Part shown: one piece after another, positions 1 through 64,000 of the stretch
How positions within the stretch are numbered: the first letter of the stretch is position 1
Layout: every line of letters begins with the position of its first letter
NCBI GenBank assembly: GCA_016841675.1
Contig: JAENYQ010000005.1
Coordinates: 1 to 64,000, forward strand
Direction of reading: 5' to 3'
DNA length: 64,000 bases
Source: Desulfotomaculum sp.
GTDB taxonomy: Bacteria; Bacillota; Desulfotomaculia; Desulfotomaculales; Desulfallaceae
Position numbers and translations under genes: made by a program
The notes under the pieces: model-generated
What the model saw: the letters and a program-made list of their open reading frames with translations, nothing else
What the model was told of the DNA's origin: nothing
The model's database searches: none

Positions 1-283
1 ATTCTGAACGAAGTGAAGAATCTAGATCCTTCGCTAACGCTCTTAGATGACAGCTTCACCCCGCAATGCACAATTGTTTGTTAAAAATGTTTATCTCATC
101 GATGGGGATTACTGAGTAAAGGGAATAATCATGATTTATTTTTGTTGAAATCCTTCAAGATAATTTCAATAAAAAATAATTTCAACGTCTGACACCAAAA
201 GGAACTGCTGCGAATTATGTAGAATACTCCTGGTGATGGTTTCTATAAATTACGACAGTAATTGCGATAGGGAAGTGTTGATA

Positions 284-724
284 TTGCGTGTAGCCATAGG
301 CAGTGACCATGGCGGATTCAATTTAAAACTGGAAATAATGAATTACCTTAAGGAGCAAAATATTGAATATCATGATTTCGGCACCTACTCCACCGAATCG
401 GTAGATTACCCGGATTTTGCCGCAGCTGTGGCCGGGGCAATAGCCGGGGGTGAGTTCAAACGGGGTATTCTGTGCTGTGGCACCGGTATCGGGGTCAGTA
501 TAGCGGCCAACAAAGTGTCGGGCATCAGGGCGGCCCTGTGCCATGATACCTTTTCAGCCCGGATGGCCGGTGAGCATAATATGGCTAATATTATCACCCT
601 GGGCGAACGGGTAATTGGGCCGGGTCTGGCCAGGGATATTGTCGGCGCCTGGCTGGGTGCCAAGTTTGCCGGAGGCAGGCATGCCCGGCGTTTAGAAAAA
701 ATTACTGCCTTGGAGAGTGAGTAA
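284..724 (+). CDS. rpiB: Ribose-5-phosphate isomerase B (RpiB/LacAB family); ORF opens at 233, likely start TTG near 284
   Basis: Translation VAIGSDHGGFNLKLEI...GILCCGTGIGVSIAANKVSGIRAALCHD...ARMAGEHNMANIITLGERVIG is characteristic of RpiB. Confidence 0.93.
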   Translation: MRVAIGSDHGGFNLKLEIMNYLKEQNIEYHDFGTYSTESVDYPDFAAAVAGAIAGGEFKRGILCCGTGIGVSIAANKVSGIRAALCHDTFSARMAGEHNMANIITLGERVIGPGLARDIVGAWLGAKFAGGRHARRLEKITALESE

Positions 725-869
725 GTGCTGCCAGTAATTCCGCGGCCTGTTTGTGCGCAATTGCATCTCGGTCTAGCGGCGGGTAGCGCTCAACTGTATA
801 TAAACCGGAATCCGGTGCGTAGTTTTTAAGACAGCCGGAAACTGTTAATTAACTTGGGAGGAAAGAAAA

Positions 870-2147
870 ATGAATTTTTACCGCCCCCTGGAAGAGGTTG
901 ATCCCGAAATAAGCCAGGCTGTACAGCGGGAACTGGACAGACAGCGTAACACCCTTGAACTTATCGCTTCCGAAAATATTGTCAGCCGGGCCGTTATGGA
1001 GACCCAGGGTTCGGTACTAACCAACAAGTATGCCGAGGGGTTGCCGGGCCGGCGTTATTATGGTGGCTGTGAGCAGGTGGATGTCGCTGAAGAATTGGCC
1101 ATCAAGCGGGCCAAAAAACTTTTCGGCGCCCAACACGCCAATGTCCAGCCTCACTCCGGATCCCAGGCCAACACGGCGGCGTATTTTGCCTTGCTTGAGC
1201 CGGGTGACACAATTTTGGGTATGAACCTGTCCCATGGCGGTCACCTGACCCATGGCAGTCCGCTGAATATATCCGGCCGTTATTTCAAGATAGCCTTTTA
1301 CGGGGTGGAGAAAGAAACCGGTTTAATTGATTACGACAAAGTCCTGGCCGCGGCCTCAGAATGCAAGCCCAAGCTAATTATGGCCGGGGCCAGTGCGTAC
1401 CCCAGAGAGATAGACTTTGCCCGGATGGGGGAAATAGCCCGACAGGTAGGAGCTTACCTGGTGGTGGATATGGCGCACATTGCCGGCTTAGTTGCCACCG
1501 GGCTGCATAACAGCCCGGTACCCTATGCCGATGTAGTTACCACCACCACTCATAAAACGCTGCGCGGCCCCCGGGGCGGCTTAATTTTGTGTCAAGAAAA
1601 GTATGCCTCCAAAATAGACAAAGCGGTATTTCCAGGCATTCAGGGCGGACCGCTGATGCACGTAATCGCCGCCAAGGCTGTGGCCTTCGGCGAGGCGCTG
1701 CAGCCCGATTTTAAAACATACCAGCAACAGATTGTTAACAATGCCGAAGCGCTAGCCTCAGCATTAGTAAAACGCGGATTCGAGCTTATTTCCGGCGGTA
1801 CCGACAACCATATGATGCTGGTGGATCTGCGTAATAAAAACATCACCGGCCGAGACGCTGAAAAGGCCCTGGACCTGGTGGGGATTACTGTAAACAAGAA
1901 CGCCATACCCTTTGACCCACAGCCGCCGGTAATCACCAGCGGTATTCGCATTGGCACCCCGGCGGTAACCACCAGGGGGCTGAAAGAGCCTGAAATGGAC
2001 CAAGTAGCGGAAATGATCCACCTGGCTATTAGCTTTGGCGATGACGAATCTGGCCGTAAGCAAGCCGCAGATATGGCCGCCGAGCTATGCCGCCGGTTTC
2101 CCATTTACAAAGAGGGTGGAGTGTATGCCTCGTCCCGCCTGGGATGA
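870..2147 (+). CDS. glyA: Serine hydroxymethyltransferase
   Basis: [43 protein letters not shown] and [17 protein letters not shown] motif; RBS gggagg upstream. Confidence 0.98.
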
Positions 2148-2577
2148 TTATTTCATGGAAATAACCGGCGTGGTGGCTAAGCGTTCCACCTGCCTGCGGC
2201 GCCATGTGGGTGCCATTATCGTGCGGGACAACCGCATCCTGACCACTGGATATAATGGCGCTCCCTCCGGCCTGGCCCACTGTTTGGATATTGGCTGTAT
2301 GCGTCAGCGCCAGGGTGTTCCCTCCGGAGAACGGCACGAACTGTGCCGCGGTCTGCACGCTGAACAAAACGCTATCCTGCAGGCTGCGGTACATGGTATT
2401 ACCATTGCCGGGGGCACTTTTTACGTCACGCACCAACCCTGCGTGCTGTGCGCTAAAATGATGGCCAACGCCCGGATTAAAAAAGTGGTCTACCAGGGTA
2501 ACTACCCGGACCCGCTGGCCCTGGCCATGCTGGAAGAAGCAGGCATCGAACTAATCCCCTTTGGTGCCAGGTGTTGA
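2125..2577 (+). CDS. dCMP deaminase / ComEB-like cytidine deaminase; ATG at 2125 overlaps the glyA 3' end
   Basis: Zn-binding HAEQNAI and [17 protein letters not shown]-like gagggtgga; ORF track start (2035) is too far upstream. Confidence 0.9.
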
Positions 2578-2616
2578 AAGTTGATTTTGTTGCAAGTTGC
2601 CGACACAGGAGTCAAA

Positions 2617-2848
2617 AGTCAGTAGTCAGTAGTCAGAATAAGATAAAAGACGAAAACATATATTGGGACATTCCTTGACCCAAAAGCCTGTCCAACAATC
2701 AGGGGTGTATCCCCTTTCTATTAAAAACTTACTGGTATGGTAGAAGACGTGTTCGTGTTTGCGGTTTTTATCGTTTTTTTAAGCCTTTCGAAAAGTATGA
2801 GCTCTAACGGCTTATGGCATTTAGAATTCTGACTACTGACTACTGACT
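2617..2848. repeat. 232-bp MITE-like segment bounded by 23-bp perfect inverted repeats AGTCAGTAGTCAGTAGTCAGAAT / ATTCTGACTACTGACTACTGACT
   Basis: Arms 2617-2639 and 2826-2848 are exact reverse complements; no convincing ORF inside. Confidence 0.7.
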
Positions 2849-2892
2849 ACTGAATTAATGCCTGACCCCCTTTAGGAAGACGGTGATAATCG

Positions 2893-3210
2893 GTGCAAAA
2901 AAAAATTGTGGCTCTGCCCAGGCTGAATAACCTCACTCCCACTATGGAATCCACCGCTCTTAAACTAATGGAGGAGGCCGGTGAACTAGCTCAGGCCATT
3001 GGCAAACTGCGGGGCATGAGTGGAGAGCGCTGCGAATTTAACGAGGGGGAAACGCTGGACCGGATTACCAGAGAATTGCTGGACGTGGCCCAGACCGCCG
3101 TTTCCATGATGTTCGTGCTGGAAGAACACTACGGGGTGAATATCGATAAAGCTTTGGAAGAGCACATCGAAAAGCTGATCCAAAAAGGGTACCTGGTGCC
3201 CCAACCATAA
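2893..3210 (+). CDS. MazG-like nucleotide pyrophosphohydrolase family protein
   Basis: KLMEEAGELAQAIGKLRG...ITRELLDVAQTAVSMMFVLEE (EExxE...ExxD-like motif); GTG start. Confidence 0.8.
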   Translation: MQKKIVALPRLNNLTPTMESTALKLMEEAGELAQAIGKLRGMSGERCEFNEGETLDRITRELLDVAQTAVSMMFVLEEHYGVNIDKALEEHIEKLIQKGYLVPQP

Positions 3211-3318
3211 CCACGACATCATCCGAATTGTAGGGGCACCCCTTGCGAGTGCTCCTATAACAATATGCAGTTAATATAGTTTGGTTTAAATTATAACCCC
3301 CGGGGGTGTTTTGTTTTT

Positions 3319-4461
3319 ATGAAGGTTTTAGTTGTGTTCGGCACCAGGCCCGAGGCCATTAAGATGGCTCCCTTGGTAAAACTTTTACAACAGGATGACG
3401 CCCTGGACTGTCGGGTGGCGGTGACCGCCCAGCATCGGGAGATGCTGGACCAGGTGCTGCAGTTGTTTAACATCCGACCCGAGCATGACTTGGACATTAT
3501 GCGGGCGGGGCAAACCCTGTTTGATATCACCGCCCGCGCCCTGGTTGGTCTGAAGCCCGTGCTGGAAAAGGAAAAGCCGGACTTGGTGCTGGTGCACGGT
3601 GACACTACCACCACCTTCGCAGCCTCGCTGGCCTCCTATTATATGCAAATACCGGTAGGACACGTAGAGGCGGGGCTGCGCACCGGCAACAGGTACTCCC
3701 CGTTTCCCGAGGAAATGAACCGCCGCTTAACCGGGGGCTTGGCCCAGTGGCATTTTGCCCCTACTACAGGCGCCCGGGCTAATCTGCTGCGGGAAGGGGT
3801 GGATTCCGAACATATCTTTGTTACCGGCAACACCGTAATTGATGCCCTGCTGACCACAGTGCGCAAAAAATACCAGTTTAGCGACCCGCTGCTGGACCAG
3901 ATGGATTTTAACCGGCACCGGGTGTTGTTGGTAACCACTCACCGCCGGGAGAACCTGGGTAATCCAATGCGGGAAATTTATCTGGCCCTGAGGGATATCT
4001 TGGAGCAATTTTCCGACGTGCGGGTGATTTTCCCGGTGCATAAGAATCCGGTAGTGCGTCGGGTGGTAGATGATGTATTGGGCGGTTCGGATCGGGTGCA
4101 TTTGCTGGAGCCAATGGACTATGAGCCATTTGTTAACCTGATGTCCCGCTGTCATCTGGTGCTTACTGATTCCGGGGGCATGCAGGAAGAAGCGCCCTCT
4201 CTTGGTAAGCCGGTGTTGGTGCTGCGCAACACCACTGAGCGCCCTGAGGCTGTGGATGCCGGCACAGTGCGCCTGGTGGGCACCGATTATACCGCTGTAC
4301 GTACTGAGACCGAGCGCCTGCTTAACGACGAAGCTTACTACCGGGCCATGGCTGAGGCTGTCAACCCGTACGGCGACGGTATGGCCTGCGGCCGGATAGT
4401 GCAGGCCGTCAGGCATGCTTTTAAGCTATCCGACCGCAGGCCCCGGGAGTTCGGTCTATGA
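3319..4461 (+). CDS. wecB: UDP-N-acetylglucosamine 2-epimerase (non-hydrolysing)
   Basis: [21 protein letters not shown]...[24 protein letters not shown]...[31 protein letters not shown]. Confidence 0.97.
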
Positions 4462-4646
4462 ACGGCGGTCTTTAATATGGTTTAGAATAGTTCAACGATG
4501 ATGTTGGGCAAGCCAGCATTTAGAGAAAATATCTGGAGAATGTACAGGCATACCTCCTTGTGGTATAATCCTAAGGTGAAACTAATTGTAGAGTTGGATA
4601 AAACAATTAACTAATAAATGATGCGGATACATTTTAAATATGAATA

Positions 4647-4662
4647 TGGCACAGCTTTTGCA
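4647..4662 (+). promoter_or_regulatory. Sigma-54 -24/-12 promoter TGGCACAGCTTTTGCA
   Basis: Matches TGGCAC-N5-TTGCA with GG-N10-GC spacing; about 100 nt upstream of the acyl-CoA dehydrogenase start. Confidence 0.85.
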
Positions 4663-4764
4663 ATGTAAATAAATCAAACTGTTTGTGGTGGTTTTCACAC
4701 CATTTGCACCATTTACATTAATAGTATTTAAAAAGTATTTAAAAAATTAGGAGGGAATTAGAGC

Positions 4765-5922
4765 ATGGATTTTGGTTTAACAGAAGAACAAGCAATGGTA
4801 CAGGATATGGCTCGCAATTTTGCAGAAAAGGAAATTGCTCCTTTTGTTGAAGAAGATGAAAAAAACCATCACTATCGCAGAGAGATATTAACTAAAATGG
4901 GTGAGTTGGACCTGTTGGGTTGGAGCATTCCCGAGGAATACGGCGGAAATGGCATGGGTTGGATGGAAGGCGTTATAGCACTGTATGAAATAGCCAAGGT
5001 TCATACTTCCTGGAGACTTTCGATCAGTGGTAACAACTGGGGTCCAGCGATGACCATTAATGAATATGGTACTGAAGAACTAAAGCAGAAATATATCCCT
5101 GGACTATTAGATGGGTCATCGGTAGGTAGCTTTGCGATCACCGAAGCTAATGCGGGTTCCGATGTAGCTAGTATGAAGACGTTTGCAGCCGATAAGGGTG
5201 ACCACTGGTTGATCAATGGCAGTAAGATGTGGATATCCGGAGGACACACTTCCGATGTTGGATTACTCTATGCTGTCACCGAAAAAGGCGCCGGTGCCAA
5301 AGGGATCTCCTGTTTCGTAATTGACTATAACAATACCCCCGGCGTTACGAGAGTTCCAATTCTCGAGAAAGTCGGTATGTGGCCTGCTCCGACTTCCGAA
5401 CTGATTTTCGAAAATGCAGTGGTTCCTAAAGAGAATCTTTTAGGCCCATTAAATAAAGGCTTCATGATTTGCATGTGGCAACTTAATAATACACGCATGG
5501 GTTGTGCCACTGGTTCGGCAGCTCTTTCCAGGGCCTGCCTGGATGGTTCTGTTCAATATGCTAATGAACGTACCCAGTTTGGCAAACCAATTGGTAAACA
5601 TCAAATGATTCAAGCTCAGATTGCTGAAATGATATTAGAAGATGAGGCAGCTAAAAATCTCGTTTATCGCGCTGCATGGTTAAAAGATAATAAATTACCC
5701 AGTCAGCAGGCAACTTCTATTGCTAAATTAGCAGGTTGTAATGCAGCTGTTCATGGTGCCAACTTAGCAATGAAAATTTACGGTTCATATGGATATTCTA
5801 CTGAATATCCTTGTGGCAGATGGCTCCGCGATGCTAAACAGTTTGAAACCCTAGAAGGAACCTCCAACATGCATCAACAGATTATCGCCAACATTGAACT
5901 TGGTTATTCGCCTAACCGCTAA
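4765..5922 (+). CDS. Acyl-CoA dehydrogenase (candidate glutaryl-CoA dehydrogenase by context)
   Basis: SFAITEANAGSDVASMKT, RTQFGKPIGKHQMIQ, FETLEGTSNMHQQIIANIELG; RBS taggaggg. Confidence 0.93.
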   Translation: MDFGLTEEQAMVQDMARNFAEKEIAPFVEEDEKNHHYRREILTKMGELDLLGWSIPEEYGGNGMGWMEGVIALYEIAKVHTSWRLSISGNNWGPAMTINEYGTEELKQKYIPGLLDGSSVGSFAITEANAGSDVASMKTFAADKGDHWLINGSKMWISGGHTSDVGLLYAVTEKGAGAKGISCFVIDYNNTPGVTRVPILEKVGMWPAPTSELIFENAVVPKENLLGPLNKGFMICMWQLNNTRMGCATGSAALSRACLDGSVQYANERTQFGKPIGKHQMIQAQIAEMILEDEAAKNLVYRAAWLKDNKLPSQQATSIAKLAGCNAAVHGANLAMKIYGSYGYSTEYPCGRWLRDAKQFETLEGTSNMHQQIIANIELGYSPNR

Positions 5923-5962
5923 GGCCGAAGGTTATTTAATTAATTGTTAGTAAAAGTATGCC

Positions 5963-6021
5963 AAAAAGGGGACAGGCTGCTTTTTTCGGTTTTTGAAAAA
6001 AGATGCCTGTCCCCTTTTTTT
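5963..6021. terminator. Hairpin terminator GGGGACAGGC...GCCTGTCCCC + T7
   Basis: Inverted repeat with A-tract on the left and T-tract on the right, downstream of the acyl-CoA dehydrogenase. Confidence 0.75.
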
Positions 6022-6154
6022 GCTAACCAGGTGCATGGCTGGTAGCAGACATAAGAAGGTACCCCATCCTATACTGAAAATAATTACTATGTGCCTAGCA
6101 ATGCATAAACGCATCGCTGTAAAGTAGTGATGTCAACGTATTTGTGCAGACACC

Positions 6155-6190
6155 TTGCATTAATGCATCGATAATGCATTAATGCATAAC
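6155..6190. promoter_or_regulatory. Tandem palindromes TGCATTAATGCA-tcgataa-TGCATTAATGCA, candidate upstream activator sites
   Basis: Two identical 12-bp palindromes about 120-155 bp upstream of the second sigma-54 promoter. Confidence 0.5.
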
Positions 6191-6309
6191 AATTTTACTC
6201 CAAACAGAGCTGTTTTTCTATTTTAGTATTTTTTGTATAGGATGAAAATCACTATTTTAAACAGCTTGGACGCGATTTGCTGTTGGTCGCGCTGCAATCC
6301 TTGGGCTGC

Positions 6310-6325
6310 TGGCATGTTTATTGCG
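6310..6325 (+). promoter_or_regulatory. Sigma-54 -24/-12 promoter TGGCATGTTTATTGCG
   Basis: GG-N10-GC spacing; upstream of the carboxyltransferase gene. Confidence 0.75.
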
Positions 6326-6499
6326 ATATAAAGTGTGGTATGATAGTCGAGCCCTAATTTGATGGGCTTGTGCTCTTATAATTTATAAATTGGCAGGGGA
6401 GGAATAAGGTTAGTAAGTCCGGACATTCTTTGATCAAGTGCTTATTGTCGCGCTATTCCAACAGCATTTAAAAAAGTGAAACATTTAGGGAGGTTCAGT

Positions 6500-8044
6500 A
6501 TGAGTAAGAAATACGAAGAACTTAAGAGCAGAAGAGAAACAATTTACCAAATGGGCGGCGAAAAAGCCGTTGCCAAACAGCATAAAGAAGGTAAACTTAC
6601 AGCCCGTGAAAGGGTAGATTACTTTTTTGATCCCGGTACTTTTACCGAAATCGGCACTTTTGTAAAACACCGCATCACCAATTTCGGCATGGAGAAAAAG
6701 AATGTTCCCGCTGAAGGGGTTGTATGCGGTTATGGTAAGGTTAACGGCAGGATGGTTATGGTGGGCGCCGAGGACTACACCGCCATGGCCGGTACTTTCG
6801 GTGAATACCACGGCAAGAAGTTTGCCAATGCCATCGACAAAGCCAAGGATATGGGCATTCCCTTTATCGGCTTGAACGATTCCGGCGGCGCTAGACTGCA
6901 GGAAGGTATCGATACCCTGGAAGCCTACGCCTGGCTGTTTAATTCACAGAACCTGGCTTCGGGGATTATCCCCCAAATCGCGCTGCTTTTAGGGCCATGC
7001 TTGGGCGGACAGGCCTATCACCCGGTGATGCAGGACTTTGTTATCCAGAGTCGCAATCACGGCTACATGGGCATCGCCGGCCCGGCCTTCGTTAAAGCTC
7101 AGTTAGGCATAGAAATTGACCTGGAAACACTATGCGGCGTACAAGCGCATGCCGTCAAGTCAGGCTGCACCCATATTGTTGCCGGAGACGACAAGGACTG
7201 CCTGGACAGAGCCAAGGAACTGCTGTCCTACCTGCCCCAAAACAACAAGGAAAAGCCGGCCCGGGTCGACACCGGAGACGATGGCATGCGCATGGTACCG
7301 GAATTGGACGGCATGATCCCCGAACAAACTATGTATCCCTACGATATGCACGAAGTTATTGAAAAACTGGTAGACAACGGCGTGTTCCTTGAAATTATGC
7401 CCGACTTTGCCAAAAACGTAATCATCGGCTTCGCCCGTTTCAACGGACGCAGCACCGGTATTGTGGCTAGCCAGCCCAACTGGATCGGCGGGGTTATCGA
7501 TTGCGACGCCGCGGACAAAGTGTCCAGATTTGTTCGGTTCTGTGACCTGTTCAACATTCCGCTGGTCAACTTGCACGACACACCGGCTTACATGATCGGC
7601 CCCGATCAAGATTGGAAGGGCATTCTTAGACACGGCGCCAAGATGCTTTTCGCCTATATCGACGCCACTGTGCCTAAAATCACGGTCATTATGCGCAAAT
7701 CTTTTGCCGGCGCTTACCTTGGTATGTGCTGCAAAGGTACCGGCGCGGATATAGTATACGCCTGGCCCGAGGCCACCATCACCATCGTGGGGGCTGAAAC
7801 CGCCGCCAGTGTAATTTTCGCCAAAGAAATCAGGAACGCCGAGAACCCGGACGAAGTTAAGGCCCAAAGGATCAAGGAATACAGCGACCTTTACGAGAAT
7901 CCCTACCATGCCGGTGAGCGCGGTTATATAGATGACATTATCCTGCCTTCGGAAACAAGGAAAAAAATCTGCGCCAGCCTCGACTTGCTGGAGAACAAAA
8001 CCGTGGTCAGGCCCTGGAGAAAATTCTCCAATATCAATATGTAA
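6500..8044 (+). CDS. Acyl-CoA carboxyltransferase / decarboxylase alpha subunit (MmdA/GcdA/PccB-like)
   Basis: KLTARERVDYFFDPGTFTEIG, GLNDSGGARLQEGID, GAYLGMCCKGTGADIVYAWPEA; ATG 6500 preceded by ggaggttcag. Confidence 0.92.
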   Translation: MSKKYEELKSRRETIYQMGGEKAVAKQHKEGKLTARERVDYFFDPGTFTEIGTFVKHRITNFGMEKKNVPAEGVVCGYGKVNGRMVMVGAEDYTAMAGTFGEYHGKKFANAIDKAKDMGIPFIGLNDSGGARLQEGIDTLEAYAWLFNSQNLASGIIPQIALLLGPCLGGQAYHPVMQDFVIQSRNHGYMGIAGPAFVKAQLGIEIDLETLCGVQAHAVKSGCTHIVAGDDKDCLDRAKELLSYLPQNNKEKPARVDTGDDGMRMVPELDGMIPEQTMYPYDMHEVIEKLVDNGVFLEIMPDFAKNVIIGFARFNGRSTGIVASQPNWIGGVIDCDAADKVSRFVRFCDLFNIPLVNLHDTPAYMIGPDQDWKGILRHGAKMLFAYIDATVPKITVIMRKSFAGAYLGMCCKGTGADIVYAWPEATITIVGAETAASVIFAKEIRNAENPDEVKAQRIKEYSDLYENPYHAGERGYIDDIILPSETRKKICASLDLLENKTVVRPWRKFSNINM

Positions 8045-8275
8045 CTACTCACAAGTCAGGAGTCAGAAAGTCAGAATTAGAGAATCGGCGGTTTATCGAC
8101 TATCCAATCGCGGGACATTCTGAATTTTTGACTACCTGTGCAGTAACATAGTAATGCAGGCAAGAATTGAAGCTGGTTGCCGCTTAACGGTCGGGTGCAG
8201 CCTTGTGGACGGGGGTTATTATCCCCGTGCCCGGCTGGGCGGTTGCCGGTGCTAATTAGGTAGGAGGTTAATAAA

Positions 8276-8431
8276 ATGGTTGACTGGGGTACAGCTTCAA
8301 CGGTGGCCATCTCAGGAGTATTATCTGTTTTTGCGGTGCTTATAATACTACAGATTTCAGTGCAAATCACCAGTTCGGTCGTTTCAAGTATGGATAAAAA
8401 AAACCAGGAAAAATCAAAAGCAACTAGTTAG
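8276..8431 (+). CDS. Small gamma-type (OadG-like) single-TM subunit, 51 aa (below the ORF track cutoff)
   Basis: RBS taggagg; MVDWGTASTVAISGVLSVFAVLIILQISVQITSSVVSSMDKKNQEKSKATS; lies between carboxyltransferase and biotin carrier genes. Confidence 0.8.
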   Translation: MVDWGTASTVAISGVLSVFAVLIILQISVQITSSVVSSMDKKNQEKSKATS

Positions 8432-8445
8432 GAGGTTGTATAGTA

Positions 8446-8658
8446 ATGGTGCAAATTTGCTCTCCCATGGTAGGTAAAGTTCTTTCGGTGGATGTAAAAG
8501 TAGGCGCCGAAGTTAAGAAGAATGATGTAGTGGTAACCCTGGAAGCCATGAAAATGCAAATTAAAGTCTATGCGCCGTCGGATGGGGAAGTGGCCGAGGT
8601 AAACATCGGTATCGGTGATGTGGTCAGCACGGAAACCGTACTGGTAGCACTGAAGTAG
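8446..8658 (+). CDS. Biotin carboxyl carrier protein (decarboxylase biotinyl subunit)
   Basis: VTLEAMKMQIKVYAPSDGEVAEVNIGIGDVV biotinylation motif. Confidence 0.95.
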   Translation: MVQICSPMVGKVLSVDVKVGAEVKKNDVVVTLEAMKMQIKVYAPSDGEVAEVNIGIGDVVSTETVLVALK

Positions 8659-8784
8659 TAGCTTGTTCTCTCACCCAATTACAGAGGGGTGTTGTTATCG
8701 GCATGTATTAAACATCAAACCCCTCTTACCAAGACTTAATTAAAAGACAAGTAGCTACTTTAAAAACATAAAAGGAGCATGGGT

Positions 8785-9897
8785 ATGGAACAGCTATTAG
8801 AAATCTTTTTTAGCATTGGAATATTCAGCCTGACTCCCGGCAACGTTGGGATGTGGGTAATCGCCTTTGTCCTCTTTTACCTAGCCATCAAAAAGGGAGT
8901 TGAACCGCTACTCCTGTTACCCATCGGGTTTGGGATATTCGCGGCCAACTTTCCACTGACTGGCCTTACGGATGAGGGCGGGCTGTTTTATATTTTCTAT
9001 CATTACGGCATTGAAACTGAATTAATACCACCTCTAATTTTTCTAGGTTTGGGGGCGATGACAGACTTTGGTCCGCTAATCGCCAACCCCAAAACGTTAC
9101 TGTTGGGAGCGGCGGCCCAAGTTGGGGTCTACGGCGCTTTCCTGGGGGCGCTGTTAATGGGCTTTACCATTAACGAAGCAGCCACTATTGGTATTATCGG
9201 TGGTGCGGACGGGCCTACTTCAATATTCTTGTCGGCCAATTTGGCCCCGCACATGATGGGTGCTGTATCAGTGGCCGCATATTCTTATATGGCACTGGTG
9301 CCTATAATTATTCCGCCTATTGCCAAAGCGCTTACCTCAGCCAAGGAGCGGGCCATGGTGATGACGCAAATGAGAGTTGTCAGCAAGACAGAAAAAATAG
9401 TATTCCCTGTTGCAACTTCCATTATCATCATGCTGCTGGTTCCCAAGTCTGCACCTTTGATTGCCATGTTTATGCTGGGCAACCTGTTCATGGAGAGCGG
9501 CGTGGTAGAAAGGTTAACTAATACCAGTCGCAATGAACTTATGAACATCGTGACCATTATATTGGGTGTTGCCGTTGGCTCCACCATGAGTGCAGCGACT
9601 TTCTTAACAGTGAAAACCATCGGCATATTTGGCATGGGTGTTGTGGCTTTCGCTTTCGCCACCGCCAGCGGTGTTTTACTTGCCAAATTCATGAACCTGT
9701 TCATCAAGAACAAAGTGAATCCGCTAATCGGGGCCGCTGGTGTATCCGCAGTTCCCATGGCGGCTCGGGTGGTACACAATATGGGTACGCAAGCCAACCC
9801 GCAAAACTACCTGATGATGCACGCTATGGGTCCCAACGTAGCTGGGGTTATCGGTACTGCGGTAGCGGCCGGTGCGTTCATAACAGCTATTCTATAA
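8785..9897 (+). CDS. Na+-transporting carboxylic-acid decarboxylase beta subunit (OadB/GcdB/MmdB family)
   Basis: LIFLGLGAMTDFGPLIANPKTLLLGAAAQVG...IGIIGGADGPTSIFLSA...GVSAVPMAARVVHNMG. Confidence 0.95.
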   Translation: MEQLLEIFFSIGIFSLTPGNVGMWVIAFVLFYLAIKKGVEPLLLLPIGFGIFAANFPLTGLTDEGGLFYIFYHYGIETELIPPLIFLGLGAMTDFGPLIANPKTLLLGAAAQVGVYGAFLGALLMGFTINEAATIGIIGGADGPTSIFLSANLAPHMMGAVSVAAYSYMALVPIIIPPIAKALTSAKERAMVMTQMRVVSKTEKIVFPVATSIIIMLLVPKSAPLIAMFMLGNLFMESGVVERLTNTSRNELMNIVTIILGVAVGSTMSAATFLTVKTIGIFGMGVVAFAFATASGVLLAKFMNLFIKNKVNPLIGAAGVSAVPMAARVVHNMGTQANPQNYLMMHAMGPNVAGVIGTAVAAGAFITAIL

Positions 9898-9925
9898 TCA
9901 ACGTTTGAAAGTTTTGATTTAATTT

Positions 9926-9972
9926 AACAGCTAGTGCATACATTATACTTCATGATGTATGCACTAGCTGTT
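9926..9972. terminator. 18-bp perfect stem-loop AACAGCTAGTGCATACAT / ATGTATGCACTAGCTGTT
   Basis: Directly read inverted repeat just after the beta subunit gene. Confidence 0.75.
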
Positions 9973-9974
9973 TA

Positions 9975-10050
9975 GGGGGTCAGGCTCTTAACTTATTAAC
10001 TTATTGGCTGAATTTTGCCAATAAGTTAATAAGTTAAGAGCCTGACCCCC
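9975..10050. repeat. Long hairpin repeat, copy A: GGGGGTCAGGCTCTTAACTTATTAACTTATTGGC + 8-nt loop + perfect complement
   Basis: 34-bp perfect inverted repeat; same family at 26906, 34961 and 36392. Confidence 0.95.
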
Positions 10051-10064
10051 TTTTGACCCCCTTT

Positions 10065-12176
10065 TTATATCTCGTACCCTTCTTGTTTGATGCGATTCAT
10101 TTTCCTCACAATGGTGGACTGGTCTACGTGCAGAGCTTTGGCTGCTTTATATGTGCTGCCCAATTGTTTAATGGCGGAGCCGATTAGTTGGCGTTCCAGC
10201 AGGAGCTGTGCTTTTTTCAGGGGCATAATGCCGTTAACGGTTACCTCGCTGTAATCCGGCTGCGGTTGGGGGGCAATATCATTGGGTATTTCGGCGATGT
10301 CTATAACTTTAGCGGAAGTAGTAACCAGCAGCCGTTCCACCACATTTTTTATTTCCCTCACGTTGCCGGGCCAGGAGTAATGCTGCAGGGCTTGATATGT
10401 CTTGGATGAAAAATCTTTTTCCAATTCGTAGACTTGTTCAAAATGTTTTTTAAAAAAATACACCAGAGGTATGATATCGTCCTTTCTTTCCCTTAGCGGC
10501 GGCACCCTGATCGGTACCACGTTCAGCCTGAAATACAGATCCTCGCGAAACTTACCCTGCTCGACCAACTCTTTTAGTCTCTTATTGGTAGCCGCGATAA
10601 AACGCACATTTATGGAGCGGGGCTTTATTCCGCCCACCCGGGTAATTTCTTTTTCCTGAATGGCCCGCAGTAATTTGACCTGGAATGATGGGGGCAGGTC
10701 ACCCACTTCGTCCAGGAACAGGGTGCCGTTATCGGCAAGCTCAAACATACCTGGTTTTCCTTCCTTGTTGGCACCGGTAAAGGCGCCTTTGTCGTAGCCA
10801 AATAACTCCGACTCCAGCAAATTCTCGGGTATGGCGCCACAGTTAATCGTGATAAACGGCTCTTCGCGCCGCTTGCTCTGCCGGTGAATGGTCTTGGCCA
10901 CTACTTCCTTGCCTACTCCCGACTCGCCCAGAAGGAGCACCGAAGAGTCTACCTGGCTCAGACGTAGAGCTACGCCCATAACTGTTTTCATAATTGTAGA
11001 TTTAACCACCACGCCGTCCTGATCCATGAACCTGCTACGCAGCTGGGTTAGTTCACCATGGTATCTTTCGCTAAGGGCCAGACTTGCTTCAAGCTGGTTT
11101 TTTAGGTTGTTCAAGTCAGTCATATCGCGGATGTTAATTACCACCCGCACTATCTCACCTTGTTGGTTAATAACCGGGCTGCCAGTGATTAGCAGGTCAT
11201 TGCTGTCAGCCGTTTGCTCCGATACGGTTACTGCTTCTCCTTTTTCGATCACGTTCTCCACAACCGAATTAGTATATACATGTTTGTCAACCAGATCCTG
11301 AATAGTCATGTTCTGCAGAGCATCCCGTGGTATGCCGGTAATTCTTTCGTTGGCCCGGTTGGCGCGAATTATTTTACCGCTGCAGTCGGTGATTAAAATT
11401 CCGTCATACGAAGATTCAATAATGGTCTCCAATTCTTTATTTAATTGTTTTACCGAGCTAAGTTCTTCGGAGATGAACTCGAATTCGGAAATATCCTGGA
11501 ATACGCCGATGGCGCCCACAACCTTGTTATTTTCCTCAATAGGGGTGCGGTTGGTCAGGTATGTGTGGGTGCCTGAAGTGAAATCGACGGTAAATTTTAA
11601 ATGCGATTGGTACTGGCCTTCCCTGAGCACGTCCAGCAGACCTTGGGGAACGATTACTTCAGAGAGGTGGCGACCCATGGCCTCGCTTTTTCCCCGGCGG
11701 GTAATTTTTTCCGCCGCATGGTTGAACATGGTGACAATGCCGTTTTCATCAATGGCGACTATGCCGTTATGCGCCGCGTCCATAATGGTATCGATCTTTT
11801 GAAACATACGGCTGGCTTCTCTGAACATGGCCTGTCCTACGTCTGACCGATCCAAGACGCCAATGGGATGCCCCTTATCGTTAACTACGGGAAATATGTT
11901 GTCCGGCATGGTCCAGGAGTCGGACACAGGGGTATTTTCTCTTAACACCAGGACGTCACTGCGCATGATGGATTGAACGGATACATTACCTGAGAGTGCC
12001 TGGGGGCCGGCGAAAACTATTTCATCTCTGGAGACGATGCCTACTACATTGTCATCCTGGTCGGTTACCGGAACACCGGGTAGTTTGGAGTTTATAATTA
12101 TATCCCACGCTTTAAGCGCATCGTCGTCAATTTTTAGCGTCAATTCGCTTTTAATCATGATGTCTTGAACTCGCAT
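10065..12176 (-). CDS. Sigma-54-dependent transcriptional activator: two CBS, two PAS, AAA+, TyrR/Fis-like HTH
   Basis: CBS ([18 protein letters not shown]...), PAS ([17 protein letters not shown]), Walker [15 protein letters not shown] loop, C-terminal [24 protein letters not shown]. Confidence 0.95.
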
Positions 12177-12568
12177 TAAACCGCCTCCAATATTCATTGC
12201 ACGAAACTCAGGTTTTATTTATCATCAATCATAACATATATTGCTCCGTCCATATATGGTGGCAGGAGTTTCTAAAACTATTGCATTTGTGAGTTTTTGT
12301 GCCGCTATTATCCAGCGGGTAACTTAGTTGAATGTATGGTGTACCTGTTTTTTTGTGCGGGTTCTATATTGCTCTTAATTTAGTCTTAATTCAAAGTAAA
12401 ATCAATCATTTTAGTGCTGTCAAATTTTAAATCCACTACATATCCCAACAACATTGAATTTCTTTAAATAAAAATACAACATAAAAAGGATAATCAAGAT
12501 TTGCGTTTAATGTAATAAGTAACTATTATGAAAAGACAGTTTCATTTAACGAAACAGACAAGGGGGCG

Positions 12569-13405
12569 ATGCTTTTGGGGGACTTTGACTCTTCAACGGA
12601 AGGTAAATCTGCTTCAGGCGTACGGGCAGTGGAGCGGGCCGCCGATATTCTAGTCAGCCTTGGGGAAGGGGAAAAAACTTTAACGGAAATCAGCAACGGG
12701 CTAAACCTCAATAAGACAACTGTTTACAGGTTGCTTGGCACACTGCAAAAAAAAGATTTTGTTCTCAAAAATGCTGAGAATGGGAAATATTATCTACATT
12801 GGGGCTTGATTGGATTGTTTCACTCCGGTTTGGAAAGGAGTCAGGGGTTAGTACAAAACGCCTATCCCTTCATGGAGAAGCTATGGAAGTTAACTAGCGA
12901 GACAGTTACGCTGTACATAAAAAAAGGGCAATACCGAATTTGTGTGTCCGAAATAGTAAGCGAGCACCCGTTGAAATTTGCTGTGGGCGTAGGAACAGTG
13001 GTGCCGATAAATGCGTATACCGGTTCGCCTGGTAAAATATTTCTGGCTTATATGACTAGGGAAGAAGTAACCGATGTCCTGAGTCATGAGAAGACAAGCC
13101 ACGGTTTTAAAGTCACCGATCAAGGCTTGTTGCTCAAAGAACTAAGTGAGATAAAACAGCGGGGGTGGGCTGTCAGCTACGGGGAAAGGATTAAGGGTGG
13201 AGCCAGTTTATCGGTTCCCATATGGAACAGGCAGGGAGATGTAGTAGCGTCACTCAACATATTTGGGCCCTATGCTAGGCTGAACGAGAATGTTTTACTT
13301 GGGTTTCTTGATTTGTTAAAAGAATGCGCGCAGGCTGCTTCGGTTCGACTTGGCGGCGTACCGAACAAATTCTGGGGAGGTGGGGATGAGAATAGCAGCT
13401 TTTAA
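12569..13405 (+). CDS. IclR family transcriptional regulator
   Basis: RAADILVSLGEGEKTLTEISNGLNLNKTTVYRLLGTL...GYAVSYGER-like IclR effector domain. Confidence 0.92.
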   Translation: MLLGDFDSSTEGKSASGVRAVERAADILVSLGEGEKTLTEISNGLNLNKTTVYRLLGTLQKKDFVLKNAENGKYYLHWGLIGLFHSGLERSQGLVQNAYPFMEKLWKLTSETVTLYIKKGQYRICVSEIVSEHPLKFAVGVGTVVPINAYTGSPGKIFLAYMTREEVTDVLSHEKTSHGFKVTDQGLLLKELSEIKQRGWAVSYGERIKGGASLSVPIWNRQGDVVASLNIFGPYARLNENVLLGFLDLLKECAQAASVRLGGVPNKFWGGGDENSSF

Positions 13406-13444
13406 TTGCAATGATGAACCCGTAAAGGAATTAGTTTAATTCGT

Positions 13445-14404
13445 GTGATAGCCGAAAGCTCATCATTAGGGGAGGAACTGGTTTTGAATGGCAATAATAA
13501 TGCAAACAAGCAGATGACATTAAAAGATGCCATAGGGAAGTATGTTAAAGACGACTGCAGTATCACTTTCGGCGGTTTTATAGGCAGGGACTGCGTTGCT
13601 GCCGTGCATGAAATAATCAGGCAGGGTATTAAAAACCTAACGGTTATCGACGACAGTAAAACAGATATGATGGATTTACTGGTGGGAGCCGGCGCGGTTA
13701 AACGATGGGAAGGTGCCTACTTAGGTTACGGAGCCATCGGTTTAGCGCCTAATATCAGACGGTCGGTGGAAAAGGGGATTCCCGCTAAATTCGAACTGGA
13801 AGACTGGTCCAATGCGGGAATCAGCATGCGCTACCTGGCCGGCAGCCTGAACATCCCGTTTATGGCCACCAAATCTATGCTGGGTACTGACATCTTAAAG
13901 TATAACCAGCGGATTAAAGTCATCAACGATCCTTATGCAGGGGAACCGGTGGCCCTGGTGCCGGCTGCTCACCCGGACGTTGCGGTTATTCACGTGCAGC
14001 GGGCGGACGCCATGGGCAACGCTCAGGTATGGGGTTTTACCGGCAACGATGAAAACAAGGCCCGGGCCGCCAAACATACTATAATTACCTGTGAGGAAAT
14101 TGTAGCCACAGATGAAATTAGGCGCCAGGGCAACATGACTGCCATCCCCTTTTATTGCGTGGACGCTGTTGTGCAGGTACCTTATGGCTGCCACCCGCAA
14201 TCCTGTTATGGCTATTATGCCTACGATGTGCTGTTCTGTGGCGATTACCACGAGGCAGCCAAGGACAGGGAGCAGTTTTTGAGCTGGCTGGACCGTTATG
14301 TTTTCGAATCCGAAGACCATGCCGCTTACTGTGCCAAAGTGGGCTGGAGTCGGCTGCAGAATTTGATGACCATGGAACGCCATTTCAACCGTATCCCGGG
14401 TTAA
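13445..14404 (+). CDS. CoA-transferase subunit A (glutaconate CoA-transferase GctA family)
   Basis: ITFGGFIGRDCVAAVHEIIRQGIKNLTV...HPDVAVIHVQRADAMGNAQVWG. Confidence 0.9.
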   Translation: MIAESSSLGEELVLNGNNNANKQMTLKDAIGKYVKDDCSITFGGFIGRDCVAAVHEIIRQGIKNLTVIDDSKTDMMDLLVGAGAVKRWEGAYLGYGAIGLAPNIRRSVEKGIPAKFELEDWSNAGISMRYLAGSLNIPFMATKSMLGTDILKYNQRIKVINDPYAGEPVALVPAAHPDVAVIHVQRADAMGNAQVWGFTGNDENKARAAKHTIITCEEIVATDEIRRQGNMTAIPFYCVDAVVQVPYGCHPQSCYGYYAYDVLFCGDYHEAAKDREQFLSWLDRYVFESEDHAAYCAKVGWSRLQNLMTMERHFNRIPG

Positions 14405-14415
14405 GGAGGATCAAG

Positions 14416-15264
14416 ATGGGCAATCAAAAATACACGGCTTCTGAATTAATGGCCATAATGACCGCTAAAGAATTTAGGGACTGGGAAGTGGCGTTTGTGG
14501 GAATAGGTATACCCTTGGTAGCCGGCATAACCGCCAAGCGTTTTCACGCTCCTAACCTGAATATAGTCTATGAATCCGGCTGCATTGGACCGCAAAAATA
14601 CAGGGTTGATTTTAACGTTGGTGATTCCTCAGCCGCCGACGGGGCACTTTGCCTTACTTCCGAGTGGCGGGTATTCAGCGACATGCAGTGCGGTTACTAT
14701 GACGTGGGTGTGCTTGGCGCCGCCCAGGTGGACAAATACGGTAACCTTAATACCACCGCTATTTTTGGCAGCCAGGACTATCAATCGCCTAAAGTGCGTT
14801 TGCCGGGCAGTGGTGGCGGTAACGACATCGGATCCAATATTGGTCGCGTAGTGGTGATGCTCAGGTTGGAGCCTTTGCGCTTTGTAGAAAAGGTGGATTA
14901 CCTTACCACCCCGGGCTTCCTGGACGGGGCGCCGGATGCCAGAAAGAGGGCGGGCCTTTTGGGCAGCGGCCCTGCGGCAGTGGTTACGGATAAGGCATTA
15001 TTCAGGTTTGATGCATCAACCAGCGAAATGTACCTGGATACCATCTATCCAGGGGTGGATGTCCAGGATATTAAATCCCTGGTGGGCTGGGAACTTAAAA
15101 TATCCCCCGACTTGAAAGTGGCCTCAGAGCCTACCGATGAAGAACTCGCTGCTGTACGGGCGTCGGACCCGGCCAACCTAATTATGGGTGGAGTTGCCGC
15201 CAGAAAAAGGCTGTCGGGCCTGGATGAATATATTGAAGTAACTATAAAGAACTCAGGCAAATAA
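14416..15264 (+). CDS. CoA-transferase subunit B (GctB family)
   Basis: YTASELMAIMTAKEFRDWEVAFVGIGIPLVAG...YESGCIGP...GAAQVDKYGNLNTTAIF; RBS aaggagg; ORF track start 14155 overlaps the upstream gene. Confidence 0.9.
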   Translation: MGNQKYTASELMAIMTAKEFRDWEVAFVGIGIPLVAGITAKRFHAPNLNIVYESGCIGPQKYRVDFNVGDSSAADGALCLTSEWRVFSDMQCGYYDVGVLGAAQVDKYGNLNTTAIFGSQDYQSPKVRLPGSGGGNDIGSNIGRVVVMLRLEPLRFVEKVDYLTTPGFLDGAPDARKRAGLLGSGPAAVVTDKALFRFDASTSEMYLDTIYPGVDVQDIKSLVGWELKISPDLKVASEPTDEELAAVRASDPANLIMGGVAARKRLSGLDEYIEVTIKNSGK

Positions 15265-15291
15265 TCAAGTAAATATAAATTAACAATTCTA

Positions 15292-15319
15292 CATCAGGGG
15301 CGCTTCGAGGCCCCTGATG
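15292..15319. terminator. Hairpin CATCAGGGGC gcttcgag GCCCCTGATG
   Basis: Inverted repeat downstream of gctB. Confidence 0.6.
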
Positions 15320-15462
15320 CCCATTAAGATGGGTAATATGTGGCTAACAGCTAACAGCTAACTGGTAAAGATTTTTCAATCTGTCTTTGTTGTGGCGTTG
15401 GTATCTCAGCAGAGCTTCGCCATAAAGGATAGTAATTGCATAATGTTTTTTAAAATGTCTCT

Positions 15463-16065
15463 TTATTGGATGACACTATGCCGGTGCTCTCCCGGCCTAT
15501 CCTCACACCACCGGCGAACAAGGTTATGTGGCAAACCAAACTGGTCCAGTATCCGCCCAACCAAATGATTGACCAGATCATCAATGGTAGCCGGGTGATT
15601 ATAAAATGCTGGCATAGGCGGGACAAGGCACGCCCCTGCCCTGGTTGCCGCAAGCATGTTTTCAAGATGGATAACGCTTAAGGGTGTTTCCCGCGGAACT
15701 AGAATTAGCTTCTTCCGTTCCTTAAGCATCACGTCGGCGGCACGGATAATGAGGTTTTCGGCCAGGCCATGCGCAATCGAAGCAAGTGTTTTCATGCTGC
15801 AGGGAATAACGGCCATGCCGCTTGTTTGAAATGAACCACTGGCAACCGGTGCCCCAACGTCACGATGGTCGTGGGAAAAGTGGGCCATTTTACGTACCGC
15901 ATCAACGGTTAAGCTTGTCTCCAGTGCAATTGTTTTTTCGGCCCAACTGCTCAAGAGAAGGTGTATTTCCACCTTCGGACATTCCCGTAAAGCCTCCAAA
16001 AGCCTGATGCCGTAGATTGCCCCGGTAGCTCCTGATATTGCAACAATAATTCGCTTAACTTCCAT
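15463..16065 (-). CDS. ubiX: UbiX-like flavin prenyltransferase
   Basis: RIIVAISGATGAIYGIRLLEAL...ALETSLTVDAVRKMAH...VIPCSMKTLASIAHGLAENLIIRAADVMLKERKKLILVPRETPLS. Confidence 0.96.
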   Translation of the reverse strand: MEVKRIIVAISGATGAIYGIRLLEALRECPKVEIHLLLSSWAEKTIALETSLTVDAVRKMAHFSHDHRDVGAPVASGSFQTSGMAVIPCSMKTLASIAHGLAENLIIRAADVMLKERKKLILVPRETPLSVIHLENMLAATRAGACLVPPMPAFYNHPATIDDLVNHLVGRILDQFGLPHNLVRRWCEDRPGEHRHSVIQ

Positions 16066-16107
16066 TTTTACACCTCCACTGTGTTAATTTAGGTTGAAAT
16101 TTTGTTT

Positions 16108-17610
16108 CTATTCTGTTAACTTTCTTTTTAAGATTTTACCAGTGGGGTTTTTAGGTAATTCTTTTAAAAACTCTATGTTGCGCGGCACTTTATACGAGGC
16201 CATTCTTTGCTTGCAAAAGTCAATTAGTTCCTCGGTCGTCATCTCTTCGCCTTCCTTTAAGCGGATATAAGCTTTCGGTACTTCACCGCGGATAGGATCT
16301 TGTATTCCCAATACAGCTACTTCCATTACCTTGGGATGCTGGTAAATAACTTCTTCCACTTCTCGGGGATAAACATTGTAACCGCCGCATACGAACATAT
16401 CTTTCTTGCGGTCTACGATATAAAAGTAACCGTCCTGGTCGTATTGACCTAAATCGCCGGTACGGTACCACTCCCCGTCAAACGCATCCCTGGTTGCCTC
16501 CGGCATTTCCCAGTAGCCTTTAAAGATACCAGGGCCTTTTACCAGGATTTCACCCACCTCTTCTGCCGGTAGATTGTTGCTTAACTTATCGACTACTTTA
16601 ACTTGGACACCGTTGGCTGCCGGTCCAACTGATCCGACCCTGCCATGCCCGAGCCTGTTATAAGTTATGGTCGAACTGGTTTCAGTCGCGCCATATGTTT
16701 CGCAAAAGCCCACACCAAACGTATCCGCAATTTCCTTGATATGACCAACAGGCATTGAAGCTCCGGCGGAATGGGCAAATCGCCATGCTTGCAAATTATG
16801 TTTCTTGCTATCGTATTGCTTCAGCATAAAAATATACATAGTCGGAACACCGGCAAAATGGGTAGCCTGATAGCGGGTTAATAAATCCAGGGCTAAATCA
16901 GCGTTAAAACGCTGCATAGTAATAATGCCCGCACCGGCGTAGAAAGGACCGAGCACGGCTAACACAAAAAATATATGGCAATAGGGGGCGGCTGTCATAA
17001 ACAAGTCCTGGTCGTTAATGTGCAATAATTGCGCGCTTATATCAGCGATGGACATAAAATTGCCATGGGTGAGCATAGCCCCTTTGGGCTGCCCGGTAGT
17101 ACCCGACGTGTACAATAGTGAAACCATATCTTCGGAATCACATTCCACTAGATTATAATATTCCGAAGCTTCGGAAACTAATGAGTAAAAGTCTACAGTG
17201 TCATTAACCTGGCCTCCAACGGTAATAATTTTTTCCAGTTGCGGAAACCGATTGGCTACTCCCATTAAATTCTGTTCAATTTCAGTCGCCGAACCGATTA
17301 AAACCATGGCCCTGGAATTGTTAAGGATGTAAGATATTTCGCTAGTTTTATATAAAATATTAAATGGTGTGACCGAGGCTCCTATCTTTACCGCTCCAAA
17401 GTAAGCAAATAAATATTCGGGTGAGTTCGGCAGGTAAATGGCCACTCTATCGCCTTTTTTTACCCCTATATTAACCAGAGCATTACTTACTTTATTGACG
17501 ATTTTGTCAAACTCGGACCAAGTGAACTCCCTTCCGTCATCCCCGCATATAATAGCTTTGTAGTGGGGTTGTATAGAAGCATTATTGGTAATTAAATTAG
17601 AAATGTTCAA
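16108..17610 (-). CDS. Acyl/aryl-CoA ligase (AMP-forming, ANL superfamily)
   Basis: LLYTSGTTGQPKGAMLTHGN, GEWYRTGDLGQYDQDGYFYIVDRKKDMFVCGGYNVYPREVEEV, PKNPTGKILKRKL. Confidence 0.95.
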   Translation of the reverse strand: MNISNLITNNASIQPHYKAIICGDDGREFTWSEFDKIVNKVSNALVNIGVKKGDRVAIYLPNSPEYLFAYFGAVKIGASVTPFNILYKTSEISYILNNSRAMVLIGSATEIEQNLMGVANRFPQLEKIITVGGQVNDTVDFYSLVSEASEYYNLVECDSEDMVSLLYTSGTTGQPKGAMLTHGNFMSIADISAQLLHINDQDLFMTAAPYCHIFFVLAVLGPFYAGAGIITMQRFNADLALDLLTRYQATHFAGVPTMYIFMLKQYDSKKHNLQAWRFAHSAGASMPVGHIKEIADTFGVGFCETYGATETSSTITYNRLGHGRVGSVGPAANGVQVKVVDKLSNNLPAEEVGEILVKGPGIFKGYWEMPEATRDAFDGEWYRTGDLGQYDQDGYFYIVDRKKDMFVCGGYNVYPREVEEVIYQHPKVMEVAVLGIQDPIRGEVPKAYIRLKEGEEMTTEELIDFCKQRMASYKVPRNIEFLKELPKNPTGKILKRKLTE

Positions 17611-17858
17611 TTTTAACCTCCAGATTTAATATTAATACTAGATTAAATCAAATTGATAACAATAGCCACTATCAGAGCTTTCTCATTTTTTAGGGAAACA
17701 TACCGGCCTCTTTTTTTATATTGCCGGTACAAACAAAGATCTCCTGGGCCAGAATGGGGTAGAGTTACATCATATAATCATTTGACTATTGTTTCTCTAA
17801 AAAAATGTTTCTCTAAAAAACACCTATTATTTTTCTGCCTTCTTTTTTTATTTTCCAA

Positions 17859-18400
17859 GTGCCAGGTCTAAAACCTTCGCCTTTAGGCGAATAGCTTTAG
17901 CGACTATTTTACGGAGAGCAGGGATATCGTTCACCTAAGAGGTGAGTGATATGGCAGAATATCAAAAAGGTAGCCATACGATATTCGATATAAAGTACCA
18001 TTTTGTATGGGTGACAAAGTATAGATATCATGTTCTTAAAGACGAAATAGCGCTTAGGCTAAGAGAATTAATCCGGCAGAGCTGCCTCAGTAGGGGTATA
18101 ACGATAATAAAAGGTAGTATAGGGAACGACCATATACACCTTTTGCTCGGGTGCCCACCGCAGCTATCTCATCAAAAATAGTACTGTACCTTAAGGGGCG
18201 TTCATCAAGGTTACTACAAAAAGAATTCCCTCATCTAAAGAAGCGGTATTGGGGTCAGCATCTTTGGGCCCGTGGGTATTTTTGCGCATCGGTAGGCACC
18301 GTTACTGATGAGATGATAAGAGAATATATCGAAAAACAACAGACTGATGGTGATGAAGAGAATTTTAAAATCACCACATGAGTTTCAGTCATGAGCTTTA
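17859..18400 (+). mobile_element. IS200/IS605-family insertion remnant
   Basis: Y1 transposase in two frames plus a left-end hairpin-like CCTTCGCCTTTAGGCGAATAGC; boundaries approximate. Confidence 0.7.
17951..18381 (+). pseudogene. tnpA: IS200-type transposase tnpA, frameshifted near 18155-18165
   Basis: Frame 1 ...HTIFDIKYHFVWVTKYRYHVLK...NDHIHLLLGCPPQLSHQK*; next frame continues ...SSKIVLYLKGRSSRLLQKEFPHLKKRYWGQHLWARGYFCASVGTVTDEMIREYIEKQ. Confidence 0.88.
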
Positions 18401-18511
18401 GTTGGCAGCTGTTTTCATCAACTTCCGCCAGCCATATTGTCTTATTACCGCAAGCATAGTCAATAAAAACCACTCTTTTCCCGTCATGGAAATAGTGACA
18501 ACAACGGTTAG

Positions 18512-20470
18512 CTATAGCGATTGTTTTTCCGCTATTCTGGGAGTAAAGTATCGATTTGTGACAAGTACAACTAATAGCAGTGCAACACCTAATAAATCTG
18601 TAAGCGTACCGGTACTAATCAGAGTTAAAGCCGCTACAAGTAAGAGAACTCTCTGCCACCAATAAACCTTCGCAAACATAAATCCTGATAACCCGCCTGC
18701 CAAAGCCCATATCCCTATCACACTGCTTATTATAGCTAAAATCACTGCAGAAACAGAACCATCCATTAATAATTCAGGTCCGTAAACAAACATAAAGGGA
18801 ATGATAAAAGCAGGGAATCCTAGGCGAAAAGCTGTAATTCCTGTGGCAAAAAGGTTGCCCTTGGCAATGGTTGCTGCAGCATAGGCACTGATGGCTACAG
18901 GGGGTGTAATCATGCCTATAATTCCATAGGTAAAAACGAACATATGCGCAGCTATCGGTATAACACCCATTTTAATCAAACTTGGGGCAATCATGATGGC
19001 CAGTGTAATATAAATAACTGTAGGTGTAAGTCCAAGTCCCAAAATGAGTGCGATAATTGCAGTGATAATTAAGAGCAACGGTAGAGAGCCACCGGAAAGT
19101 TCAATGAGTATACCGGTCAGGTTAACCCCAAGCCCCGTTATCTGAACAATCCCTGCTAATATTGATATGGCTGCAGAGGTAACAATAATTTCAATTGCTG
19201 TGCGTGCACCACCTTCCAACATATTTAGGAATTTATTAAGGTTTATCTCTTTCCTGTTCTTAAATACAGCGATAATAATGATGGTTATAATAGATAGGAG
19301 AGCAGCCCTGGAAGCGGAATAATTTAAACCCACCAGAGTGTACATTAATACTATAAGAGGGATCAAAAACAGGTAACCCTGGCGCAGGGATTCTTTAACC
19401 CTTGGTAACTCATTCCGTGGCATGCCTTTCAAGCCGTATTTTTGTGCCTCCATATCTACAGCGAAAGTAAGCGCAATAAAGTAGAGAAAAGCCGGTATAA
19501 AAGCAGCTTTAATAACAGTGCCATATGAAACATCAAGATACTCGGCCATGATAAAAGCAGCCGCTCCCATTACCGGGGGCGTAAACATCCCCCCTGTGGA
19601 GGCTGCAGCCTCTACCGCACCAGCGAAACGGGGAGAATATCCTAAATTCTTCATCATCGGGATGGTAAAAGAACCGGTAGTCATAACATTGGCAACTGCG
19701 CTTCCTGAAAGCGAACCAAAAAGAGCACTGGCCCAGATAGAAACCTTCGCTGGCCCCCCTCTGGCCGAACCAAATCCCCCCATGCACAGGTCAATCACCA
19801 ACTTGCCAGCGCCCGATTGCTGATAGAATGTGGCGAATAATATGAAAATAAAAATATATCTGGCTGAAATACCGAGAATTTCACCATAAATACCGTTACC
19901 CGAGAGGTAAAGATAACTAAGCAGCCGTTCCCAGGAAAGCGCCCGGCCGGCTAAAGGTCCGGGGAAGTAATTGGCATAAAGCGAGTAAAATAAAAAACAT
20001 AAAATAATTATGGGGATTGACCACCCTATGGTCCTGCGGGTACCCTCCAGTATGATCAATGCCGTTAACACGGCAAGTATGATTTCTACAGTGTTAATAT
20101 CACCCATCCGGTTAACTAGGGTATCCTGCCCAATTTCATAGTACCAGATTAGGTATATACTGCTTATTAACCCAACCATCACCATAACGAGATCCCAAAA
20201 AGGAACTTTACCTGATTTTTTCTCTTTCTTCCCGGAAGGGTAAAGAATAAAGACAAGCACCAAACCAAAGGCCAGGTGAATCGAACGAAATGTGGTCGGC
20301 ATAAGGTCAATGAAACCTGTGGCCATTGCTAAATGAAACAATGATGCTATCACGGCTACCCAGAATGTAAATTTTTTTATGTTACCTTCCAAAACCCTGT
20401 ACATATTTAACTTACCTCCCCCAATACAAGACAGGATTTGAGGGGCCGTGAGAAAGATTTTCAATATCAA
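18512..20470 (-). CDS. TRAP transporter, fused DctQM-type large permease (TAXI-type)
   Basis: Multi-TM; GGFGSARGGPAKVSIWASALFGSLSGSAVANVMTTGSFTIPMMK...AAASTGGMFTPPVMGAAAFIMAEYL. Confidence 0.94.
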   Translation of the reverse strand: MILKIFLTAPQILSCIGGGKLNMYRVLEGNIKKFTFWVAVIASLFHLAMATGFIDLMPTTFRSIHLAFGLVLVFILYPSGKKEKKSGKVPFWDLVMVMVGLISSIYLIWYYEIGQDTLVNRMGDINTVEIILAVLTALIILEGTRRTIGWSIPIIILCFLFYSLYANYFPGPLAGRALSWERLLSYLYLSGNGIYGEILGISARYIFIFILFATFYQQSGAGKLVIDLCMGGFGSARGGPAKVSIWASALFGSLSGSAVANVMTTGSFTIPMMKNLGYSPRFAGAVEAAASTGGMFTPPVMGAAAFIMAEYLDVSYGTVIKAAFIPAFLYFIALTFAVDMEAQKYGLKGMPRNELPRVKESLRQGYLFLIPLIVLMYTLVGLNYSASRAALLSIITIIIIAVFKNRKEINLNKFLNMLEGGARTAIEIIVTSAAISILAGIVQITGLGVNLTGILIELSGGSLPLLLIITAIIALILGLGLTPTVIYITLAIMIAPSLIKMGVIPIAAHMFVFTYGIIGMITPPVAISAYAAATIAKGNLFATGITAFRLGFPAFIIPFMFVYGPELLMDGSVSAVILAIISSVIGIWALAGGLSGFMFAKVYWWQRVLLLVAALTLISTGTLTDLLGVALLLVVLVTNRYFTPRIAEKQSL

Positions 20471-20521
20471 ATTCGGCCCCTCGTTTAGATTGCACCAAAG
20501 CCTGATGTAAAAAGGAAATTT

Positions 20522-21568
20522 TTAGTCTTTCCATACTCCCTTTTCTTTAAAATATTTTATTGCCCCTGGATGGTATGGAATAAGCTTACTAGAGGTTGCT
20601 CTCTCAAGGGTTATCCACTTGCCGTCGGGGTGAACGGCCTCAAGTTCTGAAAGGTTATCAAAGATTGCTTTAACAATCTTGTAGGCCGTCTCTTCGTCTA
20701 TCTTTTCATCGATTACTATGCTTGAGCAGTTACCAATAGTTACAAAATCGTCCTTTTGTTCCGGGAAAAGTGCTCCTGATGGGTCTACCCGGGTAGCAAA
20801 TGCAAATGCAGGGTTTTCCTTGACTGCCTCTTCGGCAAGCTGTTTGTCCACAGGTATCCATTTCACCTTTATGGAAGACATAAGGTCGGTGGTGGCTGAA
20901 CCCCGAGGATAGAACAGACCGTCTAGATTACCGTCTTTAATCTGCTGTACCGTGCTATTCAAATCAGTAACCGGCACAGCATTCACGCTGTTTTGCAGCC
21001 CATATTTGGCGGTTATCGTGTTCCACAAATCCCTGGCACTAGAACTGCTCACAGGAAAGGCCGCAATTTTTTTACCTTTAAGGTCCTGCCAGGAATTTAT
21101 TCCTGAATCCTCCCTGACTACCAGATAGTGTGGGACATCTTGCGTCACGAATAGCATGCGCAACATAGGGTACGGCTTATCAAATGTTCCTTTGCCCTGA
21201 AACGCCTCGTAAGCCGTTGGAATTATGGCATATCCCATCTCGGCTTCACCGTTGCCGATCATTTTAATGTTTTCTACCGAGGCTCCCGTGGGTTGGGCGG
21301 TTACTTTTATACCGGGTGCTTTATCACTGATAATTTTTGCCATTCCTACCCCTAAGCTGTACATTCCAGCACCTTGAGGCGCGGTACCAATTGTCATAAA
21401 ATTTTGTTTTTCGGAACCACTCTTTGTTTCATTGCTCTGCCCGGATTGGGATGCTTGGTTTCCTTTGTCGGAAGCACCTTGTTCACTAGAGCAACCGGTA
21501 ATTCCAATTAACAAAACCAAGGCCACGAAAAAAAGCGCTGACAATAAGAATCCCCTTGACCTGACCAT
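20522..21568 (-). CDS. TAXI family TRAP transporter solute-binding lipoprotein
   Basis: Lipobox GITGCSS; MTIGTAPQGAGMYSLGVGMAKIISDKAPGIKVTAQPTGASVENIKMIGNGEAEMGYA. Confidence 0.94.
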   Translation of the reverse strand: MVRSRGFLLSALFFVALVLLIGITGCSSEQGASDKGNQASQSGQSNETKSGSEKQNFMTIGTAPQGAGMYSLGVGMAKIISDKAPGIKVTAQPTGASVENIKMIGNGEAEMGYAIIPTAYEAFQGKGTFDKPYPMLRMLFVTQDVPHYLVVREDSGINSWQDLKGKKIAAFPVSSSSARDLWNTITAKYGLQNSVNAVPVTDLNSTVQQIKDGNLDGLFYPRGSATTDLMSSIKVKWIPVDKQLAEEAVKENPAFAFATRVDPSGALFPEQKDDFVTIGNCSSIVIDEKIDEETAYKIVKAIFDNLSELEAVHPDGKWITLERATSSKLIPYHPGAIKYFKEKGVWKD

Positions 21569-22805
21569 ACTATTAACCCCCCTGTATAATTGTTTTTAGA
21601 ACTACAGGACAACTTTAATTCCAGTTAAGAAATGGAATGGATTATTGTAAGTTCGAGCCGATCCCCTATATTACGGGTACACTACTGAAATCAGCGCTTT
21701 CGCAATATACTTGATTGGTTGTAATATAAGCAACTATTCTCATGGCAGACATTGACTCCTATGGTCCCCATTACCCTGTGCACCGGCCCAGCGATAAGCC
21801 GGGCGGCCTTGCACGGGGCTGGGAATGCCGCCTTGCTCCGTTCTATCTCCCGCGTTGGGTTAAAGCGCCTATTCTAAGGAGACCACCTCTTTCTTTAATG
21901 TATAATGTAATTTAAGCTTTGATTTCACTGCGAAAGGTCTAAATTTAAGCTATTATTGTCTATACGTAGTTATAGTAGAATTTCTGATGGCTATATATTG
22001 TAGATGATTTATAGAAAATAGGGTTTATGCAGCGAAATCAAGCTTTGCAACCGGTCGAGATAGACCACGACCTCCCCGCAGTCTTCCAGGTTGCAGCTTT
22101 TTTTCGTTTCCCGTCAGTCCAAGACAGTCGCGCAGCACTTCCAGCAGGGTCTCCAGTGCTCTTGAATCTCTGCGTGGCATTCTCGCCCATTTACTATCAA
22201 CGTTACCTCTCTCTTGACAAAAACTACCTCCTACGTTATCCATCCTGTGCCTTTAGGTAAATTACAATTAGCAGCATTCGACAATCTATTAACTATTCTG
22301 ACTAATCACACATTAAGCAGTTCTTTTACACGCGAGAGGGCCGAATAGATAACCGACGGTTTATATTCTCCTTTGATGTTGCCCGATTTTGAGGACATCG
22401 CCTCGTGCCAAAAGCTGTAGCTTGGGTCACAGAGAAAAATGAAATTTTAGCTACCGACAAAAAATCGCGCAACAAAGAGAGACATTAGAGCGAGATGTCA
22501 GGCAAATGCTAGCCAAACGAAAACTTAAATCTTTACTGCAGGTGACTATCATACCCGTCGAGTTAAAGTTTTTCAAAAAAGACGGAACAACACGTACGGT
22601 AAATTCGTTTAAAAAAACCTTTTTTCGGTTTAAAATGGATCCCATAAGTCTGCCTGACTGGCTAATTTTAGTGCCAGTGGCAATAAATCAATGAAACCGG
22701 TACTGATAAAATAAGATTCCAAACCCTCCTCAAAATGCATACCTAAGTATACCCCCATGCCGCCGCACGGCATCAGCAGAGAATGAAAATTTACAGTTAT
22801 TTGTT

Positions 22806-22852
22806 ATTCTAAACGAAGTGAAGAATCTAAGATCCTTCACTTCGTTTAGAAT
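22806..22852. repeat. ATTCTAAACGAAGTGAAGAATCT palindromic copy of the CATTCTGAACGAAGTGAAGAATCT dispersed repeat
   Basis: Self-complementary arms TTCTAAACGAAGTGAAG / CTTCACTTCGTTTAGAA. Confidence 0.8.
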
Positions 22853-23290
22853 GACAGTCCCTTAACATTAAGTCGAATGCGCCAGAGAACTGGACGCCCG
22901 ACAAGTGCATCATACCCCATAGCGAAAGAACGAAGAACGAGACAACTTGGCTTATGCCCTGCATGAACCCTTCGACCTTGCCGATTTCCCCCTTTGGTGT
23001 CAGCGTGTAGAGCAGCGAATTAGTCGTAATCGGTCTGTTGACTATTTGGAAGCCATAAGCGCAGCCCAACAAGATGACCGGTTATGACGGCGCTTCTGCA
23101 CCTGAAGACAAGCTGACGAAGCTGATGACCGCCAGGATGAAATGCGAGCAGATCCGTCTGTTTAAGGTTCAAGTGTTTGACCTGTTCCAAATAGGTCGGG
23201 ATCTACCTTACCAAGCCCCAGACGACAAGATTGGTGAAGTAGCCAAGCCGAAGATGAGCTAGAAGCGCCCCAACTGAATGATTTCGCCCA
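22830..23290 (-). pseudogene. Degraded MFS-type transporter fragment
   Basis: Minus-strand peptide GCAYGFQIVNRPITTNSLLYTLTPKGEIGKVEGFMQGISQVVSFFVLSLWGMM, preceded by stop-interrupted hydrophobic sequence (HFILAVISFVSLSSG). Confidence 0.45.
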
Positions 23291-23322
23291 TCCGTTTGCC
23301 CTAATACTACTCTTACCTGAAA

Positions 23323-24810
23323 TTAACTCTTTTCATTTTTCTGTTTAAAACCATACTCGTTCCAGCGTTTTGCAGTAAGCTGATCCATTTCGTCACTGTA
23401 CCAAACAACAGGAGGATAGCGGTGACCGGCCCATTGTTCTCTTGGTACAAAGCGCCAATCACGGGTCGCATCAATTAACAATCGGTTCCATCTAGCTCGT
23501 CCATGTACATGCGGGTCCTTTATGTCGGGGGGCGTACTCGGATCTAAACCCGATCCGGGGAAACCAGGGAAAATGACTATACCATCTTCCTTAGCGTCAA
23601 CCCTATAGGCAAAAGCCCATTCCACTTGAATTGGATCATGAATATCAATGTCTTCTTCAACTACAATTACATTTTTAAAACAGCCGGCTTGAACAGCGAA
23701 CAACCCCGCAGCAACTTGTTTAGCATGACCCTGGAACCCCTTTTTAATTTGAACCCGAATATTAGTGCCAAAACCAGTAGCCAGAGGACAATACACGTCG
23801 GTGACGTCAGGGATGCCCATGGCGTCCAAAGTGTTCCAAGCATAAGCAGACAAGTTGACGGACTCTACGACATTATCTTCTACAATAGGTTTGCCCTCTA
23901 AAGTGCCTTGAAAAATAGGATTATTGCGGTAAGTTATGCAACTTACCTTTATTGACGGTTTGAGACCCTTTTCGCCAGCATAGTACCCGGTGAATTCTCC
24001 GAATGGACCTTCCATTACGAAATCTGAAGGATCTGTACTAATAAATCCCTCAATTACTATTTCAGCGCTAGCTGGAACCTCCAGATCAATGGTTTCACAT
24101 CGTATAAGTTCGACAGGACGCTGCCTAAAAGCACCCATCATGTCATACTCGCTGACCTGGTGAGAATATGGGGCAGCTGCACAAAATGGTAGTACTTGAT
24201 CCCATCCAAGTACTAGTGCCACCGGCATCGGTTCGTTTCTTTCAGCATATTTTGCAAAATGCCTTCCATGGTGTTTGTCAGGGTGCATAAGTATGCCAAG
24301 GGTATTTTCATCAATGACCTGACACCTATAAAGGCCTACGTTGTGTATGCCTGTATCGGGGTCCTTAGTTACCACTCCGCCGAAAGTCATCAAGTACCTA
24401 CCTGCGTCCAACGGATTCCACTTGGGGATCGGGAGTTTAAGTAAATCTATATCTTTTCCCAGCTTTATATTTTCCTTTACCGGGCCTTCTTCAACCCTTA
24501 AAGGCTTAATTGGGTTTTTAGACCTTTCCCGGACAGTTTGGATGATTTCCCGGGCAGAAGTCCCCTCGGTCAACCCTAGCATCCATGCTACCCGGTCATA
24601 ATTACTTAGGGAACTTACGAACACCCTCCGACAATCAGTATCCTGGTGATCCTTTATGTTCTCAAATAAAAGGGCAGGGAGCTTTTGGTCAAGCGCTTTT
24701 CTGGTTACCGCACCCAATTCTTCGTCCCAGTGTACTGGGGCATTAATTCTGTGCAATTGGGATTTGTTTTCGAGAAAGCTAAGCCATTCCCGCAAATCGC
24801 TAAAAGCCAT
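23323..24810 (-). CDS. UbiD family decarboxylase
   Basis: MAFSDLREWLSFLENKSQLHRI...DFVMEGPFGEFTGYYAGEKG...IFQGTLEGKPIVEDN; prFMN-dependent UbiD signature. Confidence 0.96.
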   Translation of the reverse strand: MAFSDLREWLSFLENKSQLHRINAPVHWDEELGAVTRKALDQKLPALLFENIKDHQDTDCRRVFVSSLSNYDRVAWMLGLTEGTSAREIIQTVRERSKNPIKPLRVEEGPVKENIKLGKDIDLLKLPIPKWNPLDAGRYLMTFGGVVTKDPDTGIHNVGLYRCQVIDENTLGILMHPDKHHGRHFAKYAERNEPMPVALVLGWDQVLPFCAAAPYSHQVSEYDMMGAFRQRPVELIRCETIDLEVPASAEIVIEGFISTDPSDFVMEGPFGEFTGYYAGEKGLKPSIKVSCITYRNNPIFQGTLEGKPIVEDNVVESVNLSAYAWNTLDAMGIPDVTDVYCPLATGFGTNIRVQIKKGFQGHAKQVAAGLFAVQAGCFKNVIVVEEDIDIHDPIQVEWAFAYRVDAKEDGIVIFPGFPGSGLDPSTPPDIKDPHVHGRARWNRLLIDATRDWRFVPREQWAGHRYPPVVWYSDEMDQLTAKRWNEYGFKQKNEKS

Positions 24811-25825
24811 GACAATTCCTCCTTAGATTATTATTGTATACAGACCACCGTCTTGTCAAAAATAACTTCTTATAAGCGCATGCTTGTCAACTTTACCCCC
24901 TTCCCCCGCTTTTCTTTAACTAAGGCACCGAATTTCAACAAACCCACCCCCTGAAATAACAATGTTACTTCAAGATGGTTACAGCGTCAAAGGTCCTGCT
25001 CCACGCGATCCTGCCTCCATTCATCAAACTCCGTTAGTCTATTTTATAGTTAAGTGGAAATTGTTCCGATAATCGGAACAGCTAACCATTTATTCAAATG
25101 CATTATAGTTAAATAATTTAAAATAGTCAATATATTTAACAGTGATTCTGCTGCAAAAAGCTTTTTTTAGATCAACTGTCTGATTTTAGCCCCCACTTCA
25201 GGCCATAAAAGGAGCACTTATTACTGGCTTTTACTCGATTTTTTGAGCAGAGTAGAGGGTTTTGCAGTGGAATCAACAGTAGTTATCTGTTCATTCTGTG
25301 ATAATGTCACCCTGAAATATTTCTGAGAAGATGTCACAAAACATGCGAGATTTTATTAAGGACTGGGGACAAGCCTACCCAAAAGGTTCCAATATAGCCG
25401 TGGCTGTAAACGTTGAAGCTACTGGCAAACACCTGGTATTTGCACTTGACGTAACAGAAGACTATTTGTATGATGTCTAATAATAAAGCTGAACAATGTG
25501 TAATGACAGGTAAATATGGTTTTTCGCCAGAGGGCACCCGCGGAGGAAGCACCATGTAAAGAATTAATTATTAATAAATGTGAAAGATTTTCGGTTTGGT
25601 TTTTCGGAAAGAGACTTTTTTATACTTCCTGGAGTTTATGGCAACTGACCTAGATATTTCAGCAGCGGTTGATGGTGTAGTGACTAAAGTGGGATAGATT
25701 TTCTGCTAAACCTTCCAGTAAATACTTTTTCGACATAGGCAGAATCTCGCAGGATGCACTGGAAAAGATTGATATAAATGGCTTTCCAAGAATATTGGTT
25801 AAGGAAAGCTGGAAAGGGATAAAAA

Positions 25826-26605
25826 ATGCCGGATAAAGATATATCCAAAACCGTTTTAAAAGCTTACAGAATTTTGGACATTATTAGCAAGGAATATCAA
25901 ATCGGAATAAGTGAGCTGGCACGGAAAAGCCAGATGAAGAAATCTACCGTAGCCCGGTTGGTGAATACACTCAAACAAACCGGTTTGGTTGAACAAGATC
26001 GGTTAAGCCAAAAGTTTTCTATTACTACAAAAATATTTGAATTTAGTAGTCGGCTTCTATTAAACTTGGATGTACGCCTTCGGAGCAAGCCGCTTATAGC
26101 AGATTTTGTTCAACAGGAGAACAAATCAGTCCTGTTGGCTATAATCAGTATGTGTGATGTAGTATACATTGACAAATTTGAAGCCGAGGAGTTTTTCCAC
26201 ATTAGAACCCCAGTCGGTGGTCGGGCACCAATCCACTGCTCAGCTAGTGGCAAAGCCATGCTTTCTTTTCTTGAACCCGAACAGCGAAGACAAATCCTTA
26301 ATACTAGACCCCTTAAGGCGTACACACCCCGTACACTTACCAACCTGGACGATTTGGAGCAAGACCTTGCCGCCACCCGTGAGCGAGGCTATTGCATTGA
26401 GTTTGAAGAATTTCACCCGGGCTTAAGTGCCGTTGCCGCACCTATTTTTGATCGGGATAATCGAGTAATAGCATCTATCACATTACCTCGTATATCTGCA
26501 AGTATTAACGAAGCTGAACTGAATTCCCTTGGTAGCAAACTGGTTATTTTAGGGAGGAATGTCAGTCGGCGAATGGGGTGGAATTTAAGGCATTCCAATA
26601 GGTAA
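25826..26605 (+). CDS. IclR family transcriptional regulator
   Basis: VLKAYRILDIISKEYQIGISELARKSQMKKSTVARLVNTLKQTGLVEQD...GGRAPIHCSASGKAMLSFL. Confidence 0.94.
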   Translation: MPDKDISKTVLKAYRILDIISKEYQIGISELARKSQMKKSTVARLVNTLKQTGLVEQDRLSQKFSITTKIFEFSSRLLLNLDVRLRSKPLIADFVQQENKSVLLAIISMCDVVYIDKFEAEEFFHIRTPVGGRAPIHCSASGKAMLSFLEPEQRRQILNTRPLKAYTPRTLTNLDDLEQDLAATRERGYCIEFEEFHPGLSAVAAPIFDRDNRVIASITLPRISASINEAELNSLGSKLVILGRNVSRRMGWNLRHSNR

Positions 26606-26734
26606 GTTGCGATGGTTATTTACATTAACATACATAACTATAATTGATTCAATTGCAAAAACCTCTCAAAAACAGCTAAAAAACTAGAAAAAAATGGGAC
26701 ATGCCGGTAAGAGAGTGGAAAACTGTTTTGTTAA

Positions 26735-26845
26735 CTCAGAGGCCAAATTGTTGAGTAGGTCAGAGGCCTTTCGACCTCCTTCCCCTCCAAGAACGGAGCG
26801 TGCGACTTTCACTGCACTCCGCTCACCGCTCAGACATTACCTGCT
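26735..26845 (-). mobile_element. Group II intron fragment (partial)
   Basis: Reverse complement reads GAGCGGAGTGCAGTGAAAGTCGCACGCTCCGTTCTTGGAGGGGAAGGAGGTCGAAAGGCCTCTGACCTACTCAAC, closely resembling the conserved bacterial group II intron segment; no RT ORF nearby. Confidence 0.5.
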
Positions 26846-26905
26846 GGGCTGTGCTGAAGATAATATACGAGGTGTTTGGCTGTTTAAACGGCTGGTAGGG
26901 AGACG

Positions 26906-26978
26906 GGGGTCAGGCTCTTAACTTATTAACTTATTGCGAAGTTCGTGCAATAAGTTAATAAGTTAAGGGCCTGACCCC
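26906..26978. repeat. Long hairpin repeat, copy B
   Basis: GGGGTCAGGCTCTTAACTTATTAACTTATTGC / GCAATAAGTTAATAAGTTAAGGGCCTGACCCC (one G:U position). Confidence 0.95.
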
Positions 26979-27264
26979 GTTTCCCCACAGAAAAAATAAA
27001 GTTTAAAGAACAGTGGAGAAGGAAAAACGGTTTGCCGCAGAGAAGTCTAACTCGTGCGAACCTAAAGGCGCAGTTTGCGTTGCTCTAGTTAGTACATCTT
27101 GTCACAATTAAATAATAACATCCGCTTATGTAAATAATTATGATTGATGCGCATTTAAAAAAATAAAATCCACTGAAGGAATACCACCTTTTTTGTAGAA
27201 ATCTATTGCGTGATGGATTGTAATCTAGGCGACAATTTTCACGCAGTTTCCGGGGCGAGGTAAC

Positions 27265-27492
27265 TTGGAGGAACCCAAAAGCAAAAAAAACGGTGCTTTT
27301 ACAGCGTTAGCAGTAACAACTACTATTGGTACCGAACTGGCCATTACTGTGCTGTTAGGCTTTTACGGAGGCCGGGCGCTGGACAATTGGCTGGACACCG
27401 AGCCATGGTTTTTGGTGGCGGGGGTGTTGGCTGGGGTGGCTCTCGGTATACTAGGCATTGTCAAGACGATGCAGCAGTTTTTTAAAGATTGA
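27265..27492 (+). CDS. AtpZ/AtpI-like small membrane protein (F0F1-ATPase subunit family)
   Basis: TELAITVLLGFYGGRALDNWLDTEPWFLVAGVLAGVALGILGI; start of ATP synthase operon. Confidence 0.8.
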   Translation: MEEPKSKKNGAFTALAVTTTIGTELAITVLLGFYGGRALDNWLDTEPWFLVAGVLAGVALGILGIVKTMQQFFKD

Positions 27493-27560
27493 AAACCGGG
27501 GCTTGTGATTAGGCATAATTTTCATTGGGCTGAGTAATATCATTTATTAGTTAGCTGGCC

Positions 27561-27634
27561 AAGGCTTTAGATTCTTCACTTCGTTCAGAATGACATGACA
27601 AGGCTTTAGATTCTTCACTTCGTTCAGAATGACA
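27561..27634. repeat. Tandem duplication of AAGGCTTTAGATTCTTCACTTCGTTCAGAATGACA
   Basis: Two identical 35-nt copies separated by 4 nt. Confidence 0.9.
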
Positions 27635-27726
27635 ATCTGAGTACTGGATTTTTGAGTACTGGTTTAGATTACTTGGAAAGTAACGATTTCCCTTATACAT
27701 AGAGAGATATAAAAGCATGGAACCGG

Positions 27727-28179
27727 GTGAGGGGAGCGATTAGGTTGGAGAGGCCAGCACCCATACGTGATATAAACCAACAGTTTTCGCGCACGACCAG
27801 GATCATGGGCCTTATCGGGGCCTTAACGTTACCGGGAACGATTTTGTATCCCGGAGATCCGTTGATCCTGGGTTTTCTTGTGGGCGCTATTTTTGGTCTA
27901 TTAAACGTTTTTTTCCTGGTGCGCAGGGTGAACACCCTGTCTGACTTGATGCTCAACAAAAAGGCTGACAACAAAAAAGCCAAATTTTTTATGCAAGCGG
28001 GTGTATGGCCCCGCTTTGGAATGGTAGTAGCAATTTGCGCCTTTGCCAGTCAGGTTAGTTTCCTGAGCGTGGCCGGTGTCGGAGCCGGGCTGCTAATGCC
28101 CACGGTAATCACGGTGGTTGACGCCAACCTGGCGTTGTACCGGTATTACGCGGCCCATGATGCCGTTGATAAGATATAG
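27727..28179 (+). CDS. atpI: ATP synthase subunit I-like protein
   Basis: Membrane protein in ATP synthase operon; LILGFLVGAIFGLLNVFFLVRRVNTL. Confidence 0.75.
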   Translation: MRGAIRLERPAPIRDINQQFSRTTRIMGLIGALTLPGTILYPGDPLILGFLVGAIFGLLNVFFLVRRVNTLSDLMLNKKADNKKAKFFMQAGVWPRFGMVVAICAFASQVSFLSVAGVGAGLLMPTVITVVDANLALYRYYAAHDAVDKI

Positions 28180-28215
28180 AGATAAAAATTTATTAAGAGA
28201 AAGGGGTGAGAAAAG

Positions 28216-28977
28216 TTGTCTGCTGCTGCTGAAGGACACGAAGCCCAAAGTCAGGATATCCTTGCCAAAGTGCACCACGATTTAAACGTCTGGAATTTTC
28301 CCGACAACGGGGATGTTGATTTTGGCTTTGGGCCGATAAACCTGAAGACCATTGTCATGACCTGGATCGCTATGATTCTGGTGATTATCTTTACCGTTTC
28401 CGCCACCAGGAACATGCAACTAAAACGGCCGGGCAAGCTCCAGTTGATGGTGGAGGAAGTGTTCCTGTTTTTACGGGGATTGGCTGTAGAAAACCTGGGT
28501 ACCAAAAAGGCTAATTCCATGATGTTCCTTGTTTTTAGTCTCTTTATTTACTTACTGTTCAGCAACCTCTTGGGCCTGGTGCCCACCATGATGTCCCCCA
28601 CCGCAGACGTCAATACCACGCTGGGAATGTCCATATCGGTGTTTATCCTGGCGCAGGTGCTTGGTCTGTACTACAAAGGACTCGGTTATTTCAAGCACTT
28701 TGTGCAACCGTTCGTCTTCTTCCTGCCGATTAATATTGTTGAAGAACTGTCCAAGCCACTCACGCACGGCTTCCGGATATTCGGCAATATTTATGCCGGC
28801 GAAGTTCTAATCGCAGTGCTACTGGGGTTAATCCCGATTACCGCCACTATCTTCGGCGGGTTCATCGCATCAGTGGTGTGGCTGTCATTTAGTATTTTTG
28901 TTGGCTTTGTTCAAGCATTTATCTTTACCATGCTTACCATCGTTTATATATCCATGTCATCTGCCGAAAGCCACTAG
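28216..28977 (+). CDS. atpB: ATP synthase F0 subunit a
   Basis: KPLTHGFRIFGNIYAGEVLIAVL...GFVQAFIFTMLTIVYISMS. Confidence 0.96.
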   Translation: MSAAAEGHEAQSQDILAKVHHDLNVWNFPDNGDVDFGFGPINLKTIVMTWIAMILVIIFTVSATRNMQLKRPGKLQLMVEEVFLFLRGLAVENLGTKKANSMMFLVFSLFIYLLFSNLLGLVPTMMSPTADVNTTLGMSISVFILAQVLGLYYKGLGYFKHFVQPFVFFLPINIVEELSKPLTHGFRIFGNIYAGEVLIAVLLGLIPITATIFGGFIASVVWLSFSIFVGFVQAFIFTMLTIVYISMSSAESH

Positions 28978-29127
28978 TGCATTAACGGTAAGCCGTTGGC
29001 AATTTAGGCTAAATACTTATTTGGTAACAATGAATTCCGTATTGCAGCATTAACTTACACTTGCCTATCACTCACTATATAAATGTGATATGCCACCACA
29101 ATTTAATGTGTCAAAATTTTAGACTGA

Positions 29128-29376
<249 letters not shown>

Positions 29377-29405
29377 CTCTGTCCTTTACGGACGTTGTGG
29401 TGAAA

Positions 29406-29482
29406 GGCGGCATAGCGGGTTTGGCGCCTAGAAGCTAAAAACCTGCTATCGCCTTCCTTTTGTCGCAAGGCAAAAGAAAGGC
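29406..29482 (+). other. atpE-atpF intercistronic stem-loops
   Basis: GGCGGCATAGCGGGTTT...AAACCTGCTATCGCC followed by a CCTTCCTTTTG...CAAAAGAAAGG hairpin. Confidence 0.6.
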
Positions 29483-29502
29483 TAAAGGAAGGAGGGTAAG
29501 TT

Positions 29503-30009
29503 GTGGGAGGAATTTTAGATTCCCTAGGCATTAACCAAACGCTGGTGGCACAGGTTTTTAACTTTGTTTTATTGCTCATCTTCCTGCGTATCGTCGTTTA
29601 TCCGCATATAGTTCGCATGCTGGATGAAAGGCAAAAATATATTGAAAACACGGTGAATGCAGCCGAAGAAGAGCGTAAACAGGCCGAGGATCTACGCCAA
29701 CAATACCTGGCTGAAATGCAAAAATCCAAGGACGAGGCACGAGACATAATTCAGAAAGCGTCCAAAGCCGGTGAGGAACAGGCCCGCGAAATTATAGAGG
29801 CTGCCAAAGCTGAGTCCAACCGCATTAAGGAATCCGCTTTGGAGGATATAAACCGGGAGAAAGAGAAGGCTGTTTCAGAATTGCGCGAGCAGGTGGCTAC
29901 TCTGTCCATCCTGGTTGCCAGTAAGATAGTCAATGAAAAAATTACTGCCGATATCCAGCGCGGTATGATTGATGAGTTTATTAAAGAGGCAGGCGATCTG
30001 CCATGCTAA
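29503..30009 (+). CDS. atpF: ATP synthase F0 subunit b
   Basis: N-terminal TM plus long charged helix; operon position; GTG start. Confidence 0.95.
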   Translation: MGGILDSLGINQTLVAQVFNFVLLLIFLRIVVYPHIVRMLDERQKYIENTVNAAEEERKQAEDLRQQYLAEMQKSKDEARDIIQKASKAGEEQAREIIEAAKAESNRIKESALEDINREKEKAVSELREQVATLSILVASKIVNEKITADIQRGMIDEFIKEAGDLPC

Positions 30010-30545
30010 AGGGGGCCGTGGCCGGGCGTTATGCGGAGGCCCTTTATGAGATAGCGGTCGAAAAAAAATTGATTAACCAGTTGGAAGAGGAACTCCAGGC
30101 AGTTGTACGTGTCTTTGAGGAAACGACCCAGCTGAAAAAAATCCTTTTCCACCCCCGTATCACCGCCGCGCAGAAAAAAGAAGTATTGGCAGGCCTATTT
30201 GAGGGCCGCATTTCCGAGGTTGCGATAAATTTTTTGAACATGCTGGTGGACCGTCAGCGGGAGATTTACCTGACGGACATTATCGATTATTTTACCGATA
30301 TGGCCAACAAGGGCCGCAACATCAGCGACGTCAAGGTAACCTCGGCGGTGGAGCTAAGCGGTCAGGAAAAGAAAAAGCTTGCCGCTGCCATGGCCAAATC
30401 TACCGGCAAGCAGGTTAGGCTCAGTTATGATGTCGATCCGAAACTGCTGGGTGGCGTAGTTGTTCGCGTCGGTGACAAGGTTATCGACGGCAGCGTGATT
30501 GCCCGCCTGCAAACCCTGCGCGAGCACCTCAGGCAAATAAGTTAA
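30003..30545 (+). CDS. atpH: ATP synthase F1 subunit delta
   Basis: GRYAEALYEIAVEKKLI...DPKLLGGVVVRVGDKVIDGSV. Confidence 0.96.
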   Translation: MLKGAVAGRYAEALYEIAVEKKLINQLEEELQAVVRVFEETTQLKKILFHPRITAAQKKEVLAGLFEGRISEVAINFLNMLVDRQREIYLTDIIDYFTDMANKGRNISDVKVTSAVELSGQEKKKLAAAMAKSTGKQVRLSYDVDPKLLGGVVVRVGDKVIDGSVIARLQTLREHLRQIS

Positions 30546-30567
30546 GTGGATAGGGGTGAAACAGTAG

Positions 30568-32076
<1,509 letters not shown>

Positions 32077-32115
32077 GCACCCGGCAGAGTATACAGCGAG
32101 GTGGTGAAATAGCAG

Positions 32116-32970
32116 ATGGCAAATATACGCGACCTCCGACGCCGCATTAAAAGTATTAAGAATATCCAGCAGATTACCAAGGCCATGAAGGCGGTATCTG
32201 CGGGCAGAATGCGGCGCGCCCAGGAAGGTGTGCTGGCTGCCAGGCCTTTTGCGAAGCGGGTGCGCGACGTGTTGGGCCGGGTAGGGTCCGCCTCAGCGGG
32301 CATGAAGCACCCTCTGCTGGCCGTACGCGAGCCGAAGAAGGTGGCTTTCATCGTGGTCACAGCAGACCGCGGGCTGTGCGGGGGCTTTAATGCCAATATA
32401 ATCAAAAAAGCAGTTTTAGAGATGAAAAATTTCCCGAGCGTGGAAGTTGTGGCCATAGGCCGTAAAGTACGCGATTATTGCAAACGCCGTGATTACATCA
32501 TCGCCAAGGAGTACGTAGGCATTGGTGAAGCGGCGGACGCGGGGCTGGCCCGTCAGGTGGCCGGTTTCGTGATGGATAAATATAAGGCCGAGGAATACGA
32601 CGCGGTTTACTTGGTATACAGCCAGTTTGTCAATGTATTGGTGCAAAAGCCGATGATTCATAAACTGTTGCCTGCCGAGCCCCCTGAAGGCGAGGGCGGT
32701 GGCGACAAGCTGGTAAACTATATCTTTGAACCGGAAGCGGAAGACATCATGGGCAAATTGCTGCCGATGTACGTGGAAAACACCTTGTTCCAGGCCATGC
32801 TGGAAGCCAAGGCCGGCGAGCACAGCGCCCGCATGACGGCCATGGATAATGCTACCAGCAGCGCTTCTGACATGATCGAAAGTTTAACGTTGTCCATGAA
32901 CCGTGCCCGCCAGGCCGCCATTACCAAGGAAATCTCCGAAATCGTCGGCGGTGCCGCCGCTCTGGAATAA
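32116..32970 (+). CDS. atpG: ATP synthase F1 subunit gamma
   Basis: LRRRIKSIKNIQQITKAMKAVSAGRMRRAQ...SLTLSMNRARQAAITKEISEIVGGAAAL. Confidence 0.98.
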   Translation: MANIRDLRRRIKSIKNIQQITKAMKAVSAGRMRRAQEGVLAARPFAKRVRDVLGRVGSASAGMKHPLLAVREPKKVAFIVVTADRGLCGGFNANIIKKAVLEMKNFPSVEVVAIGRKVRDYCKRRDYIIAKEYVGIGEAADAGLARQVAGFVMDKYKAEEYDAVYLVYSQFVNVLVQKPMIHKLLPAEPPEGEGGGDKLVNYIFEPEAEDIMGKLLPMYVENTLFQAMLEAKAGEHSARMTAMDNATSSASDMIESLTLSMNRARQAAITKEISEIVGGAAALE

Positions 32971-32988
32971 CACTCGGCGCGGCGTAGG

Positions 32989-33009
32989 GGCGGACGACTT
33001 CTGTCCGCC
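32989..33009. other. Intercistronic hairpin GGCGGAC gacttct GTCCGCC between atpG and atpD
   Basis: 7-bp GC-rich perfect stem with 7-nt loop. Confidence 0.6.
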
Positions 33010-33021
33010 TGACAATTCTAA

Positions 33022-34485
<1,464 letters not shown>

Positions 34486-34487
34486 TT

Positions 34488-34892
34488 ATGGCGGACGAAA
34501 AACTGCAACGCCTGGAAATCGTCACACCCGTGCGTAAAGTGTATACCGAGGATGTGCGTATGGTGGTGTTGCCCGGCAGCGAGGGCGAGTTTGGCGTATT
34601 GCCCGACCACGCAGCGCTGGTTAGTGCTTTAAAAATAGGCGTTATCAGGGTACACCACGAAGGTAAAGTAACCAAAATCGCCGTCAGCGGTGGATTCGTA
34701 GAAGTGCGCGACAGCAAAGTAACTGTCCTGGCCAACTCCGCAGAGCGCCAGGACCAGATCGATGTAGATCGCGCAACTGCTGCTAAAGAGCGGGCTGAAC
34801 AGCGCTTGGCTGCACAAGGGACGGATGTAGACGTAATCCGGGCCGAGATGGCACTAAAGCGCGCTGTCAACCGCCTAAAAAGCGTAGGCTAA
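34488..34892 (+). CDS. atpC: ATP synthase F1 subunit epsilon
   Basis: LEIVTPVRKVYTEDVRMVVLPGSEGEFGVLPDHAALVSALKIG. Confidence 0.97.
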   Translation: MADEKLQRLEIVTPVRKVYTEDVRMVVLPGSEGEFGVLPDHAALVSALKIGVIRVHHEGKVTKIAVSGGFVEVRDSKVTVLANSAERQDQIDVDRATAAKERAEQRLAAQGTDVDVIRAEMALKRAVNRLKSVG

Positions 34893-34910
34893 GGTCAAAC
34901 AAAGTAAAAA

Positions 34911-34950
34911 GGGGACAGGCTACTTTTTTGACTTTTGAAAAAGTAGCCTG
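34911..34950. terminator. Hairpin CAGGCTACTTTTT...AAAAAGTAGCCTG after atpC
   Basis: Perfect stem; relative of the GGGGACAGGC hairpins. Confidence 0.65.
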
Positions 34951-34960
34951 TTGCTAACCA

Positions 34961-35034
34961 GGGGTCAGGCTCTTAACTTATTAACTTATTGGCGAAGTTC
35001 AGCCAATAAGTTAATAAGTTAAGAGCCTGACCCC
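34961..35034. repeat. Long hairpin repeat, copy C
   Basis: Same arms as copy A with loop gcgaagttcagc. Confidence 0.95.
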
Positions 35035-35131
35035 TATGTGTATGTTCAAGTAATAACCTGGTAACAATTACTAATAGAATTTTTAAAAGAAATGTTATGA
35101 AATATATTGATATGCTTTGAGGGGGGATTCG

Positions 35132-36385
35132 GTGCAACATCTAGTTATACGCGGTGGCAGGCCATTGTCAGGCACGGTGCGGATTAGCGGTTCCAAAAAC
35201 GCTGTTTTGCCCATTATTGCCGCCTCACTACTCCCTAATTCCCCCTGTACCCTGGTAGACATTCCAGATTTGGCTGATGTACAAACCATTTGCCAGGTGC
35301 TGGTTCACCTGGGTGCAGAAATTGAGCGCAGCGGCAGTAACCTGGTGATACATCCGCCAGAAAAACCTGCTACCGAGGCACCCTATGATTTTGTGCGCCA
35401 AATGAGGGCATCATTTTTAGTTATGGGTCCCCTGCTGGCCCGCACCGGTCAAGCCACCGTATCCCTGCCCGGCGGGTGCGCCATCGGCAGCCGCCCCATT
35501 GACCTGCACTTAAAGGGTATGAACATGCTGGGTGCAGAAATTGAATATGGTTACGGCTGCGTGCGGACAATAGCCGGTGCAAACGGATTACAGGGCGAAC
35601 GCATCTATCTGGACTTCCCCAGCGTGGGGGCAACCGAAAACATTATGATGGCAGCATCCCTGGCCAGCGGGAAAACCGTAATCGAAAACGCGGCTGAAGA
35701 ACCGGAAGTTGTAGATTTGGCCAACTTCCTAAATGCCATGGGTGCTAAAGTTAAAGGCGCCGGCACCAAAGTGATTAAGATTACCGGTGTAACAGAACTC
35801 CAAGGGGTTAAATATTCCGTTATCCCGGATCGGATCGAAGCCGGCACATTTATGGTAGCGGCAGCCATAACCGGTGGCGATGTTCTGGTGGAGAATGTAA
35901 TCATAGACCATGTTAAACCTCTAATTGCCAAACTGGGCGAGATGGGTGTAACAGTTAATGAAGAAAACGGTGGTATACGCGTGGTGGGATGTGATGTATG
36001 TAGGGCCGTGGATGTCAAAACCATGCCCTACCCCGGTTTCCCCACCGACCTGCAACCTCAGATTATGGCCCTGCTGGCAGTCTCCCGGGGTACTGGTATA
36101 GTAACCGAAACCGTTTTTGAAAACCGCTTTATGCACGTGAATGAATTAAAACGTATGGGCGCCCGGATCAAAGTGGTCAGCGCCGGCCGCAGTGCCGTGA
36201 TACAAGGGCCAGTCAACCTAAGCAGTACTTATGTCAAAGCCACCGACTTGCGGGCCGGAGCGGCCCTGGTGTTAGCCGGCCTCAAGGCCGGCGGTGAAAC
36301 CACGGTGGGCAACGTACATCACATTCTGCGAGGCTATGAACACCTGGTAGAAAAATTACGGGGACTTGGCGCCGATATAAACTAA
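35132..36385 (+). CDS. murA: UDP-N-acetylglucosamine 1-carboxyvinyltransferase (ORF track start 35117; GTG 35132 alternative)
   Basis: [32 protein letters not shown]...[16 protein letters not shown]. Confidence 0.97.
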
Positions 36386-36391
36386 GGCGAC

Positions 36392-36465
36392 GGGGTCAGG
36401 CTCTTAACTTATTAACTTATTGGCTGAATTTCGCCAATAAGTTAATAAGTTAAGAGCCTGACCCC
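36392..36465. repeat. Long hairpin repeat, copy D, followed by a half copy at 36475-36496
   Basis: GGGGTCAGGCTCTTAACTTATTAACTTATTGGC...GCCAATAAGTTAATAAGTTAAGAGCCTGACCCC; then AATAAGTTAAGAGCCTGACCCC. Confidence 0.95.
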
Positions 36466-36582
36466 GTCTTTGCAAATAAGTTAAGAGCCTGACCCCTTTG
36501 GGAATAATAGGTAATAATTAGTGTAGCTCGCGCATAGATCTATGCATGAGAACAAGCTTTATTTACCAGAGGGTGGGCTTAA

Positions 36583-37530
36583 ATGCGTAAGATTTTTTTA
36601 ATTACATTATTATTAGCTTTGCTGTTAATCCTGGGTCTGCCCTATATTACCAACCGGGCAGCGGAACCGCCAATACGGGATGAGGGTACCGTGGTGCGGC
36701 TCTATAGGCATGATATTAACGAAGTGGAAGTAATCCCTTTAGATGAATATATAACCGGTGTGGTGGCCGCTGAAATGCCGGCGGAGTTTCCCATTGAGGC
36801 ATTAAAGGCCCAGGCGGTAGCGGCCCGGACTTATATTGTCAAGCGAATGATTGCCGGCGGTGTAAGTAATAGCTGCCATCCTGGTGCTGACACATGCGAC
36901 GAACCATCGCACGCTCAGGCCTGGTTGTCTCATAATGTTTTAAAAGAGCGCTGGGGCACGCTTAAGTATTATCATTACTATTATAAAGTCCGCATGGCAG
37001 TGGACGATACCAGTGGAGAAATCATCACCTTTCAAGGCCAGCCCATTGATCCGGTTTTTCACTCTTCCTGCGGCGGACACACTGAAAACTCTGAAGATGT
37101 ATGGAAGTTTGAAGTGCCATACCTGCGGGGAGTGGACTGCCCGCATGATGCAATGCCCGAACCGGTACGCAGCGTTACTTTACCATTGGCCGGAGTTGAA
37201 AAAGCCCTGGGGGTGACTCTGAGTACCACGGCCGCATCCGGAGGGGGGAGTCTGTTTAAGGTAGTGGAAACCACCTCCACCGGCAGACCAAAAATAGTGT
37301 TAGCAGGTGAAAACCCTATTTCTGCTGCTGATTTACGCCAAAAGCTGGGCCTGCGTTCCACGAATTTTACCTGGAATCTGGATAAGGACCAGATTACCTT
37401 TAAAACAACCGGTTACGGCCACGGTGTTGGCATGTGTCAGTACGGCGCTCGGGGGCTGGCGGATCATGGTAAAAACTATAAAGAAATACTAAAACACTAT
37501 TACACAAACGTAGCAATTAGCAAATTATAA
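36583..37530 (+). CDS. spoIID: Stage II sporulation protein D
   Basis: TGVVAAEMPAEFPIEALKAQAVAARTYIVKRM...HSSCGGHTENSEDVW...GYGHGVGMCQYGARGLA. Confidence 0.96.
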   Translation: MRKIFLITLLLALLLILGLPYITNRAAEPPIRDEGTVVRLYRHDINEVEVIPLDEYITGVVAAEMPAEFPIEALKAQAVAARTYIVKRMIAGGVSNSCHPGADTCDEPSHAQAWLSHNVLKERWGTLKYYHYYYKVRMAVDDTSGEIITFQGQPIDPVFHSSCGGHTENSEDVWKFEVPYLRGVDCPHDAMPEPVRSVTLPLAGVEKALGVTLSTTAASGGGSLFKVVETTSTGRPKIVLAGENPISAADLRQKLGLRSTNFTWNLDKDQITFKTTGYGHGVGMCQYGARGLADHGKNYKEILKHYYTNVAISKL

Positions 37531-37687
37531 CAGGTATATGATACACCTTCACTATTCATTACTATAAAGAAATGCTGGGTATTTTGGAGAGTAATGAAAA
37601 AGTTAATTAATATAGCAAATAGCCAAGATTGTCATTCTAACTTCAATTGCGGCGAATTATATCCATCCCTAAAGTCCATAATAAAAT

Positions 37688-37751
37688 AGGTACTGGCACT
37701 CCTGTCGTTCGAGAATGCAGGTGTCGAATTTAAGGATTGTCAGGCACCTGT
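37688..37751. repeat. Inverted pair of GGTGCCTGGCACTCC...TTCGA family repeats
   Basis: AGGTACTGGCACTCCTGTCGTTCGA and TCGAATTTAAGGATTGTCAGGCACCT. Confidence 0.6.
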
Positions 37752-38135
37752 AAAAAACGGGGGTGGATATATGTGGCCGTTTAAAAACAGATTAAAGGAC
37801 CAGGATGCACTGGAAAGATACCGCCGCTGGCTGAGGCGCTGGCTGTTTAATGGTCAGAATGAAAGGAAACGGTCCCCGACAAACTTTCGTGTGTGGGGAT
37901 CGGTTCTTTTTACCCTTCAAAAATTTAGATTTTAGAAATGATTATGATTAGAGGCATCTGTTAAGTTATTTTAAAACACAATTAGTCAAAATCTTTCTTA
38001 GTCTGGTAAGTACACTTATTTTTTAACAAAAATGCGTAGTATATAAACCATTTTAAGAATAATCTGAAAGCATTTATCCATAGCTCCGGCATATAATGTT
38101 ATATGTTTTTCCTAAATGCCCGGGGAGGTAAGCCA

Positions 38136-38384
38136 ATGCAGGAGTATATTCAGAAACGGGTGCTGGAAATATGCACCTACATCCTGGAAACCCAGGCCAC
38201 CGTGCGCCAGGCAGCCCAGCTGTTTGACGTCAGCAAAAGCACTGTACACAAGGATATGACAGAAAGACTGCCTTCATTGAACAAGGAACTGGCCAACCAG
38301 GTGCGAAAAGTTTTGGAATACAATAAATCTGAGAGACATCTGCGTGGTGGAGAAGCCACCAGGAAGAAATACCGTCAAAAATAA
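38136..38384 (+). CDS. spoIIID: Sporulation transcriptional regulator SpoIIID
   Basis: MQEYIQKRVLEICTYILETQATVRQAAQLFDVSKSTVHKDMTERLPSLN. Confidence 0.97.
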   Translation: MQEYIQKRVLEICTYILETQATVRQAAQLFDVSKSTVHKDMTERLPSLNKELANQVRKVLEYNKSERHLRGGEATRKKYRQK

Positions 38385-38480
38385 TATATATTTGAAAAAC
38401 TTGAAGGATTTTGTCCCCCTAAGTAGAAATTAATACCAGAATTCTATGGACCAGAAAATTATTTAAAAGGGGACAAGTTC

Positions 38481-39533
38481 ATGTTCCATATGAATACCGA
38501 TATCGGCATCGACTTGGGCACAGCGAATATAATCGTATTCGTTAAAGGCCGGGGCATTGTGCTTAAAGAACCATCTGTAGTGGCACTAGATAAAACCTCG
38601 GGCAAGGTAATAGCGGTAGGCTCTCAGGCCAGGCGCATGCTGGGCCGCACCCCGGGCAATATCGTGGCTATCCGGCCGTTAAGAGACGGTGTGATAGCCG
38701 ATTACGATGTTACGGAAAAAATGCTGCGTTATTTTATTGATAAAGCTGTCGGCAGACGGTTGATGTTTAAACCAAGGGTCATGGTATGTATCCCTTCCGG
38801 TGTCACCGGGGTAGAGGAGCGGGCGGTCAGACAGGCCACGATTCAAGCCGGTGCACGCCAGGCCCACGTAATTGAGGAACCTCTGGCGGCTGCCCTGGGT
38901 GCGGGACTGGATATTTCGCAGCCCGGTGGCACTATGGTGGTGGACATTGGCGGTGGAACTACCGATGTAGCCGTACTTTCCTTGGGCGGCATTGTAAACA
39001 GCCTTTCCTTGCGCTTAGGCGGGGACAAGTTCGATGAGGCTATAACAAAATTTGTACGCCGGGAATTTAATTTGGCTATCGGCGAACGAACCGCCGAAGA
39101 GATAAAAATGGAGGTGGCCGACGCCTATCCCAACGGAGGATCACCGCTTGCGCTGCAAGTCCGCGGTAGGGATTTAATTAACGGAATGCCCAAGGAAATA
39201 ACGGTTACCAGTGATCAAATATATGAGGCGATAAAAGAAAATTTGGTCTCGGTGGTGGGTGCGGTGAAAGAGGTGCTGGAATGTACACCACCGGAATTAG
39301 CCGCGGATATTGTGGACAAAGGTATTGTGCTCACCGGTGGAGGTGCGCTGCTCAGAGGGTTTGATACCCTGATTAGTAACGAAACCGGGCTAAACGCTTT
39401 TCTGGCCGAAGACCCGCTCTCCTGCGTTGCCGTAGGGACCGGTCGTGCGTTGACCATGTTAAATGTTCTTAACGCGCAGCACAAAAGAAGATTAATCAGG
39501 AAAGCCATCAGACAGAAAATATACGCCGGTTAA
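38481..39533 (+). CDS. mbl: MreB-like cell-shape actin homologue (Mbl by synteny with spoIIID)
   Basis: IGIDLGTANIIVFVKGRGIVLKEPSVVALDK...VVDIGGGTTDVAVLSLGG. Confidence 0.95.
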   Translation: MFHMNTDIGIDLGTANIIVFVKGRGIVLKEPSVVALDKTSGKVIAVGSQARRMLGRTPGNIVAIRPLRDGVIADYDVTEKMLRYFIDKAVGRRLMFKPRVMVCIPSGVTGVEERAVRQATIQAGARQAHVIEEPLAAALGAGLDISQPGGTMVVDIGGGTTDVAVLSLGGIVNSLSLRLGGDKFDEAITKFVRREFNLAIGERTAEEIKMEVADAYPNGGSPLALQVRGRDLINGMPKEITVTSDQIYEAIKENLVSVVGAVKEVLECTPPELAADIVDKGIVLTGGGALLRGFDTLISNETGLNAFLAEDPLSCVAVGTGRALTMLNVLNAQHKRRLIRKAIRQKIYAG

Positions 39534-39686
39534 TAAATAAAAGAACTTTAGAAACCAAGACTGTCATTCTAAACGTAGCAAAGAATCTTAGTATTTAAGC
39601 GGCTTTAGGGAATATCATTCACTTTAAGTGGCCTCATAGGCTGCTTTTTTTTAAAAAATATGCCTGTTCCCTACCATTTTTAGCGT

Positions 39687-39714
39687 GGAACAAAACTGTT
39701 GGCGTTGTCGTCAT
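39687..39714 (+). promoter_or_regulatory. ECF-type promoter GGAACA-N16-CGTCAT
   Basis: Same architecture as 50786 and 55217; upstream of the subtilase gene. Confidence 0.6.
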
Positions 39715-39865
39715 ATAAATTATGGAATTACTGGCATGTTCAGATGGTTATTGCCAAAAGGAAAGTATACTTTTCCTGTCGAAATGTTAGACATAGAAAA
39801 CTCCTTATCCGCGAAAGAAGAAGGCGCAATGGGAGGTTTTCTTTTGCGTACCGCAAGACCAGGAG

Positions 39866-42800
39866 GTGACGAGTACGTTTAGTTCCAGGCGCGTATGGAT
39901 AATGATTTTAATTATCGCAATTATTGCAACCATCACAACCATTACTACGATCGGTTTACATAATAACAAGCCGAGTATAAATAATGATAGTGCAGCTCCA
40001 AAAAATAATAATCAGTTAAATAAAGGAGAAGACTTAAATTTATATCTTGTTGAACTTGAAAAGAATCTCAATGGGAGTGAAGTATCCGAGATCAGGCAAA
40101 TAGTCAGATGGGCGGGGGAACTCCACAACTCGTTATTGCCCGCGCGGATGGAAGCGGGGCAGATTGAAGCGCTTGAAAAACTACCATTTGTTAAAAAAGT
40201 TTATATTTACCCGGTAGAACGGAAAGTCTCCGGGGAACTGCTCCTAACCCCATCTGGCGAAACCAATACGGGTAAGAGCGGTAAAACTGAGCCAATTGAA
40301 CTGTTGGAAGCCGTGGTTACCCTGGTAGACGAGAGTGATAAGCAAAACACGGTGCGGCTGGTTGAAAGTCTGGGTGGAACCGTCACATCCGGTGCCGGGG
40401 AGCCGGGGCGTTACCTGCGAATAAAAATTCCCCGGGAAGCACTGGTGCCATTAACAGCTTCGACCAATGTTTTATATATGGAGCAATATAACCAGCCGGA
40501 ACTGCTCAATGACCGGGTTAGGGATATTGTGGCCGCCAGGCCCCTGTCCATCAGTAGTTTTATCACGGATACCGCTTTAAACGGCAGGGGGCAAACCATC
40601 GGTCTGGCGGACAGTGGGCTGGACACCGGTTCTATGGGTAACCTGCACCCGGACCTGGAAAGCCCTCCGGGCTATAAGCCCAAGGTGATTATGCTCAAAT
40701 CATGGGCCGGTGTAGAAACCCCGGCGGACACTGTGGGCCACGGCACGCACATGGCCGGGACCATGGTGGGCAGCGGCCAGGCGTCCGGCGGCAACTACGC
40801 CGGGCTGGCCCCGGAAGCCAGCCTTTACTTCCAGGGTATTGTAGATGAAGAGGATAACCTGGCCCCGCCTCTGGACCTCGAGACTCTCTTGCAGCCTGCC
40901 TACGAGGCCGGCGTGCGTATTCATGTCAACGGCTGGGGCAGGAAAAGAAATACATACAATAGCTCGTCAGCTCAAATAGATAATTTTGTTTTTAATCACC
41001 CCGGCTTTCTGGCGGTTTTTGCAGCGGGAAATTCAGGATCCCAGGTGGGCAGTCTCACCTCCGAGGCCAACAGTAAAAATGCCCTTACCGTGGGGGCTTC
41101 TTTAAACCCGCGTCCCGTATTTGATAATGTCATCGGAGACACTACCTCGGTGGCCGGTTTCTCCAGCCGGGGTCCGGCGGAAGACGGGCGCATTAAACCC
41201 GAGCTGGTGGCCCCGGGCACCAACATAATTTCCGCGGCTTCTCAGGTGGTAAAAAATAGTCTGCCCGGTAGGCCGGAATACACTTCCATGCAGGGTACAA
41301 GCATGGCCTCGGCGGTAACTGGTAGTGCTGCCGCCCTATTGCGGCAGTACTTACAGGAAAACGTCGGTATCAAAGATCCTTCAGCGGCTCTATTGAAAGC
41401 GGCATTAATTAACGGTGCGCAGCGCCTGGAAGGAACGACCGAGGCGGTGGGCTTCGGCCTACTTGACATTGGTAGTACCGTTATAGCTTTAGAAAACCAG
41501 CTTTTTGATTTGGAAGACAACGCGGCAGGTATATCCGCCGGCGAGAGTATCACCCATGAGAAGATAGTTACCCACAGCGGGGCTCCCTTCAAGGCCACCC
41601 TGACCTGGACCGACCCGGCTGCCGTGCCGGGTTCCCGCTTAACCCTGGTTAACGACCTGGACCTGGAAGTAATTGCCCCGGACGGTGCCAAGTATTATGG
41701 CAACGATTTCGACTATCAAGGACTGCGCGACGGTCGTAATAACGTAGAACAGGTATATATCCCCGACCCCGAACCGGGGACCTATAAAATCATTGTCCGG
41801 GGTAAATCCATAATGGAGGATACTTCTCGCAGCCAGGGTATAACCCAGGATTATGCTCTAGTGTTCGGTCGTTCGCCGGCTCGGGACGTGGTTAGCGAAA
41901 ATACCGGAGATAACATTCTTTTGGCCGGAGGAGACCAGCTTGCCAAGCCCAAGCGTTTGGCCAGCATGGTGAATGATGAGCTCCGGCTGGGGGAAAAAGT
42001 TCCCCCGCTTGGCGCCGAGCTATACCTGACAGGTGCACCTGATGATCCCCAACAAGCATACGCAATAGTCCGCACCGAGAGGGTGAACGGTGCCAAGGCG
42101 CTGGAGATGAATAACACAACGGTGCTGGTACGCGTGAACTCCGAATACCGTGAAGGCGGGCATGCCATCGATAGCAGAGCCCGGGAACCCTTAATCCTCA
42201 ACGGTCGCCCCGTGGACAGCGGGCAAACAATTCCACCGGGAGTAAGCTTAAGCAGCTATGTAAACCCGCGTTCGCAAACTATTTGGCAAGCGGAAATAAC
42301 CAGCCGTGAAGCAAGTGGTATATATGCCTCCTATGACACGGAAAGCAGGCAAATAAAGCTGATAGACCATGAAATAGCGTACAGCCTGGCCGAGCAAGCT
42401 TCCGTTTCTTTTACCGACATTGTAATCGACGGCGACCCAGCCGAACTTCCTTTCGGCGCTTCCACGGACGCCGAGCTAGATAATCTCCTGCCGGGAATGC
42501 CGTTAAATATCGCTCTGGGTTCCGACGAAAAGGTATATAACCTGTCGGTAAAGCGATACATGGTCACGGGCAAGGTTACCGGACCAGAACCCGGGCAAGA
42601 AACCCTGGCCCTGTCGTCAGGCAGTGAGTATCGCATCATAAAGGGGCTCAAAATTACCCGAGACGGGGCGCCTGCCGGGTTGGAAGATATAAAAGAAGGC
42701 GATCTGGCTATGCTGGATTTAATTCCCGATTCCGCCCAAGCGTTGGGCCTGACCGTTTATTCAGATGTAATCCACGGCCGGGTGATTTACACCGAAAGTG

Positions 42801-44020
42801 ATACCCTGTACTTAATGGCAAATAATGAAGGGTTTGATATGTTGAGATTCCACCCGGAAATACGGGTGTTCAGATGGGGGATGTCCTCCGGTACTTCTAT
42901 TTTGAACCCGGGGCAGTGGGTGCGGGTCATTAGGGACCCGGTTTCCGGACAAGCTTGGCGGGTAGATATTGCCGATTACGCGGGTAAAACGGAAGCTGTT
43001 CTCGATTCTTTCTACTCAGGAACAAACATGGTCAAAACAGCGGATGGTGATGTATACCGGCTGAGTTCGGCTTCCAAAATCACAAAAAACCAAATCCCGG
43101 TGCCAGCCAAGGACCTGATATCCGGTGAACCGGTTACCATTACCTCCCTGTATAGCCCGGATGGCGACAAAATTGTAGTTGCCCTGGATGCCAAAACCCG
43201 CCGGGGAGTGGAACCTCCCGAACTTAAGGTAAGCTCTACACTGCCTTTCGAAGATTTTTCCCTGGTAACAGGTACTACTACGGTAACCCGCCTATATGCC
43301 TGGTACCGGGATGGCACCTTCGAAGAAATATCCGTGGGGGATGACGGGAGTTTTTATTACCCGGTCATGGCGGCAAAAGCGGGAAATATTCAGCTGGTGG
43401 CCGTGCACGATACATCGGGCGGAGTTGCCGGACTAAACTTAAACATCCCCAGGCCGGAAAAAAGCTTTCCCGACATTGAAGAACACTGGGCGGGAGTTGA
43501 CATCCGCCATCTGGTATCCCGAGGTATGTTAAGTGGATACCGGGATGGCAATTTCCAGCCGGACAAGACCATAACCCGCTTGGAATTCACCGTTATGTTG
43601 GCCCGGTTACTGGGAGCCGCCGGCTCCATAACGGAACCTCCGTACAAGGATGTGGATAAAATCCCCGACTGGGCGAAAAGCCCTGTGGCCCTGGCCCATC
43701 ACAGAGGTCTGGCACAGGGATACGAAGATAACACCTTCCGACCGGACGCCCTCATAACCAGGGAAGAGGCAGCATCCCTTCTGGTACGGGCTTACGATAT
43801 TTTGCAGGGTATCCAGCAGGACCCGCCCGGCGAAAGCCCGCTCTACGCGGACCAGGAGGCCATTTCGGACTGGGCCCGGGATAGCGTGCAAAAGGCCAGG
43901 CAGATGGGGATGTTCACAGGCAGATCCGAAAACCACTTCACCCCCAAAGCCAACATCACCCGGGCCGAAACCGCTGCCGCCCTAAACCGCCTCCTCTCAA
44001 CTCTTACGGATGAAGAATAA
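39866..44020 (+). CDS. Secreted/anchored S8 subtilisin-like protease with C-terminal SLH domains
   Basis: Catalytic triad GLADSGLDTG / GHGTHMAGT / MQGTSMASAVTGS; C-terminal SLH repeats DIEEHWAGVDIRHLVSRGMLSGYRDGNFQPDKTITRLEF and two more. Confidence 0.93.
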   Translation: MTSTFSSRRVWIMILIIAIIATITTITTIGLHNNKPSINNDSAAPKNNNQLNKGEDLNLYLVELEKNLNGSEVSEIRQIVRWAGELHNSLLPARMEAGQIEALEKLPFVKKVYIYPVERKVSGELLLTPSGETNTGKSGKTEPIELLEAVVTLVDESDKQNTVRLVESLGGTVTSGAGEPGRYLRIKIPREALVPLTASTNVLYMEQYNQPELLNDRVRDIVAARPLSISSFITDTALNGRGQTIGLADSGLDTGSMGNLHPDLESPPGYKPKVIMLKSWAGVETPADTVGHGTHMAGTMVGSGQASGGNYAGLAPEASLYFQGIVDEEDNLAPPLDLETLLQPAYEAGVRIHVNGWGRKRNTYNSSSAQIDNFVFNHPGFLAVFAAGNSGSQVGSLTSEANSKNALTVGASLNPRPVFDNVIGDTTSVAGFSSRGPAEDGRIKPELVAPGTNIISAASQVVKNSLPGRPEYTSMQGTSMASAVTGSAAALLRQYLQENVGIKDPSAALLKAALINGAQRLEGTTEAVGFGLLDIGSTVIALENQLFDLEDNAAGISAGESITHEKIVTHSGAPFKATLTWTDPAAVPGSRLTLVNDLDLEVIAPDGAKYYGNDFDYQGLRDGRNNVEQVYIPDPEPGTYKIIVRGKSIMEDTSRSQGITQDYALVFGRSPARDVVSENTGDNILLAGGDQLAKPKRLASMVNDELRLGEKVPPLGAELYLTGAPDDPQQAYAIVRTERVNGAKALEMNNTTVLVRVNSEYREGGHAIDSRAREPLILNGRPVDSGQTIPPGVSLSSYVNPRSQTIWQAEITSREASGIYASYDTESRQIKLIDHEIAYSLAEQASVSFTDIVIDGDPAELPFGASTDAELDNLLPGMPLNIALGSDEKVYNLSVKRYMVTGKVTGPEPGQETLALSSGSEYRIIKGLKITRDGAPAGLEDIKEGDLAMLDLIPDSAQALGLTVYSDVIHGRVIYTESDTLYLMANNEGFDMLRFHPEIRVFRWGMSSGTSILNPGQWVRVIRDPVSGQAWRVDIADYAGKTEAVLDSFYSGTNMVKTADGDVYRLSSASKITKNQIPVPAKDLISGEPVTITSLYSPDGDKIVVALDAKTRRGVEPPELKVSSTLPFEDFSLVTGTTTVTRLYAWYRDGTFEEISVGDDGSFYYPVMAAKAGNIQLVAVHDTSGGVAGLNLNIPRPEKSFPDIEEHWAGVDIRHLVSRGMLSGYRDGNFQPDKTITRLEFTVMLARLLGAAGSITEPPYKDVDKIPDWAKSPVALAHHRGLAQGYEDNTFRPDALITREEAASLLVRAYDILQGIQQDPPGESPLYADQEAISDWARDSVQKARQMGMFTGRSENHFTPKANITRAETAAALNRLLSTLTDEE

Positions 44021-44153
44021 ACTAAGGGCTGAAAAAAGTTGCCTGTCCCCTTTTTTTAGCTTTTCAACCCTGCTTATGCTAAACATTACTGCATGCAAGT
44101 TGGTTGTATGATATAATTTAAACTAAAGAACCACTTTTTAGGAGGCCGGTATT

Positions 44154-44372
44154 ATGGTTAGTAGGCGTTTTACTGCCGCTATCGCCAAAGAAGGTAAATG
44201 GTATGTAGCCCGGAGTCTTGAGGTAGAGGTAACTTCCCAGGGGAAAACAGTAGAACAAGCCTTAACTAATCTTAAAGAAGCATTGGAACTATATTTTGAA
44301 GATGAGGAAATCCCGGAAAACATTCAAGCTCCTATTATTGCGCCGCTCGAGGTTAATTTTTCCAATGGTTAA
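44154..44372 (+). CDS. hicB: HicB-like antitoxin
   Basis: FTAAIAKEGKWYVARSLEVEVTSQGKTVEQALTNLKEALELYFED; HicB/UPF0150 fold. Confidence 0.88.
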   Translation: MVSRRFTAAIAKEGKWYVARSLEVEVTSQGKTVEQALTNLKEALELYFEDEEIPENIQAPIIAPLEVNFSNG

Positions 44373-44561
44373 ACTACCAGTTTTATCGGGTGCCCAGGTT
44401 ATTCAACTGTTATCTCATTTTGGATTTATTCAAGTAGCTCAGAAAGGAAGTCATGCAAAACCGTAATCGTACCAGTTCATAAAGAATTGGCCCCTGGAAC
44501 GTTGGCTTCAATTCTGAGACAGGCTGATTTAAGTATTGAGGAACTTACCAATATAAGATAG
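44365..44561 (+). pseudogene. hicA: HicA-like mRNA interferase toxin, disrupted by frameshift/internal deletion
   Basis: Frame 1 MVKLPVLSGAQVIQLLSHFGFIQVAQKGSHAKP* (stop 44464-44466); -1 frame continues KTVIVPVHKELAPGTLASILRQADLSIEELTNIR*. Confidence 0.85.
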
Positions 44562-44570
44562 GCTAAAAAA

Positions 44571-44625
44571 GTGGACGGGCATCAACTTTTTCGCATTTTG
44601 AAAAAAAGTTGATGCCCGTCCACTT
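44571..44625. terminator. Bidirectional hairpin AAAAAAGTGGACGGGCATCAACTTTTT...AAAAAGTTGATGCCCGTCCACTTTTT
   Basis: About 22-bp stem with A/T tracts on both sides, between convergent genes. Confidence 0.9.
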
Positions 44626-44643
44626 TTTGACTTGTAACCCTGC

Positions 44644-45714
44644 TTAATTTTCCAGCAACAAAATTATCGTTTTCTTCTTGGCCTCTTGGTCCCAAGTCTT
44701 CAGCTGGGCCATGATGCCGGTTATTTTAACCTGCAGTTGCTGCCTCTCATGTACATCACCGGTAGCTTCAAACTGATCCCTCAATAACGACACCTGTTCA
44801 ACATTCTCATTATACTCGGCGGTAATATTATTTTTAGTATTATCCCTAACTACCACCGGCCCCAGCGCTGATAGATTTTCCAGTAGCACCCCGGCCCGGC
44901 TATTATCGACTACAATTTTCAGGCTTTCCTGGCTCCCGGTCTCGGTATTTTCCGAAGCAATAACCTCGTACCCGGCATTGGCCCCGTTAATGTAATCCAG
45001 CGCTTGGCTGTGCACCACCTTAAAATCTTCAACCTTCATTTGCACGAATGTGCGTTCAACAACCCGGTCTATATTAGTGTTCATCAGCTCTAATTCACCG
45101 GCATTAATTATATTTCCGCCACCATTATTTCCATTGTTCGAACTACCGGCAGGATTATCCCGGTTACCAGTTGTATCGCCCTGAAGCGGATTTGGCTGTG
45201 GATTATCCGTGGGCTTTGGCGTTTCCGTATTGGCCGGATCATTCTCGCCGGACTGCGCGCCCGGATCCTTAGCACCCGGGTCATCCAGCGGACTAGTGGT
45301 TTCCCCAACATTGTCGCCCGGATTATGAGTAGCGGTAATCGTGTGACTTGCCGGGTTATTATCAACTATATGCGGGGCTGTATTGATACCCCACTGAAAA
45401 TAACCTGTCGCCGCTCCTGCAGACACCAGCAAAAATGCTGCTGCGGCCATACCGCGCTTCCATTGAATAATAATCCTTTTAAAGCCAGTTTGCTGTTTAG
45501 GCAGTTGGGCCACCACAGCTTTTGCAAAGCCCGCCGGGGCTTTCATATCTTTGGTATTTTCCTGCAGCGCGGCTCCAACCGCTTTCCAGAAGGCCGCCTC
45601 TTGCCGGCAGGACTCGCAGTTAAAGAGATGATTTTCTATTTTATTGGCTTGGATAGCTTCTATTTTCCCATTAAGCCAGTCCGGTATCAGTTTTTTTACC
45701 TGCTCACAATTCAT
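44644..45714 (-). CDS. Anti-sigma factor with N-terminal zinc finger (zf-HC2), TM and long extracytoplasmic domain
   Basis: MNCEQVKKLIPDWLNGKIEAIQANKIENHLFNCESCRQEAAFW; overlaps the sigma gene end. Confidence 0.88.
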   Translation of the reverse strand: MNCEQVKKLIPDWLNGKIEAIQANKIENHLFNCESCRQEAAFWKAVGAALQENTKDMKAPAGFAKAVVAQLPKQQTGFKRIIIQWKRGMAAAAFLLVSAGAATGYFQWGINTAPHIVDNNPASHTITATHNPGDNVGETTSPLDDPGAKDPGAQSGENDPANTETPKPTDNPQPNPLQGDTTGNRDNPAGSSNNGNNGGGNIINAGELELMNTNIDRVVERTFVQMKVEDFKVVHSQALDYINGANAGYEVIASENTETGSQESLKIVVDNSRAGVLLENLSALGPVVVRDNTKNNITAEYNENVEQVSLLRDQFEATGDVHERQQLQVKITGIMAQLKTWDQEAKKKTIILLLEN

Positions 45715-46340
45715 CCCTTTTCACCTCCCCGGTGACTGTTATTAGACTTTTTTAAATAGGGAAGTCTACTGCCGTTTTTAGTGGCCAGCCTCGTTATTTC
45801 TTTTTTAAGAGTTAGACGCGCCCTGTTAATTCTCGACTTAATGGTCCCAAGGGAACAATCCAGCATAACAGCAATTTCATCATATGAATAACCCTGCATT
45901 TCCCTCAGTACTAAAACCGCCCTGTGTTCAGTGGATAACTCCCCGAGGGCCTCCCGAATCATATCCCGAAATTCCTTCTTTTCATAAGCCTCTTCCGGGC
46001 TTTCGGTATCCGAGACCACCATGCGGGGCATCTCGCCGTCTTGGGTTTGCACCGGATTATCTAAATAAACGTCGGGTTTCTTTTTGCGCTTCTCATTAAT
46101 TGAGAGGTTTACCGTAATTCGGTACAGCCAGGTGCCGAAATCTGCCTCGTTGCGAAAAGTCGGCAGAGAGCGGTAGGCTTTTATAAAAACATTTTGGGCC
46201 AAATCCTCGGCATCGGCGCGGTTGCCGGTAAGCTGGTAACTCATAGCATAAACCCTGTCCTGATACATGGTTATCAGCTGCTCGAAGGCCCTGGTATTGC
46301 CCTGTTGGGATTGTTTTACCAGAAGCTTTGCGCTGTCCAA
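45711..46340 (-). CDS. ECF RNA polymerase sigma factor (sigma-70 family, SigW-like)
   Basis: FEQLITMYQDRVYAMSYQLTGNRADAEDLAQNVFIKAYRSL...LSTEHRAVLVLREMQGYSYDEIAVMLDCSLGTIKSRINRAR. Confidence 0.96.
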   Translation of the reverse strand: MDSAKLLVKQSQQGNTRAFEQLITMYQDRVYAMSYQLTGNRADAEDLAQNVFIKAYRSLPTFRNEADFGTWLYRITVNLSINEKRKKKPDVYLDNPVQTQDGEMPRMVVSDTESPEEAYEKKEFRDMIREALGELSTEHRAVLVLREMQGYSYDEIAVMLDCSLGTIKSRINRARLTLKKEITRLATKNGSRLPYLKKSNNSHRGGEKG

Positions 46341-46379
46341 AGGGAAAACCCCCTCTGGCCTGTTGCTCCGGATTATTCC

Positions 46380-46408
46380 TTAGACACGCGTATGTACGAA
46401 AAAGTTCC
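46380..46408 (-). promoter_or_regulatory. ECF-type autoregulatory promoter GGAACTT-N16-GTCTAA
   Basis: Minus strand reads GGAACTTTTTCGTACATACGCGTGTCTAAGG, about 40 nt upstream of the sigma gene. Confidence 0.85.
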
Positions 46409-46719
46409 GGTGCTAGACCAATTATTTAAAAAGTTCATAGTCAGCAAAGATTGTTTGCTTCTAAAGATTTTTGCTTCTATAGATCATACTGAATAATATG
46501 CCGATGAAAATTAGTTAACTTAATTAATTACCTAATGAATAATTTACCGCAAATCGGATTATATTTCAAAGGGTTGCTGCTGCCATTCCGTCCTAAATTT
46601 GGTTTAAAGTCGAAAGTTTCCTAACAGGTTCTTTGTACTCCGACTATCATTATAACAGACGCCGGCACCACACCGGCATGGAACCAAGATGACAAGGGTG
46701 AAAATATTTTGCTACTCAT

Positions 46720-46748
46720 GGAACTTTTGGCGAATAACCCGTGTCTAA
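46720..46748 (+). promoter_or_regulatory. ECF-type promoter GGAACTT-N16-GTCTAA (P1)
   Basis: GGAACTTTTGGCGAATAACCCGTGTCTAAC. Confidence 0.8.
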
Positions 46749-46829
46749 CTAATCGAGTCCAAACATGGTGACATTGGGGCTGGCCCTTCGAATTAAGAAC
46801 TTTGAGTATGAACTTTAGATTTTTTTATT

Positions 46830-46858
46830 GGAACTTTTGGTGCCAATCATGTGTCTAA
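46830..46858 (+). promoter_or_regulatory. ECF-type promoter GGAACTT-N16-GTCTAA (P2)
   Basis: GGAACTTTTGGTGCCAATCATGTGTCTAAC, exactly 110 nt from P1. Confidence 0.8.
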
Positions 46859-47162
46859 CAAAACGAGTCCAAATCAAAGACATGCCAAATCAGTATAACT
46901 AAGGCAGCGCATCCAGCGCGAACAAGACCTGCCACACAATGAAATACATAGCACTATTGAATGATTATTAGAACAAAGGTATAATAACCCATATGGATTT
47001 TGAGTAGTTAATCACAAGTGAGCAGGCGGTAAAACCGCTTCTCTATAGTAGTAAGTTAATTAATTAATTGATACCTGTCCAAGGGGGGATGTGCAAGTAT
47101 AGCAAGGTTTTCATTTGAATCGGGCCGAAAGGCCAAAATAACATTTCAAGGAGGAATTTGAT

Positions 47163-49289
47163 TTGCGTAAAGCGCGTAACAAAAAGCTTTCACTTTTAAT
47201 GGCTCTCGTATTTATGTTCACCGTGGTTTTCCCGGTGGGGGCAGCATTTGCAGGTGATTATGCAACTTTCAATAGTGCCTATAAGTATGTTACAACCGGT
47301 AAGGATGTAACAGCTGGAACTGCAAGTGCGGTTTATAAGGACAACGGAACAGCTACCGAGTTTTTCTTTGAAGTAACTTTACCTGATGGCGTGGAGTATG
47401 CTAATAAACCAATTAATGACACTAGTAAACCAGCGGATTTTGGAAACTACATTACAGCCACCAGCTTGGGAACAGTTACATTCGAAAGTTCTAATCCTGA
47501 CAGTTTAAAAGTTAAAGCTACTAATTGGAGTACAGGCAGTAAAATAACTTTTAACTTTAATACTGCTCAAACAGCACTGAACATTGATAAAGACATTACA
47601 GGCAATGTTGATGTGCAATTAGAAGCAGTAGGCGTTAACTCTAGTGATAATATCGTATGGGCAGAAAATGATGATCTTACTATCGCGAAGGCTGCCGGAG
47701 ATGATATTACAATTAAAGCCGGTGCCCTTAAGAAGGTTTCAGCAGGCGGGAATAAAGCAGTTGCCAAGATTACTGTGGAGGAATCCCAAGCCGGTTCAAT
47801 TGATGATACTGGATTAGCGAAAGTTAAATTCATAATCGAAACTGACGATGTGGAATTCAGCGGCTCTGGAACTACTCCTACTGCTACTCCTTCAGGGCAG
47901 GATGGTATAGGTTTAGGAACGATAACAAGAGCACAAGATTCAGATAATAATTACACTATAGTTGAAGCTGCTATAAACACTAGTTCTACCACATTCCCGG
48001 GTACAATATCATTTACTCCCAAACTGGACATTTCTCCGAATGTGGATGATGATATTGAAATTACAGTGGAAGTCTACAATGCTGCCGGTAATGTAGTCGA
48101 AGACAAGACAGTTACCGTAGCCACTGTCGGCGATGTCTCCATAGAAGTTGAAGACCTGGAAGATAACGATAACGTGGTATATGCCGGTCAAACAAAAGAG
48201 CTGGATGTTACATTTACCCTGACCACCACTGACGGCAGCGAATTTGCAGAAAATGATGTTCTCACCTTCGAATTGAGCGCTGGTAAATTTGATTCTGTTC
48301 CGACAGTCACTAGCGCTGGTAGTGGTACTGTAAAACGTTATGATGATAACAAGGCGTTTTACTATACTTGCGGCAGTGGGGAAGACGATGAGTTGGATAT
48401 TAAAGATATAAAGGTCTCATTGAAAAACGACGCTGAACCTGGTGACATAACCTTAACCATCGGCGGCGATTATGGCGACCTTGAGGAAATTGTAATTGCC
48501 ACAGCGGCCAAGCCTTACACCATAACTGCTGATAAGCCTTCCATTATGGCAGAAGCTCTAAGTCAGGAAGCTGGTGAAATCACCATTACCGAGGCTAACG
48601 GTGGAGCCATGAAAACGACTGAATTTGTGTATGTTGAACTTCCGTCTGGTGTTCAACTGTCTGGTAAACCCAAGATTGAAGTAACTGAAGGCGGCGGCGA
48701 TGCAAAAATCGCCAAATATGACGATGACTATTTTGTAATTGAAGTTACTAAGAAAAGCAGCAGCAGCAAGCCGACCACATTCCGTGTCTACAACGTCAAG
48801 TACGATACTGGCAAACTAGCTTTAGCCGGTGATGTAGAACTGAAGATCTATGGTGATGTGGCAAACACAACCCCTGGCGCCGATAAGTATGATTTCAAAG
48901 ACGACAGCATGATGACCTCAGTAGTTAACGCCACCGTTGTTGACGGCAATGTTGTTACCGCTTCCTACACACTCGGTGACGCAGGCGTAGCTATCCAGAA
49001 CGGTCGTACACTGGTACAGGTTAACACCCTGTGCGAAACCCTCGGCCTGCAAAAGAGTTGGGATGCAACCAACAAGATTGCCTACTTCATTAAGTCGGGC
49101 ACTGTTGTAGCCTTCCCGATTGGCCAGAATCAAATCATAATCAACGGTAACACTTTACCGGTTGACCAGGGCGGCGTAATCATCGATGGCTACACCTACG
49201 CAACTTTGCGTGGTATTCAAGCAGCCTTTGGTGGGGACCTGGACTGGGATAATGAAACCAAGACAGCTACATTTAGCTTCAATAAATAG
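47163..49289 (+). CDS. Large secreted surface protein with C-terminal copper-amine-oxidase-N-like domain
   Basis: Signal peptide KKLSLLMALVFMFTVVFPVGAAFA; C-terminal NGRTLVQVNTLCETLGLQKSWDATNKIAYFIKSGTVVAFPIGQNQIIINGNTLPVDQGGVIIDGYTYATLRGIQAAFG. Confidence 0.85.
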   Translation: MRKARNKKLSLLMALVFMFTVVFPVGAAFAGDYATFNSAYKYVTTGKDVTAGTASAVYKDNGTATEFFFEVTLPDGVEYANKPINDTSKPADFGNYITATSLGTVTFESSNPDSLKVKATNWSTGSKITFNFNTAQTALNIDKDITGNVDVQLEAVGVNSSDNIVWAENDDLTIAKAAGDDITIKAGALKKVSAGGNKAVAKITVEESQAGSIDDTGLAKVKFIIETDDVEFSGSGTTPTATPSGQDGIGLGTITRAQDSDNNYTIVEAAINTSSTTFPGTISFTPKLDISPNVDDDIEITVEVYNAAGNVVEDKTVTVATVGDVSIEVEDLEDNDNVVYAGQTKELDVTFTLTTTDGSEFAENDVLTFELSAGKFDSVPTVTSAGSGTVKRYDDNKAFYYTCGSGEDDELDIKDIKVSLKNDAEPGDITLTIGGDYGDLEEIVIATAAKPYTITADKPSIMAEALSQEAGEITITEANGGAMKTTEFVYVELPSGVQLSGKPKIEVTEGGGDAKIAKYDDDYFVIEVTKKSSSSKPTTFRVYNVKYDTGKLALAGDVELKIYGDVANTTPGADKYDFKDDSMMTSVVNATVVDGNVVTASYTLGDAGVAIQNGRTLVQVNTLCETLGLQKSWDATNKIAYFIKSGTVVAFPIGQNQIIINGNTLPVDQGGVIIDGYTYATLRGIQAAFGGDLDWDNETKTATFSFNK

Positions 49290-49327
49290 TTAATTGTAAG
49301 CAAGTAATTGTATAACTAAGTAGTTTA

Positions 49328-49362
49328 AGAACCCGGGTTCCAGGTGAACCCGGGTTCTTTAT
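49328..49362. terminator. Hairpin AAGAACCCGGGTTC caggt GAACCCGGGTTCTTT
   Basis: Perfect 14-bp stem and T-rich tail. Confidence 0.85.
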
Positions 49363-49462
49363 ACATCCAGCGCTAACACGGGTATTGACTTACCATTTAG
49401 GCCACGTTATACTCAAAATGAAAATAGTTAACTAATTTAATTAATTAAGGAGTGGAAACACC

Positions 49463-50614
49463 TTGCGCCGGTTAATGATTATTACTTTGCTTACATTTTT
49501 AATAGCATTGGGATGCGGCATAACTGCATTTGCAGCCAGTGATGAACAATCTGTTACTGAGCCTGAAAACGGGCTTAGTTTGGAAGAGGTCATTGAACAG
49601 GCACTAATAAAAAGCACGGCTCTAAAACAGGCTGAAAAGGATGTCGACCGAGCGTGGGAAGCACGTGATGCTGCAAGAGCAGGGAATATTGCTTCTCTTA
49701 AGAGATTGAATCAGAATGATGATATTTCTACAGGTGTTTTGTATACAAGCACCTTTGGAGGAGACGAAGACGGTTATTTTAGATTTTTAAGCGCCAACGG
49801 CCAGTGGTCCATAAACAAGAAGATGCTGGACCTGACCGAAGACGCAACCGTATTGCAAGCTAAAGGCAATTACCACGATGTTATTAAAAAGCAACATAAA
49901 CTGGAGATAACCGAGGTGTCTCTCCAAAAAGCAGAAGATGATTTTCGTATAGCAACAGCCAAGTCAAGGGTCGGTATGGCAACTAATCTGGAAGTGCAGG
50001 CGGCCAATAGTTTGTTGGAAGCTGAAAAAAGTGCTTTGGAACAGGCCCAGGCCGAGCTTGAAAATGCTTACCGCAATTTCAATAAGCTAATTGGTTTAAA
50101 GCCGGAAGAACGGCCAAACCTAATCACACCAATTGAGTTTGAGAAGCTGGATGTTCCTTCTCTGGAAAACGTTGTTTCGGTAGTCCTTTCTTCTGATAAT
50201 AATCCCTATCTATGGACCAAAAAAGAGGGATATGAAATCAGTAAATACACATGGACTTTCAGCGAATCCCGCGCAGCCGGGTTAATTGACAAAGAAAAGG
50301 CTTCCCTTACTTACCAGGAAGCCAGGGAAGATACTCGCAACAAGGTATACGAGTTGTATGACACACTAAAGACTCTGGAAGCTGCTTATGAGTCGGCTCT
50401 AATGGGATTGACGGCAGCTGAAGAAAGCCTGCGGGTAACTCAAGCGATGTATGAAGCCGGCCTGGTTACTAAAAATGATGTTTTGGATAAGGAAGTAGCT
50501 TTAAATAGGGCCCAAGACGGCTTATTAAATGTAAAAAGCTCATATGCCCTGACCACAGAAACCTTTGAGCATCCATGGCTGGCCTTTGTGGGTGGCAGCG
50601 GTGCCAGCTTTTAA
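49463..50614 (+). CDS. TolC-family-like exported coiled-coil protein
   Basis: Signal peptide; LSLEEVIEQALIKSTALKQAEKDVDRAWEARDAARAG...EVQAANSLLEAEKSALEQAQAELENAYRNFNKLIGL, ALMGLTAAEESLRVTQAMYEAGLVTKNDVLDKEVALNRAQ. Confidence 0.8.
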   Translation: MRRLMIITLLTFLIALGCGITAFAASDEQSVTEPENGLSLEEVIEQALIKSTALKQAEKDVDRAWEARDAARAGNIASLKRLNQNDDISTGVLYTSTFGGDEDGYFRFLSANGQWSINKKMLDLTEDATVLQAKGNYHDVIKKQHKLEITEVSLQKAEDDFRIATAKSRVGMATNLEVQAANSLLEAEKSALEQAQAELENAYRNFNKLIGLKPEERPNLITPIEFEKLDVPSLENVVSVVLSSDNNPYLWTKKEGYEISKYTWTFSESRAAGLIDKEKASLTYQEAREDTRNKVYELYDTLKTLEAAYESALMGLTAAEESLRVTQAMYEAGLVTKNDVLDKEVALNRAQDGLLNVKSSYALTTETFEHPWLAFVGGSGASF

Positions 50615-50626
50615 TCTACAACTCCC

Positions 50627-50654
50627 GGGGTCAGGCCCTTGAAGCCTGACCCCC
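50627..50654. terminator. Hairpin GGGGTCAGGC ccttgaa GCCTGACCCC
   Basis: Short member of the GGGGTCAGGC hairpin set, directly after the TolC-like gene. Confidence 0.75.
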
Positions 50655-50785
50655 GTTTACGAAAATATCATTTCATTTAGAATGACACGGATTTAGACAT
50701 TTTTAGTGGCCACCAGGCTACTTTTTTGTTTTTTGAACCAAGTTTTCTACCTCTTTTCCTTCTTAGAGGTTTTTATGTTTTTCAG

Positions 50786-50813
50786 GGAACAAAAAAGCTG
50801 GCACTATAGTCAA
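50786..50813 (+). promoter_or_regulatory. ECF-type promoter GGAACA-N16-AGTCAA
   Basis: GGAACAAAAAAGCTGGCACTATAGTCAAAATAA. Confidence 0.6.
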
Positions 50814-50847
50814 AATAAAGAAAATAGTTAACTTGGGGTGAATTGAA

Positions 50848-52530
50848 TTGCAGCGTTGTTTACAAATCTTTTTTGTATTTTTCTTCTTTATTGGTTTTGT
50901 GCCCCCTGCTGTCGCTGGTCCTGCTAATGATGTCGTCCTGCAAATTGGTAGTTCGCAAGCCGAAATTGACGGCGCATTTCATGATTTACAAACTGCTCCT
51001 TGTATAAAGGATGATGTTACCCTGGTTCCGTTGCGCTTTATAACCGAAGCATTCGGTGCGGAAGTAGTTTGGAATGCCGAGGATAAAGGCATTACCTTGC
51101 GTCATAAGGAAATGGTGCTGCAGTTTTGGCCCGAAAAAAGCGAGGCCTTTGTAGATGACACAGTACAGACTATGGCCGGGGCTCCAGTGGTGGAAGACGG
51201 TGTTACCCTGGTACCGTTGCGTTTTTTAGTAGAAAACCTAAAATATGAAGTCAATTTCCTGTCCGTAACCAAGAAAATATATATAAAGCAATTACCGCCC
51301 TCGAACCAGCCCCCTGTGGCGAAATTCGAAGTCTTAAAGGACACGGTTGCCCAGGGCGAAACTGTTGTCTACAAAGACACCAGCTTTGACCCTGACGGGG
51401 ACGAGTTGCTGGAAAGTAAGTGGCTGGGCAATGAAAGGGCGTTCTTTGCCCCCGGTGATTATGAGGTATCCCTACAGGTAGAGGACAAACACGGTTTGTG
51501 GAGCGAGCCTTACACCAGAGTAATCACGGTTACTGATGAAGTCGAGATGAACGAACTAACCTATAACCTGCATAACCCGATACCCGGCCAGCGCATGAAC
51601 ATGTCGGACATTCCGGTGCTGGAAATAGATCGACTGAATCCTGTGGTGATGATGAATAAGGAAAAAATAATGATCAGCAACAGCCCGGAAACAGTATTGA
51701 TGGATGGAATACTTTACAGAGACGTGTTAATTGGCGAAAATCGCCTGTATTATCATCATTTAAACGGCTCCAATAAGACCAAAACAATTTATCTATTGGC
51801 TGTTAACCAGGGTACGGACCCTGTAGAACTGGCGGTAAATAAATGGGGCACTGCCGGGCCCGGTGATCCTATGGCCGTGGGACGCCAGGCGGCCTTCCGG
51901 TACCTGGATTTTAAGTACCCTGATGAGGCGCAGTCTCTTGAACTGCTCCCCGGGGAAATGGTGGTCTTGAACGAAGGCGCCGGCAATGTTATCAAACCGG
52001 GCCAAACCACCCACGGTATATTTGGTATTAATGCGGCTGATGACCTTTCGTTTGTGGTAGTAGCTGTAAGCAGTCTTGCGCAGTTGGATGATTTTAAGAA
52101 ACTCCCCTTACTTTCACGGGACGGCAAACATATTCGGGGCACCTATCTGAGGGCTAATCGGAGCGTAGCGGTGCGGCTTAATACAGATATGCCTGCCAGA
52201 TTGGTGATAGCGGACGGTGAGGAAGACTCGTTTTTATATGGCAAAGACGAAGAAGTGATTTATCGTAACAAAGGTAACTATGGGTTAAGTTACCGTATAA
52301 ACATCCAAACTGAACACCGGGTAGGTGTGCTATTCTCTTCTCGCGGTGGCGTTTTCGCCGGGGCGGGTGCGTGGAACGGGAAAGCTTTTAATTTGCCCAA
52401 CCAGGGTATCCTACAAGCCCAAGAAGGTTGCATGATTGGAGTTGTCGAACCGGGGCCGGAGACCACTCTGGAATTCATTCCCCCCGCCGGTTCATATCTG
52501 CCTATAAATCTAATCTTTATACCCTTCTAA
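50848..52530 (+). CDS. Secreted protein with N-terminal copper-amine-oxidase-N-like domain and PKD-like domain
   Basis: CIKDDVTLVPLRFITEAFGAEVVWNAEDKGITLRHKE repeated; PPVAKFEVLKDTVAQGETVVYKDTSFDPDGD. Confidence 0.85.
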   Translation: MQRCLQIFFVFFFFIGFVPPAVAGPANDVVLQIGSSQAEIDGAFHDLQTAPCIKDDVTLVPLRFITEAFGAEVVWNAEDKGITLRHKEMVLQFWPEKSEAFVDDTVQTMAGAPVVEDGVTLVPLRFLVENLKYEVNFLSVTKKIYIKQLPPSNQPPVAKFEVLKDTVAQGETVVYKDTSFDPDGDELLESKWLGNERAFFAPGDYEVSLQVEDKHGLWSEPYTRVITVTDEVEMNELTYNLHNPIPGQRMNMSDIPVLEIDRLNPVVMMNKEKIMISNSPETVLMDGILYRDVLIGENRLYYHHLNGSNKTKTIYLLAVNQGTDPVELAVNKWGTAGPGDPMAVGRQAAFRYLDFKYPDEAQSLELLPGEMVVLNEGAGNVIKPGQTTHGIFGINAADDLSFVVVAVSSLAQLDDFKKLPLLSRDGKHIRGTYLRANRSVAVRLNTDMPARLVIADGEEDSFLYGKDEEVIYRNKGNYGLSYRINIQTEHRVGVLFSSRGGVFAGAGAWNGKAFNLPNQGILQAQEGCMIGVVEPGPETTLEFIPPAGSYLPINLIFIPF

Positions 52531-52684
52531 ATTCTATCCCCTTTTATTTACTCATCAATGCGGACATACCGCATTGATGAGACTTTCAACTTTAGACTTT
52601 TATCCAAATTTGGCAGGATTCGCACTGAAAGTGTCGAAGTGAACATTAAATCTGCAAAAATTGCCAGGGGAGCGTGGATTTACT

Positions 52685-55126
52685 ATGGGGAAACGGTGCC
52701 TAATGAAAATCTCCTGTACTATTCTAGTTGTAACATTGGCTGTTTTTCTTTTTGGTGGGGTTGCCTCCGCGGGGTTTACAGATGTTTCGGACAATCACTG
52801 GGCGGCCGTTAGCATCAAGAAGATGAGCGACCGGGGTATGGTGAGTGGTTACACGGATGGAACCTTTAAACCAGATAAAACGGTCACCCAGACTGAGGCC
52901 GTTGTCTTTGCGTTGCGAGCCATGGGGTTAAATTCTTCATCCGTCGATAATCTCCCCGATGTATCCTTCCCTGTGCCCGCGTGGGCGGAGCAGGATATTA
53001 AACTGGCCGTCAAACAGGGTTTGGTGAAGGAAGCAGACCAGTTTAGCGCTTATTCCGGGGCATCAAGGGCCTGGACGGCCAGGCTGCTGGTGCGTATGGT
53101 CGGTGAGGAGAAACGGGCCTTGGAAGAACTTTTGCAACCCAGTTTTACTGATGCCTATGAGATACCCGATTGGGCGGATGAGTACGTACGGGTGGCCCAG
53201 GATATGAACCTTATCAGGGGTTATGATAATAACCAATTCCGGCCCAACCAAACGGTCAGCCGGGCGGAGATGGTTGCCTTTCTGGACCGAGCCGATACTC
53301 ATTTGCCTGGTAGTACCAGTAGCGACTCTACTTCTACCGATTTAACTATTACCGGTTCGGCGGGGCAGTTCGGCAGTAAGGTTTCCGGGCGTGTTTTAAA
53401 AATATACCCGGAAAGAAATACTTTTGTCATCGTGCAGCAGAACGGTATCAACAGCGTTTTAAGCTTGCCGGAAAATGCCTCGGTAAGTGTTGAAGGCTCA
53501 GGTTCTTCTGGTTTAAACGCAATGCGGCAAGGTGATGAAGTGGAAGTTACCCTAAACACTGAAGGTTATGTAATTGGTATCGTGGTCAACTCCCGCTCTG
53601 CCGGCGGTAGAGGTAACGGTATTGTTTTCGACCTCGACCTTGATTTGGACCCCGGCTTATTGACTGTGGAATATGATGACGGCACCCTTACCGCTTACAA
53701 ACTTGCTCGTCAGGTGGCTGTGTTTATGGATGGCGCCCGCTATCCCACCTTGTTGGACGTTCATAATGGCGACCGAATCCGGTTGACGGTTGAGGATCAC
53801 TTGGTTACCGAGATTGAAGTGTTGGAAAAGGATGTCACCTTGAATATGGCCGGCGAAGTGGTGGTACTGGACACCGACCGAGATGTCATCAACCTAGATA
53901 TTGATGGCGTTTTAAAGGCTTACAGGCTTGCTCGCGGCGTAAAAGTGACGGTGCCCGGGCTAAACAACGCTTACCTCTCCGATATAGAGGTTGGAGATAC
54001 CGTGCGGGCCAGTGGTAAAGATGGAGAAATAACCTTGCTGGAAGTGGACGGCAGGGAAGCCGGTTATTCATTCTCAGCTACTATCGTGGCTGTGGACACG
54101 GGTAACCAAGTGTTGACTCTGGAGAAACAGGGCGGCGACATCGTAGCCTATGAGTTGCTTAAAAATGCCAGGATTATTATTGATGACGACGAGGAAGATC
54201 TGCAAGATTTGGCTCGGGATATGGAAGTAAACGTGCGTCTGCTGGACGGCGACATTATCTTTGTAGAGGTTGACAATTCACCCGCCGGCACCATTACTGA
54301 CATCGATGTAAAAGGAATGCTGCTGGTCTTGAATAGGGACAATGGTATTAAAGCCACGTATACCATCAATGATAGAGTAAGAGTGAGGAGCACGGATGAT
54401 CGGGATGAACTTAACAAGGTACAGAGGGGCGATTATGCCAAACTCATTCTGAATAATGATCAGGTAGACGAGATTAGGCTGCGTTATACTATAGCCTGTC
54501 GGGTGGAAAACGTTAGAGAGGCTAATGACCGGTTGGAAGTGGTGGACGAGGACGGGGACAGCCTGCGGCTTTATGTGCGGGACGGTGTGGAACTGGTGGT
54601 GCCAGGAACAAACTACCCGCATCTGGATGACGTATTCAAGGGCGACTTGGTACTGGCCACCTACATGGGCCGCGACCTGGACAAGGTGGAAGTGTTAAAA
54701 CCATACCGAGGTTCCGTCAGTTCTCTCGACGTTTATAGCCGGAGTGTTACTTTGAAACTGTTCGACGGCGGAGTTAAAAACTTTAGCTACCCCACCGGTA
54801 GCCAGGTGTTTACCGGCGGCAGGGCCTACGACTCTTTCAGTGCCCTAAGTACTGGGGACATGGTGGAAGTGGTGGAAAACACTAGTGGGGGATACACCTT
54901 CACCGTGATGGAAGAGGTCATCGGTAATTTGGCCGCGGATGTGAACAGTGACGCCTATAATATTTACCTGCGAGATGGTTATGACTGGGATGCCTATGAG
55001 TTGGATGAAAATGTGTACGTGCAAAATGCCGGTGGCTACACTTATTCCATTAACAGTTTGCAAAGTGGAGATTCGGTCCGGTTGTATGTGTTAAGGGACC
55101 TGGTGTATGCAATTAAGATAGTCTAG
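52685..55126 (+). CDS. SLH-domain surface protein with tandem beta-rich repeat modules
   Basis: SLH: FTDVSDNHWAAVSIKKMSDRGMVSGYTDGTFKPDKTVTQTEAV; about 7-8 diverged repeats of 70-80 aa thereafter. Confidence 0.88.
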   Translation: MGKRCLMKISCTILVVTLAVFLFGGVASAGFTDVSDNHWAAVSIKKMSDRGMVSGYTDGTFKPDKTVTQTEAVVFALRAMGLNSSSVDNLPDVSFPVPAWAEQDIKLAVKQGLVKEADQFSAYSGASRAWTARLLVRMVGEEKRALEELLQPSFTDAYEIPDWADEYVRVAQDMNLIRGYDNNQFRPNQTVSRAEMVAFLDRADTHLPGSTSSDSTSTDLTITGSAGQFGSKVSGRVLKIYPERNTFVIVQQNGINSVLSLPENASVSVEGSGSSGLNAMRQGDEVEVTLNTEGYVIGIVVNSRSAGGRGNGIVFDLDLDLDPGLLTVEYDDGTLTAYKLARQVAVFMDGARYPTLLDVHNGDRIRLTVEDHLVTEIEVLEKDVTLNMAGEVVVLDTDRDVINLDIDGVLKAYRLARGVKVTVPGLNNAYLSDIEVGDTVRASGKDGEITLLEVDGREAGYSFSATIVAVDTGNQVLTLEKQGGDIVAYELLKNARIIIDDDEEDLQDLARDMEVNVRLLDGDIIFVEVDNSPAGTITDIDVKGMLLVLNRDNGIKATYTINDRVRVRSTDDRDELNKVQRGDYAKLILNNDQVDEIRLRYTIACRVENVREANDRLEVVDEDGDSLRLYVRDGVELVVPGTNYPHLDDVFKGDLVLATYMGRDLDKVEVLKPYRGSVSSLDVYSRSVTLKLFDGGVKNFSYPTGSQVFTGGRAYDSFSALSTGDMVEVVENTSGGYTFTVMEEVIGNLAADVNSDAYNIYLRDGYDWDAYELDENVYVQNAGGYTYSINSLQSGDSVRLYVLRDLVYAIKIV

Positions 55127-55216
55127 CAAAAATACGACATAGCGGTATTGCAGGGGCAGATTGTATAAGGACTAAGCGCAAAGCTTAGTCCGTTATTTTA
55201 TAAAATCACCATTGAG

Positions 55217-55244
55217 GGAACAAACGGCAGGCGAACTTCGTCAA
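55217..55244 (+). promoter_or_regulatory. ECF-type promoter GGAACA-N16-CGTCAA
   Basis: GGAACAAACGGCAGGCGAACTTCGTCAAAATAA upstream of 55304. Confidence 0.65.
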
Positions 55245-55303
55245 AATAAGGAAAGGGGACCTAATGTCCCCAACATAATTAGTTTAGGGAGGGGTTTGAA
55301 GTA

Positions 55304-56383
55304 ATGAGAAGGGTAAAAAAAGGGTTGGCAGTATTGTTTATTGTTTCGTTACTTGTTTTTGCTTTTACCGCCACCGCGGGCGCATATGTGGGGTCCAAGC
55401 AAACCAAACTGGATTACAATAATTTTAAAATTACTGTCGATGGTCAACCGGTTAATTTATCGGTAGGTGTGGAACCGTTTACAATTGACAGTGTTACTTA
55501 CATACCGCTGCGCATAGTGGGTGAAGCCCTTAAATGTAATGTAAATTGGCAAGGTGATACCAAAACAGTGGTGATTACTTCCGGCGCCTCGGTTCAAACA
55601 ACCACCCTGTTGCAGCAAGTTGCCCAGAAGGATATTGAGATTCAAGAACTTAAACAGCAGGTATCTCAGTTGCAGATACAGTTGACAGAAGAGGAAGAAG
55701 AAAAGGGCAATAGTAATCTTTACGACCTGGAAGACGAACTTTTAGACGATTTCGATGAAATTGAAGATGTGGATGTTGACGACATCTGGTTGGACGGTGA
55801 CGAGGATGAAATTAATGTGGAAGTGGAAGTTGACCTGGACGACTATGAGGACGAGTGGTTGGAGCTAACTGATAGCGATATTAGAATTTGGGTGATGGAT
55901 CTGGTAGGTGATATCCAGGACGAACTAGATAGGAAAACCGAAGTTAACGGTGAAATTATTAACTCCGATAACGGTGACGTGCTTGTCAAGTTTAGCAAAG
56001 ATGGAACTAGAAGCCTTTCAGTGACCTATAAGGACAGTAACTATCGCGGCAACGGCGTGGACGATGTGGAGGATGAACTGGAAGGTGATAGATTTGATGT
56101 GGGCGATATTGAGTTCAAGATTACTTACATCAATTACTACGAAGGTGACGATGAAATCTATGTCAGGCTGACGGCAGAGGACGATGACGCCGCTGAACAA
56201 TGGGATGACCTGAGTACCAGCGAGAAAGAGAATGACGTGGAAGACATTTGTCAAGACATTGCAGATGCATTTGAAGACGATGCCAACGCCGAGCCGGAAA
56301 TAATTAGTATCTTCTTTTATGATGAAGGCGGCGATAGCTTGGAAAGCTATGAGTATGATGTGAAATATGATGTTTTCGATTAA
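55304..56383 (+). CDS. Secreted copper-amine-oxidase-N-like domain protein with highly acidic C-terminal region
   Basis: GVEPFTIDSVTYIPLRIVGEALKCNVNWQGDTKTVVITSG then DLEDELLDDFDEIEDVDVDDIWLDGDEDEINVEVEVDLDDYEDEW. Confidence 0.85.
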   Translation: MRRVKKGLAVLFIVSLLVFAFTATAGAYVGSKQTKLDYNNFKITVDGQPVNLSVGVEPFTIDSVTYIPLRIVGEALKCNVNWQGDTKTVVITSGASVQTTTLLQQVAQKDIEIQELKQQVSQLQIQLTEEEEEKGNSNLYDLEDELLDDFDEIEDVDVDDIWLDGDEDEINVEVEVDLDDYEDEWLELTDSDIRIWVMDLVGDIQDELDRKTEVNGEIINSDNGDVLVKFSKDGTRSLSVTYKDSNYRGNGVDDVEDELEGDRFDVGDIEFKITYINYYEGDDEIYVRLTAEDDDAAEQWDDLSTSEKENDVEDICQDIADAFEDDANAEPEIISIFFYDEGGDSLESYEYDVKYDVFD

Positions 56384-56408
56384 GAGAATTACCAACTAAA
56401 AGAAGCAG

Positions 56409-56452
56409 GGGGTCAGACCTCGCCAAGGGCAACTTGGCAAGGCCTGACCCCT
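56409..56452. terminator. Hairpin GGGGTCAGacctcGCCAAG...CTTGGCaaggCCTGACCCC + T5
   Basis: Imperfect long stem with T tract. Confidence 0.75.
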
Positions 56453-56600
56453 TTTTAGCATTATTGACAAGCTTTAATAAAGGAGATAAACTTAACATGA
56501 TTAACAATTAAACCCCTGAACCATACCATAAAGGGGTTTTATTTTGCCTTGACAACTAGTACAATTCCTAAGGAGGAAAGAATTTGGGTACTAAATTAAT

Positions 56601-56650
56601 GGTGCCTGGTACTCCTTAAATTCGACACGACACGATAAAGTATTAAGTAT
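56601..56650 (+). repeat. GGTGCCTGGTACTCC...TTCGACA repeat
   Basis: GGTGCCTGGTACTCCTTAAATTCGACACGACACGATAAAG. Confidence 0.65.
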
Positions 56651-56709
56651 TTTCATAATCTCGCCCGAGCCCTACGGACCGCTGTTGGCCCGGCGGGCTT
56701 TTTATTTGT

Positions 56710-56747
56710 GGTGTCTGGCACACCAAAGATTCGACAGTATATGCTAA
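56710..56747 (+). repeat. GGTGTCTGGCACACC...TTCGACAGTATATGCTAA repeat
   Basis: Shares TTCGACArTAT.TGCTAA with copies at 58216 and 59446. Confidence 0.65.
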
Positions 56748-56868
56748 AGGTTTTGTTGATTAGTGGTAGAAAGAATAAATAAAGGTAAGAGCCTGTTATT
56801 ACTATGTGAGACCGCTTAAGCTGTAGTTTATTTGAAAGATGGAAAGTTCTCAAAGGAGGCTCCATAAT

Positions 56869-57501
56869 ATGGGCAGGACGCCGCGAATCTGGTTTCCGGG
56901 GGCCTGTTACCACATAGTGGTGCGCGGAAACCGGCGGCAGGATATATTCTACGAGCAGGCCGACCGCCTGATGTACCTGGACAAGCTTAGACGGGTGCGG
57001 GCGCGTTCGGGTTTCAAGTTGCATGCCTACGTGCTGATGACAAACCATGTCCACATGTTAATGGAAACCGGTAACGTTAATATTGCCGACATCATGCGGG
57101 ATATCAACGGGTTCTACACCCGCGAGTTCAACAACAAGTACGAGCTGGTGGGCCACCTATTCCAGGGTCGCTATCGTAGCATCCTTGTGGAGCGGGACAA
57201 TTACCTGCTGGAGGTAAGTAGGTACATTCACCTAAACCCCGTAAGGGCCAAAATTGTTGCCCGCCCTGAAGATTACCCTTGGAGTAGCTACCGCGGATAT
57301 GTCTACGGCAGTGATGATTTGCTTTTTGCGGATACCATTTTGGGTATGATCGGTTCGCCCGGTAAAGTACGGGAGCAATATCAGCGATTTGTGAGCGCCA
57401 AACTTGATGACTACCAATATTCGCTTGAGGAAAAAATAGCTGAGGGAGATATTCTGGGCAGCATGGACTTCGTCCGGGAAATTCAAGCTACCTATTTTTA
57501 A
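56869..57501 (+). CDS. REP-associated tyrosine transposase (RAYT, Y1_Tnp superfamily)
   Basis: MGRTPRIWFPGACYHIVVRGNRRQDIFYEQAD...YVLMTNHVHMLMET...HLFQGRYRSILVERDNYLLEVSRYIHLNPVRAKIVARPEDYPWSSYRGY. Confidence 0.95.
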   Translation: MGRTPRIWFPGACYHIVVRGNRRQDIFYEQADRLMYLDKLRRVRARSGFKLHAYVLMTNHVHMLMETGNVNIADIMRDINGFYTREFNNKYELVGHLFQGRYRSILVERDNYLLEVSRYIHLNPVRAKIVARPEDYPWSSYRGYVYGSDDLLFADTILGMIGSPGKVREQYQRFVSAKLDDYQYSLEEKIAEGDILGSMDFVREIQATYF

Positions 57502-57503
57502 CA

Positions 57504-57525
57504 GGTGCCTGGCACTTCGTATTTG
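57504..57525 (+). repeat. GGTGCCTGGCACTTCG repeat core, 2 nt after the RAYT stop
   Basis: TAACAGGTGCCTGGCACTTCGTATTTGACC. Confidence 0.6.
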
Positions 57526-57582
57526 ACCGGAAATAATTGCTGTGCTATCATAATGATATCAATAGCAAGCGAGGTGATAACT

Positions 57583-57819
57583 GTGCCCGGGATTTTAATT
57601 CGGGACATACCTGAACAATTGTATAACAAGCTTAAAGGAAGAGCCAAGGCTAACGGCAGGTCCTTGCAACAGGAACTAAAAGCAATTCTATCCGATGCAA
57701 TAAAGTACGATATGAAAGATGGCATTCAGTTGGCAGCAAAGATTAGAAAAGAACTGGAAGCCAGAAAAGTGCGCTACTCGGACAGTACAGTATTGATTGA
57801 AGAGGACAGGAAGCGGTGA
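57583..57819 (+). CDS. FitA/VapB-type ribbon-helix-helix antitoxin
   Basis: MPGILIRDIPEQLYNKLKGRAKANGRSLQQELKAIL; GTG start with GAGGTGA RBS. Confidence 0.85.
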   Translation: MPGILIRDIPEQLYNKLKGRAKANGRSLQQELKAILSDAIKYDMKDGIQLAAKIRKELEARKVRYSDSTVLIEEDRKR

Positions 57820-58253
57820 ATACCTTTGTAGTGGATGCCAGTGTTGCCGTTAAATGGTACGTTCCTGAAGTTTTAAGTAACGAGGCGGTAGGCTTTTTAG
57901 AAAATTCCATGGATAATAATTTTCTGTTGCTTGCTCCTGATCTTATTGTTTACGAAATAGGCAACATTTTGTGGAAAAAATGCCGTAGAGAAGAGCTTAC
58001 TCCAGGTGATGCAAGAAGAATAATTGAGGCCATTACTGATTCATTTCCAATAAAAGTTATCGATAGCAATAAGCTTTTGGCTGTTGCATTTGAGATAGCC
58101 CATGCTTATGATAGAACGGTGTATGACAGCTTTTATTTAGCCCTCTCCAAAATAACGGGATGCCGATTGATAACAGCAGATGAACACCTGGTAAATGCAA
58201 TCAAAGATTCAAACTGGTGCCTGGTACTCCGACGATTCGACAATATTCGCTAA
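57816..58253 (+). CDS. vapC: PIN-domain toxin (VapC/FitB-like)
   Basis: NTFVVDASVAVKWYVPEV...LLLAPDLIVYEIGNILWKK...YDSFYLALSKITGCRLITADEHLVNAI. Confidence 0.92.
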   Translation: MNTFVVDASVAVKWYVPEVLSNEAVGFLENSMDNNFLLLAPDLIVYEIGNILWKKCRREELTPGDARRIIEAITDSFPIKVIDSNKLLAVAFEIAHAYDRTVYDSFYLALSKITGCRLITADEHLVNAIKDSNWCLVLRRFDNIR

Positions 58254-58313
58254 TGACAATTTTATTAAACCACATGGAAAACGGCCCTGTTTCCATGTGG
58301 TTTTTTTAATTCC
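58216..58313 (+). repeat. 98-bp repeat copy 1 (GGTGCCTGGTACTCC + terminator-like hairpin ACCACATGGAAA...TTTCCATGTGGT-T7)
   Basis: Near-identical to 59446-59544. Confidence 0.95.
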
Positions 58314-58330
58314 AAATGGCGCGCATTCAA

Positions 58331-58342
58331 GGTACCAGGCAC
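58331..58342 (-). repeat. Inverted core GGTACCAGGCAC (reverse of GTGCCTGGTACC)
   Basis: Exact core in opposite orientation, 18 nt after copy 1. Confidence 0.5.
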
Positions 58343-58459
58343 AATCCATCCCAAAATTGCCTGTCCCCCATCCTACCAAACACTTGTTCCAATAGCCCTA
58401 AAATGCTATACTGATTGTGGAAGAAAAAGGTGGTATAATAACAGAGAGGAAGTGGCTAT

Positions 58460-59446
58460 TTGCCTAATAAACAATGGCACCCTGTATTTGTAACAGCGCT
58501 AAAAGAAGCGCTTTCCGACGCCCGTCCCGGGGAAATTGAAATCCAGGCCGAAGTAGCCCTATCCTCAAAACCTTTGGACGTAGACGTAATAGTGGTTAAG
58601 AAAAAAGAAACCGCCCGGCTCCGGCACCCGGTGGCCAATATTTTCAGGCAATACAACCTGTTTGAATACAAAAGTCCACAAGATTACCTGGAGTCCAACG
58701 ACTATGACAAAGGCCTGGCCCTTGCATTACTTTATAAAGTGCTCGAACATCCCGACATGAATACTTTGGACCGGCTCACCCTAACCTTTGTAAGCAGCAG
58801 GTACCCGCGAGACATGCTAAAAATGTTAACAAGCAGAGGTCTGACCGTTTTAAAGAACGTTCCAGTATCCGGTTTTTACCGGGTCGCGGGAGAAAGAATC
58901 CCCGTTCAAATAATGGTCCTCAAGCACCTCCCTGATGCGGAACAAGCGTACATGTTCTCAGTTTTTCTATCCGGGAAAGAAAAGCTAAAACTTAAAGCCA
59001 ACTTATTATTAATAAGAAAATACCTGGAAGAGCCCGGTAATAAGCATATACAAGAAATAATCGAATTCACAATGAAAAACGAGTTGGTAACGTTAAACGA
59101 GATGGAGGTGATGTTCAAAATGGATAATTACATCAGCGCCGAAGAAAAGAAAAAAATAGAGGAATTGCTGACCAACCATCCTTTCACCCGCAGGATGCTG
59201 GAAAAGCGTGCTGCTATAGTAGAGTTGGAGGCTATGGAAAAAGGCATTGAAAAAGGCATTGAAAAAGGCAGAGCAGAAGGCATACGAAGTTTAATCTGTA
59301 AGTTTTTAGAAACCAGATACGGGGTGGCATCCCTGCAGTTGCAGGAAACAATACAAAAAATTACAGATGCTGACGTGCTCGACGAGATAGCCGGCAAGCT
59401 ATTCGTTGCTTCCTCTTTGGAGGAAATGCGAAAAATTATCAAATAG
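58460..59446 (+). CDS. Rpn-like PD-(D/E)XK nuclease family protein
   Basis: LSSKPLDVDVIVVKKKE...FRQYNLFEYKSPQDYLESNDYDKGLALALLYK; C-terminal EKGIEKGIEKGRAEGI tract typical of Rpn/PDDEXK_2 proteins. Confidence 0.8.
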   Translation: MPNKQWHPVFVTALKEALSDARPGEIEIQAEVALSSKPLDVDVIVVKKKETARLRHPVANIFRQYNLFEYKSPQDYLESNDYDKGLALALLYKVLEHPDMNTLDRLTLTFVSSRYPRDMLKMLTSRGLTVLKNVPVSGFYRVAGERIPVQIMVLKHLPDAEQAYMFSVFLSGKEKLKLKANLLLIRKYLEEPGNKHIQEIIEFTMKNELVTLNEMEVMFKMDNYISAEEKKKIEELLTNHPFTRRMLEKRAAIVELEAMEKGIEKGIEKGRAEGIRSLICKFLETRYGVASLQLQETIQKITDADVLDEIAGKLFVASSLEEMRKIIK

Positions 59447-59544
59447 GTGCCTGGCACTCCAACAATTCGACAATATCTGCTAATAACAATTACATAAAAA
59501 CCACATGGAAAACGGCCCTGTTTCCATGTGGTTTTTTTAATTCT
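59446..59544 (+). repeat. 99-bp repeat copy 2
   Basis: GGTGCCTGGCACTCCAACAATTCGACAATATCTGCTAATAACAATT...ACCACATGGAAAACGGCCCTGTTTCCATGTGGTTTTTTTAATTC. Confidence 0.95.
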
Positions 59545-59674
59545 ATAATGCGTAGCGTTATATTGACACTACCTGGCAAAGGGAATAAACTTAACCTGGT
59601 TAATAATTTAACCCATATAATAATAGTTACTGGCAGTATAACTTGCTTAAAAAGAAGAGTGAGGGGGGAATGAT

Positions 59675-60109
59675 TTGGAGCAGGAGTTGCTTGCAAAATA
59701 TCTTGACAAGCTGGACGAGATGCTGCCGCTTTTTATACGCAGGCTGCACCAGGAACTGGCGGACAGTATGGGTAACGGCGTTACCGCCAACCAGTTCATG
59801 GTGATGAAAATGATTAATGACCACGGTCAGATGACTGTCAGCGACGTGGCCGAGGGGCTGAGTGTGTCGTTAAGCGCCGTTACCTCCCAAGTGGACCGGT
59901 TGCACCGGGTGGGAGTGGTGGAACGCCGCCGTTCGGAAGACGACCGCCGGGTGGTTTGGCTTGAGCTGACGGATGAAGGTAGAAAAATAGTGGCAACTTG
60001 TCAAGCCGGTAGGCTTCGGGTCATACAGCGCTACCTGGGGCAGCTGGACGATAAGGAATTGCAATTTATGATCGAGGTATATGAAAAAATTATTTCTATG
60101 ATGCGCTAG
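59675..60109 (+). CDS. MarR family transcriptional regulator
   Basis: VTANQFMVMKMINDHGQMTVSDVAEGLSVSLSAVTSQVDRLHRVGVVERRRSEDDRRVVWLELTDEG. Confidence 0.95.
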   Translation: MEQELLAKYLDKLDEMLPLFIRRLHQELADSMGNGVTANQFMVMKMINDHGQMTVSDVAEGLSVSLSAVTSQVDRLHRVGVVERRRSEDDRRVVWLELTDEGRKIVATCQAGRLRVIQRYLGQLDDKELQFMIEVYEKIISMMR

Positions 60110-60203
60110 GATGAACAGAGGTACTAGTTTGACGTTACAATGACATGCAGCTAAGCTATTGTCGAAATAGAAAAGTAGCTGGCATCAAAGGAGGAGATGT
60201 TAT

Positions 60204-61451
60204 TTGTTTTATAAACAATTAGCTGAAAAGATAAAAAACCGATTTGTCTTTCAAGATATTGTTAACTCTAGGGGGGCTTCGGAAGCAGCGGCTACGATGC
60301 CTACGCAATATGTCTATTTTAAGTGGTGTTTGGCGCCCCTGTTAATTGCTGTGCTGATTATTTCCGGTTGTGCCGGACAGCAGGCAGGCGATACCGGCGA
60401 GCAGGAATCGGCCGTGCCTGTGCGTGTGGCGGCAGTAGAAAAAGGCTCGTTAGCTGATACCGTCGTAGTCACCGGCAAACTAGAAGCATTAGACATGGCC
60501 AACGTAGTACCCGGCGGCCAGGGGGGCAAGGTTTACAGCGTCAACGTAAATGTGGGCGATAAAGTCGCCAAAGGTCAGACGCTGGTAACGCTGGAATACG
60601 TTTCACAACAAGCAGCGCTGCAGCAGGCAGAACAAGGCGTAGTCCAGGCGGAAGCCGCTCTGGAAATAGCCGGTATTACCTATGAGCAGGTGTCGGCTAA
60701 TTACGAACGTGGCAAACAGCTATATGAATCCGGAGCCATCCCTGTTGCAGGCCCTTCCGGATTCGAAACCGCTTACGAAATACCCTACAAGCAGGCCAAG
60801 ATAGACTACGAACAGATTAAACCCGCCATGGTGGCCAATGCCCGGGCGGCCCTAACCATGGTTCGGGAACAGTATAACAACGCGTTTATTAAGTCCCCCA
60901 TTAACGGGGTGGTGACAGCCGTTAACGTTAACCCCGGGGAATTGGCCAGCCCGGGCTCGCCAATACCGGTTGTTTCCGTGGTCAGCCTGGACAAAGTGGT
61001 AGTTCAAGCCACCGTCACCGAAAATCGGATTAACAAACTTCAGCAGGGGCAGGAAGTACCAGTGCTGGTGGGTGCTGTGGCAGCCGAACCACTTGCCGGG
61101 GTTATTACCAATATCGCCCTGGCGGCGGACACCAACAGTAAAGCCTATCCTATTAAGGTGCAGCTGGACAACCCGAAACAGCTCTTAAAACCAGGCATGT
61201 TCGCTGAAGTGCAAATAAAGAGCAATCAGCAGGAAACATTGTTGGTGCTCAGGGAAGCCGTTGTTAAAATAGGCGATACGGATACCGTTTGGGTTGTTAA
61301 GGATGACCAGGTAACCACACGTGAGGTTACCATTGGCAGCAGCAATGGTAAAAACATTCAAATTATTGAGGGGCTCCAGGAAGGTGAGCAAGTAGTTGTT
61401 TCCGGTCAAAACATGCTGCAAGAAGATATTAAAGTGGAAATAAAGAGTTAG
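60204..61451 (+). CDS. RND efflux periplasmic adaptor / HlyD family lipoprotein
   Basis: Lipobox LIISGCAG; VVVTGKLEALDMANVVPGGQGGKVYSVNVNVGDKVAKGQTL...INGVVTAVNVNPGELASPGSPI. Confidence 0.93.
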   Translation: MFYKQLAEKIKNRFVFQDIVNSRGASEAAATMPTQYVYFKWCLAPLLIAVLIISGCAGQQAGDTGEQESAVPVRVAAVEKGSLADTVVVTGKLEALDMANVVPGGQGGKVYSVNVNVGDKVAKGQTLVTLEYVSQQAALQQAEQGVVQAEAALEIAGITYEQVSANYERGKQLYESGAIPVAGPSGFETAYEIPYKQAKIDYEQIKPAMVANARAALTMVREQYNNAFIKSPINGVVTAVNVNPGELASPGSPIPVVSVVSLDKVVVQATVTENRINKLQQGQEVPVLVGAVAAEPLAGVITNIALAADTNSKAYPIKVQLDNPKQLLKPGMFAEVQIKSNQQETLLVLREAVVKIGDTDTVWVVKDDQVTTREVTIGSSNGKNIQIIEGLQEGEQVVVSGQNMLQEDIKVEIKS

Positions 61452-61464
61452 GTGAACAGAATAT

Positions 61465-64000
61465 ATGAAAATTACTGATGTCTCGATCAAGCGGCCGATG
61501 TTGGTTACCGTAATTGTTATTATTGTGCTATTACTGGGCGGGGTATCCTTTTCCCGGTTAAGCATTGACCTGTACCCCGAAATGGAATTGCCCGTAGCGG
61601 TGGTCATGACCAATTATGCGGGGGTGGGCCCGGAAGAAGTTGAACAGCAGATTACCAAACCCATGGAATCAGTACTTAGCTCAGTAAGCAATTTGGATAC
61701 CATTTCTTCAACAAGCAGTATGGGTAGTTCCATGGTTATGATAATGCTGGACTGGGGAGCGGATATGGACTTCGCTTCGCTGGATATCCGGGAGAAAATT
61801 GATATCATTCGCGATGTTCTCCCGGATGGAGCGGGTGCTCCGTCCATTTACAAAGCTGACCTGAACATGATGCCTATAGTGCAGGTAGCCGCGCACAGTA
61901 CAGATCCTATGCAGCTTAAACAAGTAATGGACGATGTAATCCAGCCCCGGCTGGAACGGGTAAGCGGTGTGGCCAGTGTCTGGTATGTGGGTGGATGGGA
62001 AAGAGAAATCCAGGTGCAGGTAAATCCCGTTAAACTAAACGGCTACGGCCTAAGCTTAAATAGTCTTACCGCTGCCCTGGGCGGCGAAAATTTGAATTTT
62101 TCCGCCGGCACTGTTCGGGAAGGCCGGGATGATCTCCTATTACGGGTTACCGGTGAATTTAAAAACCTTGATCAAGTTCGCCGGGTAGTAGTGGGTAATT
62201 TCGGGGGGGCTCCGGTATACCTGGCGGACGTTGCCGAAGTGGTGGACGGGCAGAAAAAAGCTACCCAGATTAGCCGGGTTAATGGCCAACCGGGTTTGTC
62301 GCTGATGATCAACAAGCAAAGTGGCGCCAATACGGTGTCAGTGGCCCAAGGGGTTAAAGCCGAACTGGAAAAGCTGCAACTGGAAGTGCCTGCGGTTAAA
62401 TTTGAAGTCATCATGGATCAGTCGGAATATATTGAGCAATCAATTAAAAACTTAGTCAAGTCAGCGATTGAAGGCGGCATACTGGCTATATTTATTATCC
62501 TAATTTTCTTGCGTAATTTCCGCAGTACCATGATTATTTCAACATCTATACCCATTGCCATCATTGGCGCTTTTGTCCTGTTGTATTTTAATAGCATGAC
62601 CCTAAATATGATTACCCTGGGCGGTTTGGCCCTGGGGATTGGCTTAATTGTGGACGACTCCATTGTGGTATTGGAAAACATCTACCGGCATCGCGCAGAC
62701 GGGATGGACCGGATTACCTCCGCCCGGCAGGCCACGGACGAGGTAGGCTCGGCAGTTATTGCTTCATCCTTAACGTTGGTAGCGGTGTTCTTACCCATTA
62801 TTTTCGTGGAAGGCCTGGCCGCCCAACTTTTTACACCGATGGCGCTAAGCATTACTTTCTGCATTTTGGCTTCGCTGGCAGTGGCTATTACCCTGGTGCC
62901 TCTGCTGGCTTCTAGATGGTTAAAGGTGCCTAAACAAGATGATGAACATGCGGGTAATCACCAAAACCCCCGGGGATGGCAACGCTTGTACAGCGCATCC
63001 GAGCGGTGGTTTAATAAGCTGGACGTTCATTACCGCGCGCTATTGCAAACGGCCTTGAAAAGACGTAAGCTGACGATATTATTTGTGACGGTATTATTTG
63101 TCCTGACCTTGTTTGCCATACCCTTGTTGGGGATGGAGTTTATGCCCGGCATGGATCAGGGCTATGTGAATATTTCGGTGGAAATGCCCAAGGGAACCGC
63201 GCTTAGCGAAACCGATTTGGTGGTCACAGACATTGAGCGCATCCTGGAAACTATACCAGGTATTCAAAGTATTTCAAGCGATGTTGGCAGCGGAGGCTCA
63301 ATGTTTGGTGGAGGGGACGCGAACCAGGCGCATATTACCTTGAAGCTATTGGAGCAATCCCATAGGGATATTTCGTCGGAAGAAATGGCCAGCCAGTTAA
63401 GCACCAAACTGCCAAATATTCCGGGTGCCGACATTAATGTTACCGCGATGGAATCCGGCATGGGTGGCCAAGCCGCGCCGGTACAAATTCAAATTAGCGG
63501 TGACGAATTGGACACCCTGGCTCAGTTGGGCGACGAGGTGGCTGCTATAGTACGGCAAGTGCCCGGCACCCGCGAGGTGGTCAGCAGTCTGGAAGAGGGA
63601 CGCCCCGAACTGCACGTGGTGGTGAACAGGGATCGGGCCGCCATGTACGGTTTGGGCTTGGCAGAGGTGGCTTCCACAGTGCGTACGGCTGTTGATGGCA
63701 CAGTGGCCACCCGCTACCGGGTAGACGGTGTAGAAGTGGATATGCGAGTGCAGTTGACTGGCAATGCCGAAGAGTTTACCCCGACTAAACTGTCCGGGTT
63801 GACTATTGCTTCAGCAACGGGTACCCAAATTCCGTTGGATCAGGTGGCGGAACTAAAACAGGACCAGGGCCCCAGTTCGATTAGCCGCAGTAACCAGGCC
63901 CGTATTGTTACGGTTACTTCACAACTGGCCGGACGCGATCTGGGCAGCGTAGTACGGGATATAGAGCAGGGAGTTGCTGATTTAAATATGCCTTCCGGAT
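61465..64000 (+). CDS. RND (HAE1/AcrB-like) efflux pump, truncated at the window end (not in ORF track)
   Basis: MKITDVSIKRPMLVTVIVIIVLLLGGVSFSRLSIDLYPEMELPVAVVMTNYAGVGPEEVEQQITKPME...GGLALGIGLIVDDSIVVLENIYRHRADG. Confidence 0.95.
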   Translation, partial: MKITDVSIKRPMLVTVIVIIVLLLGGVSFSRLSIDLYPEMELPVAVVMTNYAGVGPEEVEQQITKPMESVLSSVSNLDTISSTSSMGSSMVMIMLDWGADMDFASLDIREKIDIIRDVLPDGAGAPSIYKADLNMMPIVQVAAHSTDPMQLKQVMDDVIQPRLERVSGVASVWYVGGWEREIQVQVNPVKLNGYGLSLNSLTAALGGENLNFSAGTVREGRDDLLLRVTGEFKNLDQVRRVVVGNFGGAPVYLADVAEVVDGQKKATQISRVNGQPGLSLMINKQSGANTVSVAQGVKAELEKLQLEVPAVKFEVIMDQSEYIEQSIKNLVKSAIEGGILAIFIILIFLRNFRSTMIISTSIPIAIIGAFVLLYFNSMTLNMITLGGLALGIGLIVDDSIVVLENIYRHRADGMDRITSARQATDEVGSAVIASSLTLVAVFLPIIFVEGLAAQLFTPMALSITFCILASLAVAITLVPLLASRWLKVPKQDDEHAGNHQNPRGWQRLYSASERWFNKLDVHYRALLQTALKRRKLTILFVTVLFVLTLFAIPLLGMEFMPGMDQGYVNISVEMPKGTALSETDLVVTDIERILETIPGIQSISSDVGSGGSMFGGGDANQAHITLKLLEQSHRDISSEEMASQLSTKLPNIPGADINVTAMESGMGGQAAPVQIQISGDELDTLAQLGDEVAAIVRQVPGTREVVSSLEEGRPELHVVVNRDRAAMYGLGLAEVASTVRTAVDGTVATRYRVDGVEVDMRVQLTGNAEEFTPTKLSGLTIASATGTQIPLDQVAELKQDQGPSSISRSNQARIVTVTSQLAGRDLGSVVRDIEQGVADLNMPSG

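Follow-up and report, generated by a model that had tools for sequence, protein, structure and literature searches.

Comparison of one intergenic region and its flanking genes across related genomes points to a self-activating ECF sigma/anti-sigma switch that is, with a probability of about 0.8, dedicated to one main target, the divergently transcribed gene of a surface protein. The region lies within the window, i.e., the whole 64-kb stretch of Desulfotomaculum sp. DNA analyzed here. As a kind of system, an autoregulated ECF/anti-sigma pair with an RpoE-like promoter is already known. Its unusual features are a near-consensus regulon that comprises just two transcription units in this genome, its tie to a probable coat protein and its recurrence across the phylum, which points to an old circuit.

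Promoter-like sites and their recurrence

The initial annotation had described one GGAACTT-N16-GTCTAA element facing the sigma gene and two facing the other way, and all three are found where it placed them; in each, GGAACTT is separated from GTCTAA by 16 nt. The minus-strand element (46380-46408; GGAACTTTTTCGTACATACGCGTGTCTAA), a predicted autoregulatory ECF promoter, lies 39 nt before the TTG start codon of the sigma gene, close to the 40 nt first estimated. On the plus strand, P1 (46720-46748) and P2 (46830-46858), the first and second predicted ECF promoters toward the surface-protein gene, were located by motif match; in this genome they are exactly 110 nt apart, and each is followed by an identical CGAGTCCAAA (46754-46763 and 46864-46873, plus strand), as had been noticed. 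Transcripts probably start near these repeats. The conserved part extends beyond the earlier description, in that GGAACTTTT-N12-GTGTCTAA is common to all three sites. Three matches compare with 0.01 expected in the window, and none of 100 shuffles reached three. The genome search that had been proposed was run over 3,844,584 bases (3.84 Mb) with 17 fixed positions and the reversed pattern as control; the three sites of the window are the only matches at 0, 1 or 2 mismatches. A looser pattern, restricted to GGAAC and TGTCTAA, adds one match to the genome, and that match has no T-run. A larger regulon in this genome was considered and rejected, because sites with 3 mismatches occur at near the control level (18 versus 13 for the reversed pattern).

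The motif is present in 15 of 16 genomes of the family, which includes Desulfoscipio, Desulfotruncus and Sporotomaculum, and the reversed control in none, although shared ancestry inflates such family counts. The exception, G004, is also the genome that lacks a sigma ortholog, its best match (2.6e-52) being at the level of a paralog. Typically, the sigma gene is preceded by one site at a distance of about 40 nt, and the divergent surface-protein gene by one or two, as a tandem pair in 12 genomes and as one site in the others. A fixed or helically phased distance between P1 and P2 was rejected given the range of 91-154 nt (91, 108-111, 146 or 154 nt); a spacing of exactly 110 nt and the perfect CGAGTCCAAA repeat are peculiar to this genome rather than family-wide. 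Information content reaches 1.6-1.8 bits per position in the hexamers, compared to 0.25-0.54 in the spacer and 0.4-0.5 in the upstream flank. Conservation of the hexamers next to a drifting spacer indicates that selection acts on the -35/-10 pair. Above-background conservation (0.55-0.84 bits) also extends over the first 20 nt after the sites, with 0.80 bits per position at 1-20 nt after P1 versus 0.31 further downstream, and 0.55 versus 0.24 for P2. Since this conservation coincides with the expected transcript start, it helps to explain why P1 and P2 have CGAGTCCAAA in common.

Beyond the family, the strict motif occurs in 41 of 113 genomes of the order and its reversed control in none. Among 84 order sites examined, 39 are positioned 38-79 nt before a sigma ortholog and 40 precede the gene of a secreted surface protein; three lie at or close to a DUF6847-type gene (Pfam confirms two, and the third has its site sequence in common with one of these), and two are unassigned. 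Across the phylum, 28 of 399 genomes contain the motif, again with a reversed control of 0. Twenty of these phylum loci were examined: the site leads to a surface protein with a signal peptide in 15, to the sigma gene in one and to a protein that is DUF6847-like by sequence likeness in another, and three have no assignment. A sigma homolog at E <= 1.3e-54 is present in 20 of 20 motif-bearing phylum genomes tested. Moorella sp. UBA4076 harbors the complete set, comprising sigma factor, anti-sigma factor (zf-HC2 plus DUF4349), both sites, surface gene and TolC-like gene; its autoregulatory site reads TTGTCTAA. The autoregulation proposed in the initial annotation thus gains support from comparison, through site position, hexamers, co-occurrence with the ortholog and a control of 0. 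Two variations on the arrangement were also seen. The motif lies upstream of DUF6847-type genes in several families (L179:2695-3258, L184:2221-2706, L209), making the encoded proteins possible extra members of the regulon, and at one locus (L167, G047:C190) two paralogous surface proteins are encoded in tandem near the sigma gene, each with its own ECF-type site.

Sigma factor and anti-sigma factor

The sigma gene (45711-46340, minus strand, TTG start at 46340) encodes 209 aa with Pfam matches to Sigma70_r2 (5.2e-19) and Sigma70_r4_2 (1.1e-16). A protein of about 200 aa that has regions 2 and 4 alone, and no further domains, is built as an ECF sigma factor. Its closest solved relatives are B. 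subtilis SigW and RpoE/AlgU-type sigma factors; overall it is nearest to SigW, and its region 4 is RpoE/AlgU-like, which fits a GGAACTT -35. The likeness of this element to the E. coli sigma-E consensus, seen at the outset, is real and has its counterpart in the protein. The recognition helix GT(V/I)(K/R)SRxxR(A/G)R is almost invariant among the sigma orthologs. Scores fall below the curated cut-offs of the RpoE equivalog (NCBIfam TIGR02939; 145.9 versus 236.15 bits) and of the SigW equivalog (NCBIfam PRK09641/TIGR02948; 172.4 versus 209 and 164 versus 243.1 bits). The same genome encodes a second ECF sigma factor (G000:C132) that is 44% identical to that of the window and whose -35 recognition helix, DCSLGTVKSRISRAR, differs little.

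Overlapping the sigma gene is a gene for an anti-sigma factor of 356 aa (44644-45714, minus strand; zf-HC2, 5e-08), and a zf-HC2 anti-sigma gene in this overlapping position is kept in relatives. The protein is laid out as a zinc-binding anti-sigma domain, a transmembrane segment read directly from the sequence, a disordered linker and a DUF4349-like outer domain. Residues C3, H29, C33 and C36 are invariant across 34 orthologs. An H-x3-C-x2-C motif, a helical N-terminal domain and a membrane anchor, as read from sequence, place the protein among class I zinc-binding anti-sigma factors. The AF2 model is confident at both ends, with a helical N-terminus and a well-modelled outer domain. The DUF4349 (PF14257) match in the window is weak (12.7 bits versus a gathering score of 27.7); the score is 31.6 bits in one relative (L108), and matches at E <= 0.1 were obtained for 26 of the 34 orthologs, the best at 3.1e-07. 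A fold search with the outer domain yielded no solved relative at E < 0.001. Adjoining the anti-sigma gene is a large subtilase with SLH domains (39866-44020, plus strand). Most family members keep it at this position, and it may take part in anti-sigma control as a protease or partner.

Transcription units and competing explanations

Further promoter-like elements surround the ECF-type sites. Upstream of the autoregulatory site, a sigma-A-type promoter, TTGAAA-N17-TAAATT (46541-46569, minus strand), faces the sigma gene. The corresponding element, with a TTTG..-type -35, a spacer of exactly 17 nt and a TAAATT-type -10, is found in 14 of 17 genomes, and is likely to be the basal promoter of the sigma gene. 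Toward the surface gene, a candidate sigma-A promoter identified by sequence match, P3 (TTGAAT-N17-TATAAT; 46957-46985, plus strand), may add basal expression; a P3-equivalent TATAAT is present in 8 of 19 genomes and is weak in any single one. Because sigma-A-type promoters face in both directions, transcription without the sigma factor would still be compatible with the ECF model.

Comparison across genomes also delineates, in the surface-protein mRNA, a conserved 5' leader of about 155 nt (47012-47165, plus strand), composed of a GCGG/CCGC hairpin, an AGTTAA/TTAACT pair, a GGGGGGATGTG block, a GGCC hairpin and a ribosome site. There is one strong copy per genome, in nearly all cases at the surface gene. 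A riboswitch or known RNA was rejected as an identity for the leader, because Rfam returned no match up to E = 1, the fold is barely better than that of shuffles (z -1.28) and covariation is not clearly above controls. Elsewhere in the window, Rfam matched a group II intron (26750-26826, minus strand, 62.6 bits).

The surface-protein gene itself (47163-49289, plus strand) encodes 708 aa with a signal peptide and a C-terminal Cu_amine_oxidN1 domain (Pfam, 8.4e-20); this is the sole domain detected, SLH domains being absent in the Pfam search. The same C-terminal domain is present in 26 of 31 motif-linked or orthologous surface proteins. In Syntrophomonas wolfei, no protein of the membrane fraction is more abundant than Swol_0133, for which an S-layer identity is predicted; it has in common with the surface protein a size of about 78 kDa and a C-terminal domain of the copper amine oxidase N-terminal type (PMC3582634). 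Given the match in size and domain layout, and the same domain in those 26 proteins, the surface protein is likely the S-layer-type coat protein of the cell. Downstream follow the gene of a TolC-family protein (49463-50614, plus strand), which is conserved beside the surface gene in relatives, and that of a second Cu_amine_oxidN1 protein, an order maintained in many of them. The model of the TolC-family protein consists of helices throughout, lacks beta-barrel strands and resembles TolC structures (best E 3.2e-11). This lineage is usually considered to have no outer membrane, and the protein may span the coat instead.

Which protein acts at the ECF-type sites? Conservation and spacing of the sites in front of two divergent genes would likewise be compatible with a DNA-binding regulator, yet the sites are not palindromic, are oriented toward the gene, keep a constant 16-nt gap within the -35/-10 pair next to a drifting spacer, precede the sigma start by about 40 nt in 39 loci and carry the -35 of E. 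coli sigma-E (PMC2893595); that they serve as binding sites of another regulator rather than as promoters is thus extremely improbable. If they are promoters, the main uncertainty concerns the sigma factor that fires them. The paralog G000:C132 could also use them, in view of its almost identical recognition helix, and its relatives are found in nearly all related genomes. The distribution of the motif favours the ortholog instead: within the order, it occurs in 28 of 41 genomes with a close sigma ortholog and in none of the 19 that have paralog-level matches or none (Fisher p 1.7e-7, at an ortholog cut-off of E < 1e-55 chosen after the data had been seen and with counts compiled by hand). The strict motif is absent from 13 genomes with a close ortholog, some of which, where examined, have a near variant. 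Moreover, no ECF-type site precedes the paralog gene in either of two genomes examined. That the paralog is the main user, or that both sigma factors share the sites, accordingly seems to us quite improbable.

Assuming firing by the cognate sigma factor, its contribution to the surface gene and the extent of the transcript have to be considered. P3 could be the main promoter of the surface gene, with the ECF promoters adding no more than a signal-dependent boost. The 0.6 kb upstream of Moth_2343, a copper amine oxidase-like gene of Moorella thermoacetica and a putative counterpart of the surface gene, serves as a constitutive promoter (PMC10823632), and sigma-A promoters may well supply a large share of transcription. 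However, P3 is absent from 11 of 19 genomes in which the ECF sites are kept, and most P3 matches are near chance by themselves; we consider such a secondary role of the ECF promoters unlikely, while giving it real weight. The tandem promoters had been read as firing toward the surface-protein locus. Their direction is upheld by the comparison, and the conserved gene order would suit a single operon of the surface protein, the TolC-like protein and the second Cu_amine_oxidN1 protein. Between the surface and TolC-like genes, however, a strong terminator-type hairpin (49327-49359, plus strand, -24.2 kcal/mol) recurs in 15 of 15 genomes inspected, and the TolC-like gene has a sigma-A-type promoter of its own (TTGACT-N17-TATACT; 49385-49413, plus strand), near-consensus in 13 of 15. 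The hairpin tail in this genome is poor in T, and some read-through is possible. Overall, we regard the three-gene operon as improbable; because of the conserved hairpin and the separate promoter, the ECF promoters probably serve just the surface gene.

How would a sigma/anti-sigma switch dedicated to the surface gene operate? We envision that the sigma-A-type promoter supplies basal amounts of sigma and anti-sigma factor, and that the membrane-anchored anti-sigma factor holds its partner through the zinc-binding N-terminal domain. The DUF4349-like domain outside the membrane would be the likely sensor, and a signal received there would release the sigma factor. Together with RNA polymerase, the released protein would then start transcription at GGAACTTTT-N12-GTGTCTAA. 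Initiation from 46408-46380 would amplify sigma and anti-sigma factor, and initiation from P1 and P2 would raise the level of a surface-protein mRNA with its long conserved leader, probably ending at the hairpin after the surface gene.

Known systems and implications

With E. coli RpoE and P. aeruginosa AlgU, the system shares an RpoE-type promoter, i.e., a GGAACTT -35, a TCTAA-type -10 and 16-nt spacing, as well as a very similar -35 recognition helix. RpoE/AlgU systems are autoregulated, as predicted for the circuit here; the anti-sigma factor of RpoE is RseA, in place of the zinc-finger type found in the window. The RpoE regulon comprises up to 89 transcription units (PMC2893595), compared to two units with near-consensus sites in this genome. 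By overall sequence, the best match of the sigma factor is B. subtilis SigW. Its anti-sigma factor, RsiW, contains zinc, and the anti-sigma factor described here has a zf-HC2 domain. The SigW -35, in contrast, is ATTGAAACCTTT (PMC8103513), unlike the one at these sites. Further differences from the SigW system are the DUF4349-like outer domain of the anti-sigma factor and the very few near-consensus sites. FecI-type ECFs resemble the proposed circuit in that one sigma factor mainly serves one adjacent gene or operon, and differ from it in that FecI activation runs through an outer-membrane receptor. FecI-like ECFs are also exceptions to positive autoregulation (PMC8103513), whereas autoregulation is predicted here.

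Little has been described of how anaerobic Bacillota with protein coats control coat synthesis, and titles and abstracts, among which subscription journals are thinly covered, contained no description of an S-layer gene with a dedicated ECF sigma factor. Conceivably, a dedicated, phylum-wide ECF pathway sets the amount of coat protein, with the DUF4349-like domain sensing the surface layer and thereby providing feedback control; we hold this view tentatively, at somewhat less than even odds. A sequence search is enough to locate the predicted promoter in dozens of genomes, those of Moorella, for which genetic tools exist, among them. With near-consensus sites in this genome serving the sigma gene and one surface-protein gene only, the system offers a clean handle on coat control. 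If the proposed circuit is true, the "constitutive" promoter part used in Moorella may be sigma-dependent, which would be relevant to strain engineering.
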